NCBI RefSeq assembly: GCF_000934685.1 | Contig: NZ_JYNQ01000001.1 | Coordinates: 1,848,501 to 1,912,500 of the forward strand | Direction: 5' to 3' | Length of the DNA stretch: 64,000 nt | From: Lacinutrix sp. Hel_I_90 | GTDB lineage: Bacteria; Bacteroidota; Bacteroidia; Flavobacteriales; Flavobacteriaceae | Shown here: piece by piece, positions 1 to 64,000 of the stretch | Layout of the letters: every line of letters begins with the position of its first letter | How positions within the stretch are numbered: the stretch's first letter is position 1 | Translations under genes and position numbers: made by a program | Notes under the pieces: model-generated | Told to the model about the DNA's origin: nothing | Database searches by the model: none | The model's input: the letters and a program-made list of their open reading frames with translations, nothing else

Positions 1-1
1 T

Positions 2-1195
2 GAAACTGAAAAAGACAGCACAAAGTCCGATGTGTTATTAAAACAAATAGGTAATGGTTTTTTTCCTACCAAAGTATGGAATTTCGATTTACGCTACCTT
101 GTGAAATTTAATCAATATGAAGGTTTTAGAACGGGATTAGGTGGAGTTACTAATGATAATTTTTCAGAAAAGTACCGCATAGATTCGTATCTCGTTTATG
201 GTTTTGTAGACCACAGGTTTAAATACAAAATAGGTGGTGGATTTAGAGTGCATCCAGAAACAAACACCTGGATAAACTTGTCTTATAAAGATGATTTACA
301 GGAAACAGGAAGCTCAGAGTTTTTAACGGACGGCCGTTTTTTCTCCTTCTTTGAACCGCGCTTATTAAATATTGATTTGTTCCATAAACACATTACATCA
401 GCCATAAACATTGAGCATGAGTTCAATCCAAAATTATTGGCTGAAACAGAATTTGCGGTAAGCAACATCCGGCCGACCTATGACTATAATTATGTCTTAG
501 ACAATCGCTCTTATGGTGCCTTTGAAACCACGACTGCCAAAGCATCCTTACAATGGAACCCGTTTAGCGCTTATGAAATTACTGCTGAGGGAACCACAAA
601 AGAGCTTAAAGACGGTTACCCAAAGTTTACTCTTCAATATTCTAAAAGTTTTAGGAATGTTCTGAGTGCCGATTTTAATTTTTCAAAATTAGATTTTAGA
701 ACCATTCATAAAATAATTTATAATGAAGACTCTTACTCTGTGGCTACATTTTCAGCTGGACTTGCCCATGGCGATACCCCTTTAACACATTTATATCACG
801 CCTACCCTAATAATATTAGAAAAGAAACGATTTTACAGCGTTTCTCTGTGGCAGGCATCAACAGCTTTGAGACCATGTATTTTAATGAATTCTTTTCAGA
901 CAGATACGCCACCCTTGTCTTCAAACACTATATTAAACCGTTTCATATTACAAAAAAATTCAATCCGCAATTAGTACTCATCTCCCGTTACGCTATTGGG
1001 AATATGAATAACGTTAGCCGACATCAAAATGTGAGTTTTAGCACCCTAAAACAAGGCTATACAGAAAGTGGTTTTGAAATTAATAAGTTACTTCTCGGTT
1101 TTGGGTTGAGTTTAACCTACAGATATGGTCCCTACCATTTATCTCGCGAAGAAGATAATATTGCCTTTAAATTCACCTTTAATATATCATTATAA
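2..1195 (+). CDS. DUF5686-family outer-membrane protein, C-terminal part (5' truncated by window edge)
   Basis: The frame is open to the first bases of the window, so the gene starts upstream. The GTG at 32 is not a credible start, because codons before it continue the frame. The visible ~398 residues alternate short hydrophobic and aromatic strands and end in a beta-strand finishing TFNISL, as expected for an outer-membrane barrel. The terminal YRYGPYHL...EEDNIAFKF segment resembles the end of the flavobacterial DUF5686 (carboxypeptidase-regulatory-like plus barrel) family. The N-terminal regulatory domain of that family would lie outside the window. The molecular function of the family is not established. 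The next gene starts 64 bp downstream behind its own promoter-like box. Confidence 0.75.
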   Translation, partial: ETEKDSTKSDVLLKQIGNGFFPTKVWNFDLRYLVKFNQYEGFRTGLGGVTNDNFSEKYRIDSYLVYGFVDHRFKYKIGGGFRVHPETNTWINLSYKDDLQETGSSEFLTDGRFFSFFEPRLLNIDLFHKHITSAINIEHEFNPKLLAETEFAVSNIRPTYDYNYVLDNRSYGAFETTTAKASLQWNPFSAYEITAEGTTKELKDGYPKFTLQYSKSFRNVLSADFNFSKLDFRTIHKIIYNEDSYSVATFSAGLAHGDTPLTHLYHAYPNNIRKETILQRFSVAGINSFETMYFNEFFSDRYATLVFKHYIKPFHITKKFNPQLVLISRYAIGNMNNVSRHQNVSFSTLKQGYTESGFEINKLLLGFGLSLTYRYGPYHLSREEDNIAFKFTFNISL

Positions 1196-1231
1196 ATTTA
1201 AAATTAATAGCGTAATTTTATAGGTTTTACA

Positions 1232-1239
1232 TACCTTTA
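1232..1239 (+). promoter_or_regulatory. candidate -7 promoter box for the MMPL/RND exporter
   Basis: TACCTTTA matches the Bacteroidota -7 element TAnnTTTG at seven of eight positions and lies 20 bp before the ATG at 1260. No clear TTG was seen at -33. Confidence 0.35.
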
Positions 1240-1259
1240 CCCCCTACTTTAAAAGGCCA

Positions 1260-3677
1260 ATGTCAAAACAGAAAAAATCTAAATTTTGGGATGTCGTTGC
1301 AAGACTTATCTTGCGAAATAAAATAGGCATACTCTTAAGCCTTATTATCATTACGGTTTTATTCAGTACGCAATGGAAACACATGCGTTTCACTTACACT
1401 GAAGCTAATCTTTTACCTGATGATCATGAAGTTAATATTGAATACAATAAGTTTCTAGACATTTTTGGAGAAGAAGGTAATTTAATTGTATTTGGTGTAA
1501 AAGACAGCACGCTTTTTACTGTAGAGAAGTTAAACGCCTGGAACGCACTTTCTGAAAGTTTTAGAAATTATAAAGAAGTAGAAGCCGTTGTTTCCATAAA
1601 AGACTTACAAAAACTTGTTAAAAATAATGAGGCGCAAAAATTTGATTTAGAGCCTTTTATTAAAGATTCAATTACGTCAATGACGCAAATTGACAGGTTA
1701 CAAGATGAGCTTTTTAAACAGTATCCTTTCTATGACAATTTTCTTTTTAATAAAGAGACCAAAACAGTACGAACGGCTATTTATTTAAAAAAAGAAATCG
1801 TTAATACACCTGCTCGAAAAGATTTTGTTTTTAATAATCTGGTAGACAAAATAACAGCCTTTGAAGCGCAATACGACCTGGACGTTCGTGTTTCTGGAAT
1901 GCCTTATATTAGAACGCTAAATGCGCAAAATATTGTCGATGAAATTGGCTTATTTGTTGGAGCTGCGTTGTTAGTTACTTCACTTATTTTCTTCTTATTT
2001 TTTAGATCCCTTCGTGCCACTTTTATATCACTAATTGTGGTTTGTGTCGGTGTGATGTGGACCTTAGGTATCTTAGGATTATTAAAATATGAAATCACCG
2101 TATTAACTGCTTTAATCCCACCACTAATAATTGTTATAGGTATCCCAAATTGTATTTTTCTCATCAACAAATACCAACATGAGGTAAAATCTCATGGGAA
2201 TAAAGTAAAATCTTTGCAGCGTGTCATTACTAAGGTGGGTAATGCAACTCTAATGACTAATGTCACTACGGCTTCTGGCTTTGCCACTTTTATTTTTACA
2301 GAAAGCACATTATTAAAAGAGTTTGGTGTTGTAGCCTCATTGAGTATTCTGGCTATTTTTATACTATGTTTATTAATTATACCTATAATCTACACCTTTT
2401 TACCCTATCCGAAAGACCGGCATTTAGAGCATTTAAACAAACGCTGGATTGGTGGTTTTGTAGATTGGACCGAGCGCATGGTGCGTGGCAAACGTATTGC
2501 TATTTACATTACGGCACTAGCCCTTTTAGTGGTATGTATGATTGGCATTTACAAAATTAAAATTTCGGGAAGTCTCATTGAAGACATGCCTAAAAACGAA
2601 GAGTTCTTTAGTGATATCCGCTTTTTTGAAGAAGAATTTAATGGGATTATGCCATTAGAAATCATGATAGACACCAAAAGAAAAAAAGGTGTGATGCGAG
2701 CGACCACACTTAAACGCATGAACGAGCTGGAAGATTTAATTCTTGAAACACCAGAACTTTCCAGACCCATTTCTGTTGTGAGTTTAGTTAAATACTCAAA
2801 GCAAGCCTATTATAATGGCAATCCAAAATACTACCAATTACCAACAAAACAAGAGGAGGCCTTTATTTTACCATTTGCTAAAAATTCAAGTTCTGGTGAG
2901 GTCGACCTACTACAAAATTTTGTAGACTCTACAGGTCAATACGCACGTATTACCACCTTTATGAAAGATATTGGTACGGATAGAATGGAGCGTATTGAAG
3001 AAAATTTAAATCAAAAAATTGCCAAGGTATTTCCTGAAGAAAAATATGCAGTTACCATGACTGGTAAGGCTTTAGTTTTTCAAAAAGGAACCACCTACTT
3101 GGTTAAAAACCTCGCCTTATCGCTAACCCTTGCGATTGTGCTTATATCCCTGTTTATGGCGTATATGTTCCGTTCGTTTAGAATGATTGTGGTGTCATTA
3201 ATTCCAAATTTATTACCCTTAGTGGTTACTGCTGGTTTAATGGGCTATCTAGGTGTACCCATAAAGCCATCAACGATTTTAGTGTTTAGTATTGCCTTTG
3301 GTATTTCAGTAGATGATACTATCCATTTTTTAGCAAAATACAGACAAGAATTACAAGCCAATAAATGGAAAATTAAAAAATCTGTTTACGCTGCTTTGCG
3401 TGAAACTGGCGTAAGTATGTTTTATACTTCTATCGTATTATTCTTTGGTTTCAGTGTCTTTACCATCTCAAGTTTTGGTGGTACTGTGGCACTTGGCGCA
3501 TTAGTTTCTGTAACGTTACTATTCGCTATGCTATCAAACTTACTACTCCTACCGTCTTTATTACTATCATTAGAGCGAAACATAGCTAACAAGGAAATTC
3601 TAAAAAAACCAGCTATCAACATTATTCCAATTGAAGGTGATGAAGATGAGGATGAAGTTTCAAGTGATTCGGAATAA
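1260..3677 (+). CDS. MMPL/RND-superfamily membrane exporter
   Basis: Predicted inner-membrane transporter of 805 residues. It has the duplicated layout of MMPL-type RND proteins: an N-terminal membrane helix (about residues 19-38), a large periplasmic loop (about 40-220), five to six helices (about 225-385), a helix near 420, a second periplasmic loop (about 440-625) and a second helix bundle (about 628-775). The segment AFGISVDDTIHFLAKY in the second bundle carries the paired acidic residues typical of the proton relay in this superfamily. The tail is acidic (GDEDEDEVSSD). No membrane-fusion or TolC partner is adjacent, which fits a stand-alone lipid or hydrophobic-compound exporter. The substrate cannot be told from sequence. 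The stop is 36 bp before asnS. Confidence 0.88.
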   Translation: MSKQKKSKFWDVVARLILRNKIGILLSLIIITVLFSTQWKHMRFTYTEANLLPDDHEVNIEYNKFLDIFGEEGNLIVFGVKDSTLFTVEKLNAWNALSESFRNYKEVEAVVSIKDLQKLVKNNEAQKFDLEPFIKDSITSMTQIDRLQDELFKQYPFYDNFLFNKETKTVRTAIYLKKEIVNTPARKDFVFNNLVDKITAFEAQYDLDVRVSGMPYIRTLNAQNIVDEIGLFVGAALLVTSLIFFLFFRSLRATFISLIVVCVGVMWTLGILGLLKYEITVLTALIPPLIIVIGIPNCIFLINKYQHEVKSHGNKVKSLQRVITKVGNATLMTNVTTASGFATFIFTESTLLKEFGVVASLSILAIFILCLLIIPIIYTFLPYPKDRHLEHLNKRWIGGFVDWTERMVRGKRIAIYITALALLVVCMIGIYKIKISGSLIEDMPKNEEFFSDIRFFEEEFNGIMPLEIMIDTKRKKGVMRATTLKRMNELEDLILETPELSRPISVVSLVKYSKQAYYNGNPKYYQLPTKQEEAFILPFAKNSSSGEVDLLQNFVDSTGQYARITTFMKDIGTDRMERIEENLNQKIAKVFPEEKYAVTMTGKALVFQKGTTYLVKNLALSLTLAIVLISLFMAYMFRSFRMIVVSLIPNLLPLVVTAGLMGYLGVPIKPSTILVFSIAFGISVDDTIHFLAKYRQELQANKWKIKKSVYAALRETGVSMFYTSIVLFFGFSVFTISSFGGTVALGALVSVTLLFAMLSNLLLLPSLLLSLERNIANKEILKKPAINIIPIEGDEDEDEVSSDSE

Positions 3678-3686
3678 AAAACTAAT

Positions 3687-3694
3687 TATATTTG
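3687..3694 (+). promoter_or_regulatory. -7 promoter box for asnS
   Basis: TATATTTG is a perfect TAnnTTTG element, 19 bp before the asnS start and just after the stop codon of the exporter gene. This suggests asnS has its own promoter and a very short leader. Confidence 0.55.
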
Positions 3695-3713
3695 CCATAA
3701 AACAAGCATTAAA

Positions 3714-5144
3714 ATGATGACAAAAACAGTTGCACAATTATTAAAAGAGACAAAACTACAGGAAGTAGATATTAAGGGGTGGGTGAGAACATTTAGAGCC
3801 AATCGTTTTATTGCTTTGAATGACGGTTCTACAATTAATAATATTCAGTGTGTCGTTGATTTTGAAAACACAGATGAAGGCACATTAAAGCGCATTACAA
3901 CGGGTGCTGCAGTTCATATTAAAGGTGAATTAATTGAAAGTCAAGGTAAAGGTCAAAGTGTAGAAATCGCAGTCGGCTCTATTGAAATTTTAGGCGATAG
4001 TGATCCTGAGACCTACCCCATTCAACCCAAAAAACACTCCTTTGAATTTTTGCGTGAGAACGCCCATTTACGTACCCGAACCAGTACTTTTAGTGCGGTT
4101 ATGCGTTTACGCTCTTCACTATCCTTTGCCATTCATAAATACTTTAACGAAAACGGTTTTTATTATATGCACACCCCAATTATTACGGGTAGTGATGCAG
4201 AAGGTGCAGGCGAAATGTTTCGTTTAACAAACTTAGACGCTAAGACTCCTCCTTTAAATGAAGATGGTGAAGTAAACTATAAGGAAGATTTTTTTGGAAA
4301 AGAGACAAACCTAACGGTTTCTGGGCAGTTAGAAGCCGAAACCTATGCCATGTCTTTAGGTAAAGTGTATACTTTTGGGCCTACATTTAGAGCCGAAAAT
4401 TCAAATACCTCTCGTCACCTCTCTGAATTCTGGATGATTGAACCAGAAGTTGCGTTTATGGATTTAGCAGGAAATATGGATCTAGCTGAAGATTTCATGA
4501 AATCTGTTATTACCTACATCCTTGAAAATAATGCTGAAGATTTAGAATTTTTAGACCAACGCTTATTCGACGAAGAAAAAGTAAAACCTCAGGCAGAGCG
4601 CAGTGAAATGCGTTTAATTGAAAAACTAAAATTTGTTACCGAAAACAACTTCAAGCGCGTAAGCTATACAGAAGCTATAGATATTCTAAGAAATTCAAAA
4701 CCAAACAAGAAAAAGAAATTTAATTATATTATTGAAGAATGGGGTGCCGACTTACAATCTGAGCATGAACGTTTTCTAGTAGAAAAACATTTTAAATGTC
4801 CGGTAATATTATTTGACTATCCTGCAAATATTAAAGCCTTTTATATGCGTTTAAATGAAGATGGAAAAACCGTTCGGGCCATGGATATTTTATTTCCTGG
4901 CATTGGAGAGATTGTTGGCGGGTCTCAGCGTGAAGAACGTTTAGAGGTATTAAAAGAGAAGATGGCCGTTTTAGATATTCCTGAAGAAGAATTATGGTGG
5001 TATTTAGATTTACGTAAGTATGGAACTGCAGTACATTCTGGTTTTGGCCTAGGATTTGAACGCTTAGTGATGTTTACCACAGGCATGGGCAACATTCGTG
5101 ATGTAATACCTTATCCGCGTACGCCACAAAACGCAGAATTTTAA
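3714..5144 (+). CDS. asnS: Asparaginyl-tRNA synthetase
   Basis: Class IIb aminoacyl-tRNA synthetase that charges tRNA-Asn in the cytoplasm. An N-terminal OB-fold anticodon-binding domain (about residues 15-105, with WVRTFRANRFIALNDGS) is followed by the catalytic core. Motif 2 is visible in FGPTFRAENSNTSRHLSEF and motif 3 in GFGLGFERLVMFTTG near the C-terminus. The length of 476 residues is normal. Two ATG codons stand in tandem at 3714 and 3717. Either could start the protein, and 3714 is kept as the longer form. The AsnRS assignment over AspRS rests on the overall sequence and on the presence of a separate aspS at 38485. A strong intrinsic terminator follows. Confidence 0.97.
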   Translation: MMTKTVAQLLKETKLQEVDIKGWVRTFRANRFIALNDGSTINNIQCVVDFENTDEGTLKRITTGAAVHIKGELIESQGKGQSVEIAVGSIEILGDSDPETYPIQPKKHSFEFLRENAHLRTRTSTFSAVMRLRSSLSFAIHKYFNENGFYYMHTPIITGSDAEGAGEMFRLTNLDAKTPPLNEDGEVNYKEDFFGKETNLTVSGQLEAETYAMSLGKVYTFGPTFRAENSNTSRHLSEFWMIEPEVAFMDLAGNMDLAEDFMKSVITYILENNAEDLEFLDQRLFDEEKVKPQAERSEMRLIEKLKFVTENNFKRVSYTEAIDILRNSKPNKKKKFNYIIEEWGADLQSEHERFLVEKHFKCPVILFDYPANIKAFYMRLNEDGKTVRAMDILFPGIGEIVGGSQREERLEVLKEKMAVLDIPEEELWWYLDLRKYGTAVHSGFGLGFERLVMFTTGMGNIRDVIPYPRTPQNAEF

Positions 5145-5151
5145 AATTAAT

Positions 5152-5188
5152 AAACCTCATTCGTTTTAAAAACCTATGAGGTTTTTTT
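5152..5188 (+). terminator. Intrinsic terminator after asnS
   Basis: AAACCTCAT (5152-5160) pairs with ATGAGGTTT (5176-5184) and is followed by a run of T. Confidence 0.8.
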
Positions 5189-5200
5189 AAATAGTTTTAC

Positions 5201-5208
5201 TACATTTA
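5201..5208 (+). promoter_or_regulatory. candidate -7 promoter box for rpoN
   Basis: TACATTTA, seven of eight matches to TAnnTTTG, lies between the asnS terminator and the rpoN start at 5228. Confidence 0.35.
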
Positions 5209-5227
5209 ATGAAATCAAAAATTATTC

Positions 5228-6685
5228 ATGCTTAAACAATACTTACAGTTCAAATTATCGCAGAAATTGTCTCCGCAGCAAATTCAATTGATGAAATTGA
5301 TACAGTTGCCGACACAAGCTTTTGAACAACGTTTAAAGCAAGAATTAGAAGAAAACCCTGCACTAGATACCGGAAAAGAAGAAAAAGTTGATGAATATGA
5401 AGACATGGATAATACCCATGACGACTTTGACGACAGCGAATCTATAGGAAACGATGAAATTAATGTTGATGATTATCTGAGCGACGATGACATTCCAGAC
5501 TACAGAACCAGTGTCAATAACTACAGTGCAGATGATGATGAAAAAAGTATTCCTTATGCCTCTGGCACGTCTTTTACACAACATTTAATTAGCCAGTTAA
5601 ACACCTACAGATTAAATGATGAAGAGCGTGATATTGCAGAGTTTTTAGTCGGTAGCGTTGACGAAAGTGGTTATATCCGTCGTGAATTAAGTGACATTAT
5701 GGACGATTTAGCGTTTACTCAAAACGTTTATACCACCGAGGATAAAATTGAGAAAGTACTTAAAATAGTACATCATTTAGATCCGTCTGGCGTTGGTGCA
5801 CGTAATTTGCAGGAATGTTTAAGTATTCAATTAGAAAGAAAAGAGCAGAATCCAGATATCGCATTAGCCTCAGATATAATCAATAAAGCTTTTGATCAAT
5901 TCACCAAAAAGCATTATAAAAAGTTGATGCAAAAATTTGATGTGACTGAAGACCAACTTAAAGATGCTGTTCACGAAATTGAAAGACTCAATCCCAAACC
6001 TGGTGGAAGCTACTCAGGAAACACGAGAATGGTTGAACATGTTGTACCCGATTTTGCTATTAATATCGTTGACAATGAGTTAGAATTAACGCTTAATGGT
6101 CGTAATGCTCCAGAATTGCATGTCTCCCGAGAGTATAACAATATGCTAAAAGGCTATAAAGAATCTAAAGAAAAATCAAAAGCCCAAAAAGATGCCGTTA
6201 TGTTTATTAAACAAAAACTGGATGCTGCAAAATGGTTTATAGAGGCTATAAAACAACGACAGCAAACCTTATTTGTTACCATGAGTTCTATCATGCATTA
6301 TCAAAAAGAATACTTTTTGTCTGGTGATGAGCGCAAGCTAAGACCAATGATTTTAAAAGATATTGCGGATGAAATTGAAATGGATGTTTCTACTGTTTCG
6401 CGTGTAGCCAATAGTAAATATGTTGATACGCCTTATGGCACAAAACTAATTAAAGAGTTCTTTAGCGAATCGATGACCAATGATCAAGGCGAAGAGGTCT
6501 CTACCCGAGAGATCAAGAAAATTTTAGAAACCGTTATCGAAGATGAAAGTAAAAAGAAACCGTTAACCGATGAAGCTTTAGCAAAAATTTTAAAAGAAAA
6601 AGGCTACCCTATTGCCCGCAGAACTGTTGCAAAATATCGTGAGCAATTAGACATCCCTGTAGCCAGACTACGCAAAGAACTCTAA
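5228..6685 (+). CDS. rpoN: RNA polymerase sigma-54 factor
   Basis: Sigma-54 directs RNA polymerase to -24/-12 promoters that need an AAA+ activator. Region I (about residues 1-50, LKQYLQFKLSQKLSPQQIQL) is the glutamine- and leucine-rich activator-interacting segment. Region II (about 50-110) is strongly acidic. The core-binding and HTH domains follow, and the RpoN box ARRTVAKYRE lies near residue 463. The length of 485 is normal. The stop codon overlaps the start of the next gene by one base (TAATG), so the two are translationally coupled. No sigma-54 activator gene was recognised in this window. Confidence 0.97.
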   Translation: MLKQYLQFKLSQKLSPQQIQLMKLIQLPTQAFEQRLKQELEENPALDTGKEEKVDEYEDMDNTHDDFDDSESIGNDEINVDDYLSDDDIPDYRTSVNNYSADDDEKSIPYASGTSFTQHLISQLNTYRLNDEERDIAEFLVGSVDESGYIRRELSDIMDDLAFTQNVYTTEDKIEKVLKIVHHLDPSGVGARNLQECLSIQLERKEQNPDIALASDIINKAFDQFTKKHYKKLMQKFDVTEDQLKDAVHEIERLNPKPGGSYSGNTRMVEHVVPDFAINIVDNELELTLNGRNAPELHVSREYNNMLKGYKESKEKSKAQKDAVMFIKQKLDAAKWFIEAIKQRQQTLFVTMSSIMHYQKEYFLSGDERKLRPMILKDIADEIEMDVSTVSRVANSKYVDTPYGTKLIKEFFSESMTNDQGEEVSTREIKKILETVIEDESKKKPLTDEALAKILKEKGYPIARRTVAKYREQLDIPVARLRKEL

Positions 6686-7290
6686 TGAACTGGTTTCTTA
6701 AAAGTATTTCGTTCGTTTTTCATCCTATCATTATGCCTTTGTTAGGTGTTATTTTCTACTTTTCTAAAACACCCAGATACTTTCCTAAAGAATTGGAAAA
6801 TGCGAAGCTTGTTTCTTTATTTATTTTAACTATTTTGTTACCTATACTTATTTACTTTCTCTTAAAAACTTTAGGGAGAACACATTCCATCTATTTAAAA
6901 ACAACTAAAGAACGTATTATTCCGCTAATACTAAATTTAATCATAACCGTACTTATTATTCTTCGGGTATTGCCTTCAAACCAAATTATCGAACTGTATT
7001 ATTTCTTTGTAGGCATACTTATTTCAACAATAGTCTGTTTAGTTTTGGCCTTTTTAAAATTTAAAGCCAGTATTCACATGATTGCCATTGCTGGTGTCTT
7101 CATGTTTGCTATTGGTTTTTCATTACACTTTAGCAAAAATATAAATGGTTCATTAGCCTTATTCGCTTTAATTGCTGGTGCTATTGGAACCTCAAGGTTG
7201 CATCTAAAAGCACACACTGGCGTAGAATTAGTCTTTGGTTTTTGTATTGGTTTTTTTCCTCAATTACTCTTGTTGCCCTATTGGATGTAG
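6685..7290 (+). CDS. Multi-pass membrane protein with divergent PAP2-like motifs
   Basis: A 201-residue, very hydrophobic protein with about six membrane segments. It overlaps the rpoN stop by one base. Three spaced segments recall the PAP2 phosphatase signature: KTTKERIIP (compare K-x6-RP), a histidine in KASIHMIAIAG (compare PSGH) and SRLHLKAHTGVE (compare SR-x5-H-x3-D, here ending in Glu). The spacing of the third is exact, but the first two are degenerate, so catalytic activity is uncertain. The protein may be a PAP2-family lipid phosphatase or phosphotransferase, or a non-catalytic relative. The conserved-looking coupling to rpoN may only reflect operon history. Confidence 0.7.
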   Translation: MNWFLKSISFVFHPIIMPLLGVIFYFSKTPRYFPKELENAKLVSLFILTILLPILIYFLLKTLGRTHSIYLKTTKERIIPLILNLIITVLIILRVLPSNQIIELYYFFVGILISTIVCLVLAFLKFKASIHMIAIAGVFMFAIGFSLHFSKNINGSLALFALIAGAIGTSRLHLKAHTGVELVFGFCIGFFPQLLLLPYWM

Positions 7291-7415
7291 TGATAACCAT
7301 TACAGACGTACTATCGCATATAAATCGGTTCTTTTTGATTTACATTTTTTCAAAACCAATCGTGGCTACGGCTAACCTAGTATTTTTTACTAAATTTGTT
7401 TATTGAACTTAAGCT

Positions 7416-8120
7416 TTAAAGGATATAAAACATCAAACCTACTTTAATAGCGTTAACTTCTATCGTTTCTGTATTTACTTTCGCTTGGCTTTTAAAGATT
7501 GCATTCAAACCATAATAGACATAAAAATTCCACGTGTTATAGCCAGCACTAATAGAAGCGCCATACTGTAATGAATTCAAGGCATTAATGTTCGACAACT
7601 TAACATTCTCGGGCGTACCTTCAAACTTACTACTACTAGCAAAGACATACCCAATTCGTAATCCAGTATAAATGCGCCAAAATTTATATTCTGAAGGTGT
7701 AGAGGTTCTCCATCGGTATTCAATTGGTAGTTCTAACATATACATTGAGAACTTATTTTTTGAAAACTTAATATCACCGTCATCTATCATTTGAAAGTCT
7801 TCAATTTTATCTTCAGACTCACTAATTAAAAGATTTTGATTAAAGGAATTAAAAGACAAGCCTAAACCAACCCCTATTGCGTTATTTCTTCTTTCGTTAA
7901 AAGGCATGTCTTTAATAAAACCAAAGTGAAACCCGCTTGAAAATCCATTTTGAGATAGCCCAGAAGGCTTTTTTCCTAAGAGGTTATAGGTAACCCCAAT
8001 ATAAAATTGATCTTCTTTATACAACGAATCTACAGCCTTATCATTTATTAAATTCGTTTCTTGTGCCATAAGGTTCGGCGTGAGTACGATTAAAAAAACA
8101 AAGAGAAAAGCATATTTCAT
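7416..8120 (-). CDS. PorT-family outer-membrane beta-barrel protein
   Basis: A 234-residue protein with a signal peptide (about residues 1-19, ending LMAQ) and an eight-strand-like barrel of alternating aromatic and glycine-rich strands ending LMFYIL. The segment ELPIEYRWRTSTP...FWRIYTG resembles the PorT/SprT family, whose Porphyromonas member is needed for type IX secretion. Several secreted proteins in this window (14205, 44338) carry T9SS sorting domains, so such a component is expected. The gene follows the ExbB/ExbD cluster on the same strand, but a terminator stands between them at 8163-8189. A generic outer-membrane barrel cannot be excluded. Confidence 0.65.
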   Translation of the reverse strand: MKYAFLFVFLIVLTPNLMAQETNLINDKAVDSLYKEDQFYIGVTYNLLGKKPSGLSQNGFSSGFHFGFIKDMPFNERRNNAIGVGLGLSFNSFNQNLLISESEDKIEDFQMIDDGDIKFSKNKFSMYMLELPIEYRWRTSTPSEYKFWRIYTGLRIGYVFASSSKFEGTPENVKLSNINALNSLQYGASISAGYNTWNFYVYYGLNAIFKSQAKVNTETIEVNAIKVGLMFYIL

Positions 8121-8153
8121 ATTAACCTAATACCGTTAAGAAGTTCCGTTATA

Positions 8154-8189
8154 AAAAAACAAAAAGCGTTTTGAAAAACAAAACGCTTT
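8154..8189 (-). terminator. Intrinsic terminator of the exbB-exbD operon
   Basis: AAAGCGTTTTG (8163-8173) pairs with CAAAACGCTTT (8179-8189). Read on the minus strand it is followed by a T-rich tract, and it lies just after the last exbD stop. Confidence 0.75.
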
Positions 8190-8213
8190 AAGCTATAAAA
8201 TTAAGATTTAAGA

Positions 8214-8699
8214 TTAATTACGACTTGTTGAAACCGCATCACCTTTCTTTGTAGTATAATTAATTTTAAGTGCATTTGTTTTACGCAATTCTTGTTTTAC
8301 GTCTGTCAAAGCACCCATTTTAGCATCTCTGTCTACTTTTAAAGATACGATTAAAAGCGGCACTAGTTCTTCTGGCAATGCGTTTCTTTCGGCTGCAATA
8401 AAAGATTGAACAGCATCAGGGCTCGTTAAAGCATCATTTAACTGTATTCTATCTTCCGTACCATAAGTATCTACATAGTTACGACTAGGTTTTCCAATAT
8501 AGATGTAACTAATAGGCTTTCTTTTATCAAGCTTTTCAATCTGGTTTGCCTGTGGCAAATTATTTTGGATTTTTAAGTTATCTTCTTTAATCACGGTAGC
8601 AACCATGAAGAAAAACAGAAGCATGAATACAATATCTGGTAAAGATGCTGTTGAAATAGGAGGTATACCTCCATCTTTTTTCTTTTTAAATTTAGACAT
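8214..8699 (-). CDS. exbD: ExbD/TolR-family biopolymer transport protein (second copy)
   Basis: A 161-residue ExbD-type subunit of a proton-driven energy-transducing complex. The short basic cytoplasmic N-terminus (KFKKKKDGG) leads to one membrane helix, SLPDIVFMLLFFFMVATVI, with the conserved aspartate that carries protons. A periplasmic domain follows. It differs in length and sequence from the adjacent copy at 8725, so the two are probably distinct subunits and not a recent duplication. It is the last gene of the four-gene minus-strand set starting at 10613. Confidence 0.9.
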   Translation of the reverse strand: MSKFKKKKDGGIPPISTASLPDIVFMLLFFFMVATVIKEDNLKIQNNLPQANQIEKLDKRKPISYIYIGKPSRNYVDTYGTEDRIQLNDALTSPDAVQSFIAAERNALPEELVPLLIVSLKVDRDAKMGALTDVKQELRKTNALKINYTTKKGDAVSTSRN

Positions 8700-8724
8700 A
8701 AAATTATTTTTATCTAATTAAACT

Positions 8725-9357
8725 TTACTTTGTTTCTGCTTCAGAGAATTTTTGAGGCACACGTTCTTTAATAGCCTCAAGTTTTGTTTTTAAATTTTCT
8801 CTTCTGTTAGGTTGCGTTGCTGGATCTAAATACTCATCATTCGCTTGTACAAAATTGATGCCTTCACCAGGATATTCTCTTATGAATTCTCTATTTCTAA
8901 TCTCGTTATAAGCTGCAATAATTTCGTTTTGTACAGCAATATAAGTTTTGTACTTTGTTAAACGATTATTACTTAACGAAATTACCGCTTTTTCAAAATT
9001 ATCTGAAGAATTAGGATCTTTTTTACCTTGACAGTACTTACAAGCATCCGCACCTCTACCGCCTCCATTATCTAAAAACTTAACAGCTTCTGCCCGCAAA
9101 TTATCTATGTCTATAGGTTCTGAATCTCCTTTTTGAGTCAATAATATCTTATCTGCACTATTCACATTAATAGTAAAGATATTACGTTCTTTTATAACTA
9201 CTGGTTCCTCTGGAGTATCTTCCTCCCAAGGTGGTAACTTTCTGTTTAAACCAGAATCGGTTGCTATATCTGTTGTTACTAAAAAGAATATTAGTAATAA
9301 GAAGGCAATGTCAGCCATAGAGCCTGCATTAACTTCTGGTGCTGATCTTCTTGCCAT
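8725..9357 (-). CDS. exbD: ExbD/TolR-family biopolymer transport protein with periplasmic CxxC
   Basis: A 210-residue ExbD-type protein. The N-terminal helix SMADIAFLLLIFFLVTTDI holds the conserved aspartate. The periplasmic domain is longer than usual and contains a CKYCQGKK segment (about residue 105), a CxxC pair that could form a disulfide or bind metal. The gene ends 25 bp before the second exbD and begins 2 bp after the stop of the small membrane protein, consistent with one transcript. Having two different ExbD-type proteins with one ExbB is common in Bacteroidota clusters of this kind. The partner TonB is not in the window. Confidence 0.9.
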   Translation of the reverse strand: MARRSAPEVNAGSMADIAFLLLIFFLVTTDIATDSGLNRKLPPWEEDTPEEPVVIKERNIFTINVNSADKILLTQKGDSEPIDIDNLRAEAVKFLDNGGGRGADACKYCQGKKDPNSSDNFEKAVISLSNNRLTKYKTYIAVQNEIIAAYNEIRNREFIREYPGEGINFVQANDEYLDPATQPNRRENLKTKLEAIKERVPQKFSEAETK

Positions 9358-9359
9358 AA

Positions 9360-9803
9360 TTACTTAATCATTTTTTTAATTCCTGTGAATACCATTGATA
9401 AAACTGCAATAACAGCTAAAATATAAAAAGCAATTAATCCGCTTCCCACAAGCTGTGACTCATTTGGTGTTGCCTTAATATTGTTGTAAACATATTCTCT
9501 TTCATCACCACCAGACACTAAATAAGCTATTGCTAAAATAGCTAAGAATACTCCCACACCTATTAAAGTGCTCTTTAATGTTGCAGTATGCGTAAACAAC
9601 CCTTTTAAAACAAAGAATATTACTAATACCAATGTTAACGCTAATGTTATATAAGCTACCCAAGCCATTGGCTCAAATAAAGTCGTGTCTCCTGATGCAA
9701 ATGCCTTTTTCATTCCGTCATTACCCTCCGCGATAATACGGAATAATGAAACAATACCTACTAAACTTAGTAAGGCTACAACTATTTTTAAAAACTTATG
9801 CAT
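9360..9803 (-). CDS. Small four-helix membrane protein of the exb cluster
   Basis: A 147-residue protein with about four membrane helices (near residues 5-24, 46-66, 76-96 and 118-140) and no recognised catalytic motif. It sits between exbB and the first exbD with gaps of 30 and 2 bp, so it is almost certainly co-transcribed with them. It may be an accessory subunit of the proton-channel complex. This role is inferred from context only; the family is not recognised. Confidence 0.8.
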   Translation of the reverse strand: MHKFLKIVVALLSLVGIVSLFRIIAEGNDGMKKAFASGDTTLFEPMAWVAYITLALTLVLVIFFVLKGLFTHTATLKSTLIGVGVFLAILAIAYLVSGGDEREYVYNNIKATPNESQLVGSGLIAFYILAVIAVLSMVFTGIKKMIK

Positions 9804-9833
9804 AATCTTTTTTTTTTAAAATTAGTTAATTCC

Positions 9834-10613
9834 TTATTTTTTGTATCTCGCTAACATATCCATTAAAGTGATAGAAGAATCTTCCATGTCATTTACGATA
9901 CTATCAATTTTTGCAATAATATAATTATAAAAAATTTGAAGTATAATCGCTACAATAAGTCCGAATACGGTTGTTAATAAGGCTACTTTAATACCACCTG
10001 CTACTAAGGTTGCATCCATACCACCTGCCGATTGAATTTTATCGAACGCCTGAATCATACCAATTACAGTACCCATGAACCCAAGCATTGGTGCTAATGC
10101 GATAAATAAAGAAATCCAAGATACGTTTTTCTCCAATTGTCCCATTTGTACGCCACCGTAAGCAACAACCGCTTTTTCAGCAGATTCTAAACTTTCATCT
10201 GCACGATCTAAACCTTGATAAAAAATAGAAGCAACAGGTCCTTTTGTATTTCTACATACCTCTTTTGCAGCTTCAATTCCTCCTGATTCTAATGCATCTT
10301 CTACATTTTGTGTTAATTTTTTTGTGTTCGTTGTAGAAAGGTTTAAAAAGATAATTCTCTCAATAGCAATTGCTAGACCTAGAATTAAACACAATAATAC
10401 AATCCCCATGAATCCTGGGCCACCTTCAATAAAACGTTGTTTTAATTCTTGGTGAAAACTTTTGTCTTCGACTGCATCTGCTTCTGTTGTATCATCTGCA
10501 TCATTTTGAATTGTTACAACTGCAGTTGCAACTGTTGCTGCATTAGTAGTTGCATTAGCTGTACCAAATGCCATTAGAAATACTATGGCTAGGATAGAAA
10601 AAAATCTTTTCAT
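9834..10613 (-). CDS. exbB: MotA/TolQ/ExbB-family proton channel protein
   Basis: A 259-residue inner-membrane proton channel subunit that powers TonB- or Tol-like systems together with ExbD. An extra N-terminal hydrophobic segment resembling a signal peptide (about residues 1-21, ending ATANA-like) precedes an acidic linker. The three-helix ExbB core follows, including GGPGFMGIVLLCLILGLAI and the conserved LAPMLGFMGTVIGMIQAF segment. The long N-terminal extension is typical of Bacteroidota ExbB proteins. It is the first gene of the operon, with a promoter-like pair at 10651-10682. Confidence 0.92.
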   Translation of the reverse strand: MKRFFSILAIVFLMAFGTANATTNAATVATAVVTIQNDADDTTEADAVEDKSFHQELKQRFIEGGPGFMGIVLLCLILGLAIAIERIIFLNLSTTNTKKLTQNVEDALESGGIEAAKEVCRNTKGPVASIFYQGLDRADESLESAEKAVVAYGGVQMGQLEKNVSWISLFIALAPMLGFMGTVIGMIQAFDKIQSAGGMDATLVAGGIKVALLTTVFGLIVAIILQIFYNYIIAKIDSIVNDMEDSSITLMDMLARYKK

Positions 10614-10650
10614 TTGTTTTGATCTTAGTTTTATTAATTAGTTAAAGTGT

Positions 10651-10682
10651 TAAAGATATAAAAATTGGAATTAAAAATACAA
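10651..10682 (-). promoter_or_regulatory. Promoter of the exbB-exbD operon
   Basis: On the minus strand a TTG (10682-10680) is followed after 21 bp by TATCTTTA (10658-10651). This matches the -33/-7 architecture of Bacteroidota primary-sigma promoters and lies 37 bp upstream of the exbB ATG. Confidence 0.5.
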
Positions 10683-10792
10683 ATTAGATTAATCGATTTA
10701 AAATCTTAATTATAAATTAATCTTTAGCACTGGTAATTCTGGCATCAAATAAAAACAAAAAAAAGCGAAGGTTCAAATTTTCACCGTTAATT

Positions 10793-11824
10793 TTAACTCA
10801 TTTCTCCTCTTAATGCCGTTTCATAAATGGTTTTGAACAAATTAGGCGCAATATTTTGACCTAATAAATACATTAATTTACAAATAGCAGCCTCAGTTGT
10901 GATGTCTTTTCCAGAAATTAATCCAATTCGTTTAAGTTTTTCACTTGTTTCATACTGTCCCATCATCACACTTCCACCAGAACATTGTGTTACATTTATA
11001 ATAGGTATACCCCTAGTAATGGTTTCTTTTAATAAGTCTACAAACCATTTTTCAGTCGTACAATTACCGGCACCATAGGTTTCTAAGATAACACCTTTTA
11101 AGCCTGGTGTGTTAAAAATACAACCTAGTAATCGTTCTGAAATACCAGGAAACAACTTAACCAGGGCTATATTCTCGTCTAAACACTTGTGAACGACCAA
11201 TTCTTTTCTTGCATTTGGTTTAAACAAACGTTCACTATTAACCTTTAAATGCACACCAGATTCTGCTAAGTCAGGATAATTTAATGAGGCAAAGGCTTCA
11301 AAATGCTCAGCATTTATTTTAGTTGTTCTATTTGCACGGTATAATTTATATTCAAAATATAAGCAGACTTCCTTTATTACAGGTTTATTATAATGTTGAA
11401 GTGATGCCACTTGAATAGACGTAATTAAATTCTCTTTAGCATCTGTTCTCAAATCACCTATAGGTAGTTGCGAACCCGTAAACACTACTGGTTTTGCCAA
11501 ATGTTCCAGCATAAAACTCAAGGCTGAAGCTGTATAACTCATCGTATCACTTCCATGCAACACAACAAACCCATCGCAAGTACTATAGTTTTTTTCAATA
11601 ATCTCTGCAATAGCAACCCAATATTTTGGTTCCATATTGCTGGAGTCTATAGGCTGATCAAAACTGGTAGTCGTAATATTACAGTCTAATAGCTTTAGCT
11701 CGGGTATGCGGTCTAACAAGTTCGTGAAATCAAAGGCACGTAAGGCTCCTGTTTCAGGATCTTTAATCATACCTATGGTTCCACCTGTATATATAAGGAG
11801 TATGTTTGGAATGGTTTTAGTCAT
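10793..11824 (-). CDS. ansA: Type I (cytosolic) L-asparaginase
   Basis: Hydrolyses L-asparagine to aspartate and ammonia. The protein has 343 residues and no signal peptide, as for the cytoplasmic type I enzyme. The first catalytic threonine lies in LLIYTGGTIGM (about residues 8-18), and the second set lies in VLHGSDTMSYTASAL (Thr-Asp pair plus downstream residues). It follows the TatD gene by 31 bp on the same strand and is probably co-transcribed with it. Specificity for asparagine over glutamine is inferred from the family. Confidence 0.93.
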   Translation of the reverse strand: MTKTIPNILLIYTGGTIGMIKDPETGALRAFDFTNLLDRIPELKLLDCNITTTSFDQPIDSSNMEPKYWVAIAEIIEKNYSTCDGFVVLHGSDTMSYTASALSFMLEHLAKPVVFTGSQLPIGDLRTDAKENLITSIQVASLQHYNKPVIKEVCLYFEYKLYRANRTTKINAEHFEAFASLNYPDLAESGVHLKVNSERLFKPNARKELVVHKCLDENIALVKLFPGISERLLGCIFNTPGLKGVILETYGAGNCTTEKWFVDLLKETITRGIPIINVTQCSGGSVMMGQYETSEKLKRIGLISGKDITTEAAICKLMYLLGQNIAPNLFKTIYETALRGEMS

Positions 11825-11855
11825 GTTCTAGCTTTAGCTTTTTGGTTTTCGTTTC

Positions 11856-12623
11856 TTAAACTCCAAAAACAGCTTTTGAATTCTCGGTTGTAATATCGAC
11901 TATTTTTTCTTCGGAAATAGTATAGATTTCAGATAGTTTTTCTACAACCTTTAGGATATAGCTACTCTCGTTTCGCTTACCGCGGAAAGGCTTTGGTGCT
12001 AAATAAGGCGCATCGGTTTCCAAAACAATATGTTCTAGGTCGATTTCTTTTAAAAACTGATCTATTTTTCCGTTTTTAAACGTCGCTACACCACCAATCC
12101 CTAATTTCATATTATAGGATAATGCTTGATGTGCTTGTTCTATTGTACCCGTAAAGCAATGAAAGATTCCAAATAAATCATCGCTTTTCTCTTCTTCTAA
12201 GATTTCAAAGATTTCATCAAAGGCCTCACGACAATGAATGACGATTGGTAATTGGTGTTGTTTTGCTAATTTAATTTGATGCCTAAAGGCGTCTTGCTGC
12301 ATTCCCAAAGTGCTCTTATCCCAATACAAATCAATCCCGATTTCTCCAACAGCATAGAATTTGTGCTGCTGTAACAGCTCTTCCACGTGTGCTAACTCTT
12401 CCTTATAATTTTCTTTTACATGTGTTGGATGTAATCCCATCATTAAAAAAACGTGTTCCGGATAGTCTTTTTCCAATTGCAACATAGCAGCTGTATACGT
12501 AGAGTCTATCGCTGGCACGAACAAGCGTTTTACGTTTGCGTTTAAAGCACGTTGCATCATTTCGGTTCTATCTTCATCAAAAGACTCACTGTATAAGTGG
12601 GTATGCGTATCTGTAATAATCAT
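11856..12623 (-). CDS. TatD-family metal-dependent deoxyribonuclease
   Basis: TIM-barrel hydrolase of 255 residues with the complete metal site of the TatD family: HTH near the N-terminus (TDTHTHLYSESFDEDR), the glutamate in VGEIGIDLYWD, HC in IVIHCREAFDEIFEI, HCFTG and the aspartate in ETDAPYLAP. TatD proteins are DNases or exonucleases thought to act in DNA quality control and turnover. The length is normal. The sequence fits the TatD/YcfH group, but which paralog it is cannot be decided here. It heads the two-gene unit with ansA. Confidence 0.93.
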   Translation of the reverse strand: MIITDTHTHLYSESFDEDRTEMMQRALNANVKRLFVPAIDSTYTAAMLQLEKDYPEHVFLMMGLHPTHVKENYKEELAHVEELLQQHKFYAVGEIGIDLYWDKSTLGMQQDAFRHQIKLAKQHQLPIVIHCREAFDEIFEILEEEKSDDLFGIFHCFTGTIEQAHQALSYNMKLGIGGVATFKNGKIDQFLKEIDLEHIVLETDAPYLAPKPFRGKRNESSYILKVVEKLSEIYTISEEKIVDITTENSKAVFGV

Positions 12624-12630
12624 GCTGTAA

Positions 12631-12664
12631 AAATAAAAAAGTCATCTGGTTATTGATGACTTTT
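12631..12664 (-). terminator. Intrinsic terminator of the ECF sigma / TPR operon
   Basis: GTCATC (12641-12646) with flanking A pairs with GATGAC plus T (12655-12664). On the minus strand a T-rich run follows, downstream of the TPR gene stop at 12722. Confidence 0.65.
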
Positions 12665-12721
12665 ATAAGAGATATTTTAAGATCTGTCCGGTTTTAGAAA
12701 TCTAGAAGGTATATCTTTCAT

Positions 12722-13468
12722 TTACTCCAATTTATTTAAAAGCTTTTTTGCTTGTTTGTAATCATCGGCGTGTTCCGGAATCTGTTTAAGTAATGCAATA
12801 GATGCGGGAGTATTTTTTTGTTTTAGCTGACTTAACGCAGCATACCAAGTCGCTTTGTATTTGTATGCTGAATTGCCTTGCGCCAAATTAGTCAAAAGAG
12901 CGTCAGCTGCTTTAAAATTATCCAATTCTAAATGAGTTATTGCGTAGTATAATTGTAACTCTTTATTTTCAGAATTCTTTTCATGTGCCATTCCTAATAA
13001 AGCGTTCGCTTTTATATAGTCCTCCTTGTTAAATGCTTTGGTCGCTACAATTAAATTTTCAATGTCATCCACCCCTCTTACAACAGTCATTGGATCATGT
13101 GAATTATAATCGCTATAGGCTGGGTTTGAAAATTGATTAAACGCAAAAACACCTATAAAAATGACCACACTTGCGGCTATTGCTAATTGGCCAAGTCTAA
13201 ACACTTTAGATTTCTTTGGCGTTTCTTCAAGGGCTTTCGTTTTATTAAAATGGGTGCTCGAAATATGTCCCAAGTTTTCTTTAAAAGCATTGGTTTCAGT
13301 TTCATTTTCAAATTTATATTGTAAGTGCGCATGCACCTCTTTATAAAGACGGAATTCTTTTTCAAATGCAGGTTCATTCCTAAGGCGTGCTTCAAAAGCA
13401 ATTAATTCTTCAACAGCTAATTCACCTTGCAAGTATTGGTCGAATTCTATGTAATCTTGATCATCCAT
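12722..13468 (-). CDS. Membrane-anchored TPR protein, probable anti-sigma partner of the adjacent ECF factor
   Basis: A 248-residue protein. The cytoplasmic N-terminus (about residues 1-90) has the pattern FDQYLQGELAVEELIAFEARLRNEP. This resembles the N-terminal helices of Bacteroidota anti-sigma/TPR proteins, which begin with a dimeric-looking yLxGELxxEE motif. One membrane helix follows (about 93-112, IAASVVIFIGVFAF), then a periplasmic region with two to three TPR-like helix pairs (about 135-245). The gene starts 4 bp after the sigma stop, so the two are coupled. This arrangement suggests that the protein holds the sigma factor at the membrane and senses through the periplasmic TPR part. 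No zinc-binding HxxxCxxC motif was seen, so the anti-sigma role is inferred from context. Confidence 0.75.
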   Translation of the reverse strand: MDDQDYIEFDQYLQGELAVEELIAFEARLRNEPAFEKEFRLYKEVHAHLQYKFENETETNAFKENLGHISSTHFNKTKALEETPKKSKVFRLGQLAIAASVVIFIGVFAFNQFSNPAYSDYNSHDPMTVVRGVDDIENLIVATKAFNKEDYIKANALLGMAHEKNSENKELQLYYAITHLELDNFKAADALLTNLAQGNSAYKYKATWYAALSQLKQKNTPASIALLKQIPEHADDYKQAKKLLNKLE

Positions 13469-13472
13469 AACA

Positions 13473-14054
13473 TTAATTATTAAGTTGGTTAAATTTAGGT
13501 GACTCCTGAACCAGCTTTGTTAGTTTTCCAATACATAAAGATTTTTTTTTACGTGCATACGCATAGGTAACGCCTAAACTTTTTGCCACATCTTCCATTG
13601 ATTTTATTTTAAAGGTGGCTTTTATTAAATCTTTACATGCCGACCCTAACTTTTGAAACATCTCGTTAAACAAGGCTTGTTTTTCTCCAAACAATGCCGT
13701 TTCAAAAGCAAGTTCATGTGCGTCGTCATCTTTAGATAAGACCTGTTCATTAATTGTTACCTCTTTATTATTACTTTTTTTGAGTTCGTTTAACCATCTG
13801 CGTTTACAGAGCAAGAAGAAATAAGCATCAAAAGGACAAGTGAGTTGCAATCCTTTTTCTTTGCTCTGATTGTAAATAGTGACAATAGTGTCTTGAATAA
13901 CGTCTTGAGCCTGATCTGCATCTCCGCTATTCTGCTTTATATAGTTGACGACTTTAGGCACAAACTTATCATAAATGGCTTGAATTATAAAGGAGTTATT
14001 TTGCAATAAGCCATCAATATATTTTTGGTCTTCGTGGATTTTTTTTTCACTCAT
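13473..14054 (-). CDS. ECF-type RNA polymerase sigma factor
   Basis: A 193-residue sigma-70-family protein with only regions 2 and 4. Region 2 carries DADQAQDVIQDTIVTIY (about residues 45-61) and the region 2.3/2.4 aromatic patch FDAYFFLLCKRRWLNELKKS. Region 4 (about 135-180) has an HTH in MEDVAKSLGVTYAYARKKKS. It is transcribed divergently from the T9SS-secreted protein at 14205, with 150 bp between them. Four plus-strand sites with a shared GGTAACA-N17-ATATAA signature occur at 14111, 16079, 17178 and 18342. These are good candidates for its target promoters. The gene's own upstream region does not show that signature on the minus strand. Confidence 0.93.
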   Translation of the reverse strand: MSEKKIHEDQKYIDGLLQNNSFIIQAIYDKFVPKVVNYIKQNSGDADQAQDVIQDTIVTIYNQSKEKGLQLTCPFDAYFFLLCKRRWLNELKKSNNKEVTINEQVLSKDDDAHELAFETALFGEKQALFNEMFQKLGSACKDLIKATFKIKSMEDVAKSLGVTYAYARKKKSLCIGKLTKLVQESPKFNQLNN

Positions 14055-14110
14055 AGAAGCCTTATTTCCTTATTAGTTTCTAACGAATTTAAAAAAACTT
14101 CACAAAATAA

Positions 14111-14143
14111 GGGTAACAATTTTTAAATGCTTTCCATATAAGG
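14111..14143 (+). promoter_or_regulatory. Candidate ECF-sigma promoter, site A
   Basis: GGGTAACA (14111-14118), 17 bp, then ATATAAGG (14136-14143). The ATG of the secreted protein is 62 bp further on. The spacing is identical to sites B, C and D. Confidence 0.6.
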
Positions 14144-14204
14144 TTGTAAAAGCCAAAATGGCTAAACAATTAATAATTTATTAATCCATAAACATTTAGA
14201 AATC

Positions 14205-16067
14205 ATGAAAAAAATGATCACCCTCATCCTTTTTGTACTTTTCAGTACAAATGCTTCAATGACACATGCTCAAGGTCAATTAACACCAGGAGTACAAACG
14301 AGTAATTTAACGTCTTCCACTAGTCATTGGGTACAATCAACCTCAGATAAAAACAAACAATTTCATGCTTCGGCCTATTGGGTTGGCGGTGTAGATTGTG
14401 GAAATTATTTGAAGGTATACAATGGAACCACGTTTGCTGCCACTTCACCACAAGTGCTTATTTCAACGTATCACGCTTTTACGAGAATTAGACTAGACCA
14501 AAATAATAATGTCTACGTATTGTATAAAGACCGAACCAGCACAGGAAGCACGACGTTTAGAACGTATTTAAAAAAATACAACAGTTCTGGAACTCAAATA
14601 GGCGGTCGAATTCAAGTTGCCAATACCACGCTAGGGTCAGACATAGAAGTTGCGCCAAATGGCGACGTCCTCATTGGTTGCGTAGAAGGTTCGAATGCTA
14701 GAATTAAAATATATAGAAATATGAATTATAAAGGCTTTATACCTCTAGAAAACGTAAACACAAGTCAACCTTTTGTATTACAAATGGATATGAAAGACAA
14801 TAAGTTTGTTGTTGGATACTCTAAAGGCTATAGCTCTCCATTAAAAATAAAACACTACACCTACGTACCCAACTTTCTTTTTGGATCTAACCTTAACCTC
14901 TCTACCTTAAATTCTAGTCTAACAGAAACGGGAACACGTTTTAATGGTACTAATAACCAAATTGCATTAAGAACAAACGGAGATATTTTTTATGTAACAA
15001 GTGAAGGTAATCCGCCAAACATAGTATATAAGACAAAAAAACTAATTCCTGGAAGCATGCCTTCTGTTTTTCAAACTGGCAATGCGAAGGTTGACGTTGA
15101 TATTAACAACAGACTTATTATTTCAAAAAACTATGGTACTCTTGCTTCGGAAAATAATAAAGTGCAATTATTTTCAGATGCTGATGCGCTACTACATGAA
15201 TATGATTTAAGCTCAAAAATTAAAAATCATTTATCGAGTATCGCCATCTATGACTGTGAATTTTTAGTAACTGGAATCGATCGCAAGCTTGGTGGCAATC
15301 CATTAAGTTATTCATATGAAAGTTTTCACCAGGTGTTTAACTGTAAAGATTGCCGACCTAACATGGGCGCGACAGCAGTAGCTAAATTTAGATATCCTTA
15401 TGCCGTAAATCAAGTACCATCAAAATACGGTCCTTTAGACGTAACAGAATTATGTTTAGTAGATAATTTGCTGGTTGATGGCTCTTTAAGCAGTTGCGAG
15501 AATCGCTATTTTGTTGGTCTTTCAGAATTCAACCCAATGACCTGGACCGACACTTCAGTATTACATTCTGGATGGGTATACCCCTTAACCCAAGCACCTA
15601 ACAATATTAATATTGTCGATTTTTTACCCTCTGGTTACCATTTACGACCGGGGAAAATATATAAATTCCGTTTGGCTGTTGGTTTGCCTTGGGATGCTGT
15701 TGATATTTTCTTCGAAGTAAGCTGCTGTAAACGTAGAATAATAGTTTATGAAGAAGATCAGGAAATAGAAATAGGGCTTCCAGTTAACAACCCTATTATA
15801 CAAGAAGATAATCCTGATGTAAAACCGAATCAGATTGTTGCACATCCAAATCCTGTAAACGATGAATTGACTTTGGATTTCTCAGCCTTTAAAAGTGATT
15901 CAGCTATCCCTGTACAAATAACAACACAAAGTGGAACTCGAGTATTTTCAAAAGAAATCACTACTAAAAAAACCACTATAAATACCAGTAAGTGGCCAAC
16001 AGGGCTGTATATCTGTATTGCACAAATTGATGGAGAATCCTTCAGTAAAAAAATAATTAAAAAATAA
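14205..16067 (+). CDS. Secreted protein with T9SS type A sorting domain
   Basis: A 620-residue protein with a signal peptide (about residues 1-22, ending THAQ). The middle is rich in repeated beta-strand stretches describing values along a polypeptide of low complexity, with a cysteine cluster near residues 385-510 (NCKDCR, SSCEN, CCKR). The last ~75 residues (HPNPVNDELTLDFSAF... to SFSKKIIKK) form a type A C-terminal sorting domain, which directs export by the type IX system. The central domain is not recognised. The gene lies behind ECF promoter site A and opposite the sigma gene, so it is likely a direct target. It could be the surface ligand or effector of this island. Confidence 0.85.
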   Translation: MKKMITLILFVLFSTNASMTHAQGQLTPGVQTSNLTSSTSHWVQSTSDKNKQFHASAYWVGGVDCGNYLKVYNGTTFAATSPQVLISTYHAFTRIRLDQNNNVYVLYKDRTSTGSTTFRTYLKKYNSSGTQIGGRIQVANTTLGSDIEVAPNGDVLIGCVEGSNARIKIYRNMNYKGFIPLENVNTSQPFVLQMDMKDNKFVVGYSKGYSSPLKIKHYTYVPNFLFGSNLNLSTLNSSLTETGTRFNGTNNQIALRTNGDIFYVTSEGNPPNIVYKTKKLIPGSMPSVFQTGNAKVDVDINNRLIISKNYGTLASENNKVQLFSDADALLHEYDLSSKIKNHLSSIAIYDCEFLVTGIDRKLGGNPLSYSYESFHQVFNCKDCRPNMGATAVAKFRYPYAVNQVPSKYGPLDVTELCLVDNLLVDGSLSSCENRYFVGLSEFNPMTWTDTSVLHSGWVYPLTQAPNNINIVDFLPSGYHLRPGKIYKFRLAVGLPWDAVDIFFEVSCCKRRIIVYEEDQEIEIGLPVNNPIIQEDNPDVKPNQIVAHPNPVNDELTLDFSAFKSDSAIPVQITTQSGTRVFSKEITTKKTTINTSKWPTGLYICIAQIDGESFSKKIIKK

Positions 16068-16076
16068 TTAAAAAAT

Positions 16077-16110
16077 GGGGGTAACAAAATGTTACCCCCA
16101 TTTATATAAT
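16077..16110 (+). promoter_or_regulatory. Hairpin overlapping candidate ECF promoter, site B
   Basis: GGGGGTAACA (16077-16086) and TGTTACCCCC (16090-16099) form a perfect 10-bp stem that could terminate the upstream gene. The left arm is also the -35-like GGGTAACA (16079-16086), followed after 17 bp by ATATAAT (16104-16110). The lipoprotein ATG is at 16143. Confidence 0.6.
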
Positions 16111-16142
16111 AGTAAATAATAAACTTTTAAAACATAGAAATT

Positions 16143-17162
16143 ATGAACTATTCAAAAAAAAATAACAAACACTTAAACACTAAGAATGGGGTGAGTAAAA
16201 ATTTAAAACGCGTATTCGGAGCGCTATTAATAACCGCCGTGTTTTTTAGCTGTGAAGCAAATGATGATACGGCTCCTATTGACACGGGAGAAGTGTTGAG
16301 CTACAATGACATTCAAGGCTTTTTTGAAGCAAATGGTGTACAAGACCAAACCTTTTCAATAGATGCCTCAGCTGGAGGAAGTGTAACTGGTGAAGACGGA
16401 ACAGTGGTCATCTTTCCACCAAATGCTTTTGTAGACGGGAACAACAACCCAGTAACGGGAATGGTAGACGTGGCGATAAAAGAAATTTTTAAACCAAGTC
16501 AGATGATCTTATCAAATACACCCACAAATGCGATTAACTTTTCTAGTGAAAATACCTTCCTCTTATCTGAAGGTGAAACAGAAGTTAAAATTTCTCAAAA
16601 CGGAAACGATTTGCTAATAGCCGATGGTAGTAACTATCAAATATCAGTACCCTCGGCAGGAGGTTTAGACCCAGAAATGTTACCATTTTCTGGAACAGCA
16701 ACACCTGCCGAAGGAATTGTTTGGAATGCTACTAGTGATGTAGGCATAAACGGAAACTCTATGCAGTATGTTGCTGCACCAGCCTCTTACATCTATGACG
16801 TTTTTGATACTGGCTGGTCTAATTGTGATAAGTTTTATAACTATCCAGGAACCAAAACGACCAACTACATCAATTTATCCAATAGTCCAAATACCCCAGA
16901 AACTGCTATATTCTTAGTATTTGAAGAGAACAACCTTCCTGCAGTAGTGAAATTTAGTACGCCTTACGCCAATGGTCTGCAAAGTTATGTAGACATGCTA
17001 CCTGAAGGTTTAGCAGTGACTTATATCGCAATTACTGTAGAAAACAATCAGCAATATTTAGCTGTAGAAGAGGTGATTATTGCCGATGAAGAAGAATTGA
17101 CCCTAAACTTTGAAGCGAAATCAACTCAAGAAATACTAGATGCTTTAAGCCTATTAGATTAA
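16143..17162 (+). CDS. Lipoprotein, first of two paralogs
   Basis: A 339-residue predicted lipoprotein. An unusually long basic N-terminus (about 24 residues) precedes the hydrophobic stretch and the lipobox FFSC, so the mature lipid-modified cysteine is Cys37. The next domain, with GGSVTGEDGTVVIFPPNAF...VTGMVDVAIKE, resembles ZU5-like beta-sandwich segments of Bacteroidota surface proteins. A C-terminal region with FDTGWSNCDKFYNYPGTKT is shared with the next gene (GQFGWSNIDRFYNDPRPKT). The first 24 residues and the leader are also shared, so the two arose by duplication. The function is unknown. It lies behind ECF promoter site B. Confidence 0.85.
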   Translation: MNYSKKNNKHLNTKNGVSKNLKRVFGALLITAVFFSCEANDDTAPIDTGEVLSYNDIQGFFEANGVQDQTFSIDASAGGSVTGEDGTVVIFPPNAFVDGNNNPVTGMVDVAIKEIFKPSQMILSNTPTNAINFSSENTFLLSEGETEVKISQNGNDLLIADGSNYQISVPSAGGLDPEMLPFSGTATPAEGIVWNATSDVGINGNSMQYVAAPASYIYDVFDTGWSNCDKFYNYPGTKTTNYINLSNSPNTPETAIFLVFEENNLPAVVKFSTPYANGLQSYVDMLPEGLAVTYIAITVENNQQYLAVEEVIIADEEELTLNFEAKSTQEILDALSLLD

Positions 17163-17175
17163 AAAAAACATCAAA

Positions 17176-17210
17176 ACAGGGTAACAATAGTGTTGCCCTG
17201 TTTATATAAA
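17176..17210 (+). promoter_or_regulatory. Hairpin overlapping candidate ECF promoter, site C
   Basis: CAGGGTAACA (17176-17185) pairs with TGTTGCCCTG (17190-17199) with one G-U wobble. GGGTAACA at 17178-17185 is followed after exactly 17 bp by ATATAAAG (17203-17210). The second lipoprotein starts at 17239. Confidence 0.6.
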
Positions 17211-17238
17211 GATGTAGAACAATTAAAACATAGAAATT

Positions 17239-18267
17239 ATGAACTTTTCAAAAACAAATCACGAACACTTTAACACTAAGAAGAACGTGAGTAAAAATTT
17301 AAAACGAATATTCGGAGCCTTAGTATTGAGCGCAGTATTATTCACAAGTTGTGAAACCAGCGATGATGCAGATTTAGAAGTACTACAACAAGTCGCTACT
17401 GCTCAGGAATTTTCAAACATTAAAGCACAAGCTTTAGAAAACCAAACACAAACCTTCCAATTTGATGGTAATGACGGAAACATCACACTAACCTCAGATC
17501 ACGGTGTTCAAATTAATATTAACACCACCTGCTTAACACGCAATGGAAATGTCGTAACAGGAACCATCGATTTAGAGTATGTTGAATTATTTGAAAAAGG
17601 AAACATGTTGACCACAAACAAGCCTACCATGGGTGTTTTACCTAATGGAGACAAAGCGCTGTTATTATCTGGTGGTGAATTCTTTTTAGAAGCTTCACAA
17701 AATGGAACCGCCTTAGAAACAAGTTGTGACATACAATTGGTGGTGCCTACCAGTTTAACTGGCGGAGCAGACGCAGCGATGACCCTTTGGGAAGGCACTA
17801 TAGATGCTGATGATAATTTAGATTGGGACCGGGTTGGCGATGCCGCAGGACAAGGTGGTGTATTTGTAGAAGGCGGAGAATATTATGCTTTCTTAGGACA
17901 ATTTGGATGGTCAAATATTGATCGTTTTTATAACGATCCAAGACCAAAAACATTGATTAAAGCACAAGCGCCAGTAGGTTACAATTTTACAAACAGTGCT
18001 ATCTATTTATCATACGATGGTGAAGACAGTGGGTTAGCGTCTTTAGATACTTACGATGGAACATTGAATTTATTTAGCGAACATTATGGGCAAATTCCTA
18101 TTGGTTTAGAGTGTCATGTTATTTTCGCAACAGAAGACAATGGGTTATGGAGATACACCGTAAAAGCAGTAACTATTATCGCAGATGACATTATCACTTT
18201 TGATTTTAGTGAAACAGCATTGGCTACAGAAGCAGAATTTATAAACATCATTAATGCGCTACCATAA
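17239..18267 (+). CDS. Lipoprotein, second of two paralogs
   Basis: A 342-residue predicted lipoprotein with lipobox LFTSC (Cys38) and the same long basic N-terminus as the gene before it. It keeps the ZU5-like pattern (GNITLTSDHGVQININTTCL...VTGTIDLEYVELFEKGNMLTTNKPT) and the C-terminal GWSNIDRFYNDPRPKT block. Identity to the first paralog is high in the signal region and modest afterwards, so it is an old duplication with a conserved export signal. The leader ending in ACATAGAAATT before the ATG is the same in both genes. The function is not known; surface exposure is plausible. A strong terminator follows. Confidence 0.85.
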   Translation: MNFSKTNHEHFNTKKNVSKNLKRIFGALVLSAVLFTSCETSDDADLEVLQQVATAQEFSNIKAQALENQTQTFQFDGNDGNITLTSDHGVQININTTCLTRNGNVVTGTIDLEYVELFEKGNMLTTNKPTMGVLPNGDKALLLSGGEFFLEASQNGTALETSCDIQLVVPTSLTGGADAAMTLWEGTIDADDNLDWDRVGDAAGQGGVFVEGGEYYAFLGQFGWSNIDRFYNDPRPKTLIKAQAPVGYNFTNSAIYLSYDGEDSGLASLDTYDGTLNLFSEHYGQIPIGLECHVIFATEDNGLWRYTVKAVTIIADDIITFDFSETALATEAEFINIINALP

Positions 18268-18285
18268 TCACTAATACCTACTTTA

Positions 18286-18322
18286 AAAAGTCGAAAACGT
18301 ATTGTTTTCGGCTTTTCTTTTT
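18286..18322 (+). terminator. Intrinsic terminator after the lipoprotein pair
   Basis: AAAAGTCGAAAAC (18286-18298) pairs with GTTTTCGGCTTTT (18304-18316), followed by a T-rich tail. Confidence 0.75.
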
Positions 18323-18341
18323 GAAAAAAATCTAGATTAAC

Positions 18342-18374
18342 AGGTAACAAAATAATCTTTGCCTTTATATAAGG
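18342..18374 (+). promoter_or_regulatory. Candidate ECF promoter, site D, in a 390-bp geneless stretch
   Basis: AGGTAACA (18342-18349), 17 bp, then ATATAAGG (18367-18374). The ~390 bp between the second lipoprotein and the PKD gene hold this site, the preceding terminator and a -7-like box at 18631. I see no ORF of the lipoprotein type after site D. The site either starts a long leader for the PKD gene or an unannotated RNA, or is the relic of a lost third paralog. Confidence 0.5.
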
Positions 18375-18630
18375 ACGTAAACAATAGTGTTCAAAATTAT
18401 AAAAACAGTAGCTAACACAACAGTAATTCAAGAGCAAGTGAAATCTTATTATACTTAAAATGCTAATATTAAACCGTACTGAAATAAAAACAAAAAGGTT
18501 TTGGACTGCGTTCAAACTGACACCATTTATTACTTATTAGACCGTATCCTTTAAAACATAAATTAATATAGCATCACGAAACTTAAAATGATATTCAGAA
18601 AAACACCACGTTAACGTTTTTTAGTTTTTG

Positions 18631-18638
18631 TATCTTTA
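18631..18638 (+). promoter_or_regulatory. Candidate -7 box for the PKD/barrel gene
   Basis: TATCTTTA, followed by a stretch (AATGCTACTAAT) closely resembling the start region of the downstream array units (CAGTGCTATTAAT). A short palindrome ACGTTAACGT lies at 18608-18617. Confidence 0.4.
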
Positions 18639-18660
18639 AATGCTACTAATTCATTCAACC

Positions 18661-20619
18661 ATGAAGATTTTCTCTATAACATTTTTGCTTTTTAGCTTTT
18701 CATTTAACCTTCTTGCTCAGGAAAGCATCGTCAATGACACCATTACGCGTAGTGCTAGCATTGAATATGAAATTAACGGCAACACGGTTAATTTTTCACC
18801 GCTTACCCCTCCTTTAAATCAAATTGCAGGCGCACCTAAAGCATTTTATAATCATTTCTGGGAATTTGGCGATGGTGACTATAGCAAAGAAGAACAACCC
18901 ACAAAAAAATACAAAAAAGAAGGCGAATACGAAGTAAAATATTGGGCCACCAATATGTATGATACTGGAAAACCACCAACAACACGACCTAAAAAAATAG
19001 AAATTGACACTGTAGATTCGGCTTATGAAGCAGAAGCATCTATGACTGAAGACTTAATGCTTATAAAAAACCGTGAACCTATGCCTAGTGAAGATATGGT
19101 TCTTGTTATGAGTTATAAAAACAGTAAAGATTATGCGACTAATGGAAAACTTCTGCTTTATTTTAATGAAGAAAAATATAAGGCAGATAATTTTGAGTTG
19201 GTAAACACGAGAACCTATAACAATGAAAAAAGCACGACTACGGATGGTTTCGTTTTTTCTAATGAAAAAAATGACGACACGCGTTTTTATGCTTCCGTAG
19301 AAAGTACAATCCAAAATTTAAAAGCAAGAACTGTAGATACAACCGAAAGAGAAGATCTGGAGTTAACAAAAGCTGAAGCTGAAACCACTTATAAAAACGC
19401 AAGAGCACTAGAATTTAATAACATGAAGCCAAATGAAGAGCGTCATGTGTTTTTTACTTTTAAAACCACCCCAGAAATGCTTAAGGACACCAGCGCCATT
19501 ATTTCGGTTAGAAGTATTTATATTCCAGATGATGCTTACAAGACTCACAAAGTAAAAGACATGGAAATGGAAATTGTAACCTCTCATGATCCTAATAAAA
19601 TGTCATCAAACGCAACCTTTTTAAATTACCGTCTTGTCCGTTTTAAGCGTCCTCAGTTTAAAATTAGATTTCAAAATAATGGCGAAGGTCCTGCACGAAC
19701 CATTCGGTTAGAAACAGATGTTCCCGATATGTTTGATAAAAAAACCATTCGGGTGGAAGCTATGTATCCTAAATGTAAAATTTGCCCCAAACAAGACGTC
19801 CAATACAGCTGTTTGGATACGACATTTACGGCGACTCAAGCAATTTTCACTTTTAAAAACATCTACTTACCTGGAAGCGAGCAAAAAAACGTTAAAGATT
19901 ACGACTCAACTAAAGGCTTTGTTAAATACAGTTTAAAATTTGCTAAAGATTTTCATAAGACAAAAACAAAATCGCGAACCGCTATTATTTTTGACAAGAA
20001 TGAGCCCATCATAACCAATTATTCAACCACTCGTTTTTTACCTGGTGTTTCTGTTGGTGTAAAAGCCGGTTATAACGCATTTAACGATTTAAAAAAATCT
20101 GAAAGTTATTTTATTGGAGCCACCATTTCACCTTACAAATCCTATAAGTGGTATTGGCAAGTAGAATTATTAAACAGTTTTCATAACTATGAAAGTGACA
20201 CATTTATTACAGAAGGATTAACAGATTCTGGAGCTGGAGAACCGCGTTATGAGCGTACGACAAGAAATAACACCTATAAAAGTATAGCTTGGGAACTACC
20301 TGTTTTAGCGCGCTATAATATTAATAATTATATTGGATTAGGAGCTGGATTACAAGGCATGGTATCCCTTAGTGAAAAACGAACAGAACAGGTCTTAATC
20401 GAAAGCTTCGAAAATATAAATACGCAACCTGGAGCACTCCTTTTCACAAACGACAGTTCTCAAGAAACCAGTGACTCTTTCTCTAATTTTAGAAGTGGTT
20501 TATTAGTAGAAGCCACAGCCGGCTTTGCGCGTATTGGCCCTAGTCTTGGCGCACGTTATGTCTTCAGTTTTAAAGAGGAGTTTAGTTATCTGCAATTTTA
20601 CGCCATTTGGAAATTTTGA
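18661..20619 (+). CDS. PKD-domain protein with C-terminal outer-membrane barrel
   Basis: A 652-residue protein when started at 18661, which places the signal peptide (MKIFSITFLLFSFSFNLLAQ) at the N-terminus. An ATG at 18640 would add seven residues before it and is less likely. The first domain is PKD-like (FWEFGDGDYSKEEQPTKKYKKEGEYEV). The middle is beta-rich with a four-cysteine patch (CKICPKQDVQYSC). From about residue 460 (FLPGVSVGVKAGYNAF) to the end (FYAIWKF) the sequence alternates like an outer-membrane beta-barrel. It could display or sense something at the surface and signal to the periplasmic CHAT protein encoded next. No enzymatic motif was found. Confidence 0.8.
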   Translation: MKIFSITFLLFSFSFNLLAQESIVNDTITRSASIEYEINGNTVNFSPLTPPLNQIAGAPKAFYNHFWEFGDGDYSKEEQPTKKYKKEGEYEVKYWATNMYDTGKPPTTRPKKIEIDTVDSAYEAEASMTEDLMLIKNREPMPSEDMVLVMSYKNSKDYATNGKLLLYFNEEKYKADNFELVNTRTYNNEKSTTTDGFVFSNEKNDDTRFYASVESTIQNLKARTVDTTEREDLELTKAEAETTYKNARALEFNNMKPNEERHVFFTFKTTPEMLKDTSAIISVRSIYIPDDAYKTHKVKDMEMEIVTSHDPNKMSSNATFLNYRLVRFKRPQFKIRFQNNGEGPARTIRLETDVPDMFDKKTIRVEAMYPKCKICPKQDVQYSCLDTTFTATQAIFTFKNIYLPGSEQKNVKDYDSTKGFVKYSLKFAKDFHKTKTKSRTAIIFDKNEPIITNYSTTRFLPGVSVGVKAGYNAFNDLKKSESYFIGATISPYKSYKWYWQVELLNSFHNYESDTFITEGLTDSGAGEPRYERTTRNNTYKSIAWELPVLARYNINNYIGLGAGLQGMVSLSEKRTEQVLIESFENINTQPGALLFTNDSSQETSDSFSNFRSGLLVEATAGFARIGPSLGARYVFSFKEEFSYLQFYAIWKF

Positions 20620-20677
20620 GCCTTGATTTCTTTTGTGTATTTATTCTTTTATGAAGTATCCTTAGGTCTTATGCTGT

Positions 20678-23242
20678 ATGAAAAATAGTTATATTCTATT
20701 CCTCTTATTTTTTACCTTCAGTTTTACTGAAGCACAAGACTTAGAACAGCAAATTATTGCCGCCACTGATGGGTTTATAAATAACTCCAGTAAGGAAGGT
20801 CTACACGTTTTAAACGAACAAATCGCTGTTTTTGAAACGCAGCTTACTTCAAAAAATGAGTACTATGAATTTATTTATTTACTGGTTAATAAAGCGTATT
20901 ATTTAAACCAAAACAACCAATTAAATGAAGCCATTCAAACTTACGAAAAAGCCTATTCATTATATAAAAAACAGAGCATTCTGGAATTCGATATTGTCGA
21001 GTATTGCTTAATCAATTTAGGCATTCTCTATCACAGAACAAACAATTATACCAATGCTGAAAACATTATAAAACAGTATCTTTTTATCGCTGAGAAAAAC
21101 AAAAACGTCTCACAGCAAATTAAAGGCGCAAAAAATCTGGCGAATCTTTACCAGAAATTGGGTAAGCATCAATCTGCAATTACCATTATTAATAACGCTT
21201 TAAAAACTAAAGGCATTAGCCCAAGTAAACGTCAAGAACTGAACCTCCTCAAAACACAAAGTGAAATTTCACTTAAAAGCCTAAAACCTTCACCAAACCC
21301 TGGACTTTTAACAAATAATAGTACACTATTAACCTACGAAACAGCGTATCTTTTAGCCAAGCAAAAGGGAGATTATGATCAAGCCTTAGACTATTTTAAG
21401 CGTTTAAAATCCTCTCGAAAAACAAAAAATCAGTCCATTGTGGATCTGGCTAAATTTAAATTTGAAGAAGCGCAACTTTATTTTTTGCTTGACGACAAAA
21501 ATAAAAGTGCAGAACAATTACAAGAGGCTCTAAAAATTTTAATTACCAATGTCAATCTCTCAAATGGATTACCTCCAAAACACCTACTCTTTGCTGAAAA
21601 TACATTTATTGATATTTTTGATCTCTTAGCTGAATTACAAACCAATCCAGAAAATACAATAGCTTGCTACGAATTAAGTTTTTATGTTTCTGAACTCCTA
21701 GAAAAAAACATCACAGATCAACAAGGCAAGCTTATTAATTTAATGAAAAACAGAAATCGCAGTGAACGTTGTATTTCAACCTTATACGAATTATCAAAAT
21801 CAAGCGATAATACAAAGCCAATTGCCCGTGCCTTTTCTTTTGCAGAACGACATAAAGCGGCCATTTTAAAAAGTGAAATTAAGAAAAAGTCACTTTTAGA
21901 AAACCATCCTAATGATAGTCTATTACTAAAGCAAAAGCAACTTTCTCAAATTCAAGAAGCGTTACGGTTTAAATTACTAACCAGACCTTATACTGCAGAA
22001 TCAGCACTTAAAATTAACAACTTACGAGATAGTATACATACCCTTTCTTTAGCTTTAAAAGAGGTGTCTGCCACTATAGAAAAAAAATACCCTACAAAAG
22101 AAACAACTACATCTTTTGAAGCCATTGGAGAAAAATTAAAGGAAGACGAAGCTACTTTAATTGAGTATTTCTTCGGAAAAACAAATATCTATCAGTTTAT
22201 CATTTCAGACACCACAGCAAAGCTTACGAAAATTCCTTTATCTGATAACACCCGAAAAAGCATTTCAACTTTTATTGACTATTTTAATACGCCTTCAGCT
22301 ATAAATAATAACGTTCCAAAATATACTAATGCTGCTTTTAATTTATATCAGTTACTTCAATTACAGCAAGTAAAAGACAAGCAAAACCTCATCATTATTC
22401 CAGATGGGTTTTTAAATTTTGTGCCATTTGATGCTTTACTTACAGAAAGAACAAATGCTCTTAAATTTGAGAACATGCCTTTTGTTGTAAAATCGCATAA
22501 ACTAGCGTATGTTTCTAATGTTGATTTGTATTTAAAGTCTTACCAACCTAGTAACTCACATAAGACTTTAGGTGTTTTTCCTGTATTTGAAAACGAGAAT
22601 CAAGAATTAAAATACTCTATAGACGAAGCAAAAAGTTTAGCAAAGGAAATGGATGTAACTTTGTTAATGAATGACAAAGCAACAAAGAAAGCATTTTTAG
22701 CGCAAGCTGAAATTTTCGATATTTTACATTTATCCACTCACGCCAGTAGTGGCGATTTTATAGAACCTGCCTATATAGAATTTAGAAATTCTAAACTTTA
22801 CTTAAACGAGTTGTATGGTCTAAATTTAAAAGCCGATTTAGTGGTTCTAAGTGCTTGTGAAACTGGCGTTGGTGTTTCACAACGTGGCGAAGGTGTTATG
22901 AGTGTCGCTCGCGGGTTTCAATATGCTGGCGCGAAAAACGTAGTATTCTCCCTTTGGCAAATTAGTGATTTTTCGACCTCACAAGTCATGACTTTATTTT
23001 ATGAAAAATATAAGGATTGCGGTTCTGCTTTTGAAGCCAATCATTTTTCAAAACTGGCTTATCTTAATGATTCTGAAATAAAAAACACAAAAAAATCACC
23101 GTATTTTTGGAGTGCTTTTACATACCATGGCGCATTAACTAAGCCCAAAGAAGAGACTACAAATTTAATCATCATCCTTTTAGTTTTAGCAGGAATAGCA
23201 CTACTTTTACTAGTGTTTTATAAATTTAAATATGGAAAATAA
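20678..23242 (+). CDS. Periplasmic TPR-CHAT peptidase with C-terminal membrane anchor
   Basis: An 854-residue protein. It has a signal peptide (about residues 1-19, ending TEAQ) and a long helical region (about 40-430) with TPR-like pairs such as NEAIQTYEKAYSLYKKQ. A CHAT domain follows (about 560-815) and then one C-terminal helix (about 826-847, LIIILLVLAGIALLLLVFY) with a short basic tail. CHAT domains are caspase-like cysteine peptidases. The catalytic His688 (LSTHAS) and Cys727 (LSACETG) are both present, so the enzyme should be active. The topology places the peptidase in the periplasm, tethered to the inner membrane. The stop overlaps the start of the retropepsin gene by 11 bp. Its substrate may be a neighbour such as the anti-sigma-like TPR protein or a lipoprotein; this is inference. 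Confidence 0.92.
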   Translation: MKNSYILFLLFFTFSFTEAQDLEQQIIAATDGFINNSSKEGLHVLNEQIAVFETQLTSKNEYYEFIYLLVNKAYYLNQNNQLNEAIQTYEKAYSLYKKQSILEFDIVEYCLINLGILYHRTNNYTNAENIIKQYLFIAEKNKNVSQQIKGAKNLANLYQKLGKHQSAITIINNALKTKGISPSKRQELNLLKTQSEISLKSLKPSPNPGLLTNNSTLLTYETAYLLAKQKGDYDQALDYFKRLKSSRKTKNQSIVDLAKFKFEEAQLYFLLDDKNKSAEQLQEALKILITNVNLSNGLPPKHLLFAENTFIDIFDLLAELQTNPENTIACYELSFYVSELLEKNITDQQGKLINLMKNRNRSERCISTLYELSKSSDNTKPIARAFSFAERHKAAILKSEIKKKSLLENHPNDSLLLKQKQLSQIQEALRFKLLTRPYTAESALKINNLRDSIHTLSLALKEVSATIEKKYPTKETTTSFEAIGEKLKEDEATLIEYFFGKTNIYQFIISDTTAKLTKIPLSDNTRKSISTFIDYFNTPSAINNNVPKYTNAAFNLYQLLQLQQVKDKQNLIIIPDGFLNFVPFDALLTERTNALKFENMPFVVKSHKLAYVSNVDLYLKSYQPSNSHKTLGVFPVFENENQELKYSIDEAKSLAKEMDVTLLMNDKATKKAFLAQAEIFDILHLSTHASSGDFIEPAYIEFRNSKLYLNELYGLNLKADLVVLSACETGVGVSQRGEGVMSVARGFQYAGAKNVVFSLWQISDFSTSQVMTLFYEKYKDCGSAFEANHFSKLAYLNDSEIKNTKKSPYFWSAFTYHGALTKPKEETTNLIIILLVLAGIALLLLVFYKFKYGK

Positions 23243-23681
23243 ACTAAAAGACTTTCTACTTAAAAATTCGTATAAAAAAATAAAATTAAAACTCACAAAA
23301 ACCAATCATTTAGAAGTCAAGGCCACTTTAAATGGCGTAAAAGGGTTGTTTATTTTAGATACGGGAGCTTCAAGTAGTTGCATTGGTTTTGCAGACACCA
23401 CATTCTTTAATTTAAAAGTAAAAGACTCGGAGATTAAAGCCGCAGGTGCTGGCGCAACTAATATGCTTACTCAAATATCTAACAGCAACACGCTTAAAAT
23501 AGGGCGTTGGAAAACAAAGAAACTAAAGCTTGTTTTATTTGATTTAGTTCACGTCAACACCGCGCTAGTTGCTCACAATGCTGCACCTGTCCATGGCATT
23601 ATTGGTGCCGATATTCTCAAAAAAGGAAAAGCAATTATAGACTACGATAAAAAATATCTCTATTTAAAACCCTTGAAATAG
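23232..23681 (+). CDS. Retropepsin-like aspartic protease
   Basis: A 149-residue single-domain protein with the active-site motif LDTGASSS (Asp43-Thr-Gly) followed by the typical second-half signature IIGADILKKGKAIIDYD. The length fits one retropepsin lobe, so activity would need a homodimer. There is no signal peptide or membrane helix, so it should be cytoplasmic, on the opposite side of the membrane from the CHAT peptidase it overlaps by 11 bp. Translational coupling implies joint function. It may process the cytoplasmic tail of a membrane partner. Proteins of this type are common in Bacteroidota, but their substrates are mostly unknown to me. Confidence 0.88.
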   Translation: MENKLKDFLLKNSYKKIKLKLTKTNHLEVKATLNGVKGLFILDTGASSSCIGFADTTFFNLKVKDSEIKAAGAGATNMLTQISNSNTLKIGRWKTKKLKLVLFDLVHVNTALVAHNAAPVHGIIGADILKKGKAIIDYDKKYLYLKPLK

Positions 23682-23700
23682 CCTATTTTTATTACTTTTA
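23673..23700 (+). promoter_or_regulatory. Promoter of the response-regulator gene
   Basis: TTG (23673-23675), 17 bp, then TACTTTTA (23693-23700). This is a good -33/-7 pair for the Bacteroidota primary sigma factor. The transcript start region TATGCTTATTAATC is nearly the same as in the array units downstream. Confidence 0.55.
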
Positions 23701-23727
23701 TATGCTTATTAATCTATTCAAACCCTC

Positions 23728-24369
23728 ATGAAAACCAGCATCGTAATCGCAGATGATCATCCATTAATGTTAAGAGGTCTTAGTGATTTTATAGAATCTA
23801 AGGGCTATACGATTCTTGGTCGAGCAGAAGATGGTCAAGCCGCATACAATCTTATTATAAAGCATAAACCAGACATTGCTATTCTAGACATTAGAATGCC
23901 CTATCTCACTGGGCTTGATGTCGCTGAGCATTGCCAAAAGAACGATTTAGAGACTAAAATTATTTTAATCACCTTCGATAATGAAGAGCAACTTTTTGAC
24001 AAAGCGAAAGCGTTTAATGTTTATGGCTATATTTTAAAAGAATTCGCTATTGAAGAAATTGAGCACTGTATTGAGCATGTAACACGTGGTGAGCCTTATT
24101 TTAGTGAAGAAATTGCTTCTTACTTAAATTCTAAAATTAAATATACCAATTCTGGCTTAACTGAATTATTAACTAAAACGGAAATGAAGGTGGCGCAGTT
24201 TTTGGCTGACAGTAAGACGAATACAGAAATTGCAGACATTTTAAACAGCTCGATTAGAACCATAGAGAAACACAGAAGTAATATTGTAAAGAAGCTAAAA
24301 TTAGAAAAATCTCATAATGCCCTAGTACTCTGGGCGAACATGAATAAAGAGTTTTTAAAAAATACGTAA
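23728..24369 (+). CDS. NarL/LuxR-type response regulator, orphan
   Basis: A 213-residue two-domain transcription factor. The receiver domain (about residues 1-120) has the acidic pair Asp9-Asp10, the phosphoacceptor Asp54 (AILDIRMP), a Thr in ILITF and the conserved Lys in YILKEF. A LuxR-type HTH follows (about 145-205, LTKTEMKVAQFLADSKTNTEIADILNSS and RTIEKHRSNIVKKL). No histidine kinase is encoded nearby. The stop codon lies inside the first copy of the palindrome TACGTAATTCAACGTA. That palindrome recurs upstream of every unit in the array that follows, so this regulator is the natural candidate to bind it. It has its own promoter at 23673-23700, which would separate it from the protease operon. 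Confidence 0.93.
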   Translation: MKTSIVIADDHPLMLRGLSDFIESKGYTILGRAEDGQAAYNLIIKHKPDIAILDIRMPYLTGLDVAEHCQKNDLETKIILITFDNEEQLFDKAKAFNVYGYILKEFAIEEIEHCIEHVTRGEPYFSEEIASYLNSKIKYTNSGLTELLTKTEMKVAQFLADSKTNTEIADILNSSIRTIEKHRSNIVKKLKLEKSHNALVLWANMNKEFLKNT

Positions 24370-24413
24370 TTCAACGTATTTTTTAAAAGTAAAATTCCTT
24401 TTATCTTTACAAT

Positions 24414-24485
24414 GCTATTAATCAAGTATGACAGAGATTTCAAGCTCCATAGTATTAAGGGATACTATGGAGCTTCTCTTTTTTT
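24414..24485 (+). ncRNA. Array small RNA 1
   Basis: Predicted transcript of about 70 nt from the box TATCTTTA (24402-24409). The stem AAGCTCCATAGTAT (24442-24455) pairs perfectly with ATACTATGGAGCTT (24462-24475) around a TAAGGG loop. Seven T follow, a good intrinsic terminator. No start codon opens a frame longer than a few residues. The start site is estimated, not measured. Confidence 0.65.
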
Positions 24486-24562
24486 AACTACATTCACTTC
24501 GTTATTTAAAAACAGGTAATTCTACGTGTTTCTAATACTAAAATTCACTTTACCTTTACAGT

Positions 24563-24633
24563 GCTATTAATTAATTAAACAGAGATTTCAAGCTCCATGG
24601 TATTAAGGGATACTACTGGAGCTTCTCTATTTT
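24563..24633 (+). ncRNA. Array small RNA 2
   Basis: Box TACCTTTA at 24551-24558 and hairpin 24590-24624 with the same outer stem AAGCTCCA/TGGAGCTT and the same TAAGGG loop as unit 1. The middle of the stem is imperfect, and the upstream palindrome (24511-24531) is degenerate. This unit may be decaying. Confidence 0.55.
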
Positions 24634-24710
24634 ACAAACTACTTTATTCCCAAAAAAAATACGTAATTCAACGTATTTTATAATTCATCAATCTAGTCTA
24701 CCTTTACAGT

Positions 24711-24779
24711 GCTATTAATCTATTACCAAAGAGATCAGCCTCCACATTACTGGGAGATAATGTGGAGCTTCTCTATTTT
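24711..24779 (+). ncRNA. Array small RNA 3
   Basis: Box TACCTTTA at 24699-24706. CTCCACATTA (24740-24749) pairs with TAATGTGGAG (24758-24767) around CTGGGAGA. Flanking AGAGA and AG pair with CT and TCTCT across small bulges. Compared with unit 1, both arms of the stem have changed together, which preserves pairing. Confidence 0.65.
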
Positions 24780-24855
24780 ATAAACCTAACTATTCTGAAA
24801 AAAATACGTAATTCAACGTATTTTATAATTCATCAATCTAGTCTACCTTTACAGT

Positions 24856-24924
24856 GCTATTAATCTATTACCAAAGAGATCAGCCCCCACATTACTGGGA
24901 GATAATGTGGAGCTTCTCTATTTT
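24856..24924 (+). ncRNA. Array small RNA 4
   Basis: A near-exact copy of unit 3, offset by 145 bp, with its box at 24844-24851 and hairpin at 24885-24912. One base change in the left arm (T to C) introduces a single mismatch in the stem. Confidence 0.65.
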
Positions 24925-25000
24925 ATAAACCTAACTATTCTGAAAAAAATACGTAATTCAACGTATTTTATAATTCATCAATCTAGTCTACCTTTACAGT

Positions 25001-25069
25001 GTAATTAATCTATTACCAAAGAGATCAGCCTCCACATTACTGGGAGATAATGTGGAGCTTTTCTATTTT
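25001..25069 (+). ncRNA. Array small RNA 5
   Basis: A near-exact copy of units 3 and 4, with its box at 24989-24996 and hairpin at 25030-25057. A C-to-T change in the outer right arm is tolerated as a G-U pair. Confidence 0.65.
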
Positions 25070-25093
25070 ATAAACTCTACTCTTCTGAAAAAA

Positions 25094-25142
25094 AATACGT
25101 AATTCAACGTATTTCATAATTCATCCATGTAATCTACCTTTA
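25094..25142 (+). promoter_or_regulatory. Sixth array promoter, driving a small ORF
   Basis: Palindrome from 25094 and box TACCTTTA at 25135-25142, as in the other units. The leader differs. It carries a small hairpin, GTTCTT (25158-25163) pairing with AAGAAC (25167-25172) around AGG, and continues to the ATG at 25228. Confidence 0.6.
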
Positions 25143-25227
25143 CAGTGTTATTAATTAGTTCTTAGGAAGAACCCATTATAAAATTCTGAGGAGTAACTGC
25201 CCAGCATTTTTAATTAAACCAAAAAGT

Positions 25228-25323
25228 ATGGAAGAAACAACATTGAATAAAACGTTTGTTATTAGCATTATCGTTGTCGCGGTAATTGTAATTTCAATTA
25301 ATATTATTTCTGCTTTTTTTTAA
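25228..25323 (+). CDS. 31-residue single-helix membrane peptide
   Basis: A short ORF encoding MEETTLNKTF followed by an uninterrupted hydrophobic stretch of about 21 residues (VISIIVVAVIVISINIISAFF). The composition is that of a small bitopic membrane peptide: an acidic N-terminus, one lysine, then one helix to the end. It is the only ORF behind the sixth palindrome promoter of the array, about 80 nt after the predicted start site, and ends before the sucB terminator. It could be a regulatory micropeptide acting on a membrane protease or sensor, or a type I toxin-like peptide. No family is recognised. The coding status rests on position and hydrophobic pattern only. Confidence 0.55.
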   Translation: MEETTLNKTFVISIIVVAVIVISINIISAFF

Positions 25324-25337
25324 AAAAAGCTATCAAA

Positions 25338-25371
25338 TAAAAAAAGCGCAACTTATTTATTAAGTTGCGCT
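25338..25371 (-). terminator. Intrinsic terminator of sucB
   Basis: AGCGCAACTTA (25345-25355) pairs with TAAGTTGCGCT (25361-25371). On the minus strand a run of seven T follows (25344-25338). Confidence 0.75.
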
Positions 25372-25397
25372 AGTATTTGTACTAAAGTAGCTTATTT

Positions 25398-26651
25398 TTA
25401 AAGCTCTAAAGCTCTTTTTACATCATTATCCATTAACAATTCAGTTGGGTTTTCTAAGGCCTCTTTAACAGCAACCAAGAAACCAACACTTTCTTTACCA
25501 TCGATTATTCTGTGATCGTAAGATAATGCAACATACATTATAGGTCTAATTTCTACGTGGCCGTCAATCGCAACAGGACGTTCTACAATATTATGCATTC
25601 CTAAAATACCACTTTGAGGCGGATTGATAATTGGTGTAGACAACATCGAACCAAAGACACCTCCATTAGAGATGGTAAATGTTCCTCCAGTCATTTCATC
25701 CACTGTTATTTGACCATCACGCGCACGTATAGCTAAACGTTTCACCTCCGCTTCTACCCCTCTGAAAGAGAGGTGTTCGGCATTTCTAATCACAGGTACC
25801 ATGAGACCTTTTGGCCCAGATACAGCAATACTAACATCAACAAAATCGTAAGACAACATTTCCTTACCATCGATCATAGAATTAACTGCCGGATACATTT
25901 TTAATGCTCTAACAACCGCTAATGTGAAGAAAGACATAAAACCTAATCCAACACCATGCTTACTTTTAAATGTTTCTTTGTATTCATTTCTTAAAGCAAA
26001 AATAGGTGACATATCAACTTCATTAAACGTCGTTAACATCGCGGTAGTATTTTTAGCTTCCACCAAACGTTCTGCCACTTTACGTCGTAACATAGACATT
26101 TTACTTCTTGAAGTACCACGACTTCCACCCGTTGGAGTTCCCATAGACGGCACTGCATTTACAGCATCGTCTTTAGTAATACGTCCATCTTTTCCTGTAC
26201 CAGTAACAGCTGATGACGCCATCCCTTTTTCAGCCAAAATCTTTTTGGCTGCAGGACTTGCTATACCAGATGCGTAGGTATCTTTTGCTGGATTTGGTGC
26301 TTTATCATGCTTTTGAGTATTAGCAACCGATTTTTGATCTTTAGCTAATTTTTCTTCTACATCATCATTTCCTCCTTCATCACCCCCTTCATAAGTAGAT
26401 GTTTCAGGTGCTTTAGCTTCTGTGTCTATTAAGCAAACCACTTGCCCGACCGCAACAGCATCTCCTTCTTCAGCTTTAAGTGTGATAGTACCACTCGCTT
26501 CTGCTGGTAATTCTAAAGTTGCTTTGTCACTATCAACTTCTGCAATGGCCTGGTCTTTTTCTACATAATCTCCATCTTTTACTAACCATTCTGCAATTTC
26601 AACTTCTGTAATAGACTCGCCTGGTGAAGGCACTTTCATTTCTAAAATCAT
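25398..26651 (-). CDS. sucB: 2-oxoglutarate dehydrogenase E2, dihydrolipoyl succinyltransferase
   Basis: Transfers the succinyl group from lipoate to CoA in the TCA-cycle 2-oxoglutarate dehydrogenase complex. Domains in order: a lipoyl domain (about residues 1-77) with the lipoylated Lys43 in [13 protein letters not shown], an acidic and alanine/proline-rich linker, a peripheral subunit-binding domain (about 128-165, [14 protein letters not shown]) and the acyltransferase core ending near residue 415 with [16 protein letters not shown] (catalytic His and Asp). The length of 417 is normal. It is encoded downstream of the E1 gene on the same strand with a 127-bp gap. The E3 subunit is not in the window. 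Confidence 0.96.
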
Positions 26652-26778
26652 CGTAATATAATTTTATTCTGTTGTTATTTATTTTGGGGGCACCATTTAG
26701 AACCCTGTATTTTATAGTTTAATCGTATACAAAAAACATCAAAGACCCTTATTTAGAAATCATGTCTAAGCTATAAGC

Positions 26779-29538
26779 TTATCGTTGATTGTTTTTAGTT
26801 TTATCAAACACGTAATCTATAACTTCTTGATGTCGTTTTTTAGATCGCGTTGAGCTCCCTGCAGCTGGTGCGCCGTAAGGGCGTCTTGAAACTGCTCTAA
26901 AGGTTTTGGCTTCGTCTAAATGCATTAACATATGACTGTAAGCCCCCATGTTTCTAGGTTCTTCCTGAGCCCAAACGATATCTTCTGCTTTTTTATATTT
27001 TTTTATGACCTTACGTATTTCTTCGGCAGGTAATGGGAACAATTGTTCTATTCTTACTAAAGCCACATCGTCCCGTTTTAATTCCTCACGTTTCTCATCT
27101 AAATCATAATAAAACTTCCCAGTCAGAAACACTAAGGTTTTCACTTTACTTGTGGTCACTTGATCGTCGTCAATAAGCGTTTTAAAACTTCCGTTTGCAA
27201 AGTCTTCAACAGTAGAGACGCATTTTGGGTGGCGTAATAAACTCTTTGGAGTAAATACAATTAAAGGCTTTCTAAAATTAGATTTCATTTGTCGTCTTAA
27301 CAAATGGAACATATTGGCTGGCGTGGTACAATCTGTAACATACATGTTATCTTTTGCACATAACTGTAAATAACGTTCCATTCTTGCTGAAGAATGCTCT
27401 GCTCCTTGGCCTTCATAACCATGAGGCAACAACATAACTAACCCGTTTTGGGTTTTCCATTTATCTTCTCCAGCAGAGATGTATTGATCCAACATAATTT
27501 GTGCACCATTACTAAAATCTCCAAATTGTGCTTCCCAAATAACTAATGTTTTTGGGCTCGCCATGGCGTAACCATAATCGAAACCAACTACACCATATTC
27601 TGAAAGTAAAGAATTATAAATGTAAAAGTCTCCTTGGTTATCACTCAAATGATTTAAAAGCAAGATTTCTTCTTCACTGTCTTCTACTTTAACCACGGCA
27701 TGCCTATGTGAAAATGTGCCACGCTCTACATCTTGACCAGAAATACGCACATCATAACCTTCATCTAATAAAGTTCCATAAGCTAAATGCTCAGCCATTG
27801 ACCAGTCTAATCGATTTTCATCAAACATCGTTTGGCGGTCATTGATTAAACGTTCAATTTTTCGGATGAATTTCTTGCCTTTAGGAAGGTTTGAAATTAC
27901 TTTGGTAATTTCGGTTAATTTCTTTTTGGATGTTTTGGTATCAACATCTTTCATCATCTCAAATTCATCTACACGTGTAAAATCTTTCCACGCAGATTCC
28001 ATAAATGCTGTGATGACCGTTTTATCTTCTTTTCTTGAATCTTCTAATTTTTCCTCTAGACTATCTTTGTACTGTTTTTCTAATTCCTTAACGTGATCCT
28101 TACCAATAACACCGTCAGCCAATAACTTTTGAGCGTATAAATCTCTAGGGTTTGCATGTTTAGCAATCGCCTTATAGAGTTTAGGCTGCGTAAAACGTGG
28201 TTCATCGCCTTCGTTATGACCATATTTTCTATAGCCTAACATATCAATGAAAACATCACGTTTAAATTGCATTCTAAAATCTAACGCAAATAACGTAGCA
28301 TGTACAACTGCTTCAGCATCATCTGCATTAACATGCAGTACTGGTGATAAGGTAACTTTACCCACATCTGTACAATAGGTACTTGATCGCGCATCTAGGT
28401 AGTTTGTAGTAAAACCAACTTGGTTATTTACCACAATGTGAATTGTACCGTTGGTTTTATAACCATCAAGCTGAGCCATTTGCACCAGTTCATAAACGAT
28501 GCCTTGACCTGCAATAGCTGCATCACCGTGAACTATAATTGGCAATACTTTACTAAAATTATCACTATACTCTTTATCCTGTTTAGCTCTTACAATACCT
28601 TCTACAACGGCCCCAACAGTTTCTAAGTGTGAAGGGTTAGGCGCTATACTTAATTTAATTGCTTTTCCAGAGGCTGTTTTACGTTTGCTAGTCCACCCTA
28701 GGTGGTACTTTACATCTCCATCAAAAACCTCTTCTTCATAATCTTTACCGTCAAATTCACTAAAAATATCCTTCGCAGATTTTCCGAAGATATTAGTTAA
28801 CGTACTCAAACGACCTCTGTGTGCCATTCCCATCACAAATTCCTGCACACCGTATTCTGCTGCTTTTTCAATCATCGCATCTAAAGCAGGAATTAATGCC
28901 TCACCGCCTTCAAGAGAAAAACGTTTCTGACCCACATACTTTGTGTGTAGAAAACTCTCAAAAGAAACGGCTTCATTTAGTTTTTTAAGAATGTGTTTTT
29001 TCTGTTCTGAAGAAAAATTCGGCTGATTATCGTTGATATTCAGTTTATCTTGAATCCATTGTATTTCTTCAGGTTTACGAATATACATGTACTCAACCCC
29101 AATAGATTTACAATAAATACTTTCTAAATGAGTAACTATTTCTTTAAGCGTTTGCTTACCAATACCTATAATTTCACCAGCATTAAAGGTGGTCCCTAAA
29201 TCTTGCTCCGTTAAACCGAAGTTTTCAATCGCTAGGGTTGGTGCGTATTTACGACGGTCACGAACAGGATTCGTTTGCGTAAATAAGTGCCCACGATTTC
29301 TATAGCCATCTATTAGTTTTACCACCTGAAACTCTTTCTGTACTTGACCTGGAATTTGAGTAGAAGTATTTTCTACTACTACTTCTCCATTCTCTCCATA
29401 AGATTCGCTTCCAAAATCGTAACCTTGAAAAAAGGCTCTCCAACTTGGTTCTATAGAATCCGGGTTTATCTGGTATTGTTCGTATAAATCAGCAAAGTAT
29501 GCTGTATGTGCTGCGTTTAAAAAGGAATATTTATCCAT
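26779..29538 (-). CDS. sucA: 2-oxoglutarate dehydrogenase E1 component
   Basis: Thiamine-diphosphate-dependent decarboxylase of the 2-oxoglutarate dehydrogenase complex, 919 residues, the usual length. The N-terminus DKYSFLNAAHTAYFADLYEQY is the E1o E2-binding segment. Cofactor-site signatures include MGMAHRGRLSTLTNIFG, IHGDAAIAGQGIVYE and VVNNQVGFTT. The C-terminal transketolase-like part contains FSHRHAVV and LPHGYEGQGAEHSSARMERYLQL. It forms an E1-E2 unit with sucB. A -7 element, TATTTTTG on the minus strand, lies 40 bp upstream. Confidence 0.97.
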   Translation of the reverse strand: MDKYSFLNAAHTAYFADLYEQYQINPDSIEPSWRAFFQGYDFGSESYGENGEVVVENTSTQIPGQVQKEFQVVKLIDGYRNRGHLFTQTNPVRDRRKYAPTLAIENFGLTEQDLGTTFNAGEIIGIGKQTLKEIVTHLESIYCKSIGVEYMYIRKPEEIQWIQDKLNINDNQPNFSSEQKKHILKKLNEAVSFESFLHTKYVGQKRFSLEGGEALIPALDAMIEKAAEYGVQEFVMGMAHRGRLSTLTNIFGKSAKDIFSEFDGKDYEEEVFDGDVKYHLGWTSKRKTASGKAIKLSIAPNPSHLETVGAVVEGIVRAKQDKEYSDNFSKVLPIIVHGDAAIAGQGIVYELVQMAQLDGYKTNGTIHIVVNNQVGFTTNYLDARSSTYCTDVGKVTLSPVLHVNADDAEAVVHATLFALDFRMQFKRDVFIDMLGYRKYGHNEGDEPRFTQPKLYKAIAKHANPRDLYAQKLLADGVIGKDHVKELEKQYKDSLEEKLEDSRKEDKTVITAFMESAWKDFTRVDEFEMMKDVDTKTSKKKLTEITKVISNLPKGKKFIRKIERLINDRQTMFDENRLDWSMAEHLAYGTLLDEGYDVRISGQDVERGTFSHRHAVVKVEDSEEEILLLNHLSDNQGDFYIYNSLLSEYGVVGFDYGYAMASPKTLVIWEAQFGDFSNGAQIMLDQYISAGEDKWKTQNGLVMLLPHGYEGQGAEHSSARMERYLQLCAKDNMYVTDCTTPANMFHLLRRQMKSNFRKPLIVFTPKSLLRHPKCVSTVEDFANGSFKTLIDDDQVTTSKVKTLVFLTGKFYYDLDEKREELKRDDVALVRIEQLFPLPAEEIRKVIKKYKKAEDIVWAQEEPRNMGAYSHMLMHLDEAKTFRAVSRRPYGAPAAGSSTRSKKRHQEVIDYVFDKTKNNQR

Positions 29539-29577
29539 TATTTTCTTTAAGACGTGTTCGCTTCAACAAAATTTTAC

Positions 29578-29585
29578 CAAAAATA
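29578..29585 (-). promoter_or_regulatory. -7 promoter box for sucA
   Basis: Read on the minus strand this is TATTTTTG, a perfect TAnnTTTG element 40 bp before the sucA start. Confidence 0.5.
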
Positions 29586-29616
29586 CAACTTTCTCTAAAA
29601 TTAGAGATGCTTTTAG

Positions 29617-29624
29617 TATATTTA
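29617..29624 (+). promoter_or_regulatory. -7 promoter box for the small envelope protein
   Basis: TATATTTA, seven of eight matches to TAnnTTTG, lies 32 bp before the ATG at 29656. Confidence 0.4.
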
Positions 29625-29655
29625 TAACACTCTAAACTTTACTTAATTTAAGATT

Positions 29656-30195
29656 ATGAAAGATAGCCTGCCCAAAAGCTTAAAATATATTCTTTTCTCA
29701 GTATTTTCATTTATTTTTATCACTCTTGCATTTTCACAAGATAATTTACCTGAAGAAAAAAGTGCTTTTTGGCAACATGTTAGATTTGGTGGTGGCATTG
29801 GGCTAACTATCGGAAACGCTGTTTTTAGCGGAACCCTCGCACCGAGTGCTATTTACGATTTTAATAACCAATTTTCATTAGGTGTTGGACTAAATAGCAC
29901 CTATTACAGTCAAAAAAATGTTTTTAAATCAACAATATTAGGTGGCAGTGTTATTAGCTTATTCAACCCCATTCAGGAGATTCAGTTATCTGGTGAATTT
30001 GAACAAAACCACGTCAGTCAAAACTTTAATAATATAGCTTTTCAAGATAATGAGTACTGGGTTCCCGCTTTATTTATTGGCGCTGGTTACAGGACGCAAC
30101 ACGTAACTATTGGTCTGCGTTATGATGTGCTATATAATGAAAATAAAAGTATTTACGCTAACCCTTGGGGCCCATTTGTTAGGTTCTATTTTTAA
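29656..30195 (+). CDS. Small outer-membrane beta-barrel-like protein
   Basis: A 179-residue protein with a signal peptide (about residues 1-28, ending AFSQ). It has eight or so amphipathic strands with glycine and aromatic residues (RFGGGIGLTIGNAVFSG, FSLGVGLNSTYYSQ, FIGAGYRTQHVTIGLRYDVLY), ending PFVRFYF with the terminal aromatic typical of outer-membrane barrels. It is divergent from sucA. Proteins of this kind next to sucA have, from memory, sometimes been labelled alpha-ketoglutarate decarboxylase. The sequence shows no decarboxylase feature, and that label should not be used. The function is unknown. Confidence 0.75.
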   Translation: MKDSLPKSLKYILFSVFSFIFITLAFSQDNLPEEKSAFWQHVRFGGGIGLTIGNAVFSGTLAPSAIYDFNNQFSLGVGLNSTYYSQKNVFKSTILGGSVISLFNPIQEIQLSGEFEQNHVSQNFNNIAFQDNEYWVPALFIGAGYRTQHVTIGLRYDVLYNENKSIYANPWGPFVRFYF

Positions 30196-30239
30196 ATTTT
30201 ACGCTAGCTTCCGCGCTAAGAAAAGCGAACTAAAGCTCA

Positions 30240-30608
30240 TTATTGTGAATACTTATTTCTAAACCAAACTTTTTGCCATTCTCTTTTTAAGATCAAAAAG
30301 GATACCTGGCCAGCCAGCTCAACCATATCATCTCCATTTAATGCTTTAATTGCAGGTTCTGAAACATCGATAATATAGAGTAAATTAAGATATTCTGTAA
30401 ACTTATTTTGAATGAGCTTATATACCGTATCATGTAATAGCGATTTTAAATGTGATGGTAGAATAGCGACATCAAAATCTAAATCAATATTAGCATATAA
30501 AAAATCTTTATTTAACTGAAGAACTAAAGCCTTGTATAACTCTAAAGCGGTTGCTTCTTCTATTAAATCTTCAAAAGTTGTTGGTAATTTCATTGTTTTC
30601 ATTTGCAC
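30240..30608 (-). CDS. Conserved-looking small protein downstream of the polyprenyl synthase
   Basis: A 122-residue soluble, mostly helical protein without signal peptide or membrane segment. It is not recognised. The start used is the first ATG (30608); later methionines at residues 3 and 6 are also possible. It begins 3 bp after the polyprenyl synthase stop on the same strand, so the two are almost certainly co-transcribed and may be co-regulated. The sequence has a hydrophobic core pattern (ELYKALVLQLNKDF, SFLILKREWQKVWF) but no known catalytic motif. Confidence 0.7.
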   Translation of the reverse strand: MQMKTMKLPTTFEDLIEEATALELYKALVLQLNKDFLYANIDLDFDVAILPSHLKSLLHDTVYKLIQNKFTEYLNLLYIIDVSEPAIKALNGDDMVELAGQVSFLILKREWQKVWFRNKYSQ

Positions 30609-30611
30609 AAT

Positions 30612-31586
30612 TTAGACCTTACGCGTCATTAATGTGTTACCAAATTGTTGTAAAAGTGTTTTCTTTTCATCAGAAATACTCAAGGCATTCAAAACGGAAA
30701 AGGCTTTACTGGTGTAGTTTGCAATTTCTTTTTTTGTGGTTTCGGCTGAACCACTTGAGATAAAAAACGCTTTTACCGTATTAATCTTCTCTTCGTTATC
30801 ATCTAAGTTTACGCTATATAATTGTTGTAATTGTATGCTTTCTGAAGCACTTAAAAACGCATTTGCTTTCAAATACAAATACGTCTTTTTATTTTCAATA
30901 ATATCACCACCAACTTGTTTCCCAAAAGTTTCTGGATCACCAAAAGCATCTAAATAATCATCTTGTAGCTGAAAAGCAATTCCTAATAACCTTCCAAATT
31001 CGTAAATACTATTTTGATCTTTTTCTGAGGCCTTAGCGATTATAGCCCCCATTTTCATTGCCGCTCCAACTAACACCGCTGTTTTATATTCAATCATTTT
31101 TAAATATTCAGGAATGGTAACATCATCACGTATTTCAAAATCCACGTCGTATTGCTGGCCTTCGCAAACCTCCAAGGCTGTTTTACTAAATAATTTTGCT
31201 AAAGCCTGAAACGTTTCTGGGTCATAATTTTCAAATAACCGATACGCCATAATAAGCATGGCATCACCAGATAAAATACCCGTATTCAAGTCCCACTTTT
31301 CATGAACCGTTGGCTTCCCACGTCGTATTGGCGCATCATCCATAATATCATCATGAATCAACGAAAAGTTATGAAACACCTCAATACTCAAAGCCGCATC
31401 TAAAGCCTTTTTATAATCACAATTAAATATTTCAGCAGACATTAACGTGAGCACTGGCCGCAAACGCTTACCTCCTAATTTAAGGATATAGTTTATAGGT
31501 TCGTATAGGTTTTTAGGCTCTCTTTCTTTAGAAAAAGCCTCTAAATAGGTTATAAATTCCTTTTGGTAGGTCGTAGTTGTCTGCAT
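30612..31586 (-). CDS. Polyprenyl (prenyl diphosphate) synthase
   Basis: Trans-prenyltransferase that condenses isopentenyl diphosphate onto allylic diphosphates. The protein has 324 residues and both aspartate-rich motifs: the first in SLIHDDIMDDAPIRRGKPTVH (about residues 78-95) and the second in LQDDYLDAFGD (about 205-215). The GGKRLRPVL segment near residue 33 binds substrate. The residues before the first motif, which set chain length, do not allow a safe choice between farnesyl/geranylgeranyl and longer products. It may supply menaquinone or carotenoid precursors. It is transcribed divergently from the TetR operon, with a -7 box at 31591-31598 almost touching the start. Confidence 0.9.
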   Translation of the reverse strand: MQTTTTYQKEFITYLEAFSKEREPKNLYEPINYILKLGGKRLRPVLTLMSAEIFNCDYKKALDAALSIEVFHNFSLIHDDIMDDAPIRRGKPTVHEKWDLNTGILSGDAMLIMAYRLFENYDPETFQALAKLFSKTALEVCEGQQYDVDFEIRDDVTIPEYLKMIEYKTAVLVGAAMKMGAIIAKASEKDQNSIYEFGRLLGIAFQLQDDYLDAFGDPETFGKQVGGDIIENKKTYLYLKANAFLSASESIQLQQLYSVNLDDNEEKINTVKAFFISSGSAETTKKEIANYTSKAFSVLNALSISDEKKTLLQQFGNTLMTRKV

Positions 31587-31590
31587 CCGG

Positions 31591-31598
31591 CAAAAATA
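31591..31598 (-). promoter_or_regulatory. -7 promoter box for the polyprenyl synthase
   Basis: Minus-strand TATTTTTG, a perfect TAnnTTTG match, ending 5 bp before the ATG. The mRNA would be leaderless or nearly so. Confidence 0.5.
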
Positions 31599-31659
31599 AT
31601 GTAAAATCCTAAATTAACAGAAGCCAAAACCCTCCTAATGTTTAGAAATTATTAAAACT

Positions 31660-31701
31660 TAGGAAACTTTTAATGTTTTTAAAGTTTCCTGACGTATATT
31701 T
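31660..31701 (+). promoter_or_regulatory. TetR operator overlapping the efflux-operon promoter
   Basis: AGGAAACTTT (31660-31669) and AAAGTTTCCT (31680-31689) form a perfect 10-bp inverted repeat with a 10-bp spacer. It ends 4 bp before a perfect -7 box, TATATTTG (31694-31701). The ATG is at 31711. The layout fits autorepression by the TetR-family protein. Confidence 0.75.
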
Positions 31702-31710
31702 GCAGCCATT

Positions 31711-32319
31711 ATGATAAAAGAACAAATTATAAATAAGGCAAGTGAACTCTTTTTAAATCTAGGATTTAAGAGTGTAACCATGGATGATATTGCCAATGAA
31801 ATAGGCATGAGCAAAAAGACTATTTATGTTCATTTTGCGAATAAAACGAAGTTAGTTGAAGCTGTCGCTTTCCACCTTTTTGATGTCATCTGCAATGGTA
31901 TTGATGGTATTTGCGACGCCTCGCCTAATCCAATTGAAGAATTGTATGAGATTAAGATGTATGTGATGCATCATTTAAAAAATGAAAAAACATCTCCTCA
32001 ATTTCAGCTAAAAAAATACTATCCCGAAATTCATGAAATATTAAAATTCAAACAATTTGAAAAGATGCACGACTCTGTCCATGAGAGTCTTGCAAAAGGC
32101 GTAGAAACAGGTGTATTTCGCCACAATATAGACATAGATTTTATATCAAGAATGTATTTTACTGGGATGACCGGTATTAAAGACAGTATGTTTTTTCCTC
32201 CTGAAACCTATACTATGGACTATTTAATGGAAAGCTATTTAGAATACCATTTGCGCGCCATAGTTACTGAAAAAGGATTCAATATATTAAATAATTTTAT
32301 TACAAAAACCCACCAATAA
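31711..32319 (+). CDS. TetR/AcrR-family transcriptional regulator of an RND efflux operon
   Basis: A 202-residue repressor. The N-terminal HTH (about residues 5-50, ASELFLNLGFKSVTMDDIANEIGMSKKTIYVHFANK) is typical of the TetR family; the helical C-terminal domain would bind the inducer. It is the first gene of the operon with a TolC-like protein, a membrane-fusion protein and an RND pump, and the gap to the TolC gene is 5 bp. A perfect 10-10-10 inverted repeat overlaps its promoter. The regulator therefore very probably represses its own operon, and possibly also the divergent polyprenyl synthase. The inducer is unknown. Confidence 0.93.
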   Translation: MIKEQIINKASELFLNLGFKSVTMDDIANEIGMSKKTIYVHFANKTKLVEAVAFHLFDVICNGIDGICDASPNPIEELYEIKMYVMHHLKNEKTSPQFQLKKYYPEIHEILKFKQFEKMHDSVHESLAKGVETGVFRHNIDIDFISRMYFTGMTGIKDSMFFPPETYTMDYLMESYLEYHLRAIVTEKGFNILNNFITKTHQ

Positions 32320-32324
32320 ATCAG

Positions 32325-33668
32325 ATGAAACACCTTCATATACTATTATTCTTCTTTGCTTTTTCTATCGGATTTTCTCAAGAAGAAAAAACGAGCTTCA
32401 CCTTACAGGAAGCTATTGATTACGCCTTAGAAAATAACCGTACCGCACAAAACGCCGCTTTAGATATTGAAGCCGCAAAAAAGCAAAAATGGGAAACTAC
32501 GGCTACCGGATTACCGCAAATAAGCGCCAGTATTGACTACCAAAATTTCTTAAAACAACAGGTTCAAGTAATACCAGCAGAATTTTTTGGTGGAAATCCC
32601 GGAGAATTCGCAGAGGTCACTTTTGGTACCAAGCAAAGTGCTACCGCTTTTGCCACGCTAAACCAGAAACTATTTGACGGTTCTTATTTAGTAGCGCTAC
32701 AGTCTGCCAAAGTGTTTCTACAAATCTCTAAAAACGCCAAAACAAAAACTGACCTTGAAGTTAGAAAAGCCGTGATTAATGCCTACGGCAATGTACTATT
32801 AACCCAAGAAAGCGCGCAGATTTTAGAACGTAATATTAGTGTGTTAGAAAAAAACCTTTTTGAAACTACAAAAATTTATGAAAATGGTTTAGGTGAAGAA
32901 GAAAGTGTAGAGCAATTAAAAATCACATTATCTGGTATAGAAAGCAATTTAAATAATACTAATAGATTAAAAACTTTAGCGTATCAGATGCTTAATATTG
33001 TGTTAGGTATGGCTATCGATAAGCCTTTAATTTTGACGGATGACTTAGAAGCATTAACGGCTCAAAACATGTCCTTAAGTCTTTTAGAAATGGATGCCAA
33101 TCCTAAAAGCACTATTGACTACCAAATCGCTGAAAATGATACTGAAGCAAAATCATTAATGGTAAAGCTCGAAAAAAGTAAAGCATTACCAAAGTTGAAT
33201 GCTTTTTTGAATGGAGGCTATTCTGCATTTAGTGATGAGTTTACCTTTGTAAGTAGTGATCAAAACTGGTTTGGTTCTTCCTTATTTGGGGTTAATTTGA
33301 GTATTCCAATATTTAGTTCAGGTATGAGGAGCGCAGCAACACAGCGTGCACAAATTAATCTTGACAAATCAACCACCGATTTGATTGAGACCGAGCAAAA
33401 AATCAAACTGCAAATTGCCACAGCCAAAAGCGATTACCAGTTTGCCATCGAAGACTATGATAATAAAAGAGACAACTTAGCATTGGCAGAACGCATAGAA
33501 CAAAAGAACCAAACGAAATTTTTTGAAGGTATTGCTTCAAGTTTTGAGCTTAGACAAGCGCAAACGCAATTATACCAAGCTCAAAATGAACTGCTGCAGG
33601 CCATGCTTGACGTTATAACCAAAAAAGCAGCATTAGAAACCGTTTTAAATGAAATGCCACAAAATTAA
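32325..33668 (+). CDS. TolC-family outer-membrane efflux protein
   Basis: A 447-residue outer-membrane channel of a tripartite efflux pump. It has a signal peptide (about residues 1-18, ending GFSQ), followed by the TolC helical pattern with an internal repeat: TLQEAIDYALENNRTAQNAALDIEAAKKQKWETTATGLPQI at the start of the first half, and the corresponding LEKSKALPKLNAFLNGGYS in the second. Long coiled helices rich in Glu, Lys and Gln end the protein. It lies 5 bp after the TetR gene and 22 bp before the fusion protein. Confidence 0.93.
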   Translation: MKHLHILLFFFAFSIGFSQEEKTSFTLQEAIDYALENNRTAQNAALDIEAAKKQKWETTATGLPQISASIDYQNFLKQQVQVIPAEFFGGNPGEFAEVTFGTKQSATAFATLNQKLFDGSYLVALQSAKVFLQISKNAKTKTDLEVRKAVINAYGNVLLTQESAQILERNISVLEKNLFETTKIYENGLGEEESVEQLKITLSGIESNLNNTNRLKTLAYQMLNIVLGMAIDKPLILTDDLEALTAQNMSLSLLEMDANPKSTIDYQIAENDTEAKSLMVKLEKSKALPKLNAFLNGGYSAFSDEFTFVSSDQNWFGSSLFGVNLSIPIFSSGMRSAATQRAQINLDKSTTDLIETEQKIKLQIATAKSDYQFAIEDYDNKRDNLALAERIEQKNQTKFFEGIASSFELRQAQTQLYQAQNELLQAMLDVITKKAALETVLNEMPQN

Positions 33669-33690
33669 TCAATCTTAAAAATCCATTATA

Positions 33691-34869
33691 ATGAAAAACA
33701 TATATGCCATATTATTTCTTACCCTGTTATTAACGGCTTGCGGTGGAGGTAATTCAAATAAAACGATCGATATTTCATCAAGCACAGATGTTAACGCTAT
33801 AAAATCGGAGCGTGACAAACTCATTGCTCAACAACAGGAAATAAGTGTCAAGTTAAAAACAATCGATATGAAAATCGATGCGTTAACGCCTGAAAAAAAA
33901 TTACCCTTAATTACGACCTTCACTGCAAAATCAGAAAAATTCGAACATTTTTTAGAACTTCAAGGTAATGTAGCTACAAAACAGAATTTGGTCATTACGC
34001 CAGAAATGAGCGGTATTTTAAAAAGTGTTATTGTTAAAGAAGGACAACGTGTTTCAAAAGGCCAACTATTAGCACGCATTGACGATGGTGGCATGAGCCA
34101 GCAAATCGCACAATTTCAAATTCAAGCCGATTTAGCAAAAACAACTTTTGAGCGTCAAAAACGTCTTTGGGATCAGAAAATTGGTAGTGAAATTCAATAC
34201 TTACAAGCCAAATCGGCTTATGAGGGTCAGGTAGAAGCCGTAAAACAATTAAAAAGCCAGTTAGCAAAAACAGCTGTTCGCGCACCATTTTCTGGTGTTA
34301 TTGATGACATTATTACGGAACAAGGTAGTGTCGTGGCTGCTGGACAGACACCTTTAATGCGCGTTGTTAATTTAAACGACATGTATATTTCTGTAGATGT
34401 GCCAGAGCGTTACGTTTCAGACGTTACAAAGAATAAAGCTGTTGAAGTTAATTTTCCTGTTTTAGGCGAAACATTAAATTCAAAAGTCCGCCAAACCGGA
34501 AATTTTATAAATCCCGCGAATCGGACGTTTAATATTGAAATTGCAGTACCAAATAAAAAAGGAACGATTAAACCCAACTTAACCGCTAAGCTAAAGATTA
34601 ACGATTATACTAACGAAAAGGCATTACTAGTCCCACAAAACATCATTTCTGAAAACGCTGAAGGGGAACAATACATCTATGTGTTAAAAGAGAAAGATGG
34701 TGATACAGCGATTGCGGAAAAAGTGATTATCGAAACCGGAAAAACACAAGGGGATGTTATTGAAGTCTTAAAAGGTATTGAAGACAATGCCGAAATTATT
34801 AAAGAAGGCGCAAGAAGTGTAAAGGATGGTCAGAAAGTTCAAATTATTAATCAAAATACTGAGGCATAA
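33691..34869 (+). CDS. RND efflux membrane-fusion (periplasmic adaptor) lipoprotein
   Basis: A 392-residue adaptor linking the inner-membrane pump to the TolC channel. The lipobox LLTAC (Cys17) makes it an inner-membrane-anchored lipoprotein. A short coiled coil (about 38-68) precedes the biotinyl-lipoyl-like halves. These flank an alpha-hairpin (about 135-190) and are followed by beta-barrel and membrane-proximal domains: EMSGILKSVIVKEGQRVSKGQLLARID, then KTAVRAPFSGVIDDIITEQGSVVAAG. The stop overlaps the ATG of the pump by one base (TAATG), so translation is coupled. Confidence 0.93.
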   Translation: MKNIYAILFLTLLLTACGGGNSNKTIDISSSTDVNAIKSERDKLIAQQQEISVKLKTIDMKIDALTPEKKLPLITTFTAKSEKFEHFLELQGNVATKQNLVITPEMSGILKSVIVKEGQRVSKGQLLARIDDGGMSQQIAQFQIQADLAKTTFERQKRLWDQKIGSEIQYLQAKSAYEGQVEAVKQLKSQLAKTAVRAPFSGVIDDIITEQGSVVAAGQTPLMRVVNLNDMYISVDVPERYVSDVTKNKAVEVNFPVLGETLNSKVRQTGNFINPANRTFNIEIAVPNKKGTIKPNLTAKLKINDYTNEKALLVPQNIISENAEGEQYIYVLKEKDGDTAIAEKVIIETGKTQGDVIEVLKGIEDNAEIIKEGARSVKDGQKVQIINQNTEA

Positions 34870-37800
34870 TGAAAAAGAAAAAAAATGTAGATAAGGAGTT
34901 TATCCTATCGTCATGGGCCATAAAGAATAAAACGACCATGTACATGGCAATGGCCCTTATTCTATTCTTAGGCATTTCAGCCTATTTTAGTATGCCGCGT
35001 GAAAGTTTTCCAGAAATTAAGGAAACTAAGATTTATGTTAGTTCTTTATTTCCAGGAAACACTGCTGAAGATATAGAAAAACTCATTACAGACCCTTTAG
35101 AAGACAAGCTAAAAACAGTAAGTAATGTTGTAGAAATCACCTCAACATCACAAGAAGATTATTCCATGGTGATTGTAGAATTTGACGAAAACATCTCTGT
35201 AGAACAAGCGAAACAAAAAGTAAAAGACGAAATAGATTCTGAAACTTCTGGTGAAGACTGGCCTACTTTTAATGGCGCCAAAGTAGAACCTAATGTTTTT
35301 GAATTGAGTATGAGTGAAGAAATACCCATTCTTAACATTAATATTTCTGGTGATTATCCTGTAGCAAAACTCAAAGAATTTGGTGAATATCTTCAGGATG
35401 AAATTGAAGATCTGGATGAAATTAAAAAAGTTGATATTCGGGGAGCACAGGAAAAAGAGGTTGAAATTGCAGTAGACACCTACAAAATGATGGCTTCAAA
35501 AGTTAGTTTTGACGACATTATTGGGGCAGTAGGAAATGGAAACATGACCATGTCTGCAGGTAATTTAAAGACCAGCGGCCAACGACGCACCATTAGAATT
35601 ATTGGTGAAATTGAAAATCCATCTGATTTAAATGACTTCGTTGTAAAAGTTGAAAACAACAATCCCATTTATTTAAAAGATGTGGCTACTGTTACTTTTA
35701 AAGAAAAAGACAGGACCACTTTCGCTCGAGAATTTGGAGATCGTGTGGTCATGTTGGATGTTAAAAAACGTGCCGGCAAAAACATGGTTGCAGCCGCAGA
35801 ACAAATAGAAGTAATTGTAGCTCAAGCTAAAACCGATGTTTTTCCATCAAACTTAAGCGTAACTATCGCTAATGATCAGTCCTCTAAAACTATTGGCCAG
35901 GTTGACGATTTAGTAAATAATATCATTTTTGGAATCATCTTAGTGGTGACGGTTTTAATGTTCTTTTTAGGCTTTAAAAACGCCTTATTTGTTGGTTTTG
36001 CGATTCCAATGTCTATGTTTATGTCTTTAATGATATTAAATTACTTAGGCTATACGATGAACACCATGATTCTATTCGGGTTGATCATGGGGCTCGGTAT
36101 GCTTGTAGATAATGGTATTGTCGTGGTCGAGAACGTGTACCGTTTAATGGAAGACGAAGGGATGTCTCGCATTGAAGCTGCTAAAAAGGGAATTGGAGAA
36201 ATTGCTTTTCCTATTATCATCTCGACAGCAACCACCGTAGCGGCCTTTATTCCCTTGGGGTTATGGCCAGGGGTGATGGGTGAATTCATGGTGTATTTCC
36301 CAATCACATTATCTGTTGTTTTAGGCTCTTCTTTAATCGTGGCTATATTCTTTAATTCGGTATTGGTCTCTCAGTTTATGACCATTGAAGATAAAGAAAT
36401 GCCAATTAATAAAATAATTAGAATTTCTGCTATAATAGGAGGAATAGGCTTAATCATTTTACTGTTTGGAGGAACCTATAGAGCTTTAGGATCAGTCATG
36501 CTCTTTACAGCTATTATGCTTTGGGTATACCGCTTGGTTTTAAGAGGTATGGCCAATCGTTTTCAAAATAAAACTTTGGTCAAACTTGAAAACTGGTATG
36601 AAAAACAAATTTCTGCTGCATTAAAAGGGAAACGACCGGTTATTATCACGATTTTAACTTTTGTTTTGCTTATTGGTGCTTTTATGGCGTTTGGAGGTTC
36701 TGTAGCCACTAACCGTACAAAAATTGAATTCTTCCCAGAGAACAAGCCAAACCAAATTATTGTTTACATCGAATACCCTCAAGGAACAGATATTGATAGA
36801 ACGAATTCCATCACAAAAGAGATAGAAGAGAAGGTGTACAAGATGATAAATGCTCCTGAATACATTCAAGATGGTAAAAACTTACTAGTAGAAAGTGCGG
36901 TTTCTCAAGTGGGTGAAGGCGCTGGAAACCCGCAAACAGATGGTGGTTCTGCTGCCGAAATGCCGCATAAAGGAAAAATTACGGTTTCCATGCGCGAGTA
37001 TAAATATCGGGATGGGGCAGACAGTCAAGAATTACTTAAAAAAATACAAGAATCTCTAGTAGGTATTTATCCTGGTGTTTTAATATCAGTAGAAAAAGAT
37101 GCCAATGGTCCTCCTGCCGGTGCTCCAATTAATATTGAATTGGAAGGTGATGATTATAATACCCTCATCAATACAGCAGAGCTGATGCGTGAATTCATTA
37201 ACTCTAAAAACATTGAGGCCATCGACGAATTAAAAATTGATGTCAATAAAGACAAACCTGCTATGCAGGTGGTTGTCGATCGTGAAAAGGCTGGCGAATT
37301 GGGCGTCAGTTCAGGACAGGTAGGACAACAATTACGTAATTCTATTTTTGGTGCTAAAGCGGGGATTTACAAAGAAGATGGTGAAGATTATGATATCTAC
37401 GTCCGTTTTAACGAAACAAATCGTTACAATACAAGTGCGATATTTAACCAGAAAATAATTTTTAGGGACATGGCGTCTGGTCAAATTAAAGAGATTCCAA
37501 TCTCTACAGTAGCTAAGCAAAAAAACAGTTCTGGCTTTAGTGCGATTAAACATCGGGATACTAAACGTGTGGTCACCGTATATTCTGCACTAGCACCGGG
37601 CTTTACTGATGCTGCAGCTGCAGTTGGACAGATTCGAGAAGAAATGAAAAACTTCAATAATCTTCCTGAGGATATAAATATCGATTATACCGGTCAAATT
37701 GAAGAGCAAAATAAGCAAATGTCCTTTTTAATGGGCGCCTTTTTCACAGGTTTGGGCTTAATTTTCTTAATCTTAATTTTCCAATTTAATTCGGTTTCAA

Positions 37801-38414
37801 AACCAGCCATCATTATGATAGCCATCTTCCTAAGTTTAATAGGCGTGTTTGGCGGTATTGTTATTTCGGGGTCGCCTTTTGTTATTATGATGACCATGAT
37901 GGGTATTATCTCTCTCGCTGGAATCGTAGTAAACAACGGTGTTGTTCTGCTTGACTACACCCAATTATTAATTGATAGAAAAAAGAACGCCTTAGACTTA
38001 GAGGACCATAAGTATTTGAACAAGCAAGATTTATTAGATGCTATTATTCTTGCAGGGAAAGCGCGTTTGCGTCCGGTGTTACTAACAGCCATTACGACCA
38101 TTTTAGGTTTAATCCCCTTAGCTATAGGATTAAATATTGATTTCTTTTCTTTGTTTAGCTCTTTCGATCCTAAAATATATTTTGGTGGTGATAATGTAAT
38201 TTTCTGGGGGCCACTAGCCTGGACTGTAATCTATGGTCTGATCGTGGCAACGTTTTTAACATTAATTGTTGTACCCATATTATTCTATTTATCAATGCGT
38301 TTCAAAATGTGGTTTAGGAGAAAAACGACTTCCGAAGAAATAAATGAGATAGTCGAATATCAAGAACAAACCGAAGCACTAGAAAACAGCACCAGTTTAG
38401 CCTTAGATAAATAG
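34869..38414 (+). CDS. RND-family inner-membrane efflux pump
   Basis: A proton-driven drug or metabolite exporter of 1181 residues, about 130 longer than a typical AcrB-like pump. The extra length is partly an insertion between the two helix bundles (around residues 500-565, with additional hydrophobic segments) and partly a polar C-terminal tail. The proton-relay helix GLGMLVDNGIVVVENVYRLME and its counterpart GIVVNNGVVLLDYTQLL are present. The porter-domain repeats PRESFPEIKETKIYVSSLFPG and FFPENKPNQIIVYIEYPQG mark the two halves. The pump is co-transcribed with its adaptor and TolC partner under TetR control. The substrate is not deducible. A terminator follows at 38432. Confidence 0.94.
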   Translation: MKKKKNVDKEFILSSWAIKNKTTMYMAMALILFLGISAYFSMPRESFPEIKETKIYVSSLFPGNTAEDIEKLITDPLEDKLKTVSNVVEITSTSQEDYSMVIVEFDENISVEQAKQKVKDEIDSETSGEDWPTFNGAKVEPNVFELSMSEEIPILNINISGDYPVAKLKEFGEYLQDEIEDLDEIKKVDIRGAQEKEVEIAVDTYKMMASKVSFDDIIGAVGNGNMTMSAGNLKTSGQRRTIRIIGEIENPSDLNDFVVKVENNNPIYLKDVATVTFKEKDRTTFAREFGDRVVMLDVKKRAGKNMVAAAEQIEVIVAQAKTDVFPSNLSVTIANDQSSKTIGQVDDLVNNIIFGIILVVTVLMFFLGFKNALFVGFAIPMSMFMSLMILNYLGYTMNTMILFGLIMGLGMLVDNGIVVVENVYRLMEDEGMSRIEAAKKGIGEIAFPIIISTATTVAAFIPLGLWPGVMGEFMVYFPITLSVVLGSSLIVAIFFNSVLVSQFMTIEDKEMPINKIIRISAIIGGIGLIILLFGGTYRALGSVMLFTAIMLWVYRLVLRGMANRFQNKTLVKLENWYEKQISAALKGKRPVIITILTFVLLIGAFMAFGGSVATNRTKIEFFPENKPNQIIVYIEYPQGTDIDRTNSITKEIEEKVYKMINAPEYIQDGKNLLVESAVSQVGEGAGNPQTDGGSAAEMPHKGKITVSMREYKYRDGADSQELLKKIQESLVGIYPGVLISVEKDANGPPAGAPINIELEGDDYNTLINTAELMREFINSKNIEAIDELKIDVNKDKPAMQVVVDREKAGELGVSSGQVGQQLRNSIFGAKAGIYKEDGEDYDIYVRFNETNRYNTSAIFNQKIIFRDMASGQIKEIPISTVAKQKNSSGFSAIKHRDTKRVVTVYSALAPGFTDAAAAVGQIREEMKNFNNLPEDINIDYTGQIEEQNKQMSFLMGAFFTGLGLIFLILIFQFNSVSKPAIIMIAIFLSLIGVFGGIVISGSPFVIMMTMMGIISLAGIVVNNGVVLLDYTQLLIDRKKNALDLEDHKYLNKQDLLDAIILAGKARLRPVLLTAITTILGLIPLAIGLNIDFFSLFSSFDPKIYFGGDNVIFWGPLAWTVIYGLIVATFLTLIVVPILFYLSMRFKMWFRRKTTSEEINEIVEYQEQTEALENSTSLALDK

Positions 38415-38431
38415 TCTAAAATGATTTAACA

Positions 38432-38460
38432 AAATCCGAAGTCTTTACTTCGGATTTTTT
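38432..38460 (+). terminator. Intrinsic terminator of the RND efflux operon
   Basis: AAATCCGAAGT (38432-38442) pairs with ACTTCGGATTT (38447-38457) around CTTT, followed by T. Its last T is the first base of the aspS -7 box. Confidence 0.85.
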
Positions 38461-38467
38461 ATTTTTG
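38460..38467 (+). promoter_or_regulatory. -7 promoter box for aspS
   Basis: TATTTTTG, a perfect TAnnTTTG element starting within the U-tract of the preceding terminator, 17 bp before the ATG. Confidence 0.5.
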
Positions 38468-38484
38468 CACTCTAATAAATTATT

Positions 38485-40239
38485 ATGTACAGAAGTCATA
38501 ACTGTGGTGAATTAAATGCATCGCATATCAATACAGAAGTTACCTTATCTGGTTGGGTTCAAAAATCAAGAGACAAAGGATTCATTATTTGGGTAGATTT
38601 ACGAGACCGTTACGGGATTACGCAATTGGTGTTTGATGAAGAACGTACTTCGAAAGAATTACTGGAACGCGCTCAAAAATTAGGTCGTGAATTCGTCATC
38701 CAAGTTAAAGGTAAGGTCGTTGAGCGGGATTCCAAGAACCCAAATCTGCCAACAGGTGCCATTGAGATTTTAGTTTCGGAATTAACTATATTAAACCAAG
38801 CGCTTTTACCTCCGTTTACTATAGAGGATAAAACAGATGGTGGTGAAGATATTCGCATGAAATATCGCTACTTAGATATTAGACGTAATCCTGTAAAAAA
38901 CAACCTGATTTTTAGAGCGAAGGTAACTCAGGAGGTGAGAAACTATTTATCTAATGATGGTTTTATAGAAGTAGAAACACCGTATTTAATAAAATCGACA
39001 CCAGAAGGTGCTCGTGATTTTGTTGTGCCTTCACGTATGAATGCGGGTGAGTTTTACGCGCTGCCACAATCACCACAAACCTTTAAACAACTACTTATGG
39101 TTGGTGGCATGGACAAGTATTTCCAAATCGTAAAGTGTTTTAGAGATGAAGATTTACGTGCAGACAGACAACCCGAATTCACACAAATTGACTGTGAAAT
39201 GGCCTTTGTTGAGCAAGAAGACATTTTAAACGTTTTCGAGGGCTTAACCCGCCACTTACTTAAAGAAGTGAACGGTGTTGAAATTGAAAAATTCCCACGA
39301 CTATTATACGATGACGCCATGCGTTTATACGGAAACGACAAACCAGACATTCGTTTTGGGATGGAATTTGGCGAATTAAATGCGGTAGCACAACACAAAG
39401 ATTTTGGTGTATTTAACAGTGCCGAATTAGTGGTTGGTATTGCTGTTCCTGGAGGAAACACTTATACAAGAAAGGAAATAGACAAATTAATTGATTGGGT
39501 AAAGCGTCCGCAAGTTGGTGCTTTAGGGATGGTTTACGCACGTTGCAATGATGACGGCAGCTTTAAATCTTCAGTAGATAAATTTTACGATCAAGAGGAT
39601 TTGGCAAAATGGGCAGAAACTACCGGTGCAAAACCCGGCGATTTAATCTGTGTGCTTTCAGGAGAGATTAATAAAGTACGAGCACAATTAAGTGCCTTGC
39701 GTATGGAACTGGCAACTCGTTTAGGTTTGCGTGACCCAAAAGTATTTGCCCCTTTATGGGTTATTGATTTTCCTTTATTGGAGCTAGATGAAGAAACGGG
39801 GCATTATCATGCCATGCATCACCCTTTTACCTCACCAAAACCAGGCCAAATTGAATTATTAGACACAAACCCAGGTGACGTAAAAGCGAATGCTTATGAT
39901 TTGGTTTTGAATGGCAATGAAATTGGTGGCGGATCAATACGTATTCACGATAAAGCCACCCAAGCCATTATGCTAAAGCATTTAGGATTCTCTGATGCAG
40001 AGGCAAAAGCACAGTTTGGTTTCCTTATGGATGCTTTTGAATACGGCGCGCCTCCTCATGGTGGCTTAGCCTTTGGATTAGATAGATTGGTTGCCATTCT
40101 TGGCGGACAAGAAACCATTCGTGATTTTATTGCCTTCCCAAAAAACAATTCAGGTCGGGATGTGATGATTGATGCACCTGCACCAATTGACGATGAACAA
40201 TTAAAAGAATTAAGTTTAAAACTAAACTTAAAATCATAA
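38485..40239 (+). CDS. aspS: Aspartyl-tRNA synthetase
   Basis: Class IIb synthetase charging tRNA-Asp, 584 residues, the usual bacterial length. It has an N-terminal OB-fold domain (about residues 15-105, [25 protein letters not shown]). The catalytic core has motif 2 in [18 protein letters not shown] and motif 3 in [15 protein letters not shown]. The bacterial GAD-type insertion lies between them (about 285-420). The start at 38485 follows the -7 box by only 17 bp. A strong terminator follows the stop. Confidence 0.97.
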
Positions 40240-40243
40240 TTTA

Positions 40244-40270
40244 AAAATCCTGCTTCACGCAGGATTTTTT
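40244..40270 (+). terminator. Intrinsic terminator of aspS
   Basis: AAAATCCTGC pairs with GCAGGATTTT around TTCAC, followed by T. Its right part recurs at 41642-41666. Confidence 0.85.
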
Positions 40271-40274
40271 GTTA
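40250..40274 (+). repeat. 25-bp direct repeat, left copy
   Basis: The sequence beginning CTGCTTCACGCAGG and ending TTTTGTTA is identical to 41642-41666. The two copies bracket the two-gene cassette 40285-41614. Confidence 0.8.
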
Positions 40275-40284
40275 GTTTAGAAAA

Positions 40285-40839
40285 ATGAAAGTAAAAAAGA
40301 TTTTCAAAATAATAGGAGGCATCTTAGGTGTTCTCTTGCTTATAGTTGGGTTTTTAGTCGCCTATCTGTATTATATGATGCATTATAGTTTATTACCTAA
40401 TGAAGGTGAATTCGAACATGATGCCCATTATATAAATCCGGAGACTTCTATTTTAAATGAAAACTTTAAGGTTTGTAATGAAAACAATATTTATCAGTAT
40501 TACAATCAATCACAAACCCTACCTTATTTCAATGGAAAAAATGGCTTTAGAGACTATATAAATAAAGCGTACAAGAATAGAAATTATTCAGATTCTGGAT
40601 ATTTCAACATTCGCTTTATTATTAATTGTGAAGGACAAGCGGGACGGTTTACTATACATGAAAACAACCTCGATCTCGAGCCTCAATCTTTTAATTCAGA
40701 TTTAAAAAAACAACTTACTAATTTAACTACAAATGTTAAGCAATGGCTTCCCGTGTATCTCTACAACAAAAAGAGAGATGCCTACATGTACATTTCATAC
40801 CGCATAGAAAATGGAGAGATTACTGAAATTATCCCTTAG
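40285..40839 (+). CDS. Single-pass membrane protein of unknown function
   Basis: A 184-residue protein with one N-terminal membrane helix (about residues 8-33, IIGGILGVLLLIVGFLVAYLYYM) and a periplasmic domain. The stretch GYFNIRFIINCEGQAGRF followed by LTTNVKQWLPVYLYNKKRDAYMYISYRI faintly recalls the C-terminal domain of TonB-type energy transducers, but no proline-rich linker is present, so this is only a hint. The last 29 bp overlap the next gene, indicating coupled expression. The pair lies between two copies of a 25-bp terminator-derived repeat. Confidence 0.75.
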   Translation: MKVKKIFKIIGGILGVLLLIVGFLVAYLYYMMHYSLLPNEGEFEHDAHYINPETSILNENFKVCNENNIYQYYNQSQTLPYFNGKNGFRDYINKAYKNRNYSDSGYFNIRFIINCEGQAGRFTIHENNLDLEPQSFNSDLKKQLTNLTTNVKQWLPVYLYNKKRDAYMYISYRIENGEITEIIP

Positions 40840-41614
40840 TATTGCTTGCCTTTTATTACTCTTCTCTTGTAGTACAAAAAGAGAGAAAGCCGAAGCAATT
40901 TACAAAAGAGCGATTCAATACCCACAAGGCTCAAGGATGAGCATTAATGGGATAAAAAGAGCCACAGAAGTGGACTCTACTTATGAGCAAGCCGTTTACG
41001 AATTGTCTGTCGCATACTTAAAACGAGGGCTCCCACACGAATGGCTTCCACAATACAATAAAGCTGTTAAATTAGATGCTGCTACTCGAATTCCTTGGCG
41101 TGGCTACCTATATTTGTGGTTTTATAGAGATTACAGAAAAGCTATTGCAGATTTTGACGCTTCAGATACACTCACTCCAGATTTTATTGATGCACCACAA
41201 GGCCATAGTGTAGATTATTGGCGAGGAGTCGCCTATTTAGGATTGAAAGATTATAAAAAATCTAATGCCTATTTTGAAAAACATATCGCCAAAGAGATTA
41301 AAGATTTCGGAGAAGATTATGTAGATGTTACTGCTTTCTTATATAATGGAATTTCTTATTTTGAAGCAGGAAACTATGAAAAAGCCTTAGCCAATTTTGA
41401 CAAACAGTTAGCGTATTCCCGCAACCTGAGTGCAGATGCTAAATATTATAAAGCACAAATATTTAAAGCCCAAAACCTTTTAAAACTATCAAAAACAACT
41501 ATAAATCAATCTATTGCAGATTATAATTTAGGTTATAATAATAAACGGCCCTATGTAGAAACCTTACGCCAAATATATCCAGAAGATTTAGAGGAGTTCA
41601 AAAAAACATTATAA
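40811..41614 (+). CDS. TPR-repeat lipoprotein
   Basis: A 267-residue predicted lipoprotein. The signal (MERLLKLSLSIACLLLLFSC) puts the lipidated residue at Cys20. TPR-like pairs follow: AEAIYKRAIQYPQGS, YEQAVYELSVAYLKRG, YKKSNAYFEKHIAKEI and YEKALANFDKQLAYSRN. It should be attached to a membrane facing the periplasm and act as a scaffold. The start overlaps the end of the preceding membrane-protein gene by 29 bp. Its target is unknown. Confidence 0.85.
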   Translation: MERLLKLSLSIACLLLLFSCSTKREKAEAIYKRAIQYPQGSRMSINGIKRATEVDSTYEQAVYELSVAYLKRGLPHEWLPQYNKAVKLDAATRIPWRGYLYLWFYRDYRKAIADFDASDTLTPDFIDAPQGHSVDYWRGVAYLGLKDYKKSNAYFEKHIAKEIKDFGEDYVDVTAFLYNGISYFEAGNYEKALANFDKQLAYSRNLSADAKYYKAQIFKAQNLLKLSKTTINQSIADYNLGYNNKRPYVETLRQIYPEDLEEFKKTL

Positions 41615-41641
41615 TTACCACCCACAATTGAACAAATAACT

Positions 41642-41666
41642 CTGCTTCACGCAGGATTTTTTGTTA
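41642..41666 (+). repeat. 25-bp direct repeat, right copy
   Basis: Identical to 40250-40274 but missing the left arm of the terminator stem, so only a short CTGC/GCAG hairpin with a T run remains. It precedes the ClC gene by 21 bp. Confidence 0.8.
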
Positions 41667-41687
41667 CTTTTAGTCTAGACTAAACTT

Positions 41688-43466
41688 ATGCCAAAAAAAT
41701 CACCTTTTAGACGCTTTTTAATCTGGAGATACAAACATCTTTCAGAAAAAAACTTTGTTTTTATTTTAAGTGCACTTGTAGGCTTATTAGCTGGTTTAAT
41801 TGCTGTTACATTAAAGAACCTCACCTTTACAATAGAATCTTTATTATCAAAGAGTATTGCGTTCTCAAACAATCAACTCTATTTCATTTTACCTGTTATT
41901 GGCTTATTATTAGTCTACTTATTTGTTAAATATGTTTCAAAAAAACCCTTAGAACATGCTATTCCTTCTGTACTCTATTCTTTAGCAAAAAAAAGTGGCA
42001 TTCTCCAACGCAGTAAAATATATTTCCCTTTAATAGCTGCGCCCCTAACGGTAGGTTTTGGTGGTTCGGTAGGATTATTAGGACCCGCTATTTCATCAGG
42101 CGCTGCCCTGAGTTCAAATCTGGGTAAGCTTTTTCACATCAATAGAAAAACAAGAACACTATTAATTGGTTGTGCTGCTGCAGGGGCAATTTCTTCTATA
42201 TTTAAATCGCCTATTGCAGCAATCATTTTTGCAGTAGAAGTTTTTAGTCTGGATTTAACTTTTGTTTCACTACTGCCCTTACTTATTGCTTCGGTATCTT
42301 CAGTAATTACTTCTTATTTCTTTTTAGGAGACGATTTACTTTTCAATTTTAACTTTTCAGATAAATTTGAACTAAAAGACATTCTCTTTTATGCCGTTTT
42401 GGGCATTGGTACTGGTCTGGCTTCTATCTATTTCACAAAAATGTACTTCTTCATTCTGAAATTTTTCGAACGATTTAAATCCGCTTTTCAGCGATTAATC
42501 ATTGGTGGGTTAACCATTGGTGTCATGCTCTATTTTATTCCGCCTTTGTATGGTGAAGGTTTTGGTTTTATTAATAATTTATTGGCTGGAAATCATTTAC
42601 AGGCTTTAGGCAAAACGCCTTTTGATGCGTTTAATGATAATATTTGGGTCGTAATCGCATTGTTATTTGGCATCACTGTTTTTAAGGCAGTAGCCATGAC
42701 AACAACTTTTGCAGCCGGTGGTGTGGGTGGTATATTTATTCCAACACTAGTTATGGGAAGTGCCTTGGGTAATGTGGTCGCTAAAGTAATTAACAATATT
42801 GGTTTAGGTTTTAATGTTTCAGAAACTAATTTTACACTTATTGGTATGGCTGGATTGATTGCAGGCGTGCTTCATGCGCCTTTAACCGCTATTTTCTTAA
42901 TTGCTGAAATTACTGGCGGTTATGAATTATTTATTCCTTTAATGATCGCTGTTGGTATCTCTTTCAGCGTTAAAAAAAGCGCGATTGATTATACAATATA
43001 TACCAGAGAATTAGCAGAAAAAGGGCAGCTACTAACCCATAACAAAGACCAAAGCGTATTAACATTAATGACGCTTGATGGCATCATTGAGACCAATTTT
43101 ATAGTCTTAGAACCGACAATGACCTTGGGCCAAATGCTTCATGAAGGTGTTGCCAAATCTGCTAGAAACTTATTTCCTGTGGTTAATAAAAAACAGCAAC
43201 TTGTTGGCATCATTTTATTAGATGACATACGTGACATTATGTTTGATCGTGCCTTATACGATGCGACTTTAGTTCAAGATATTATGCACAACCCACCAGA
43301 CAAAATTTATTACAAAAAAGATTCGATGCAAAAAGTAATGCAGAAATTTCAAGATTCTGCTGCCTGGAATCTACCTGTAATAGACAATGGAAAGTATGCA
43401 GGTTTTGTTTCAAAATCTAAATTATTGACAGCGTATCGCAGAGAATTAATTAATGTAAGCTCTTAG
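41688..43466 (+). CDS. ClC-family chloride channel/transporter with CBS domains, lacking the gating glutamate
   Basis: A 592-residue ClC-type membrane protein (about residues 20-430) with two C-terminal CBS domains (about 455-585), which usually bind adenine nucleotides. The ion-pathway motif that is normally GxEGP reads GGSVGLLGPAIS, so Leu131 replaces the gating glutamate. The second motif, AMTTTFAAGGVGGIFIPTL, is intact. After SPIAAIIFAVEVF, the position of the internal proton glutamate of exchangers is valine, as in channel-type members. It may therefore be an uncoupled channel and not a proton exchanger. Ion selectivity cannot be told. Confidence 0.9.
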   Translation: MPKKSPFRRFLIWRYKHLSEKNFVFILSALVGLLAGLIAVTLKNLTFTIESLLSKSIAFSNNQLYFILPVIGLLLVYLFVKYVSKKPLEHAIPSVLYSLAKKSGILQRSKIYFPLIAAPLTVGFGGSVGLLGPAISSGAALSSNLGKLFHINRKTRTLLIGCAAAGAISSIFKSPIAAIIFAVEVFSLDLTFVSLLPLLIASVSSVITSYFFLGDDLLFNFNFSDKFELKDILFYAVLGIGTGLASIYFTKMYFFILKFFERFKSAFQRLIIGGLTIGVMLYFIPPLYGEGFGFINNLLAGNHLQALGKTPFDAFNDNIWVVIALLFGITVFKAVAMTTTFAAGGVGGIFIPTLVMGSALGNVVAKVINNIGLGFNVSETNFTLIGMAGLIAGVLHAPLTAIFLIAEITGGYELFIPLMIAVGISFSVKKSAIDYTIYTRELAEKGQLLTHNKDQSVLTLMTLDGIIETNFIVLEPTMTLGQMLHEGVAKSARNLFPVVNKKQQLVGIILLDDIRDIMFDRALYDATLVQDIMHNPPDKIYYKKDSMQKVMQKFQDSAAWNLPVIDNGKYAGFVSKSKLLTAYRRELINVSS

Positions 43467-43577
43467 CTTAAAAATTGCTTAATTTTGTAATAGGACCGAT
43501 CGATTGTAAAGGCTTCAAAAGCCTTGGTAAAATTAATCCTTTGAGATTTTTTATATAAAAATTAATACAATTTAAAA

Positions 43578-43817
43578 ATGAAATATATTATTTGGTTTTT
43601 CTTTATTGCTTCAGTAGCCTCGGTTATATGCGGTTATATTTTAGATGTTCCTTACACTCAAAAACTCATTGGATTTGGTGTTTTAAGTTTCTTTTTTATT
43701 GTCATACCTTTATTCACCTATCACAGATGGAAAGGTAGAGATATTAAAGAATACATGTTAACCAAGGAAAAAATTGAAGACATGCGTAAAAAAGAAGGTG
43801 ATAAACGAAAGTTATAA
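43578..43817 (+). CDS. Small two-helix membrane protein
   Basis: A 79-residue protein with two membrane helices (about residues 2-20 and 30-50) and a charged cytoplasmic tail (KEKIEDMRKKEGDKRKL). No family is recognised. It starts 111 bp after the ClC gene, with a small hairpin (AAGGCTT/AAGCCTT at 43509-43525) lacking a T-run in between. It converges on tadA with a 3-bp gap between stops. The coding call rests on the length, a sensible start and the coherent membrane-plus-charged-tail pattern. Confidence 0.7.
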   Translation: MKYIIWFFFIASVASVICGYILDVPYTQKLIGFGVLSFFFIVIPLFTYHRWKGRDIKEYMLTKEKIEDMRKKEGDKRKL

Positions 43818-43820
43818 GGG

Positions 43821-44270
43821 TCAATTCAAATTGCGTTTTTCTATAAAGAAACGCTTTAATAATTTTGAAGCTTCTTCTTCTAAAACGCCACCTTTTAGCT
43901 TTGTTTTAGGGTGCAACTTCGTATTTAGATTAATGCAACCACGTTCTTTATCTCTTGCAGCATATACAATTTTTGAAATCTGACTCCAATACAAGGCGCC
44001 TGCGCACATTTGGCAAGGCTCTAATGTAACGTATAAGGTACAATTATGAAGATATTTTCCACCTAAAAAATTGGCTGCAGCTGTTATAGCCTGCATTTCA
44101 GCATGTGCTGTGACATCATTTAACAGTTCTGTTAAATTATGTGCTCGCGCAATAATACGGTCTTCAATAACGATAACAGCACCCACTGGAATCTCTCCTT
44201 TTTCATATGCAGCCTCAGCTTCCTGAAGTGCTTTTTGCATAAAATAATTATCGTCGTATACGTTTATCAT
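43821..44270 (-). CDS. tadA: tRNA-adenosine deaminase-type nucleoside deaminase
   Basis: A 149-residue zinc-dependent deaminase of the cytidine-deaminase fold. Zinc ligands and the catalytic glutamate appear in HAEMQAIT and in TLEPCQMCAGAL (PCxxC). The length and the AGALYWSQISKIVYAARD segment fit TadA, which converts A34 to inosine in tRNA-Arg. A guanine or other nucleoside deaminase of the same fold is an alternative. No other deaminase is in the window. It lies downstream of the M36 protease gene on the same strand, separated from it by a terminator. Confidence 0.85.
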   Translation of the reverse strand: MINVYDDNYFMQKALQEAEAAYEKGEIPVGAVIVIEDRIIARAHNLTELLNDVTAHAEMQAITAAANFLGGKYLHNCTLYVTLEPCQMCAGALYWSQISKIVYAARDKERGCINLNTKLHPKTKLKGGVLEEEASKLLKRFFIEKRNLN

Positions 44271-44281
44271 ATCCTATAAAA

Positions 44282-44310
44282 ATAAAAAAAACAGCTAATT
44301 AAATAGCTGT
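44282..44310 (-). terminator. Intrinsic terminator of the M36 protease gene
   Basis: ACAGCTA (44291-44297) pairs with TAGCTGT (44304-44310), with T-rich runs on both strands. On the minus strand it stands between the protease and tadA. Confidence 0.65.
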
Positions 44311-44337
44311 CTTTTTTTTATTTATTTTAAATGACTC

Positions 44338-46974
44338 TTATTTCTTAAGAATCTTATCATTCGTGTTAATCGCTTCTCCTTTAATCGTTAAAATATACAG
44401 TCCTGATTGTAATTTACCAATATTTAAGGTGGCATTATCATTTAATGTTTTAGTTGTTTTTAATACAACGCGTCCATTAATATCAGACAGTGTAATCTTC
44501 ACTTCACCAAAGCTCTTTTTAACCTTAATATTTAATATATCATTGGTTGGATTAGGGTAAATAGAATAGTTAGAAGCTTTAAATTCATCTACACTTAAAC
44601 TAGTACAGTTTTGCAGTGTTGGATTACTTGCAGGGGGCTCATTAAAATCCTCTACCTGATCTGTTCTGGATTGTGCAGTCCCTTGAGACGCATTTAATCC
44701 CAGCCCTCTTGCAGCGAAGACTTCCCAAATCATACACTGATCTTCACCATTTGTAAGCGCCATATCTGCGGCTAAAAGACCTGATCTACCTCCAACAAAT
44801 CCTGCATTACAATTTTGTAATTTTAAACCGTCAATTACAAGTTGCATAATCTTATTGTTTCCACCTGTTCCGTTGTAAACATCTGGATCAAATCCATATT
44901 TTTCAATATACTTCCAAGTTAAATCCCAAAGCATTGTTGCCCAAATAGATCCAATTCCATGAGGCTGAGAAATATTAGTCGCATCATTGGTGTCTGCATA
45001 TGTTAATGGATTTATAGCTGTATCTGGACTATATCTAAATGGCCTGATGCCCTGTCCATCAATTGGTTGACTGTTTGAATACGTTGCAATACCTCTACCT
45101 GTTTCAGGTAAATCTGATGCTTTCATGGTCAACATTAATGCAAACCAATCTGACCAACCTTCACCCATTTGTTCTGCGTTACCCAAACAGTTAGGACTTG
45201 AAGGCCCACCAGCTAATCTTGAAGAAATACCATGTCCATATTCATGTGCTACGATACTGTTATCAAGACTACCATCTCTTTGGTAACCACCAGATAAAGT
45301 CACACTAATAGTTTCGCCATTATTTATCGCACTTATTAATGCTTCTCCGTCTGCCTGACTAACCATAACCGAAGGAATAGTTGCGGTATCTCCAACGGCA
45401 CCTGGTCCCATAGGCGTTGGTACACCTGCAATATTATTAACCACAACAACTGCTATAGCTCCTTGATTCTCTGCCGCGACAACTTTAACTCCAAATTCGC
45501 ATGATCCTCTTCTTAGTATTGCTATTTTTCCAGAAATGTTTCCACCATTAGTAATCGCATCGCAGGCATCATTTGCATCTGTTGAAGCACTTGCATTATC
45601 ATCAACAACTAATCCTAAAGTTCCGGTTATTGGGCTACCTAATGTTCCACCAAAACTAGCTGTTGCTATTGGATAACTTCCATCAAGTGTACCGCCATTA
45701 ACCACTAAAGGATTTACTCTCGCTGACCATAAAAACATAGTCATTCCTGGGTTTCCTCCCTCGGCCGGAGTACCAAATGTGGCATTATTTATTCCACTAC
45801 CATCTTGTCCATCTGCAAAAACAAAATCACCACCTACACCACCATTTCCGTAGTTATTTTCTTGAAAATTCCCACTTGCTTCATCAAACCCATATTGATA
45901 CCAAACATCATGCATGATGTTATTCATATAAAATAAGTTCGTTAACGAGGCATTTAAATAATTTACTGCTTCTTGGTTGTCATCAAAAGGAAAGTTAAAC
46001 GTTAGTGAAGCGCCACCATCTGGTGAAATACCCATGTCATCATCATTTCCATCTATATCATCTTGCGCCCAAACATTATTCCCTCTGGTTATCGTGTATT
46101 CTGGCCCTGCAGCGCCATCAATATCATGCCATCCAAAAGGAGAAGCAACTACATTTGAAGGGTCTAATACTAATTGAATCGGACCATGACTTGGACTTTC
46201 AACAGGTATAGGGAAAACATTATAAGATGATCCGTCTGGCATGGCATTTGTAGATTTAAATAAATCTACCGTATCATCTTGACTGTGGCTTGTGTGCGTG
46301 TGATTACTATGATTGTTATCTCCAAAATTACAAGTTACAATCCAATCATTAGTCTCTAAAGGTGTCCCAGAAACAGCATCTACTCTAACACTATACCAAT
46401 TTTTTCCGTTTAACGTATAAATACTTAAATCCCAAGCTAATCTTAATGAACCATCTCGAGTCGTTTGATATACTAATTGCACAGGAATGTCTCTTTTCGA
46501 AACACCGCCATTAGAAAAAAGATGTTTTCCTTCAGAAGATTCAAGGACCTGTAAATTTGAAACAGCTCCTAAATTATAAGTCGTAACGACCGAGTTAATA
46601 GCCGTTTGAGCATCAATTAATGGAGTCGTTGTATTTACTTTTGAAGCAATATCAGAAAGTAATCCATTACCATAATGAAATATGACGCTATTCCTTACCG
46701 CAACAGTTGAAATAGCATTGTGAATTTTAATACCTTGATAGGCCTGATTAACGTACACATGATTAATTTTTGTCTTTTTAGAATAGTAAGCATCACTTAC
46801 TAATAAGCTTGAAAGATCATTTTCAGATAATTGATATTTATCTTTATGTTGATTTAACCAGTTTTGAATGGTTGAACCAAATTCATTATTTGCTAAACTG
46901 CTTTGTGAGGTTCCCATTTGAAAAGCAAATAGGAAAGCTAAAACAAAGAGCTGTAAAATGTAATTTTTCTTCAT
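44338..46974 (-). CDS. M36 (fungalysin-type) metallopeptidase secreted by T9SS
   Basis: A secreted zinc endopeptidase of 878 residues. It has a signal peptide (about 1-23), a fungalysin propeptide (FTP-like, about 40-200) and a catalytic domain with the zinc motif HEYGH (His577, Glu578, His581). A PA-like domain is inserted before it (about 440-560, ISGKIAILRRGSCEFGVKVVAAENQGAIAVVVVNN). The last ~75 residues (YSIYPNPTNDILNIKVKKSF) are a type A sorting domain for type IX export. The order is typical of Bacteroidota M36 enzymes, which degrade external protein. No regulator is adjacent. Confidence 0.94.
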   Translation of the reverse strand: MKKNYILQLFVLAFLFAFQMGTSQSSLANNEFGSTIQNWLNQHKDKYQLSENDLSSLLVSDAYYSKKTKINHVYVNQAYQGIKIHNAISTVAVRNSVIFHYGNGLLSDIASKVNTTTPLIDAQTAINSVVTTYNLGAVSNLQVLESSEGKHLFSNGGVSKRDIPVQLVYQTTRDGSLRLAWDLSIYTLNGKNWYSVRVDAVSGTPLETNDWIVTCNFGDNNHSNHTHTSHSQDDTVDLFKSTNAMPDGSSYNVFPIPVESPSHGPIQLVLDPSNVVASPFGWHDIDGAAGPEYTITRGNNVWAQDDIDGNDDDMGISPDGGASLTFNFPFDDNQEAVNYLNASLTNLFYMNNIMHDVWYQYGFDEASGNFQENNYGNGGVGGDFVFADGQDGSGINNATFGTPAEGGNPGMTMFLWSARVNPLVVNGGTLDGSYPIATASFGGTLGSPITGTLGLVVDDNASASTDANDACDAITNGGNISGKIAILRRGSCEFGVKVVAAENQGAIAVVVVNNIAGVPTPMGPGAVGDTATIPSVMVSQADGEALISAINNGETISVTLSGGYQRDGSLDNSIVAHEYGHGISSRLAGGPSSPNCLGNAEQMGEGWSDWFALMLTMKASDLPETGRGIATYSNSQPIDGQGIRPFRYSPDTAINPLTYADTNDATNISQPHGIGSIWATMLWDLTWKYIEKYGFDPDVYNGTGGNNKIMQLVIDGLKLQNCNAGFVGGRSGLLAADMALTNGEDQCMIWEVFAARGLGLNASQGTAQSRTDQVEDFNEPPASNPTLQNCTSLSVDEFKASNYSIYPNPTNDILNIKVKKSFGEVKITLSDINGRVVLKTTKTLNDNATLNIGKLQSGLYILTIKGEAINTNDKILKK

Positions 46975-47096
46975 AATTAGGTTTAGTTTGTTGAGATTTT
47001 TTTACAATAAGTCCCAAATATAAGAACCAACTCACAAATATTACAGTATTCAATAAATTATCTTCAATAATTAACACTTTATACTACTCATTTTGA

Positions 47097-47104
47097 TAAT
47101 TTTA
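47097..47104 (+). promoter_or_regulatory. Candidate -7 box for dxs
   Basis: TAATTTTA, seven of eight matches to TAnnTTTG, 19 bp before the dxs ATG. Confidence 0.35.
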
Positions 47105-47123
47105 CAGCCAATTTAATTCTATT

Positions 47124-48896
47124 ATGGCCACGCCAATTTTAAACACCATCAAAACCATTAAAGTATTACGTAAGCTCGATAATACAGCACTTCTTGGTTT
47201 AGCATTAGAACTTCGTAACTTCATTATCGAAACTGTTGCAACAAAAGCGGGACATTTAGGTGCAAGTTTAGGTGTTGTTGAATTAACGATCGCCATCCAT
47301 TATGTTTTCAATACACCCAAAGATGAACTTATTTGGGATGTAGGACATCAAGCTTACGGACATAAAATATTAACTGGAAGAAAAGACACTTTCGATACAA
47401 ACAGACAATTCAACGGTGTTAGCGGATTTCCAAAACGAAGTGAAAGCGAATTTGATAGTTTTGGTGTTGGTCATTCCTCTACATCCATTTCAGCAGCTTT
47501 AGGCATGGCCATCGCCTCGCAATTAAAAGGCGACCTTGAGAAACAGCACATTGCCGTTATTGGAGATGCTTCTATTGCGAGCGGTATGGCTTTCGAAGGC
47601 TTAAACCATGCGGGCGTTACTAATTGCAACCTATTAGTCATTTTAAATGATAATGCCATTGGAATAGATCCCAGCGTAGGTGCACTGAAACAATATTTAA
47701 CTAATGTTAAAAAAGGAACTCAAAAACAAGATAATATTTTTGAGGCCTTAAATTTTGATTACTCTGGCCCAACTAATGGTCATGATTTACCACAATTGAT
47801 TACAGAATTACAACGTTTAAAAACCGTGAAAGGTCCGAAGTTTTTACATGTTATTACTACTAAAGGTAAGGGCTTACGTCAAGCCGAGGAAAACCAAGTT
47901 ACCTATCATGCCCCAGGAAAATTTGATGCCAAAACAGGTGACTTGTATGTGAAGGAAAAAGTTATTGAAGCACCCAAATTTCAAGATGTTTTTGGACATA
48001 CATTAGTTGAATTAGCCAAATTAAACAAAAACATTGTAGGTATTACTCCTGCTATGCCAACAGGGAGTTCTCTCAAATTTATGATGGAAGAAATTCCTGA
48101 CCGTGCCTTTGATGTTGGTATTGCAGAACAACATGCTGTTACGCTTGCTGCGGGTATGGCAACACAAGGCTTAATTCCTTTCTGCAACATATACTCTACT
48201 TTTTTACAGCGTGCCTATGACCAAGTTATTCACGATGTAGCCATACAGAATTTACCTGTTATTTTCTGCTTAGATCGTGCTGGCCTGGTAGGTGAAGATG
48301 GTGCAACACACCATGGTGTATACGATTTAAGTTATTTACGCTGTATTCCTAATGTAATAGTGTTTGCGCCGCGTAATGAAATTGAATTGCGCAATATAAT
48401 GTACACCGCTCAATTGGGCTTAAAACACCCTATAGCCATACGTTATCCTAGAGGCCGCGGCAGTACCATTGACTGGAAACAACCTTTTTCTACCCTTGAA
48501 ATAGGAAAAGCAGAAGTACTCAAAAAAGGAAAAAAATTAGCTGTTTTATCTATTGGAAGTATTGCTGAAAATATTTCAAAAGCTATAGAATTATCTGAAT
48601 CACTTCAAACGATCTCTCATTGCGATATGCGTTTTATAAAACCATTAGATGAGGCATTACTTCATACTATTTTCAAGACACATGACACTATTATTACGGC
48701 TGAAGATGCTTCTGTAAAAGGCGGATTTGGTTCAGCCATTTTAGAATTTGCTGCAGAACATCACTATAAAAACGAAATTTATATAAAAGGTATTCCAGAT
48801 ATTTTTATAGAACATGGTACTGTTGATGAATTACAACAATCCATTGGCCTAGATGCTAAAGGGCTTTCGGAGTATATTTCAGCAAAACTAATTTAA
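47124..48896 (+). CDS. dxs: 1-deoxy-D-xylulose-5-phosphate synthase
   Basis: Condenses pyruvate and glyceraldehyde 3-phosphate, the first step of the non-mevalonate isoprenoid pathway, using thiamine diphosphate. The protein has 590 residues, slightly shorter than the common ~620. TPP-domain signatures include GHLGASLGVVELTIAIHYVF, WDVGHQAYGHKILTGR and the GDG-like IGDASIASGMAFEGLNHAG. The transketolase pyrimidine domain has DVGIAEQHAVTLAAGMATQG, with the catalytic glutamate, and the C-terminal domain follows. The pathway links to the polyprenyl synthase at 30612. The stop codon overlaps that of the convergent dgt gene. Confidence 0.95.
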   Translation: MATPILNTIKTIKVLRKLDNTALLGLALELRNFIIETVATKAGHLGASLGVVELTIAIHYVFNTPKDELIWDVGHQAYGHKILTGRKDTFDTNRQFNGVSGFPKRSESEFDSFGVGHSSTSISAALGMAIASQLKGDLEKQHIAVIGDASIASGMAFEGLNHAGVTNCNLLVILNDNAIGIDPSVGALKQYLTNVKKGTQKQDNIFEALNFDYSGPTNGHDLPQLITELQRLKTVKGPKFLHVITTKGKGLRQAEENQVTYHAPGKFDAKTGDLYVKEKVIEAPKFQDVFGHTLVELAKLNKNIVGITPAMPTGSSLKFMMEEIPDRAFDVGIAEQHAVTLAAGMATQGLIPFCNIYSTFLQRAYDQVIHDVAIQNLPVIFCLDRAGLVGEDGATHHGVYDLSYLRCIPNVIVFAPRNEIELRNIMYTAQLGLKHPIAIRYPRGRGSTIDWKQPFSTLEIGKAEVLKKGKKLAVLSIGSIAENISKAIELSESLQTISHCDMRFIKPLDEALLHTIFKTHDTIITAEDASVKGGFGSAILEFAAEHHYKNEIYIKGIPDIFIEHGTVDELQQSIGLDAKGLSEYISAKLI

Positions 48897-50233
48897 AAAC
48901 TAAACCCCTTAATTTTTTTGTATTGAATGATTGCCTGACTATCAGAGAGCAAAGAAATATAGTGGCACACACTCAATAAGCGCTCATATAGACTGTCTTG
49001 ATTCACTTTAATTGTTTTTGGCAATCCTTTTAAGATTAAGGTATCATAGTTAGAGGCTCTGTTTTCGTAGCTGTTATTTACAGCTTTGACATAGCTTTCG
49101 AGTAAAGTACTTAATACGCCATAACCTGCAATTTCTTTATCTACCACTTCTGTTGATTGGTAAATTTTTTCAACGCTCAGTTTAATAATGTCATTAATTT
49201 GAGCTTCGTACTGACTCTTATCCAATAAAGCCTGATCAAATTCACCATTTAAAATAGCGTCTTCGTTTTTCATAAAAATAGCAACGGCTTCGTCAATTAA
49301 TGCACCAATAGCTAAGGCTCTTAAATAGCTCACACGGTCTTCTGTGTTTTTCAACTCGTGATACTTATTCGTGTTAATTTTATTACGCACTAAGTTAATG
49401 AGATACTCTAAAGCAAACTCTTCTTGTATTAATCCTAAGTTAATACCATCTTCGAAATCTATAATTGTATAACAAATATCGTCTGCGGCTTCAACTAAAA
49501 AGGCCAATGGATGACGCGAGAAACTCACTGCTTTATCATTCCGGCTTTGTAAGCCTAATTCATTTGCCACCTCAACAAAAGCTTCTTGTTCACTTTGAAA
49601 AAACCCGTATTTCTTATCGGCAATATGCTGGGTTGGTTTTTTGGGAAGTGATTCTTTAGGATATTTAGTAAAGGCCCCAAGTGTCGCGTAACTCAATCTT
49701 AAGCCACCTTCACGCCCATCTCTACTTTGTGTTACGATTTTGAATCCGTTCGCATTGCCTTCAAAATCACATAAATCTTGATACTCTTTTTCAGTCAGCT
49801 CTTTTTTGTATTGACTTCCTTTTCCAGATTTAAAAAACTCTCCAATTGCTTTTTCACCAGAATGCCCAAACGGCGGATTCCCAATATCATGAGCTAATGC
49901 AGCAGCAGCTACTATAGCGCCAAAATCATGGGCCTGATACCCGTGAATATTTTGCAAATGGGGATGTTTTTCTAAGACTTTCAAACCCACGCGTCTCCCT
50001 AACGAACGCCCTACAACACTTACCTCTAGACTATGGGTTAAACGAGTATGTACAAAATCGGTTTGCGATAAGGGAATCACTTGTGTTTTGTCTTGCAGAC
50101 TTCTAAATGCCGAAGAAAAAATAACACGGTCGTAATCCACCTCAAAGCCTAATCGTGTTTCGTCCTGTTCTTTTCGCAATCGTTTATTGGTATCTCCAAA
50201 GCGCTTTAAAGAGAGTAATTGTTCCCAGTTCAT
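48893..50233 (-). CDS. dgt: Deoxyguanosinetriphosphate triphosphohydrolase (dGTPase)
   Basis: HD-superfamily enzyme that hydrolyses dGTP (and in some family members other dNTPs) to the nucleoside and tripolyphosphate. The protein has 446 residues, which fits the bacterial type. The HD metal motif is seen in HTRLTHSLEVSVVGRSLG and AAALAHDIGNPPFGHSGEKA (about residues 60-130). The segment VEAADDICYTIIDFEDGI carries the last metal ligand. Substrate breadth cannot be determined. The gene is convergent with dxs; their stops overlap by four bases, so no terminator lies between them. Confidence 0.93.
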   Translation of the reverse strand: MNWEQLLSLKRFGDTNKRLRKEQDETRLGFEVDYDRVIFSSAFRSLQDKTQVIPLSQTDFVHTRLTHSLEVSVVGRSLGRRVGLKVLEKHPHLQNIHGYQAHDFGAIVAAAALAHDIGNPPFGHSGEKAIGEFFKSGKGSQYKKELTEKEYQDLCDFEGNANGFKIVTQSRDGREGGLRLSYATLGAFTKYPKESLPKKPTQHIADKKYGFFQSEQEAFVEVANELGLQSRNDKAVSFSRHPLAFLVEAADDICYTIIDFEDGINLGLIQEEFALEYLINLVRNKINTNKYHELKNTEDRVSYLRALAIGALIDEAVAIFMKNEDAILNGEFDQALLDKSQYEAQINDIIKLSVEKIYQSTEVVDKEIAGYGVLSTLLESYVKAVNNSYENRASNYDTLILKGLPKTIKVNQDSLYERLLSVCHYISLLSDSQAIIQYKKIKGFSF

Positions 50234-50316
50234 AGTTGGTTTTTAAGTGTTGGCAAGATAGAAAAATTCAATGTTAAATTAATGTTTCCAAATTAAAAAC
50301 ACCCCCCACTCTTGGT

Positions 50317-50392
50317 AACCTTGCGATAACCTTTTGATGACTGAGTTTTAACGCCTACTTAACCTTCGATTCATAGAACCGAGGTTTCTTTG
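50317..50392 (+). promoter_or_regulatory. PhoB-like box array and promoter before the TonB receptor
   Basis: 11-bp repeats start at 50317 (AACCTTGCGAT), 50328 (AACCTTTTGAT), 50350 (AACGCCTACTT) and 50361 (AACCTTCGATT), all on one 11-bp grid. The grid ends 2 bp before the -7-like TTTCTTTG (50385-50392). The same layout is found at 55213 and 56513. Confidence 0.6.
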
Positions 50393-50415
50393 CAACGACA
50401 AAACTAAAATTAAAA

Positions 50416-53241
50416 ATGAAACAATTTTTGCTAATTATTACACTACTAACGTCATTAGTCACTTTCGCTCAAGAAACGGGTTCTGTTTATGGAAAAGTTT
50501 CTGACAAAGACTATAACGACGAAGCATTACCTCAGTGTAATGTTGCCATTAAAGGGACTTCGAAAGGGGAAACTACAGATTTTGATGGTTTATATTCTAT
50601 TGCTAATTTAGCACCTGGAAGCTATACTTTAGAATTCAGCTTTATAGGTTACGAAACACAAAATATTCCAGTTCAAATTAGCCCTGGAGAAAAGAAGGAA
50701 ATTAATGTTAGCCTAGCCGCAAGTACAGCAAAACTAGAAGAAGTTGTACTTCAAACAACTACAAAGCGAGAAAGTGAAACTGCCTTATTATTAAACCAGA
50801 AAAAGGCCGTAGAAATTAAGCAAAGTATTGGTGCAGACGAGTTATCCCGCAAAGGTGTTAGTGATGCTGCCGGTGCTGTTGCTAAAATTTCTGGTGTATC
50901 TAAACAAGAAGGTTCAAGTAACGTGTATGTTCGTGGATTAGGGGATCGTTACTTAAATACGACTATGAATGGTTTGTCTTTACCTTCTAATGATGTTAAC
51001 AAGAAAAACATTGACTTAAATCTCTTCTCATCAGACGTTATTCAAAATGTATCTATAAGTAAGGCCTATTCTTCAAGATTTTATGGAGATTTTTCTGCTG
51101 GTAATGTAGACATTACATCAAAAGAGCATAAAGGTGATTTGTTTTTTGAAGTGTTTACTGGATCTGGTTTTAATACCAATGCTATAGATAAAAGTTTTGT
51201 AAGAAGTGAAGGTACCGGCTATTTTGGCTATTATGGCAGATATGAGCACAATCCATTCGCTGTTATTTTATCACATGGTATAGACCCAGAAAATGTGAGC
51301 ACTCCTATTAATATTAACTATGGTGCTTCTGTTGGGAATACCTTTAATTTTAATGACGATTCTCGTTTAAGTGTCTTTGCTACGGCTTCTTTTGAAAACA
51401 ATTACCAATACAGATTTGGAAAAGCAGTCGATTTTTCAACGGTAGAAAAAAAGCGTTTTGATGCTGCGGAAGAGTACGAATATAGTACGACGACAACGGG
51501 AATGACTAACATAAACTACAGAATAAATGATGATAACAGTATAAAATTTAACTCTGTTTTTATTAATAGTTCTTCAGACGAAGTGGGTTATTTTGGTATT
51601 GATGGAAAAGGAAAAAATAGAGATGCTATTTTAAATACAGATGAAGGTTTTTACCAAATGAACGTTCAGTTTGATCAAACCAGAATGTTTGTTAACCAAT
51701 TATTAGGAAATCACAAGTCGGAAAACTACGAATTAGATTGGGGGTTTGGTTATAATAAAGTCTATGCTAATCAACCAGACAGAAAGCGTATTAGTTTAGA
51801 AAACTATCATTTAGCATTTGATAATGATCCTTCTACCAATCCGAGTTTTTATAGTAATGTAGATTTTGATAACCAGCGTTATTTTCAAAATATTGAAGAC
51901 GATGAATATAATGGAAGAGTTAATTTAGCTTATGAAGCCAATGAGAACGTTAAATTAAATTTTGGGTACAACGGAAGGTACAAAACACGGCAATTCGATA
52001 ATATCCGTTACGGTTATGACATTCAGGACAATGACTATGCTGTAACAGACGTGAATAACTTTGATAGCTTCTTCAACTTATCAAATATTAGTTTTGACAA
52101 CAACGATACAGGTTATGATATCACAGTAATTAATGGTATTCCCCTTAGCGCGACCGACCCAAACCAAACCTTAGGAAATACCAATTTACCAGGCTTACCT
52201 GAAAACACGTACTCAGGAAAATTAAGTATTGCTGCAGGCTATGTGGATGCAGAAATTAAAGCTGGTGAAAAATGGTTGTTTGTACCAGGGGTAAGACTGG
52301 AATCTTTTGACCAGTCTATTACATACGATGTCATTAACTTAGGAAATCAAGGAAAAAGCGAACGGGCTTTTAAAGAAACTTTTGTTCTACCTACTTTAAA
52401 TATAAAATATGCGCTAAACGAGGATCAAAACTTACGTTTCTCTGCCAGCCAAACGGTTTCTGTACCAGAATTTAAAGAAGTGGCTCCTTTTGTTTATGAA
52501 GATGTATCAACGAGAATTGGAGGTAACCCAGATGTTTTAGGTTATTCTAAAATAGTTAATGCCGATTTAAAATACGAGTGGTTTTTTAGTAGAAGTGAAA
52601 TCTTTTCTTTAGGTGCTTTTGGTAAACAAATAGACAACCCTATTAATCTTGTTGTGGTTGGTGATGCCACTGGAACGCAACGTTATGTTAGAACTGGTGA
52701 TAAGGCTACTGTGTATGGTATAGAAGTAGAGTTAAGAAAAAACTTAATTGTAAACGACGCTAACGACACTAATTTATCATTCGGTATCAACGCTACATAT
52801 ATGAAAACTAAACAAGATTTATACCCAAGTATAGATGGCACTTTCGATTTATCTTTCAAGAAATCTGAAGATGAGCTACAAGGTGCGTCTCCTCTTTTAT
52901 TGAATGCAGACCTTAGTTATTCTCCTTCTTTTGAAAATTACAAACCAGTAGCTAACCTAGTATTCTCTTATTTCTCTGACCGCATTGATGCCTTAGGCTC
53001 TGGAGATCTAGGAAACATCGTAGAAAAAAGTGTCCCTACTTTAGATTTTATCTGGAAAAACACGATTAAAAAAGATTTTGAAATCAATTTTAGTGCAAAA
53101 AACATATTAAACCCTACCATTCAATACGTTAGAGAAGACCAAAACCAAGGAGACATATTTGTGACTTCTGCGAACGGAAAAGGGGTTACCGATTACAAAC
53201 GCGGCATGAACTTAAGCCTCCAATTCAAATACAACTTTTAA
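50416..53241 (+). CDS. TonB-dependent outer-membrane receptor
   Basis: A 941-residue receptor. It has a signal peptide (about 1-18, ending TFAQ), a carboxypeptidase-regulatory-like domain (about 20-110, GSVYGKVSDKDYNDEALPQCNVAIKG), a plug (about 115-235, with VYVRGLGDRYLNTTMNGLSLPS) and a large beta-barrel ending LQFKYNF. Such receptors import scarce nutrients across the outer membrane using ExbB/ExbD/TonB energy. The PhoB-like boxes upstream and the phosphate porin and PiT transporter downstream suggest a phosphorus-containing ligand. It is followed after 38 bp by a lipoprotein gene, as is usual for receptor-lipoprotein pairs, but the lipoprotein is not SusD-like. Confidence 0.92.
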   Translation: MKQFLLIITLLTSLVTFAQETGSVYGKVSDKDYNDEALPQCNVAIKGTSKGETTDFDGLYSIANLAPGSYTLEFSFIGYETQNIPVQISPGEKKEINVSLAASTAKLEEVVLQTTTKRESETALLLNQKKAVEIKQSIGADELSRKGVSDAAGAVAKISGVSKQEGSSNVYVRGLGDRYLNTTMNGLSLPSNDVNKKNIDLNLFSSDVIQNVSISKAYSSRFYGDFSAGNVDITSKEHKGDLFFEVFTGSGFNTNAIDKSFVRSEGTGYFGYYGRYEHNPFAVILSHGIDPENVSTPININYGASVGNTFNFNDDSRLSVFATASFENNYQYRFGKAVDFSTVEKKRFDAAEEYEYSTTTTGMTNINYRINDDNSIKFNSVFINSSSDEVGYFGIDGKGKNRDAILNTDEGFYQMNVQFDQTRMFVNQLLGNHKSENYELDWGFGYNKVYANQPDRKRISLENYHLAFDNDPSTNPSFYSNVDFDNQRYFQNIEDDEYNGRVNLAYEANENVKLNFGYNGRYKTRQFDNIRYGYDIQDNDYAVTDVNNFDSFFNLSNISFDNNDTGYDITVINGIPLSATDPNQTLGNTNLPGLPENTYSGKLSIAAGYVDAEIKAGEKWLFVPGVRLESFDQSITYDVINLGNQGKSERAFKETFVLPTLNIKYALNEDQNLRFSASQTVSVPEFKEVAPFVYEDVSTRIGGNPDVLGYSKIVNADLKYEWFFSRSEIFSLGAFGKQIDNPINLVVVGDATGTQRYVRTGDKATVYGIEVELRKNLIVNDANDTNLSFGINATYMKTKQDLYPSIDGTFDLSFKKSEDELQGASPLLLNADLSYSPSFENYKPVANLVFSYFSDRIDALGSGDLGNIVEKSVPTLDFIWKNTIKKDFEINFSAKNILNPTIQYVREDQNQGDIFVTSANGKGVTDYKRGMNLSLQFKYNF

Positions 53242-53279
53242 CACAACTATTCATTAAAAATAAATTAAAAAAAAACACA

Positions 53280-54440
53280 ATGAAAAAACAATTAATTTTA
53301 GGTTTAGCTATATTAGCTTCAGTAGTGTCTTGTACAACAGACGATACTTCTGATATAGTAATTAACTCGACAACAAACAACACGACAGGTGGCGGTACAA
53401 CAGATCCTCAAACTATTTTCTTATCTGGTACTTACACTGAAGATTTAACACTGGATGCAAACAACACTTACAAAATCAATGGTTCATTAATTATGGCGAG
53501 TGGCACCACATTAACAATACCTGCTTGTATGACTATTGAAGCGTTAGCTTCTGGAGCAAACGTATATGTGGCTATTTCTCAGGGTGCTAAAATTGTAGCC
53601 AATGGTACTGCAAATTGTCCGATTGTATTGACTTCAGATGCTTCAAATCCACAACCTGGAGATTGGGGAGGATTAATTTTATTAGGACAGGCGCCTATAA
53701 ACTCAGTAACTGGAACGGCTACGGCAACTTCAGAAATTGCTAACTTACCTTATGGTGGAAATGTGGCAAATGACAATTCTGGATCTTTAAACTATGTAAG
53801 AGTAGAGTACTCTGGTGGTGCAGCTGATGGGCAATCAGAAAACAACGGTTTTTCATTCTACGGTGTAGGAAGTGGTACTATTGTAAATTATATTCAAGCT
53901 TACGCTGGAAAAGATGACGGTATTGAATTTTTTGGAGGTACAGTAAACGCGAGCTACATTTCAGTAATTAATGCTGAAGATGACTCTGTAGATTGGACAG
54001 AAGGTTTTTCCGGAACTTTAAACCATGTTTACATCTCTAATAGAGCTACAGATGATAAAGCGATTGAAGCAGACGGATACAATACCGATTTTAGCAATGC
54101 CACAGGGATGTTCTCTAAACCAACAGTAAACAACGTGACTATTATTGGAGAAGGCTCTGCTAACTCTTCAGAAGCGGTAAGACTAAGAGCTGGTACCCAA
54201 GGTATATTTAACAACATTATGATCACTGGTTATGCTGAAGGTTTTGATTTAGACGATTTAGACACAGGTAACGGGGTTGTGAGTGATGATTTACAAGTAA
54301 CAGGAGTCACTTTTGTTGATGTTATTGACTTTGTAAAAAATGACACTACTATTACATTTACAGACGCCGATTTTTACACAGGTGAAGGGACTGCAACTGG
54401 AACAGACTATGCAACTTGGGGAGCAGGTTGGACTTTTTAA
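53280..54440 (+). CDS. Lipoprotein with repeated beta-strand (beta-helix-like) domain, partner of the TonB receptor
   Basis: A 386-residue predicted lipoprotein with lipobox VVSC (Cys19), then a Thr/Asn-rich linker and a long domain of short beta-strands. These read like turns of a parallel beta-helix (IVNYIQAYAGKDDGIEFFGGTVNASYISVINAEDDSVDW). No SusD-type helical pattern or catalytic motif is seen. It begins 38 bp after the TonB receptor stop, so the two are probably an operon. It is likely surface-exposed and could capture a ligand for the receptor. The ligand is unknown; phosphate control is suggested by the upstream boxes. A terminator follows. Confidence 0.8.
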   Translation: MKKQLILGLAILASVVSCTTDDTSDIVINSTTNNTTGGGTTDPQTIFLSGTYTEDLTLDANNTYKINGSLIMASGTTLTIPACMTIEALASGANVYVAISQGAKIVANGTANCPIVLTSDASNPQPGDWGGLILLGQAPINSVTGTATATSEIANLPYGGNVANDNSGSLNYVRVEYSGGAADGQSENNGFSFYGVGSGTIVNYIQAYAGKDDGIEFFGGTVNASYISVINAEDDSVDWTEGFSGTLNHVYISNRATDDKAIEADGYNTDFSNATGMFSKPTVNNVTIIGEGSANSSEAVRLRAGTQGIFNNIMITGYAEGFDLDDLDTGNGVVSDDLQVTGVTFVDVIDFVKNDTTITFTDADFYTGEGTATGTDYATWGAGWTF

Positions 54441-54464
54441 TAAAAGTATAAAACACTATTAAAT

Positions 54465-54497
54465 AAAAAAGCATCTTCTTTACGAAGATGCTTTTTT
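54465..54497. terminator. Bidirectional intrinsic terminator
   Basis: AAAAAAGCATCTTC (54465-54478) pairs with GAAGATGCTTTTTT (54484-54497). It lies between the convergent lipoprotein and MORN-type genes and has T runs in both directions. Confidence 0.85.
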
Positions 54498-54517
54498 ATT
54501 TTTTTATTATCTCTAAT

Positions 54518-54877
54518 TTAATTCCTAACCGCAACTGGAGCTTTCACTTCCCATTCACTAATATTAGCAATCACATTATTGTTATAATCTACTTCTTTAA
54601 GAGTGGTCTCGTTCCAAAAAAACCACTTGCCGACTTTTTTACCATTATCATAATTCGCAGAAACTTGTTTCTTGCCTTCTGTGTCAAAACGAAGCCACTC
54701 ACCTTGCAATTTACCATCTGTAGTGTAAGTTCCTGTTTGACTTACAACTCCATTGTCATGATAATAAACAACTTCAATTAAATTAGTGTCTTTATTAAGT
54801 TTTAAATCTCGCTCTTGTTGAGCATAAGATACCACAGCAATTAAAAAGGCAATTGAAAATAAAATTGATTTCTTCAT
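54518..54877 (-). CDS. Secreted MORN-repeat (YwqK-like) protein
   Basis: A 119-residue protein when started at 54877, which puts the signal peptide (MKKSILFSIAFLIAVVSYAQ) at the N-terminus. An ATG at 54895 would prepend six residues and is less likely. The mature part has three MORN-like units (LIEVVYYHDNGVVSQTGTYT, LQGEWLRFDTEGKKQVSANY, KVGKWFFWN). Such proteins are often labelled YwqK-family antitoxins, but that role is doubtful for a secreted Bacteroidota protein. A perfect minus-strand -7 box, TATATTTG, lies at 54910-54903. Four PhoB-like repeats lie upstream of that, but in the opposite orientation. Confidence 0.85.
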   Translation of the reverse strand: MKKSILFSIAFLIAVVSYAQQERDLKLNKDTNLIEVVYYHDNGVVSQTGTYTTDGKLQGEWLRFDTEGKKQVSANYDNGKKVGKWFFWNETTLKEVDYNNNVIANISEWEVKAPVAVRN

Positions 54878-54902
54878 AATTATGGGTTTTAACATTATAT
54901 AT

Positions 54903-54910
54903 CAAATATA
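54903..54910 (-). promoter_or_regulatory. -7 promoter box for the MORN-repeat gene
   Basis: Minus-strand TATATTTG, a perfect TAnnTTTG, 25 bp before the ATG at 54877. Confidence 0.5.
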
Positions 54911-54920
54911 AACCTTAATT

Positions 54921-54964
54921 AACATTTAAGCAACTATTTGGTAACATTAAATTAACATTGAAAC
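54921..54964 (+). promoter_or_regulatory. Four consecutive PhoB-like 11-bp repeats
   Basis: AACATTTAAGC (54921), AACTATTTGGT (54932), AACATTAAATT (54943) and AACATTGAAAC (54954) follow each other without gaps. No -7 box is in register downstream on the plus strand, so the target is unclear. The array may serve the divergent MORN gene or be an upstream element for the small RNA promoter. Confidence 0.55.
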
Positions 54965-55017
54965 CCTAAAAAATTGATTATCAGCATTTTAATAATTAAA
55001 ATTTAACATAGCGAATT

Positions 55018-55071
55018 AATAATTTGGTAATATTAAGGTTACAATAACATGACTTCAATACTAGATATTTG
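55018..55071 (+). promoter_or_regulatory. PhoB-like boxes and promoter of a predicted small RNA
   Basis: 11-mers AATAATTTGGT (55018), AATATTAAGGT (55029) and TACAATAACAT (55040) lie on a grid that ends 2 bp before GATATTTG (55064-55071). This is the same register, and the same -7 octamer, as the PiT promoter at 56548-56555. Confidence 0.5.
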
Positions 55072-55076
55072 TACTG

Positions 55077-55179
55077 TCTATAGACAAACAATTAGTATTT
55101 CATATAATCTATTAGTTTTTGTCGACTACATTATTATGATTTCTAATGAGACTGCCCTAGGCCAAGGCAGTCTTTTTTT
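55077..55179 (+). ncRNA. Predicted phosphate-regulated small RNA
   Basis: The stretch 54896-55269 has no gene. A promoter with PhoB-like boxes ends at 55071, and an orphan intrinsic terminator lies about 80 bp later: AGACTGCC (55149-55156) pairs with GGCAGTCT (55166-55173), followed by seven T. No plus-strand ORF with a plausible start lies between them, and the preceding plus-strand gene already has its own terminator at 54465-54497. A transcript of about 100 nt is predicted. The start is estimated. Confidence 0.55.
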
Positions 55180-55212
55180 ATATAATTTAATCAAAAATAA
55201 TAATCATTAGGA

Positions 55213-55244
55213 AACATTGAGTTAACATTAGAGTCAGTTATTTG
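55213..55244 (+). promoter_or_regulatory. PhoB-like boxes and promoter of the porin gene
   Basis: AACATTGAGTT (55213-55223) and AACATTAGAGT (55224-55234) are adjacent 11-bp direct repeats ending 2 bp before GTTATTTG (55237-55244). The ATG is at 55270. Confidence 0.65.
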
Positions 55245-55269
55245 CAGCGACAAAAAACTAAAGATTACA

Positions 55270-56499
55270 ATGAGACTTAAAATTACGTTTACAGCATTTT
55301 TGCTTTGCGCTTACATTTCTACAAACTCACAAGAAATTAGCGATACCTCTTTCGGTAAAGGTTTAATCAACTTCACAGCAAAAGACAGTTCTTTTAGCAT
55401 CAAATTTGCCCCGCGTTTTCAAGTGCGTTCAGAATCCTCATGGAATCATGACGGCAATCAATATGGAAGCCCAGAACACACTTTTATTGTGCGTCGTGCG
55501 CGTTTAAAATTTGATGGTTTTGCCTATAGCCCTAAACTAAAATACAAACTAGAGTTGGGCTTATCTAACAGAGATGTCTCTGGAGCGAATGACTTTAATA
55601 GAGACACGCCTAATATCATCCTTGATGCTGTAATCATGTGGAACTTTGCCGAAAATTTTGAGCTTTGGGCAGGACAAACTAAATTACCCGGTAACGTAGA
55701 GCGTGTGGTATCTTCTGCAAACCTTCAATTAATAGACCGTTCTTTATTAAACAGTCGCTTTAATATTGATCGTGATTTAGGCATACAATTAAGACATAAA
55801 ACAAATTTAGGTAACCACTTTTTAATGCGAGAGAAATTCGCTATTTCTCAAGGCGAAGGACGTAATACCTCTGAAGGAAATAGAGGTGGACTACAATATA
55901 CAGGCCGTTTAGAGTTTTTGCCTTTTGGTGAATTTCAATCTAAAGGCGATTATGTCCAAGCCGATTTAAAACGCGAAGCAACACCAAAATTAATGCTAGC
56001 TGCGACTTATAACTTTAACCAAGATGCGGTTAGAGAAAGAAATGGTTTAGGAGATTATATGTTTAATGATGCGGGCACTTCTTTATATGAAACAGATATT
56101 GAAACCATCTTTGTTGATGCCATGTTCAAACACAAAGGCTTCTCTTTTATGGGAGAATATGCGCAACGTAATGCAAATAACCCAATTGCTAAAAATTCAG
56201 ATGGCACGCTTGCAACAGGTTCTGGTGGAGAACTAACTGAAAGCATTGTTTTAACTGGTGATGCTCTTAACCTACAAGCGGGGTATTTATTTAAAACCAA
56301 TTATGAAATTGCTGGTCGTTATACCACTGTTAATTACGAGGCTATTACAGGAAATCTTCCACAAAAACAATATACTTTAGGGGTGTCAAAATATATTGTG
56401 GGACACAAACTAAAAGTACAAAGTGATTTAAGCCATACAACTGTTGATGGTATGGAAGATAATATTACCTTTAGACTTGGATTTGATATTCATTTTTAA
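55270..56499 (+). CDS. OprP/OprO-type phosphate-selective porin
   Basis: A 409-residue outer-membrane porin with a signal peptide (about residues 1-20, ending TNSQ) and a barrel of alternating strands ending FRLGFDIHF. FVRRARLKFDGFAYSPKLKYKLELGLS and WAGQTKLPGNVERVVSSANLQLIDRSLLNSRFNIDRDLG match the pattern of the OprP/OprO family, which forms anion-selective channels for phosphate or polyphosphate. Adjacent PhoB-like repeats and the PiT gene 80 bp downstream fit a phosphate-uptake role. The downstream gene has its own PhoB-like promoter. Confidence 0.9.
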   Translation: MRLKITFTAFLLCAYISTNSQEISDTSFGKGLINFTAKDSSFSIKFAPRFQVRSESSWNHDGNQYGSPEHTFIVRRARLKFDGFAYSPKLKYKLELGLSNRDVSGANDFNRDTPNIILDAVIMWNFAENFELWAGQTKLPGNVERVVSSANLQLIDRSLLNSRFNIDRDLGIQLRHKTNLGNHFLMREKFAISQGEGRNTSEGNRGGLQYTGRLEFLPFGEFQSKGDYVQADLKREATPKLMLAATYNFNQDAVRERNGLGDYMFNDAGTSLYETDIETIFVDAMFKHKGFSFMGEYAQRNANNPIAKNSDGTLATGSGGELTESIVLTGDALNLQAGYLFKTNYEIAGRYTTVNYEAITGNLPQKQYTLGVSKYIVGHKLKVQSDLSHTTVDGMEDNITFRLGFDIHF

Positions 56500-56512
56500 A
56501 AATTTAAAAGAT

Positions 56513-56555
56513 AACATTGAGGTAACACAACAATCGAAAACACTCGAGATATTTG
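56513..56555 (+). promoter_or_regulatory. PhoB-like boxes and promoter of the PiT gene
   Basis: AACATTGAGGT (56513-56523) and AACACAACAAT (56524-56534) are 11-bp repeats. One further grid unit follows and the grid ends 2 bp before GATATTTG (56548-56555). The ATG is at 56579. Confidence 0.65.
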
Positions 56556-56578
56556 CAAACTTATTTTAATTAAAAATT

Positions 56579-58852
56579 ATGGATAATATTTATTTATTTA
56601 TGTTGATTGCCATCACCATTTTAGCTGTTGCTGATATTGTTGTTGGTGTGAGTAATGACGCGATTAACTTCTTAAATTCGGCGATAGGTTCTAAAGCCAT
56701 TTCTATGCGCACTATAATGATAGTTGCTAGTTTAGGTATTTTTATTGGCGCCGTATTTTCTAGCGGCATGATGGAGGTAGCGCGTAAAGGTATCTTTGTC
56801 CCTGGGCAATTTTACTTTGATGAAATCATGTACATCTTTATGGCAGTAATGATTACTGACATCTTACTTTTAGATTTTTTCAACACGCTAGGCCTTCCAA
56901 CCTCAACAACGGTTTCTATTGTATTCAATTTATTGGGGGCTGCAGTGGTTATGTCTTTAATTAAAATTAGTGGATCTGATGAACATTCGATTGCCGACTT
57001 AGGGAACTATATTAATACCGCAAAAGCCATAGAAATTATTACCGGCATACTCATGTCTGTATTCATAGCCTTTACAATAGGCGCTTTAGTACAATGGGTA
57101 TCCAGATTAGTCTTCACCTTTCACTACGAAAATAAAATTAAAAATTTTGGAGCACTCTTTGGTGGCTTTGCTTTAGCCGCCATTACTTACTTTATCTTTT
57201 TAAAAGGTTTAAAAGGCACACCGTACTACAAGGAAATGCAAGGTGTTATTGAAGGTAAAGAAGCTATTATATTAATTGGTAGCTTTGTGTTTTGGACGTT
57301 GTTTTCTTATGCTTTTCAAAAAATCACAAATAAAAGCATTTTAATAATTGTAATTGCTGTCGGTACTTTTGGTTTGGCATTAGCCTTTTCAGGTAACGAT
57401 TTGGTAAACTTTATTGGTGTGCCAATGGCAGCTTACCATTCTTATGAAGCTTGGGTTGTTTCTGGTACAGCAGCTGGAGAATTTTCAATGGGGGTGCTTT
57501 CTAAAAAAGTACCAGCAGAACCCATGCTATTATTCATCTCTGGGGGTATTATGGTATTAACCTTATGGTTCTCTAAAAAAGCACAAACAGTGGCAGAAAC
57601 CGAGATTAAACTTTCTAGTCAAGGGGATACTAATGAGAAGTTTGAACCTAATGCTTTATCGAGAGCTGTGGTAAAAGGAACCTCTTTTTTATCTGTTGCG
57701 ATAGATTCTATTGTTCCAAAGACTATTCAAGATAAGATTAGCTTGAGTTTTGAAAAACCAAGTGAATCTTCAAGTAAAGCGGTTAGAGCAGATGCGCCTG
57801 CTTTTGATATGATTAGAGCATCAGTAAATTTAATGGTTGCAGGTGTATTAATCGCAATAGCAACCTCGATGAAATTGCCTTTGTCTACAACTTATGTGAC
57901 TTTTATGGTTGCCATGGGAACCTCATTTGCAGATCGCGCCTGGGGAAGAGAGAGTGCTGTTTATAGAGTAGCAGGTGTTTTAAATGTTATTGGCGGATGG
58001 TTTGGTACTGCAATTGGTGCTTTTGTAGCCTCAGGAATCGTGGTGTTCTTAATCAATTGGAACCCTATGGTTATGACGCCAATTCTATTATTTGCAACCG
58101 TAATTTTATTGTATAGAAATTATACAACACATAAAAAAAGCACAAATAAAACGATAGAAGAAGACAGTTTAACAACTTCCGATATTAGTTCTGTACAAGG
58201 TGTTATCCATGAGAGTGCTAAAAATATCTCAAGTGTTGTTAAACGTAGTAATAAGATATACAGTATTGCTATAAAAGGACTTGCTAAACAAAACTCATCA
58301 TTACTGAAAAAGAATAAAAAACAAGTAAAAAAACTGTCAGACGAAGTAGATAGTTTACGAGATAATATTTTCTATTTCATCAAAAATTTAGATGAATCAA
58401 GCGTTAGTGCGAGTAACTTCTATATTAATATTTTAGGGTACTTACAAGACATGACACAGTCTTTAGAATACATTTCTAAAACCAGTCATAAGCACATCAA
58501 TAACAACCATAAAAACCTTAAATTCAGTCAGGTTAAGGAGTTAAAAGAAGTTGATGATGCCGTAGAAACTTTATTTACTGACATTAAAGAGGCATTCGAT
58601 TCTAGATCTTTTGAGCATATTGGAGCTATTTTAAATAGTAAAAAAGAAGTGTTTGATCTGGTAAGCTCAAAAATAGGGAAACAAGTGTCACGTACAAGAA
58701 ATGAAGAGTCTAGTCCGAAAAACACGACACTTTACTTTAGCTTGTTATTAGAGACTAAAGATTTATTAACAGCAACCATGAATTTATTACAGGAATATCA
58801 TGATGCGCATGATAGTTCAGTTGCACCAGCAACCCTTAATATTGAGGAATAA
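56579..58852 (+). CDS. PiT-family inorganic phosphate transporter fused to a PhoU-like domain
   Basis: An inner-membrane phosphate permease of 757 residues. The membrane part (about 1-520) has the PiT duplicated signature: VGVSNDAINFLNSAIGSKAIS near the start, GLPTSTTVSIVFNLLGAAV, and in the second half LPLSTTYVTFMVAMGTSFADRAWG. The C-terminal ~220 residues form a soluble helical domain (SVVKRSNKIYSIAIKGLAKQNSSLL... to LLQEYHDAH). It resembles PhoU/DUF47-type bundles, which in other systems regulate PiT activity from a separate gene. The fusion may be a built-in regulator. It is preceded by PhoB-like boxes and completes an outer-to-inner membrane phosphate route with the porin. Confidence 0.93.
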   Translation: MDNIYLFMLIAITILAVADIVVGVSNDAINFLNSAIGSKAISMRTIMIVASLGIFIGAVFSSGMMEVARKGIFVPGQFYFDEIMYIFMAVMITDILLLDFFNTLGLPTSTTVSIVFNLLGAAVVMSLIKISGSDEHSIADLGNYINTAKAIEIITGILMSVFIAFTIGALVQWVSRLVFTFHYENKIKNFGALFGGFALAAITYFIFLKGLKGTPYYKEMQGVIEGKEAIILIGSFVFWTLFSYAFQKITNKSILIIVIAVGTFGLALAFSGNDLVNFIGVPMAAYHSYEAWVVSGTAAGEFSMGVLSKKVPAEPMLLFISGGIMVLTLWFSKKAQTVAETEIKLSSQGDTNEKFEPNALSRAVVKGTSFLSVAIDSIVPKTIQDKISLSFEKPSESSSKAVRADAPAFDMIRASVNLMVAGVLIAIATSMKLPLSTTYVTFMVAMGTSFADRAWGRESAVYRVAGVLNVIGGWFGTAIGAFVASGIVVFLINWNPMVMTPILLFATVILLYRNYTTHKKSTNKTIEEDSLTTSDISSVQGVIHESAKNISSVVKRSNKIYSIAIKGLAKQNSSLLKKNKKQVKKLSDEVDSLRDNIFYFIKNLDESSVSASNFYINILGYLQDMTQSLEYISKTSHKHINNNHKNLKFSQVKELKEVDDAVETLFTDIKEAFDSRSFEHIGAILNSKKEVFDLVSSKIGKQVSRTRNEESSPKNTTLYFSLLLETKDLLTATMNLLQEYHDAHDSSVAPATLNIEE

Positions 58853-58872
58853 ATTTTAATGTAATTTTATAT

Positions 58873-59009
58873 AAAGAGGCTGTCTAAAAAGACTTTTAAA
58901 TTTACTTTGTCAGGTTGAGCTTGTCGAAACTAATATTGATTACCAGTAGGTTAAAATATTTCGACAGGCTCAATATGACAATGAACTCGTCTTTTTAGAC
59001 AGCCTCTTT
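58873..59009. mobile_element. MITE-like inverted-repeat element
   Basis: A 137-bp element bounded by perfect 21-bp inverted repeats (58873-58893 and 58989-59009; left end AAAGAGGCTGTCTAAAAAG). A second, inner pair lies at 58909-58929 and 58959-58979 and matches at 18 of 21 positions (left GTCAGGTTGAGCTTGTCGAAA-like, right carrying TTTCGACAGGCTCAATATG). It codes for nothing, sits between two convergent genes and could fold into one long hairpin that also terminates both. No target-site duplication was clearly visible. Confidence 0.7.
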
Positions 59010-59013
59010 TATT

Positions 59014-60141
59014 TTAAAAAAAACGAATGAGTAAAAAGCCCAAAACAGCGCCTATAATTATATTCCAAATCGGACTTATTTTTGTTCCAAAGGTTAAATA
59101 AACAGCAATAAGCGCGATAGCAATGGCTTTCCAATCTACTAGGGTTTCTTTTGCCATAATAATAAGAACAGCGAGCATAACCGCCACTGCTGCCACATTT
59201 ACACTGTCTAAAAAGTAGCGTAACACTTTAGATTTTTGCATTCTAGGAATCAAGGGGTTCAATACTAAAACAAATAAAAAGGAAGGCAAAAAAATACCTG
59301 CTGTTGCTGCTAGTGCACCAGGAAAACCAGATAACTGATAGCCAATAAAGGTAGAAGTAGACAATACTGGTCCAGGTGTAAATTGCCCAACAGCTATAGC
59401 ATCTATAAGTTCTGCTCTTGTTAACCAGCCTTTGGTCACCAATTCGGCGTCTAAATAAGCAAATAGCACATAACCGCTACCGTATAAAATAGCCCCAACT
59501 TTTAAAAAGGTTAAAAAAACGTTTAGTGTCCCTATTTTAAATAGGGAAAGCCCAGAAGTTGCAAACAAAGTGAAGGGTAAAAAACTTTGTAATTTAGTTT
59601 TACTTTTTTCTTTAATGTAAAAATAGGCCATCCCAAAAATCCCTGCAGCCAATAAGGCTATAATTTCATTAACACCCAGCAGACTCACTATTAAGACCAG
59701 AGCTCCCAAAGCTGCTAGTTCCATCGTTTTAACGGCTTTTTTACCCAATTTAAAAACAGCAGAAGCTATAATCGCTAAAACGGCTGGTTTGATACCAAAA
59801 ACAAAAGGGGTGACCTCGGGTAAGCTTCCGTATTTAATATACAAATAAGCCAGAATCCCTGTAATTAAAATCGCTGGAAAAATAAAGGCGACCCCAGCAA
59901 CAAAAAGTCCTTTTTTCCCTGCCCGTTCATAGCCGCAATGCATTGTCATTTCTGTTGAATTAGGACCAGGAATTAAATTTGTTGCGCCAATAAGGTCTAG
60001 AAAATAGTCTCTTGTCATCCATTTGCGTTTGGTGACAACCTCTTCTTCCATCATAGCGATGTGTGCTGCCGGACCTCCAAAAGCAAAACAGCCTAATTTA
60101 AAAAATACTAACGCGACTTCTTTAAGCCTATCCTTATTCAT
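59014..60141 (-). CDS. chrA: ChrA-type chromate transporter (two-domain)
   Basis: A 375-residue inner-membrane protein of the CHR family with the two homologous halves of long-chain members. The first half has FGGPAAHIAMMEEEVVTKRKWM and LIPGPNSTEMTMHCGYERAG. The second has YGSGYVLFAYLDAELVTKGWLTRAELIDAIAVGQFTPGPVLSTSTFIGYQ. About ten membrane helices are expected. Family members export chromate, but for many the real substrate is untested. It lies immediately after the MITE-like element on the minus strand, and no regulator is adjacent. Confidence 0.92.
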   Translation of the reverse strand: MNKDRLKEVALVFFKLGCFAFGGPAAHIAMMEEEVVTKRKWMTRDYFLDLIGATNLIPGPNSTEMTMHCGYERAGKKGLFVAGVAFIFPAILITGILAYLYIKYGSLPEVTPFVFGIKPAVLAIIASAVFKLGKKAVKTMELAALGALVLIVSLLGVNEIIALLAAGIFGMAYFYIKEKSKTKLQSFLPFTLFATSGLSLFKIGTLNVFLTFLKVGAILYGSGYVLFAYLDAELVTKGWLTRAELIDAIAVGQFTPGPVLSTSTFIGYQLSGFPGALAATAGIFLPSFLFVLVLNPLIPRMQKSKVLRYFLDSVNVAAVAVMLAVLIIMAKETLVDWKAIAIALIAVYLTFGTKISPIWNIIIGAVLGFLLIRFF

Positions 60142-60264
60142 TACAGCTATAGTTTTAAAGGTTGAAGATAATTAATATTAATGTTAAAGTATTCTAAAAA
60201 TTGACCCTTCCAACGTCTATATAAAGTTTATGTCCGTATCTAAATACAAATCCAATACTTAATT

Positions 60265-61137
60265 ATGACTATTAAAAAAACTTCAATCGCATTATTTGCA
60301 ATCATTACATTAGCTAGCTGTGTTTCAAAAAAGAAATACATGGCTCTAGAACAAGAAAAAGGAGAAGTCGTTAGTGAACTTACCAAAACAAAAGTTGAAA
60401 AAGAAGAGTTAGAAGAAAAATTCGCTGAAATTGAAGCTCGTGTTGATCAGTATAATTCAACAATAAGTTCTTTAACCGATGAGGTGGGTACTTTAACTGA
60501 AGAAAACGACGTTAAGTTTGATGCTGTTGGTAATGCTGCTGTAATTTCAAACGTAACTAAACGCAAAATGCGTGAAACGCTTAAGCAGGTAGACCCTTCT
60601 TTAGTGAGTCAAGCAACAACGCTTAAAGACTCAATGAATTTGGCTGTGTCCTATAACTTGAAAAAAACCATAGATACTTCTACTTTAGATGAAACTGATG
60701 ATATTGCTATCAATATTGAAGAAACAGTGGTAATGATTTCTATTTCAGATAAAATGTTATTCAACAGTGGTAGCTATCGCATTAGTAATAAAGCGAATAA
60801 TATTCTACAAAAATTAGCAGACGTTATCAACTCTGAGCCTTCAATAGAGGTTATGGTTGAGGGCCACACAGATAGTAGAACCATTAATACTGAAAAAGTA
60901 AAAGATAACTGGGATTTAAGTGTCTTAAGAGCAACTTCAGTGGTAAGAAAATTACAAGACCGATATAATGTTGATCCTGCAAAACTAATTGCTGCTGGTC
61001 GTAGTAGTTATCAACCACTAACAGATAACGATACTCGTGAGAGTCGTTCTAAAAATAGAAGAACACGCATTATCATTCTACCAAACATTAACAAGTTTTT
61101 TGCTTTAATGGATGATGAAGTATCAACTACAGATTAA
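60265..61137 (+). CDS. OmpA-family peptidoglycan-binding lipoprotein
   Basis: A 290-residue protein with a lipoprotein signal (lipobox LASC, Cys19) and a coiled-coil segment (about 28-75, EKGEVVSELTKTKVEKEELEEKFAEIEARVDQ). A C-terminal OmpA domain follows (about 155-275). The peptidoglycan-binding residues are visible in MVEGHTDSR and NWDLSVLRATSVVRKL, and AAGRSSYQP completes the signature. It should tether the outer membrane to the cell wall. The terminator at 61161 lies between it and the convergent CPBP gene. Confidence 0.93.
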   Translation: MTIKKTSIALFAIITLASCVSKKKYMALEQEKGEVVSELTKTKVEKEELEEKFAEIEARVDQYNSTISSLTDEVGTLTEENDVKFDAVGNAAVISNVTKRKMRETLKQVDPSLVSQATTLKDSMNLAVSYNLKKTIDTSTLDETDDIAINIEETVVMISISDKMLFNSGSYRISNKANNILQKLADVINSEPSIEVMVEGHTDSRTINTEKVKDNWDLSVLRATSVVRKLQDRYNVDPAKLIAAGRSSYQPLTDNDTRESRSKNRRTRIIILPNINKFFALMDDEVSTTD

Positions 61138-61160
61138 TAATCAAAGTTTATTATAATCGA

Positions 61161-61190
61161 AAAAGCATCCTTATTAAGGGTGCTTTTTTT
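61161..61190 (+). terminator. Intrinsic terminator after the OmpA lipoprotein gene
   Basis: AAAAGCATCC (61161-61170) pairs with GGGTGCTTTT (61178-61187, one G-U pair), followed by T. The tail overlaps the end of the convergent CPBP gene. Confidence 0.75.
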
Positions 61191-61941
61191 ATTCTAAAAC
61201 AGTATAATAATTATAGTAATCCAACAACAGTACAATTAAATTATGAAAAAAGTGAATAATAATTCCTAACCAAAGTGTATTGTACTTACTTCTTAAATAA
61301 CCTAATAATAATCCAAAAGGGAAAATCCATAAAAAGGAAATAAACGAAAAGTGAATTAGTGCAAACAGAAATGCGGTTGCAATAATCGTCATTTTTTCAC
61401 TCGTAACTTTTCTTAGTTTATTAAATAGGAAGCCTCTAAAGGCGAGTTCTTCAAAAATGGGTGGTGTAATAGCGATAAAGAGAATAGACCAAAACAAGGG
61501 GTTTTCTAGATACAAATAGCTTTCAAAATAGTTAGTAGAAGCGCCATCATCAATCAAAAAATTAAATCCTTCTATTAAAAGGTAAACCAGACTGCTTGAA
61601 AAGATTGGAAAAACAATAGCAACGCTTAAGTGCTTCCAATTAAGATGTTTAAAATTATAAAGTTTTAGAATGTTCTTAAAATCTAAAGCAACAAAACCCA
61701 ACACTAATAGTGCGAAACCAATTTCAATAATGAGATCTACCGCAAAGTTTTCTGGATAGGCATTCGTTAAAAAATACACAAAAGCAATGAAAAGTAAATG
61801 GGCACTATAAAAACCTATAATAAGATTTAAGTTACTTATTCGTTTTTCATTATCTCCTTTGAGAACTGATTGCCCGCAGGTAGTACAAAATTTTACAGCA
61901 GTTTCAAATGTCGTGTTACAATTTCTGCATTGCACAATCAT
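61189..61941 (-). CDS. Zinc-ribbon CPBP-family intramembrane protease
   Basis: A 250-residue protein. The N-terminal ~25 residues form a zinc ribbon (CRNCNTTFETAVKFCTTCG). Eight or so membrane helices follow, with the CPBP/Abi motifs EELAFRGFLFNKLRK, HFSFISFLW and IHFFHNL. These supply the Glu-Glu pair, Arg and two His of the intramembrane glutamic/metalloprotease-type active site. All are present. CPBP proteins process prenylated or other membrane proteins; the substrate here is unknown. The ATG overlaps the TGA of the upstream zinc-ribbon gene by four bases (ATGA), so translation is coupled. Confidence 0.88.
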   Translation of the reverse strand: MIVQCRNCNTTFETAVKFCTTCGQSVLKGDNEKRISNLNLIIGFYSAHLLFIAFVYFLTNAYPENFAVDLIIEIGFALLVLGFVALDFKNILKLYNFKHLNWKHLSVAIVFPIFSSSLVYLLIEGFNFLIDDGASTNYFESYLYLENPLFWSILFIAITPPIFEELAFRGFLFNKLRKVTSEKMTIIATAFLFALIHFSFISFLWIFPFGLLLGYLRSKYNTLWLGIIIHFFHNLIVLLLDYYNYYTVLE

Positions 61942-62486
61942 TCGTGTTCCTGTTTGATTGATGATGCTGAATAGATGCCTTTACCTAAATAACCAATAAT
62001 TAATACTTTCCAAAGAATCCCTCCCAACAAAGTTACCGGATCAATAATGGCCGAGATAACGACAGTTGTGACATAAAGCAACAAACCTAACAACAAGGCT
62101 ATTAAAGGCTTTTGTTTCGTCCAAAATCCCAATAAAATATAAATGGAACATACGATAAAGTTGGCGATCAGTAGGGTAAAATCGTCGTATCGAAAAAAAC
62201 TTATAAACCCAAACAACATAACAACACCTGCAATTACAAAAAGTGTGTTTCTCGCAGAATTTATTTTTTCTGCTGCATCCCTATTTTGATTTTTAGCCAT
62301 GGCGCGTCTGGCATAAAATTTAGCGACATCTTGCTCTGTGCCTTTTTCGGGATATCCACATTCTGGACAAAAGGCTGTTTCTTGCGTAATCGCATGCTCG
62401 CAATGGGTACATTTTGGCGTTGTAGGTTCTAATAGTAGTTCTGCAGGGATTTCCATAAACTCGGTTTTATCTATTTGGGATTTCAA
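61938..62486 (-). CDS. Zinc-ribbon multi-pass membrane protein
   Basis: A 182-residue protein with an N-terminal four-cysteine zinc ribbon (CTHCEHAITQETAFCPECG) and about four membrane helices in the C-terminal two thirds. No enzymatic motif was found. The shared ribbon type and the ATGA overlap with the CPBP protease gene suggest that the two act together, perhaps as protease and adaptor; this is inference. The start at 62486 follows a region without a clear -7 box. Confidence 0.82.
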   Translation of the reverse strand: MKSQIDKTEFMEIPAELLLEPTTPKCTHCEHAITQETAFCPECGYPEKGTEQDVAKFYARRAMAKNQNRDAAEKINSARNTLFVIAGVVMLFGFISFFRYDDFTLLIANFIVCSIYILLGFWTKQKPLIALLLGLLLYVTTVVISAIIDPVTLLGGILWKVLIIGYLGKGIYSASSIKQEHE

Positions 62487-62522
62487 TATAGTATTTTCTT
62501 AGGTAATACTCCTGTAGAAATA

Positions 62523-62550
62523 AAAAAGCATCCTGAAAAGGATGCTTTTT
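62523..62550 (-). terminator. Intrinsic terminator of nrdA
   Basis: AAAAAGCATCC (62523-62533) pairs with GGATGCTTTTT (62540-62550). On the minus strand T-rich sequence follows. It lies downstream of the nrdA stop at 62683. Confidence 0.75.
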
Positions 62551-62682
62551 GGTAATAACACTTAATTTAAGCGCTTTAATTAAAGCGTTTTTTATTTGCC
62601 TCACTCTCGCTTGGCTTGGTTTTCTTAACAGAAAAAATCATGATTATATCAGTTTTCATGAGATTTCTACCGTCGCAGGAAT

Positions 62683-63999
62683 TTAGCTGCCGCACATTAA
62701 ACAGTCGTCTCCTTCTGCTTCTTTTGCTTGTGCGATTAAAGCTTTCATTTCTTCGGCACTCAAGGGCTCCACCTCAAGGTTTTCTGGTTTTTGCTTTGCA
62801 AAGGTCTGTGCTGTTTTAGCAGCTTTTTGTTGCTTTTGTGCTATACCGTCATTATTTACTGTCGCTTCCCGAGCTACTGGTTCTGCTTTTCTTTCTTTAG
62901 TTAATGTCATTTTCTTAGCATCTACGGCACTCTTAGTACGTAAATAATACATCCCTGTTTTTAAACCACTCTGCCAAGCATAAAAGTGCATGGATGTTAA
63001 TTTTGCCATCGTTGCGCCTTCTAAGAATAAATTAAGCGATTGCGATTGATCTATAAAATAACCACGCTGACGAGACATATCGATAATATCTTTCATGCTC
63101 ATTTCCCAAACTGTTTTATAGAGCGCTTTAATATCTGCAGGTATCCCATCTACTGCTTGAATAGAGCCATTAGCTCTCATGATTTCGTTTTTCAACTCTT
63201 CATTCCAAAGGTCTAATTCTATTAAATCTTCAAGTAAATGTTTGTTCACAACAATAAACTCGCCAGACAATACACGACGCGTATAAATGTTAGATGTATA
63301 AGGCTCGAAACATTCATTATTTCCTAAAATTTGAGAGGTCGAAGCCGTTGGCATTGGTGCAACTAATAACGAGTTACGTACCCCATGCTTTTTAACTTCT
63401 TTTCTTAACTTCTCCCAATCCCAACGACCACTTAAGGTGTCTTCTTGAATGTTCCATAAGTTATGCTGAAATTTCCCTTCGCTTATTGGCGACCCTTTAT
63501 AACTTTCGTAAGGCCCGTCTGCTTTTGCTTCTTCCATACTTGCTGTAACCGCAGCAAAATATAAAGTTTCAAAAATCTCTTGATTTAACGCTTTCGCTTC
63601 GTCACTAGTAAATGGTAAACGCAATTTGATAAAGGCATCTGCTAAACCTTGAACCCCAATACCAACCGGTCTGTGGCGCATATTTGAGTTTTCAGCTTCT
63701 TTTACAGGGTAGTAATTTCTATCAATAACTCTGTTTAAATTCTTGGTTACTCGTTTTGTAATTCTGAATAACTCTTTATGATCAAATTCACCATTTTTTA
63801 TAAACATTGGTAATGCAATAGACGCTAGATTACAAACAGCGACCTCATCTGGAGAGGTATATTCCATAATCTCCGTACATAAATTTGAAGAACGAATGGT
63901 TCCTAAATTTTTCTGATTAGACTTACGGTTTGCTGCATCTTTATACAACATATATGGTGTTCCCGTTTCAATTTGAGATTCTAAAATTTTCTCCCAAAG
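62683..63999 (-). CDS. nrdA: Ribonucleoside-diphosphate reductase class I alpha subunit (C-terminal part, truncated by window edge)
   Basis: The large subunit reduces ribonucleoside diphosphates to deoxy forms. The frame stays open to the window edge ([17 protein letters not shown] before the ATG at 63951), so the start lies outside. The visible ~438 residues include [23 protein letters not shown] with catalytic-site residues, [15 protein letters not shown] and [11 protein letters not shown]. The C-terminus is GDDCLMCGS, the CxxC pair that re-reduces the active site. A Glu/Ala/Lys-rich stretch before the tail (about 60 residues) is a flexible linker. The beta subunit is not in the window. Confidence 0.95.
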
Positions 64000-64000
64000 C

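Follow-up and report, generated by a model that had tools for sequence, protein, structure and literature searches.

Directly behind the gene for a NarL/FixJ-type response regulator (RR), in the 64,000-nucleotide stretch of Lacinutrix sp. Hel_I_90 DNA analysed here (the window), lies a tandem array of six repeated units, five of which end in a terminator hairpin and would yield small RNAs (sRNAs) of about 70 nt. The array is real and conserved. We think it probable that it is an RR-driven multicopy sRNA module, whose RNAs act by pairing and which, in many relatives, feeds back on the mRNA of RR itself.

A tandem array behind a response regulator gene

The features of the locus are as follows (window coordinates).

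20678..23242, + strand: TPR-CHAT protein gene (CHAT 6.4e-43), upstream of RR and in the same direction
23232..23681, + strand: retropepsin-like aspartyl protease gene (Asp_protease_2 9.8e-11)
23728..24369, + strand: NarL/FixJ-type RR, 213 aa, receiver and GerE/LuxR HTH; predicted array activator
24363..24378, + strand: unit 1 palindrome TACGTAATTCAACGTA, overlapping the RR stop codon (24367-24369)
24402..24409, + strand: unit 1 promoter box TATCTTTA, -7-type, 39 nt after the palindrome start
24413..24484, + strand: sRNA unit 1 body, 5' end GCTATTAAT; terminator hairpin with AAGGG loop
24513..24528, + strand: unit 2 degenerate palindrome CAGGTAATTCTACGTG
24562..24633, + strand: sRNA unit 2 body, AAGGG loop
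24660..24675, + strand: unit 3 palindrome
24710..24779, + strand: sRNA unit 3 body, GGGAG loop
24805..24820, + strand: unit 4 palindrome
24855..24924, + strand: sRNA unit 4 body
24950..24965, + strand: unit 5 palindrome
25000..25069, + strand: sRNA unit 5 body
25096..25111, + strand: unit 6 palindrome, preceding the peptide ORF
25146..25227, + strand: unit 6 predicted transcript start and leader of the peptide mRNA, TTAGTTCTTAGGAAGAAC, a form of the family 5' module
25228..25323, + strand: ORF of a 31-aa peptide with a single transmembrane (TM) segment, MEETTLNKTFVISIIVVAVIVISINIISAFF; no Pfam family
25398..26651, - strand: 2-oxoglutarate dehydrogenase E2 gene (sucB/odhB), convergent, bounding the locus

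Profile searches matched RR to Pfam Response_reg (1e-24) and GerE (2.4e-12), and residues D9, D10, D54 and K104 were invariant in 16 aligned orthologs. The retropepsin-like gene lies on the same strand, 46 nt upstream of RR, and the convergent gene was assigned to sucB/odhB by an NCBIfam sucB match (9.6e-145) above the cut-off.

A repeat search recovered six copies of a palindrome block and five copies of a hairpin block, and TRF reported repeats at 24351-24720 (period 148) and 24617-25155 (period 145). The motif TACGTNNNNNNACGTA, with up to one mismatch, occurred six times in the 64-kb window against 1.0 expected, a count reached in 0 of 100 shuffles; five of the six matches were exact and inside the array. 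Units 1-5 share one order: palindrome, 23-nt spacer (22 nt in unit 2), TAnCTTTA box, GCTATTAAT (replaced by GTAATTAAT in unit 5) and, closing a body of ~70 nt, a terminator hairpin followed by a T-run. Unit 6 has the palindrome, the box (25135-25142, where the first-pass annotation of this DNA had ended the array) and the 5' region, lacks the terminator hairpin and T-run, and leads into the 31-aa ORF. Across 152-nt blocks, units 3 and 4 are 99% identical and unit 5 95%, units 1 and 2 being more divergent, a pattern that suggests an older array in which units were recently duplicated or converted.

The first-pass annotation had described six tandem units with a period of 145-150 bp, starting on the RR stop codon, with a palindrome degenerate in unit 2, a box about 40 bp after the palindrome start and no TTG near -33. 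All of this was borne out: the palindromes are spaced 150, 147, 145, 145 and 146 nt apart, the first overlaps the stop codon, the second is degenerate, the box lies 39 nt from the palindrome in every unit but the second (38 nt), and no TTG was read near -33 in the window units (10 of 229 units family-wide have one in that area). Its description as a small-RNA array held for the five terminator-ended units; the membrane-peptide ORF that the sixth promoter would drive had been overlooked.

Conservation, structure and the peptide gene

To sample relatives, named genomes were scanned with a 16-row RR alignment and the best 80 of 551 related stretches were kept (RR 60-90% identical; Lacinutrix, Bizionia, Olleya, Algibacter, Flavivirga, Tamlana, Hyunsoonleella and others); since these loci were found through RR, its presence in them is no test of linkage. 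At least one unit lay within 2.2 kb after RR in all 80 named loci and in the window. Per locus there were 1-8 units, 229 over the 81 loci: 3 loci had a single unit, 42 had two, 20 had three and 16 had four to eight. Of the 229, 148 are non-last units, spread over the 78 loci with more than one unit. The box lay 39 nt from the palindrome in 218 units and 38 nt in nine, two having no clear box, a regularity partly built in because the count required a palindrome at a set distance. We therefore also counted GCTATTAAT anchors (up to one mismatch) without a distance requirement. A palindrome matching at 9 or more of 12 positions was found upstream of 222 of 255 anchors in the 81 loci, compared with 15 after shuffling of the upstream sequence, and in 191 of the 222 it lay at exactly -51 from the G. 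By sequence, all but three of these loci carry several homologous units with promoters and terminators of their own, as in regulator-driven multicopy sRNAs.

The RNA structure was examined in 31 aligned units, picked from 77 non-redundant ones, using a two-hairpin structure that we specified. Of the alignment cells, 92.7% were paired compared with 82.9% after shuffling, and 19 of 22 pairs were changed on both sides, against 8.4 in shuffled alignments and 5-11 when the structure was slid; the hairpins thus pair, as the first-pass reading supposed. Unaided, RNAalifold returned the terminator hairpin only, with double-sided changes in 13 of its 14 pairs. AGGG is exposed by hairpin 1. The folds of single sequences shown for the window and for L064, the nearest named relative, lack hairpin 1 and present a G-rich loop (AAGGG or GGGAG) on the terminator hairpin instead.

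A covariance model of 73 positions (R1) matched 93 of 299 Flavobacteriaceae genomes and 77 of 236 genera (E <= 0.001), which answers the first-pass suggestion of a covariance search over the family. In a sample of the order it matched 9 of 119 genomes, three clearly; of the six weak matches, the five that were inspected (38-44 bits) had no palindrome or regulator and were set aside as probable ordinary terminators or chance, so family matches near E 0.001 are not trustworthy singly. Because R1 includes two window units, a second model (R2) was built without any window sequence. Unit 1 scored 55.6 bits with R1, of which it is a member, and 37.5 bits (E 5.6e-5) with R2, followed in the R2 ranking of the 64-kb window by unit 6 (33.7 bits, E 2.9e-4). 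Scores were lower for unit 3 (27.8 bits, E 0.004), unit 2 (24.7 bits, E 0.016) and units 4 and 5 (E 0.06 and 0.08), and a hairpin outside the units, at 54454 (E 0.026), ranked among them, ahead of units 4 and 5. An Rfam scan of the window found no family at gathering score, Flavo-1 included. Permissive matches within the array were all below cut-off and included no Qrr and no LhrC model, in keeping with the first-pass view that the RNAs are unrelated in sequence to Qrr; in the loci of eight relatives only tRNAs scored above cut-off.

Among neighbouring genes of the 80 named array loci, within the fetched stretches, a retropepsin relative was present in 80, a sucB/odhB relative in 65 and a TPR-CHAT relative in 40. 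A second type of locus (L038-L045) carries a TPR histidine kinase, of which no relative was found in the fetched stretches of the 80 array loci. In 8/8 of these loci a single ACGT-palindrome and a TM-peptide ORF stand after RR, a sucB/odhB relative is present in 8/8 and a retropepsin relative in 0/8, and GCTATTAAT occurs within 330 nt after RR in one (L040).

The peptide ORF suggests another reading of the array, in which the units are terminated leaders of the peptide gene and successive promoters and terminators tune read-through. A TM-peptide ORF was found in 75 of the 81 loci, the leader of the last unit is similar to the sRNA units, with a hairpin of like kind in many species, and the single palindrome directly before the ORF in all eight kinase-type loci suggests that the peptide may have been the earlier product. 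On the other side, the upstream units have their own promoters and terminators, and at the other loci where the RNA module occurs no TM-peptide ORF lay within 400 nt (0 of 17 checked); we regard such an attenuator as unlikely. Of the six loci in which the ORF was missed, L060 is cut by a contig end, in L055 the units reach the end of the stretch, and the remaining four yielded none either.

Palindromes follow their neighbouring regulators

The first-pass annotation had asked whether copies of the RNA always sit beside this regulator. RR orthologs were compared with model matches in 57 genomes, the figures being taken from the matches listed and therefore lower bounds. A model match lay within 2.5 kb downstream of RR on the same strand in at least 32 of the 57. 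Among 59 listed matches compared, 45 were within 2.5 kb downstream of RR, 10 lay elsewhere in genomes with an RR ortholog and four were in genomes without a listed ortholog; the association thus holds for most of the matches compared.

A further 31 units were collected from 20 stretches with 23 model matches far from RR (among them two at RR loci of other genomes) and from eight loci found through their palindrome, for which only the regulator counts as an independent observation. In 24 of the 31 the palindrome was TACTC..GAGTA, and for 23 of the 24 the gene in front encodes a PAS-like LuxR protein related to that of L193, at 53-148 nt from the RNA (483 nt for the second of a double unit); L205 had no related LuxR gene within 1.4 kb. 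The L193 protein matched GerE (5.2e-16) and, at 24.9 bits, fell just under the 25.6 cut-off for PAS_3; the convergent gene in L193 is murF (TIGR01143 2.5e-101). Two units had TACG..CGTA and both follow RR. Two had ACGG..CCGT, both 184-186 nt after a kinase-like/receiver-like pair, in which (one copy searched) the 221-aa receiver-like protein had a receiver match under cut-off (E 0.004) and the TPR protein preceding it a HATPase_c match under cut-off (3.8e-4). Three palindromes, one each in L198, L200 and L204, fitted no class.

Altogether, 27 of the 31 further units stand beside a regulator matching their palindrome and four do not. In these sequences, then, palindrome type follows the neighbouring regulator, and the same RNA 5' module stands behind each. 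That other regulators carry other palindromes at the equivalent place before the same RNA strengthens the reading of the palindrome as an activator site. Together with the fixed palindrome position, the agreement between palindrome type and adjacent regulator hints indirectly at regulator-dependent transcription. The window genome has a TACTC-type unit as well (L222, G000:C1:716849-716894), whose RNA body matched R2 weakly (23.9 bits, E 0.017). Searches with the TACTC pattern gave many reversed-control matches, so only places with TACTCAA(A/T)TTGAGTA were followed (8 of 10).

Palindromes were also sought outside arrays. The pattern palindrome, 23 nt, TANNTTTR (up to one mismatch) gave 71 matches in 18 of 40 genomes, whereas its reversed control gave four matches in four of the 40. 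Outside arrays, the site stands before a membrane-protein gene in five Lacinutrix genomes; others belong to repeated intergenic elements with a different gene after each, and the window genome has three of these. As well-spaced palindromes also precede ordinary genes, the site is not specific to sRNAs. The transcript starts shown at non-array sites lack GCTATTAAT, and the conserved 5' end of the RNAs is therefore not merely a promoter requirement. Two palindrome-only matches in the window genome were set aside by eye, L003 as imperfect and terminator-like and L015 as coding.

The RR gene has as many as eight near-identical palindromes next to it, and exact copies occur elsewhere in the window genome, which would also suit an array of decoys that titrate RR protein, with the RNAs as by-products. 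Decoys need no fixed box distance, no conserved RNA 5' end and no covarying hairpins, all of which are present, and we consider this explanation very improbable. In the RR-driven reading, RR would bind the palindrome upstream of each unit, whose centre lies some 43 nt ahead of the likely start, a position from which a NarL-type regulator could replace the missing -33 element. Binding would activate transcription of five terminator-ended RNAs of ~70 nt and of one mRNA for the 31-aa membrane peptide. Tandem copies would raise RNA dosage, which may be the reason for their number.

Candidate targets and comparison with known systems

If stable, the RNAs would pair in vivo by way of their 5' end GCUAUUAAU and their G-rich loop (AGGGA or GGGAG), both of them exposed, and in many relatives the conserved target would be the ribosome-binding region of the RR mRNA, whose repression would give negative feedback of the Qrr kind. 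For this comparison the first 36 nt of non-last units in 78 loci were set against the RR start region (-50..+6), with 705 leaders of other ORFs of at least 120 aa in the same loci as controls. The best ungapped helix averaged -13.6 kcal/mol for RR leaders and -9.1 for the controls (Mann-Whitney 2e-26, the species not being independent); reversed RR leaders averaged -11.5 kcal/mol, so that base composition supplies part of the signal. In 47 of 78 loci the RR leader came out first (8.3 expected), as it did in 43 of 75 (10.1 expected) in a second run with longer RNA parts. TAATAGC, the complement of the RNA 5' end, was present in 39 of 81 RR leaders compared with 2 of 705 others, TCCCT in 29 of 81 compared with 2 of 705, and, within the final 25 nt, CTCCC in 16 of 81 compared with 0 of 705. 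The complementary blocks occur in the same order in the RR leader and in the sRNA, and a single continuous antiparallel duplex of both is thus precluded. Gapped whole-RNA duplexes separated the leaders less (RR leader first in 23 of 78, with 8.3 expected; -17.3 for own versus -16.8 for swapped partners) and were discarded as a target measure, being dominated by long gapped duplexes.

Pairing within a species was also compared with pairing to swapped partners. Across all 76 species the own partner did better, with 2 of 5000 permutations (loop part) and 24 of 5000 (5' 36 nt) doing as well, numbers that rose to 877 and 1631 of 5000 in 27 species thinned for relatedness; in 30 non-canonical species the signal was weak, at 233 of 5000 (loop versus -25..+3) and 810 and 1008 of 5000 in other settings. 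The signal was lost on thinning and is not robust. Individual cases look co-evolved, UUUUUGGGAGAAU with AUUCUCCCAAAAA in L058 and UUUAAGGG with CCCUUAAA in L047.

This complementarity makes RR-mRNA feedback a good hypothesis on the Algibacter-Flavivirga-Hyunsoonleella side, as well as in some Olleya and Lacinutrix species. In the window species it is unsupported: the window RR leader is a poor partner (-8.6 kcal/mol, 6 of 8 control leaders being as good or better), as is that of L064 (12 of 14 controls as good or better), and pairing is poor in much of the Lacinutrix/Bizionia group. For the Qrr-like logic proposed in the first pass, the RR mRNA is a candidate target among many relatives and not in the species from which the proposal was drawn.

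The RR-activated sRNAs could also be real with other mRNAs as their main targets, the RR-leader complementarity being of minor weight or confined to some members of the family. Five sRNA units persist in the window species and three in its nearest relative despite RR leaders without complementarity, and of the leaders of 46 window ORFs, that of the CHAT gene pairs best with window units 1 and 2 (AGGGATACT / AGTATCCTT, -15.0). The module also stands under other regulators, whose own leaders have no obvious match by eye. No second recurrent target emerged, however: as a general target the CHAT leader was rejected, being best in 8 of 40 loci (6.8 expected), and the retropepsin leader was best in 11 of 76 (10.1 expected), both near chance. 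We put this alternative at somewhat below even chances.

Were RR-mRNA feedback to hold, the same 5' module under other regulators would feed into the same target. This leads to a wider proposal, which we hold only tentatively, of a general 'regulator plus own sRNA' cassette in Flavobacteriaceae, whose pooled copies pair with RR mRNA and sum several inputs without Hfq. The regulators concerned would be RR beside the retropepsin gene (often with CHAT), the PAS-like LuxR near murF and the kinase-like/receiver-like pair, with a copy of the module at each regulator's 3' end, behind that regulator's own palindrome.

Profile searches of the window genome found neither Hfq (PF17209, 0/1; 5 of 14 control genomes match) nor CsrA (PF02599, 0/1; 3 of 14 match), so the RNAs would need no protein partner or use a different one. 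GGA-containing hairpin loops together with a NarL/FixJ-type regulator recall the CsrB/RsmY sponges, in which GGGA loops would bind a CsrA-like protein under a GacA-like regulator, also of the NarL/FixJ type; with no CsrA match in the window genome, a sponge of this kind seems a long shot, unless some other protein of like binding preference takes the part of CsrA.

Several multicopy sRNAs invite comparison. The closest may be LhrC1-5 of Listeria monocytogenes, described in the available portion of the account as five near-identical sRNAs, four in one locus, that depend on LisR at the promoter, bind Hfq and block translation of a target mRNA via redundant CU-rich single-stranded motifs (PMC4132741). 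The array shares with that description near-identical copies and a predicted dependence on one response regulator, and differs from it in that LhrC is Gram-positive, CU-rich and Hfq-binding, whereas the window RNAs are G-rich and no Hfq was found. Qrr, the analogue chosen in the first pass, is comparable in logic, and LhrC/LisR is at least as close. The five Qrr RNAs (Qrr1-5) owe their main activation to LuxO with sigma-54, are Hfq-dependent and have mostly unlinked genes. The Vibrio account, in the part available, has LuxR activating qrr2-4, which lower luxR (PMC2680268), so that the likeness lies in several redundant sRNAs with a proposed negative feedback involving the activating regulator. 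The array differs from Qrr in its adjoining NarL-type RR, its tandem copies and the absence of a recognised Hfq.

Within the phylum, the accessible text on Bacteroides FopS describes a 14-member sRNA family whose conserved 5' seed binds close to start codons, with canonical housekeeping promoters and SusC-type targets, and does not describe it as one tandem array (PMC11697453); compared by description and Rfam scans, the two are alike in being multicopy families with a conserved 5' end. Rfp18 of Flavobacterium psychrophilum, likewise a Flavobacteriaceae sRNA, has according to the portion available a strong predicted structure kept beyond one species, a pairing region in the third stem-loop and protease targets (PMC9723704), and the array RNAs, with two hairpins, are set apart from it by description alone. 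Neither an activator site on a regulator's stop codon nor one RNA module behind several regulators figures in the available parts of the LhrC, Qrr and FopS accounts. In the open-licence literature, as far as titles and the beginnings of abstracts indicate, sRNA studies on Flavobacteriaceae are few and include no regulator-linked tandem sRNA family. We class the array RNAs as a new sRNA family, outside the named ones with the qualification given for Rfp18, and as a new variant of regulator-driven multicopy sRNAs.

A module that is found in 77 of 236 genera and that carries its activator site, probable activator and candidate target within ~2 kb makes a small testable system. It could be used to ask how sRNAs act without a recognisable Hfq, why tandem copies are retained and how several regulators come to share one RNA output. 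The promoter signature itself (palindrome, 23 nt, TAnnTTTA) may serve to find the regulons of unstudied LuxR-type regulators.

Gene neighbours of the response regulator

The NarL/FixJ-type response regulator (RR; window 23728..24369, + strand) is the predicted activator of the tandem sRNA array. In the eight kinase-type loci (L038–L045), RR has a TPR histidine kinase as its neighbour in every case, while in the 80 array loci found through RR (L046–L125) a relative of retropepsin accompanies it in 80 of 80 and a CHAT relative in 40. A convergent sucB relative is present at all eight kinase-type loci and at 65 of the 80 array loci. The neighbour of RR is exchanged between kinase-type and array loci; window 20678-24369 is of the array type. 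RR of the array loci adjoins genes for protease-like proteins, without an adjacent kinase.

Further predicted sRNA units and a model match

At the Bizionia locus L055, eight units follow RR on its 3' side and fill the 2.2 kb examined up to its far edge. Their spacings range from 141 to 542 nt, three of them being 287-290 nt; the blocks amplified there are therefore larger than in the window. The window species' own genome (G000) holds what is, on its sequence, a second regulator–sRNA unit (L222), in which a separate palindrome and a promoter box lie directly 3' of a PAS-like LuxR regulator, followed by CGCTATTAAT and a terminator hairpin:

G000:C1:716849-716894, predicted regulator–sRNA unit

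A hairpin outside the array (window 54454-54512) scored 24 bits with the covariance model of the sRNA family, and is probably an ordinary terminator.

Palindromes before protein-coding genes

An exact palindrome, TACGTAAATTTACGTA, was found at G000:C1:1335762-1335777 (L008), ~180 bp ahead of a gene with curlin repeats (Curlin_rpt match, 1.1e-26). Because the reversed control pattern has two matches in the same genome, this placement is possibly due to chance. A palindrome-promoter also precedes a conserved membrane protein gene (144-145 aa, MSEIFT... or MSENFS...) in five stretches (L158, L163, L164, L168 and L170), which represent five genomes of the window's genus.

Repeated intergenic elements combine an RR-type palindrome with a box (for example TAnnTTCG), the two being spaced as in the array:

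G000:C1:752931 (L006), own genome
G000:C1:756236 (L007), own genome
G000:C1:1462772 (L009), own genome
L156, L157, L159, L161, L162, L165, L166, L171-L173 and L175, further stretches

The gene 3' of each element differs from one element to the next, and the elements look like mobile gene cassettes with a putative RR-responsive promoter.
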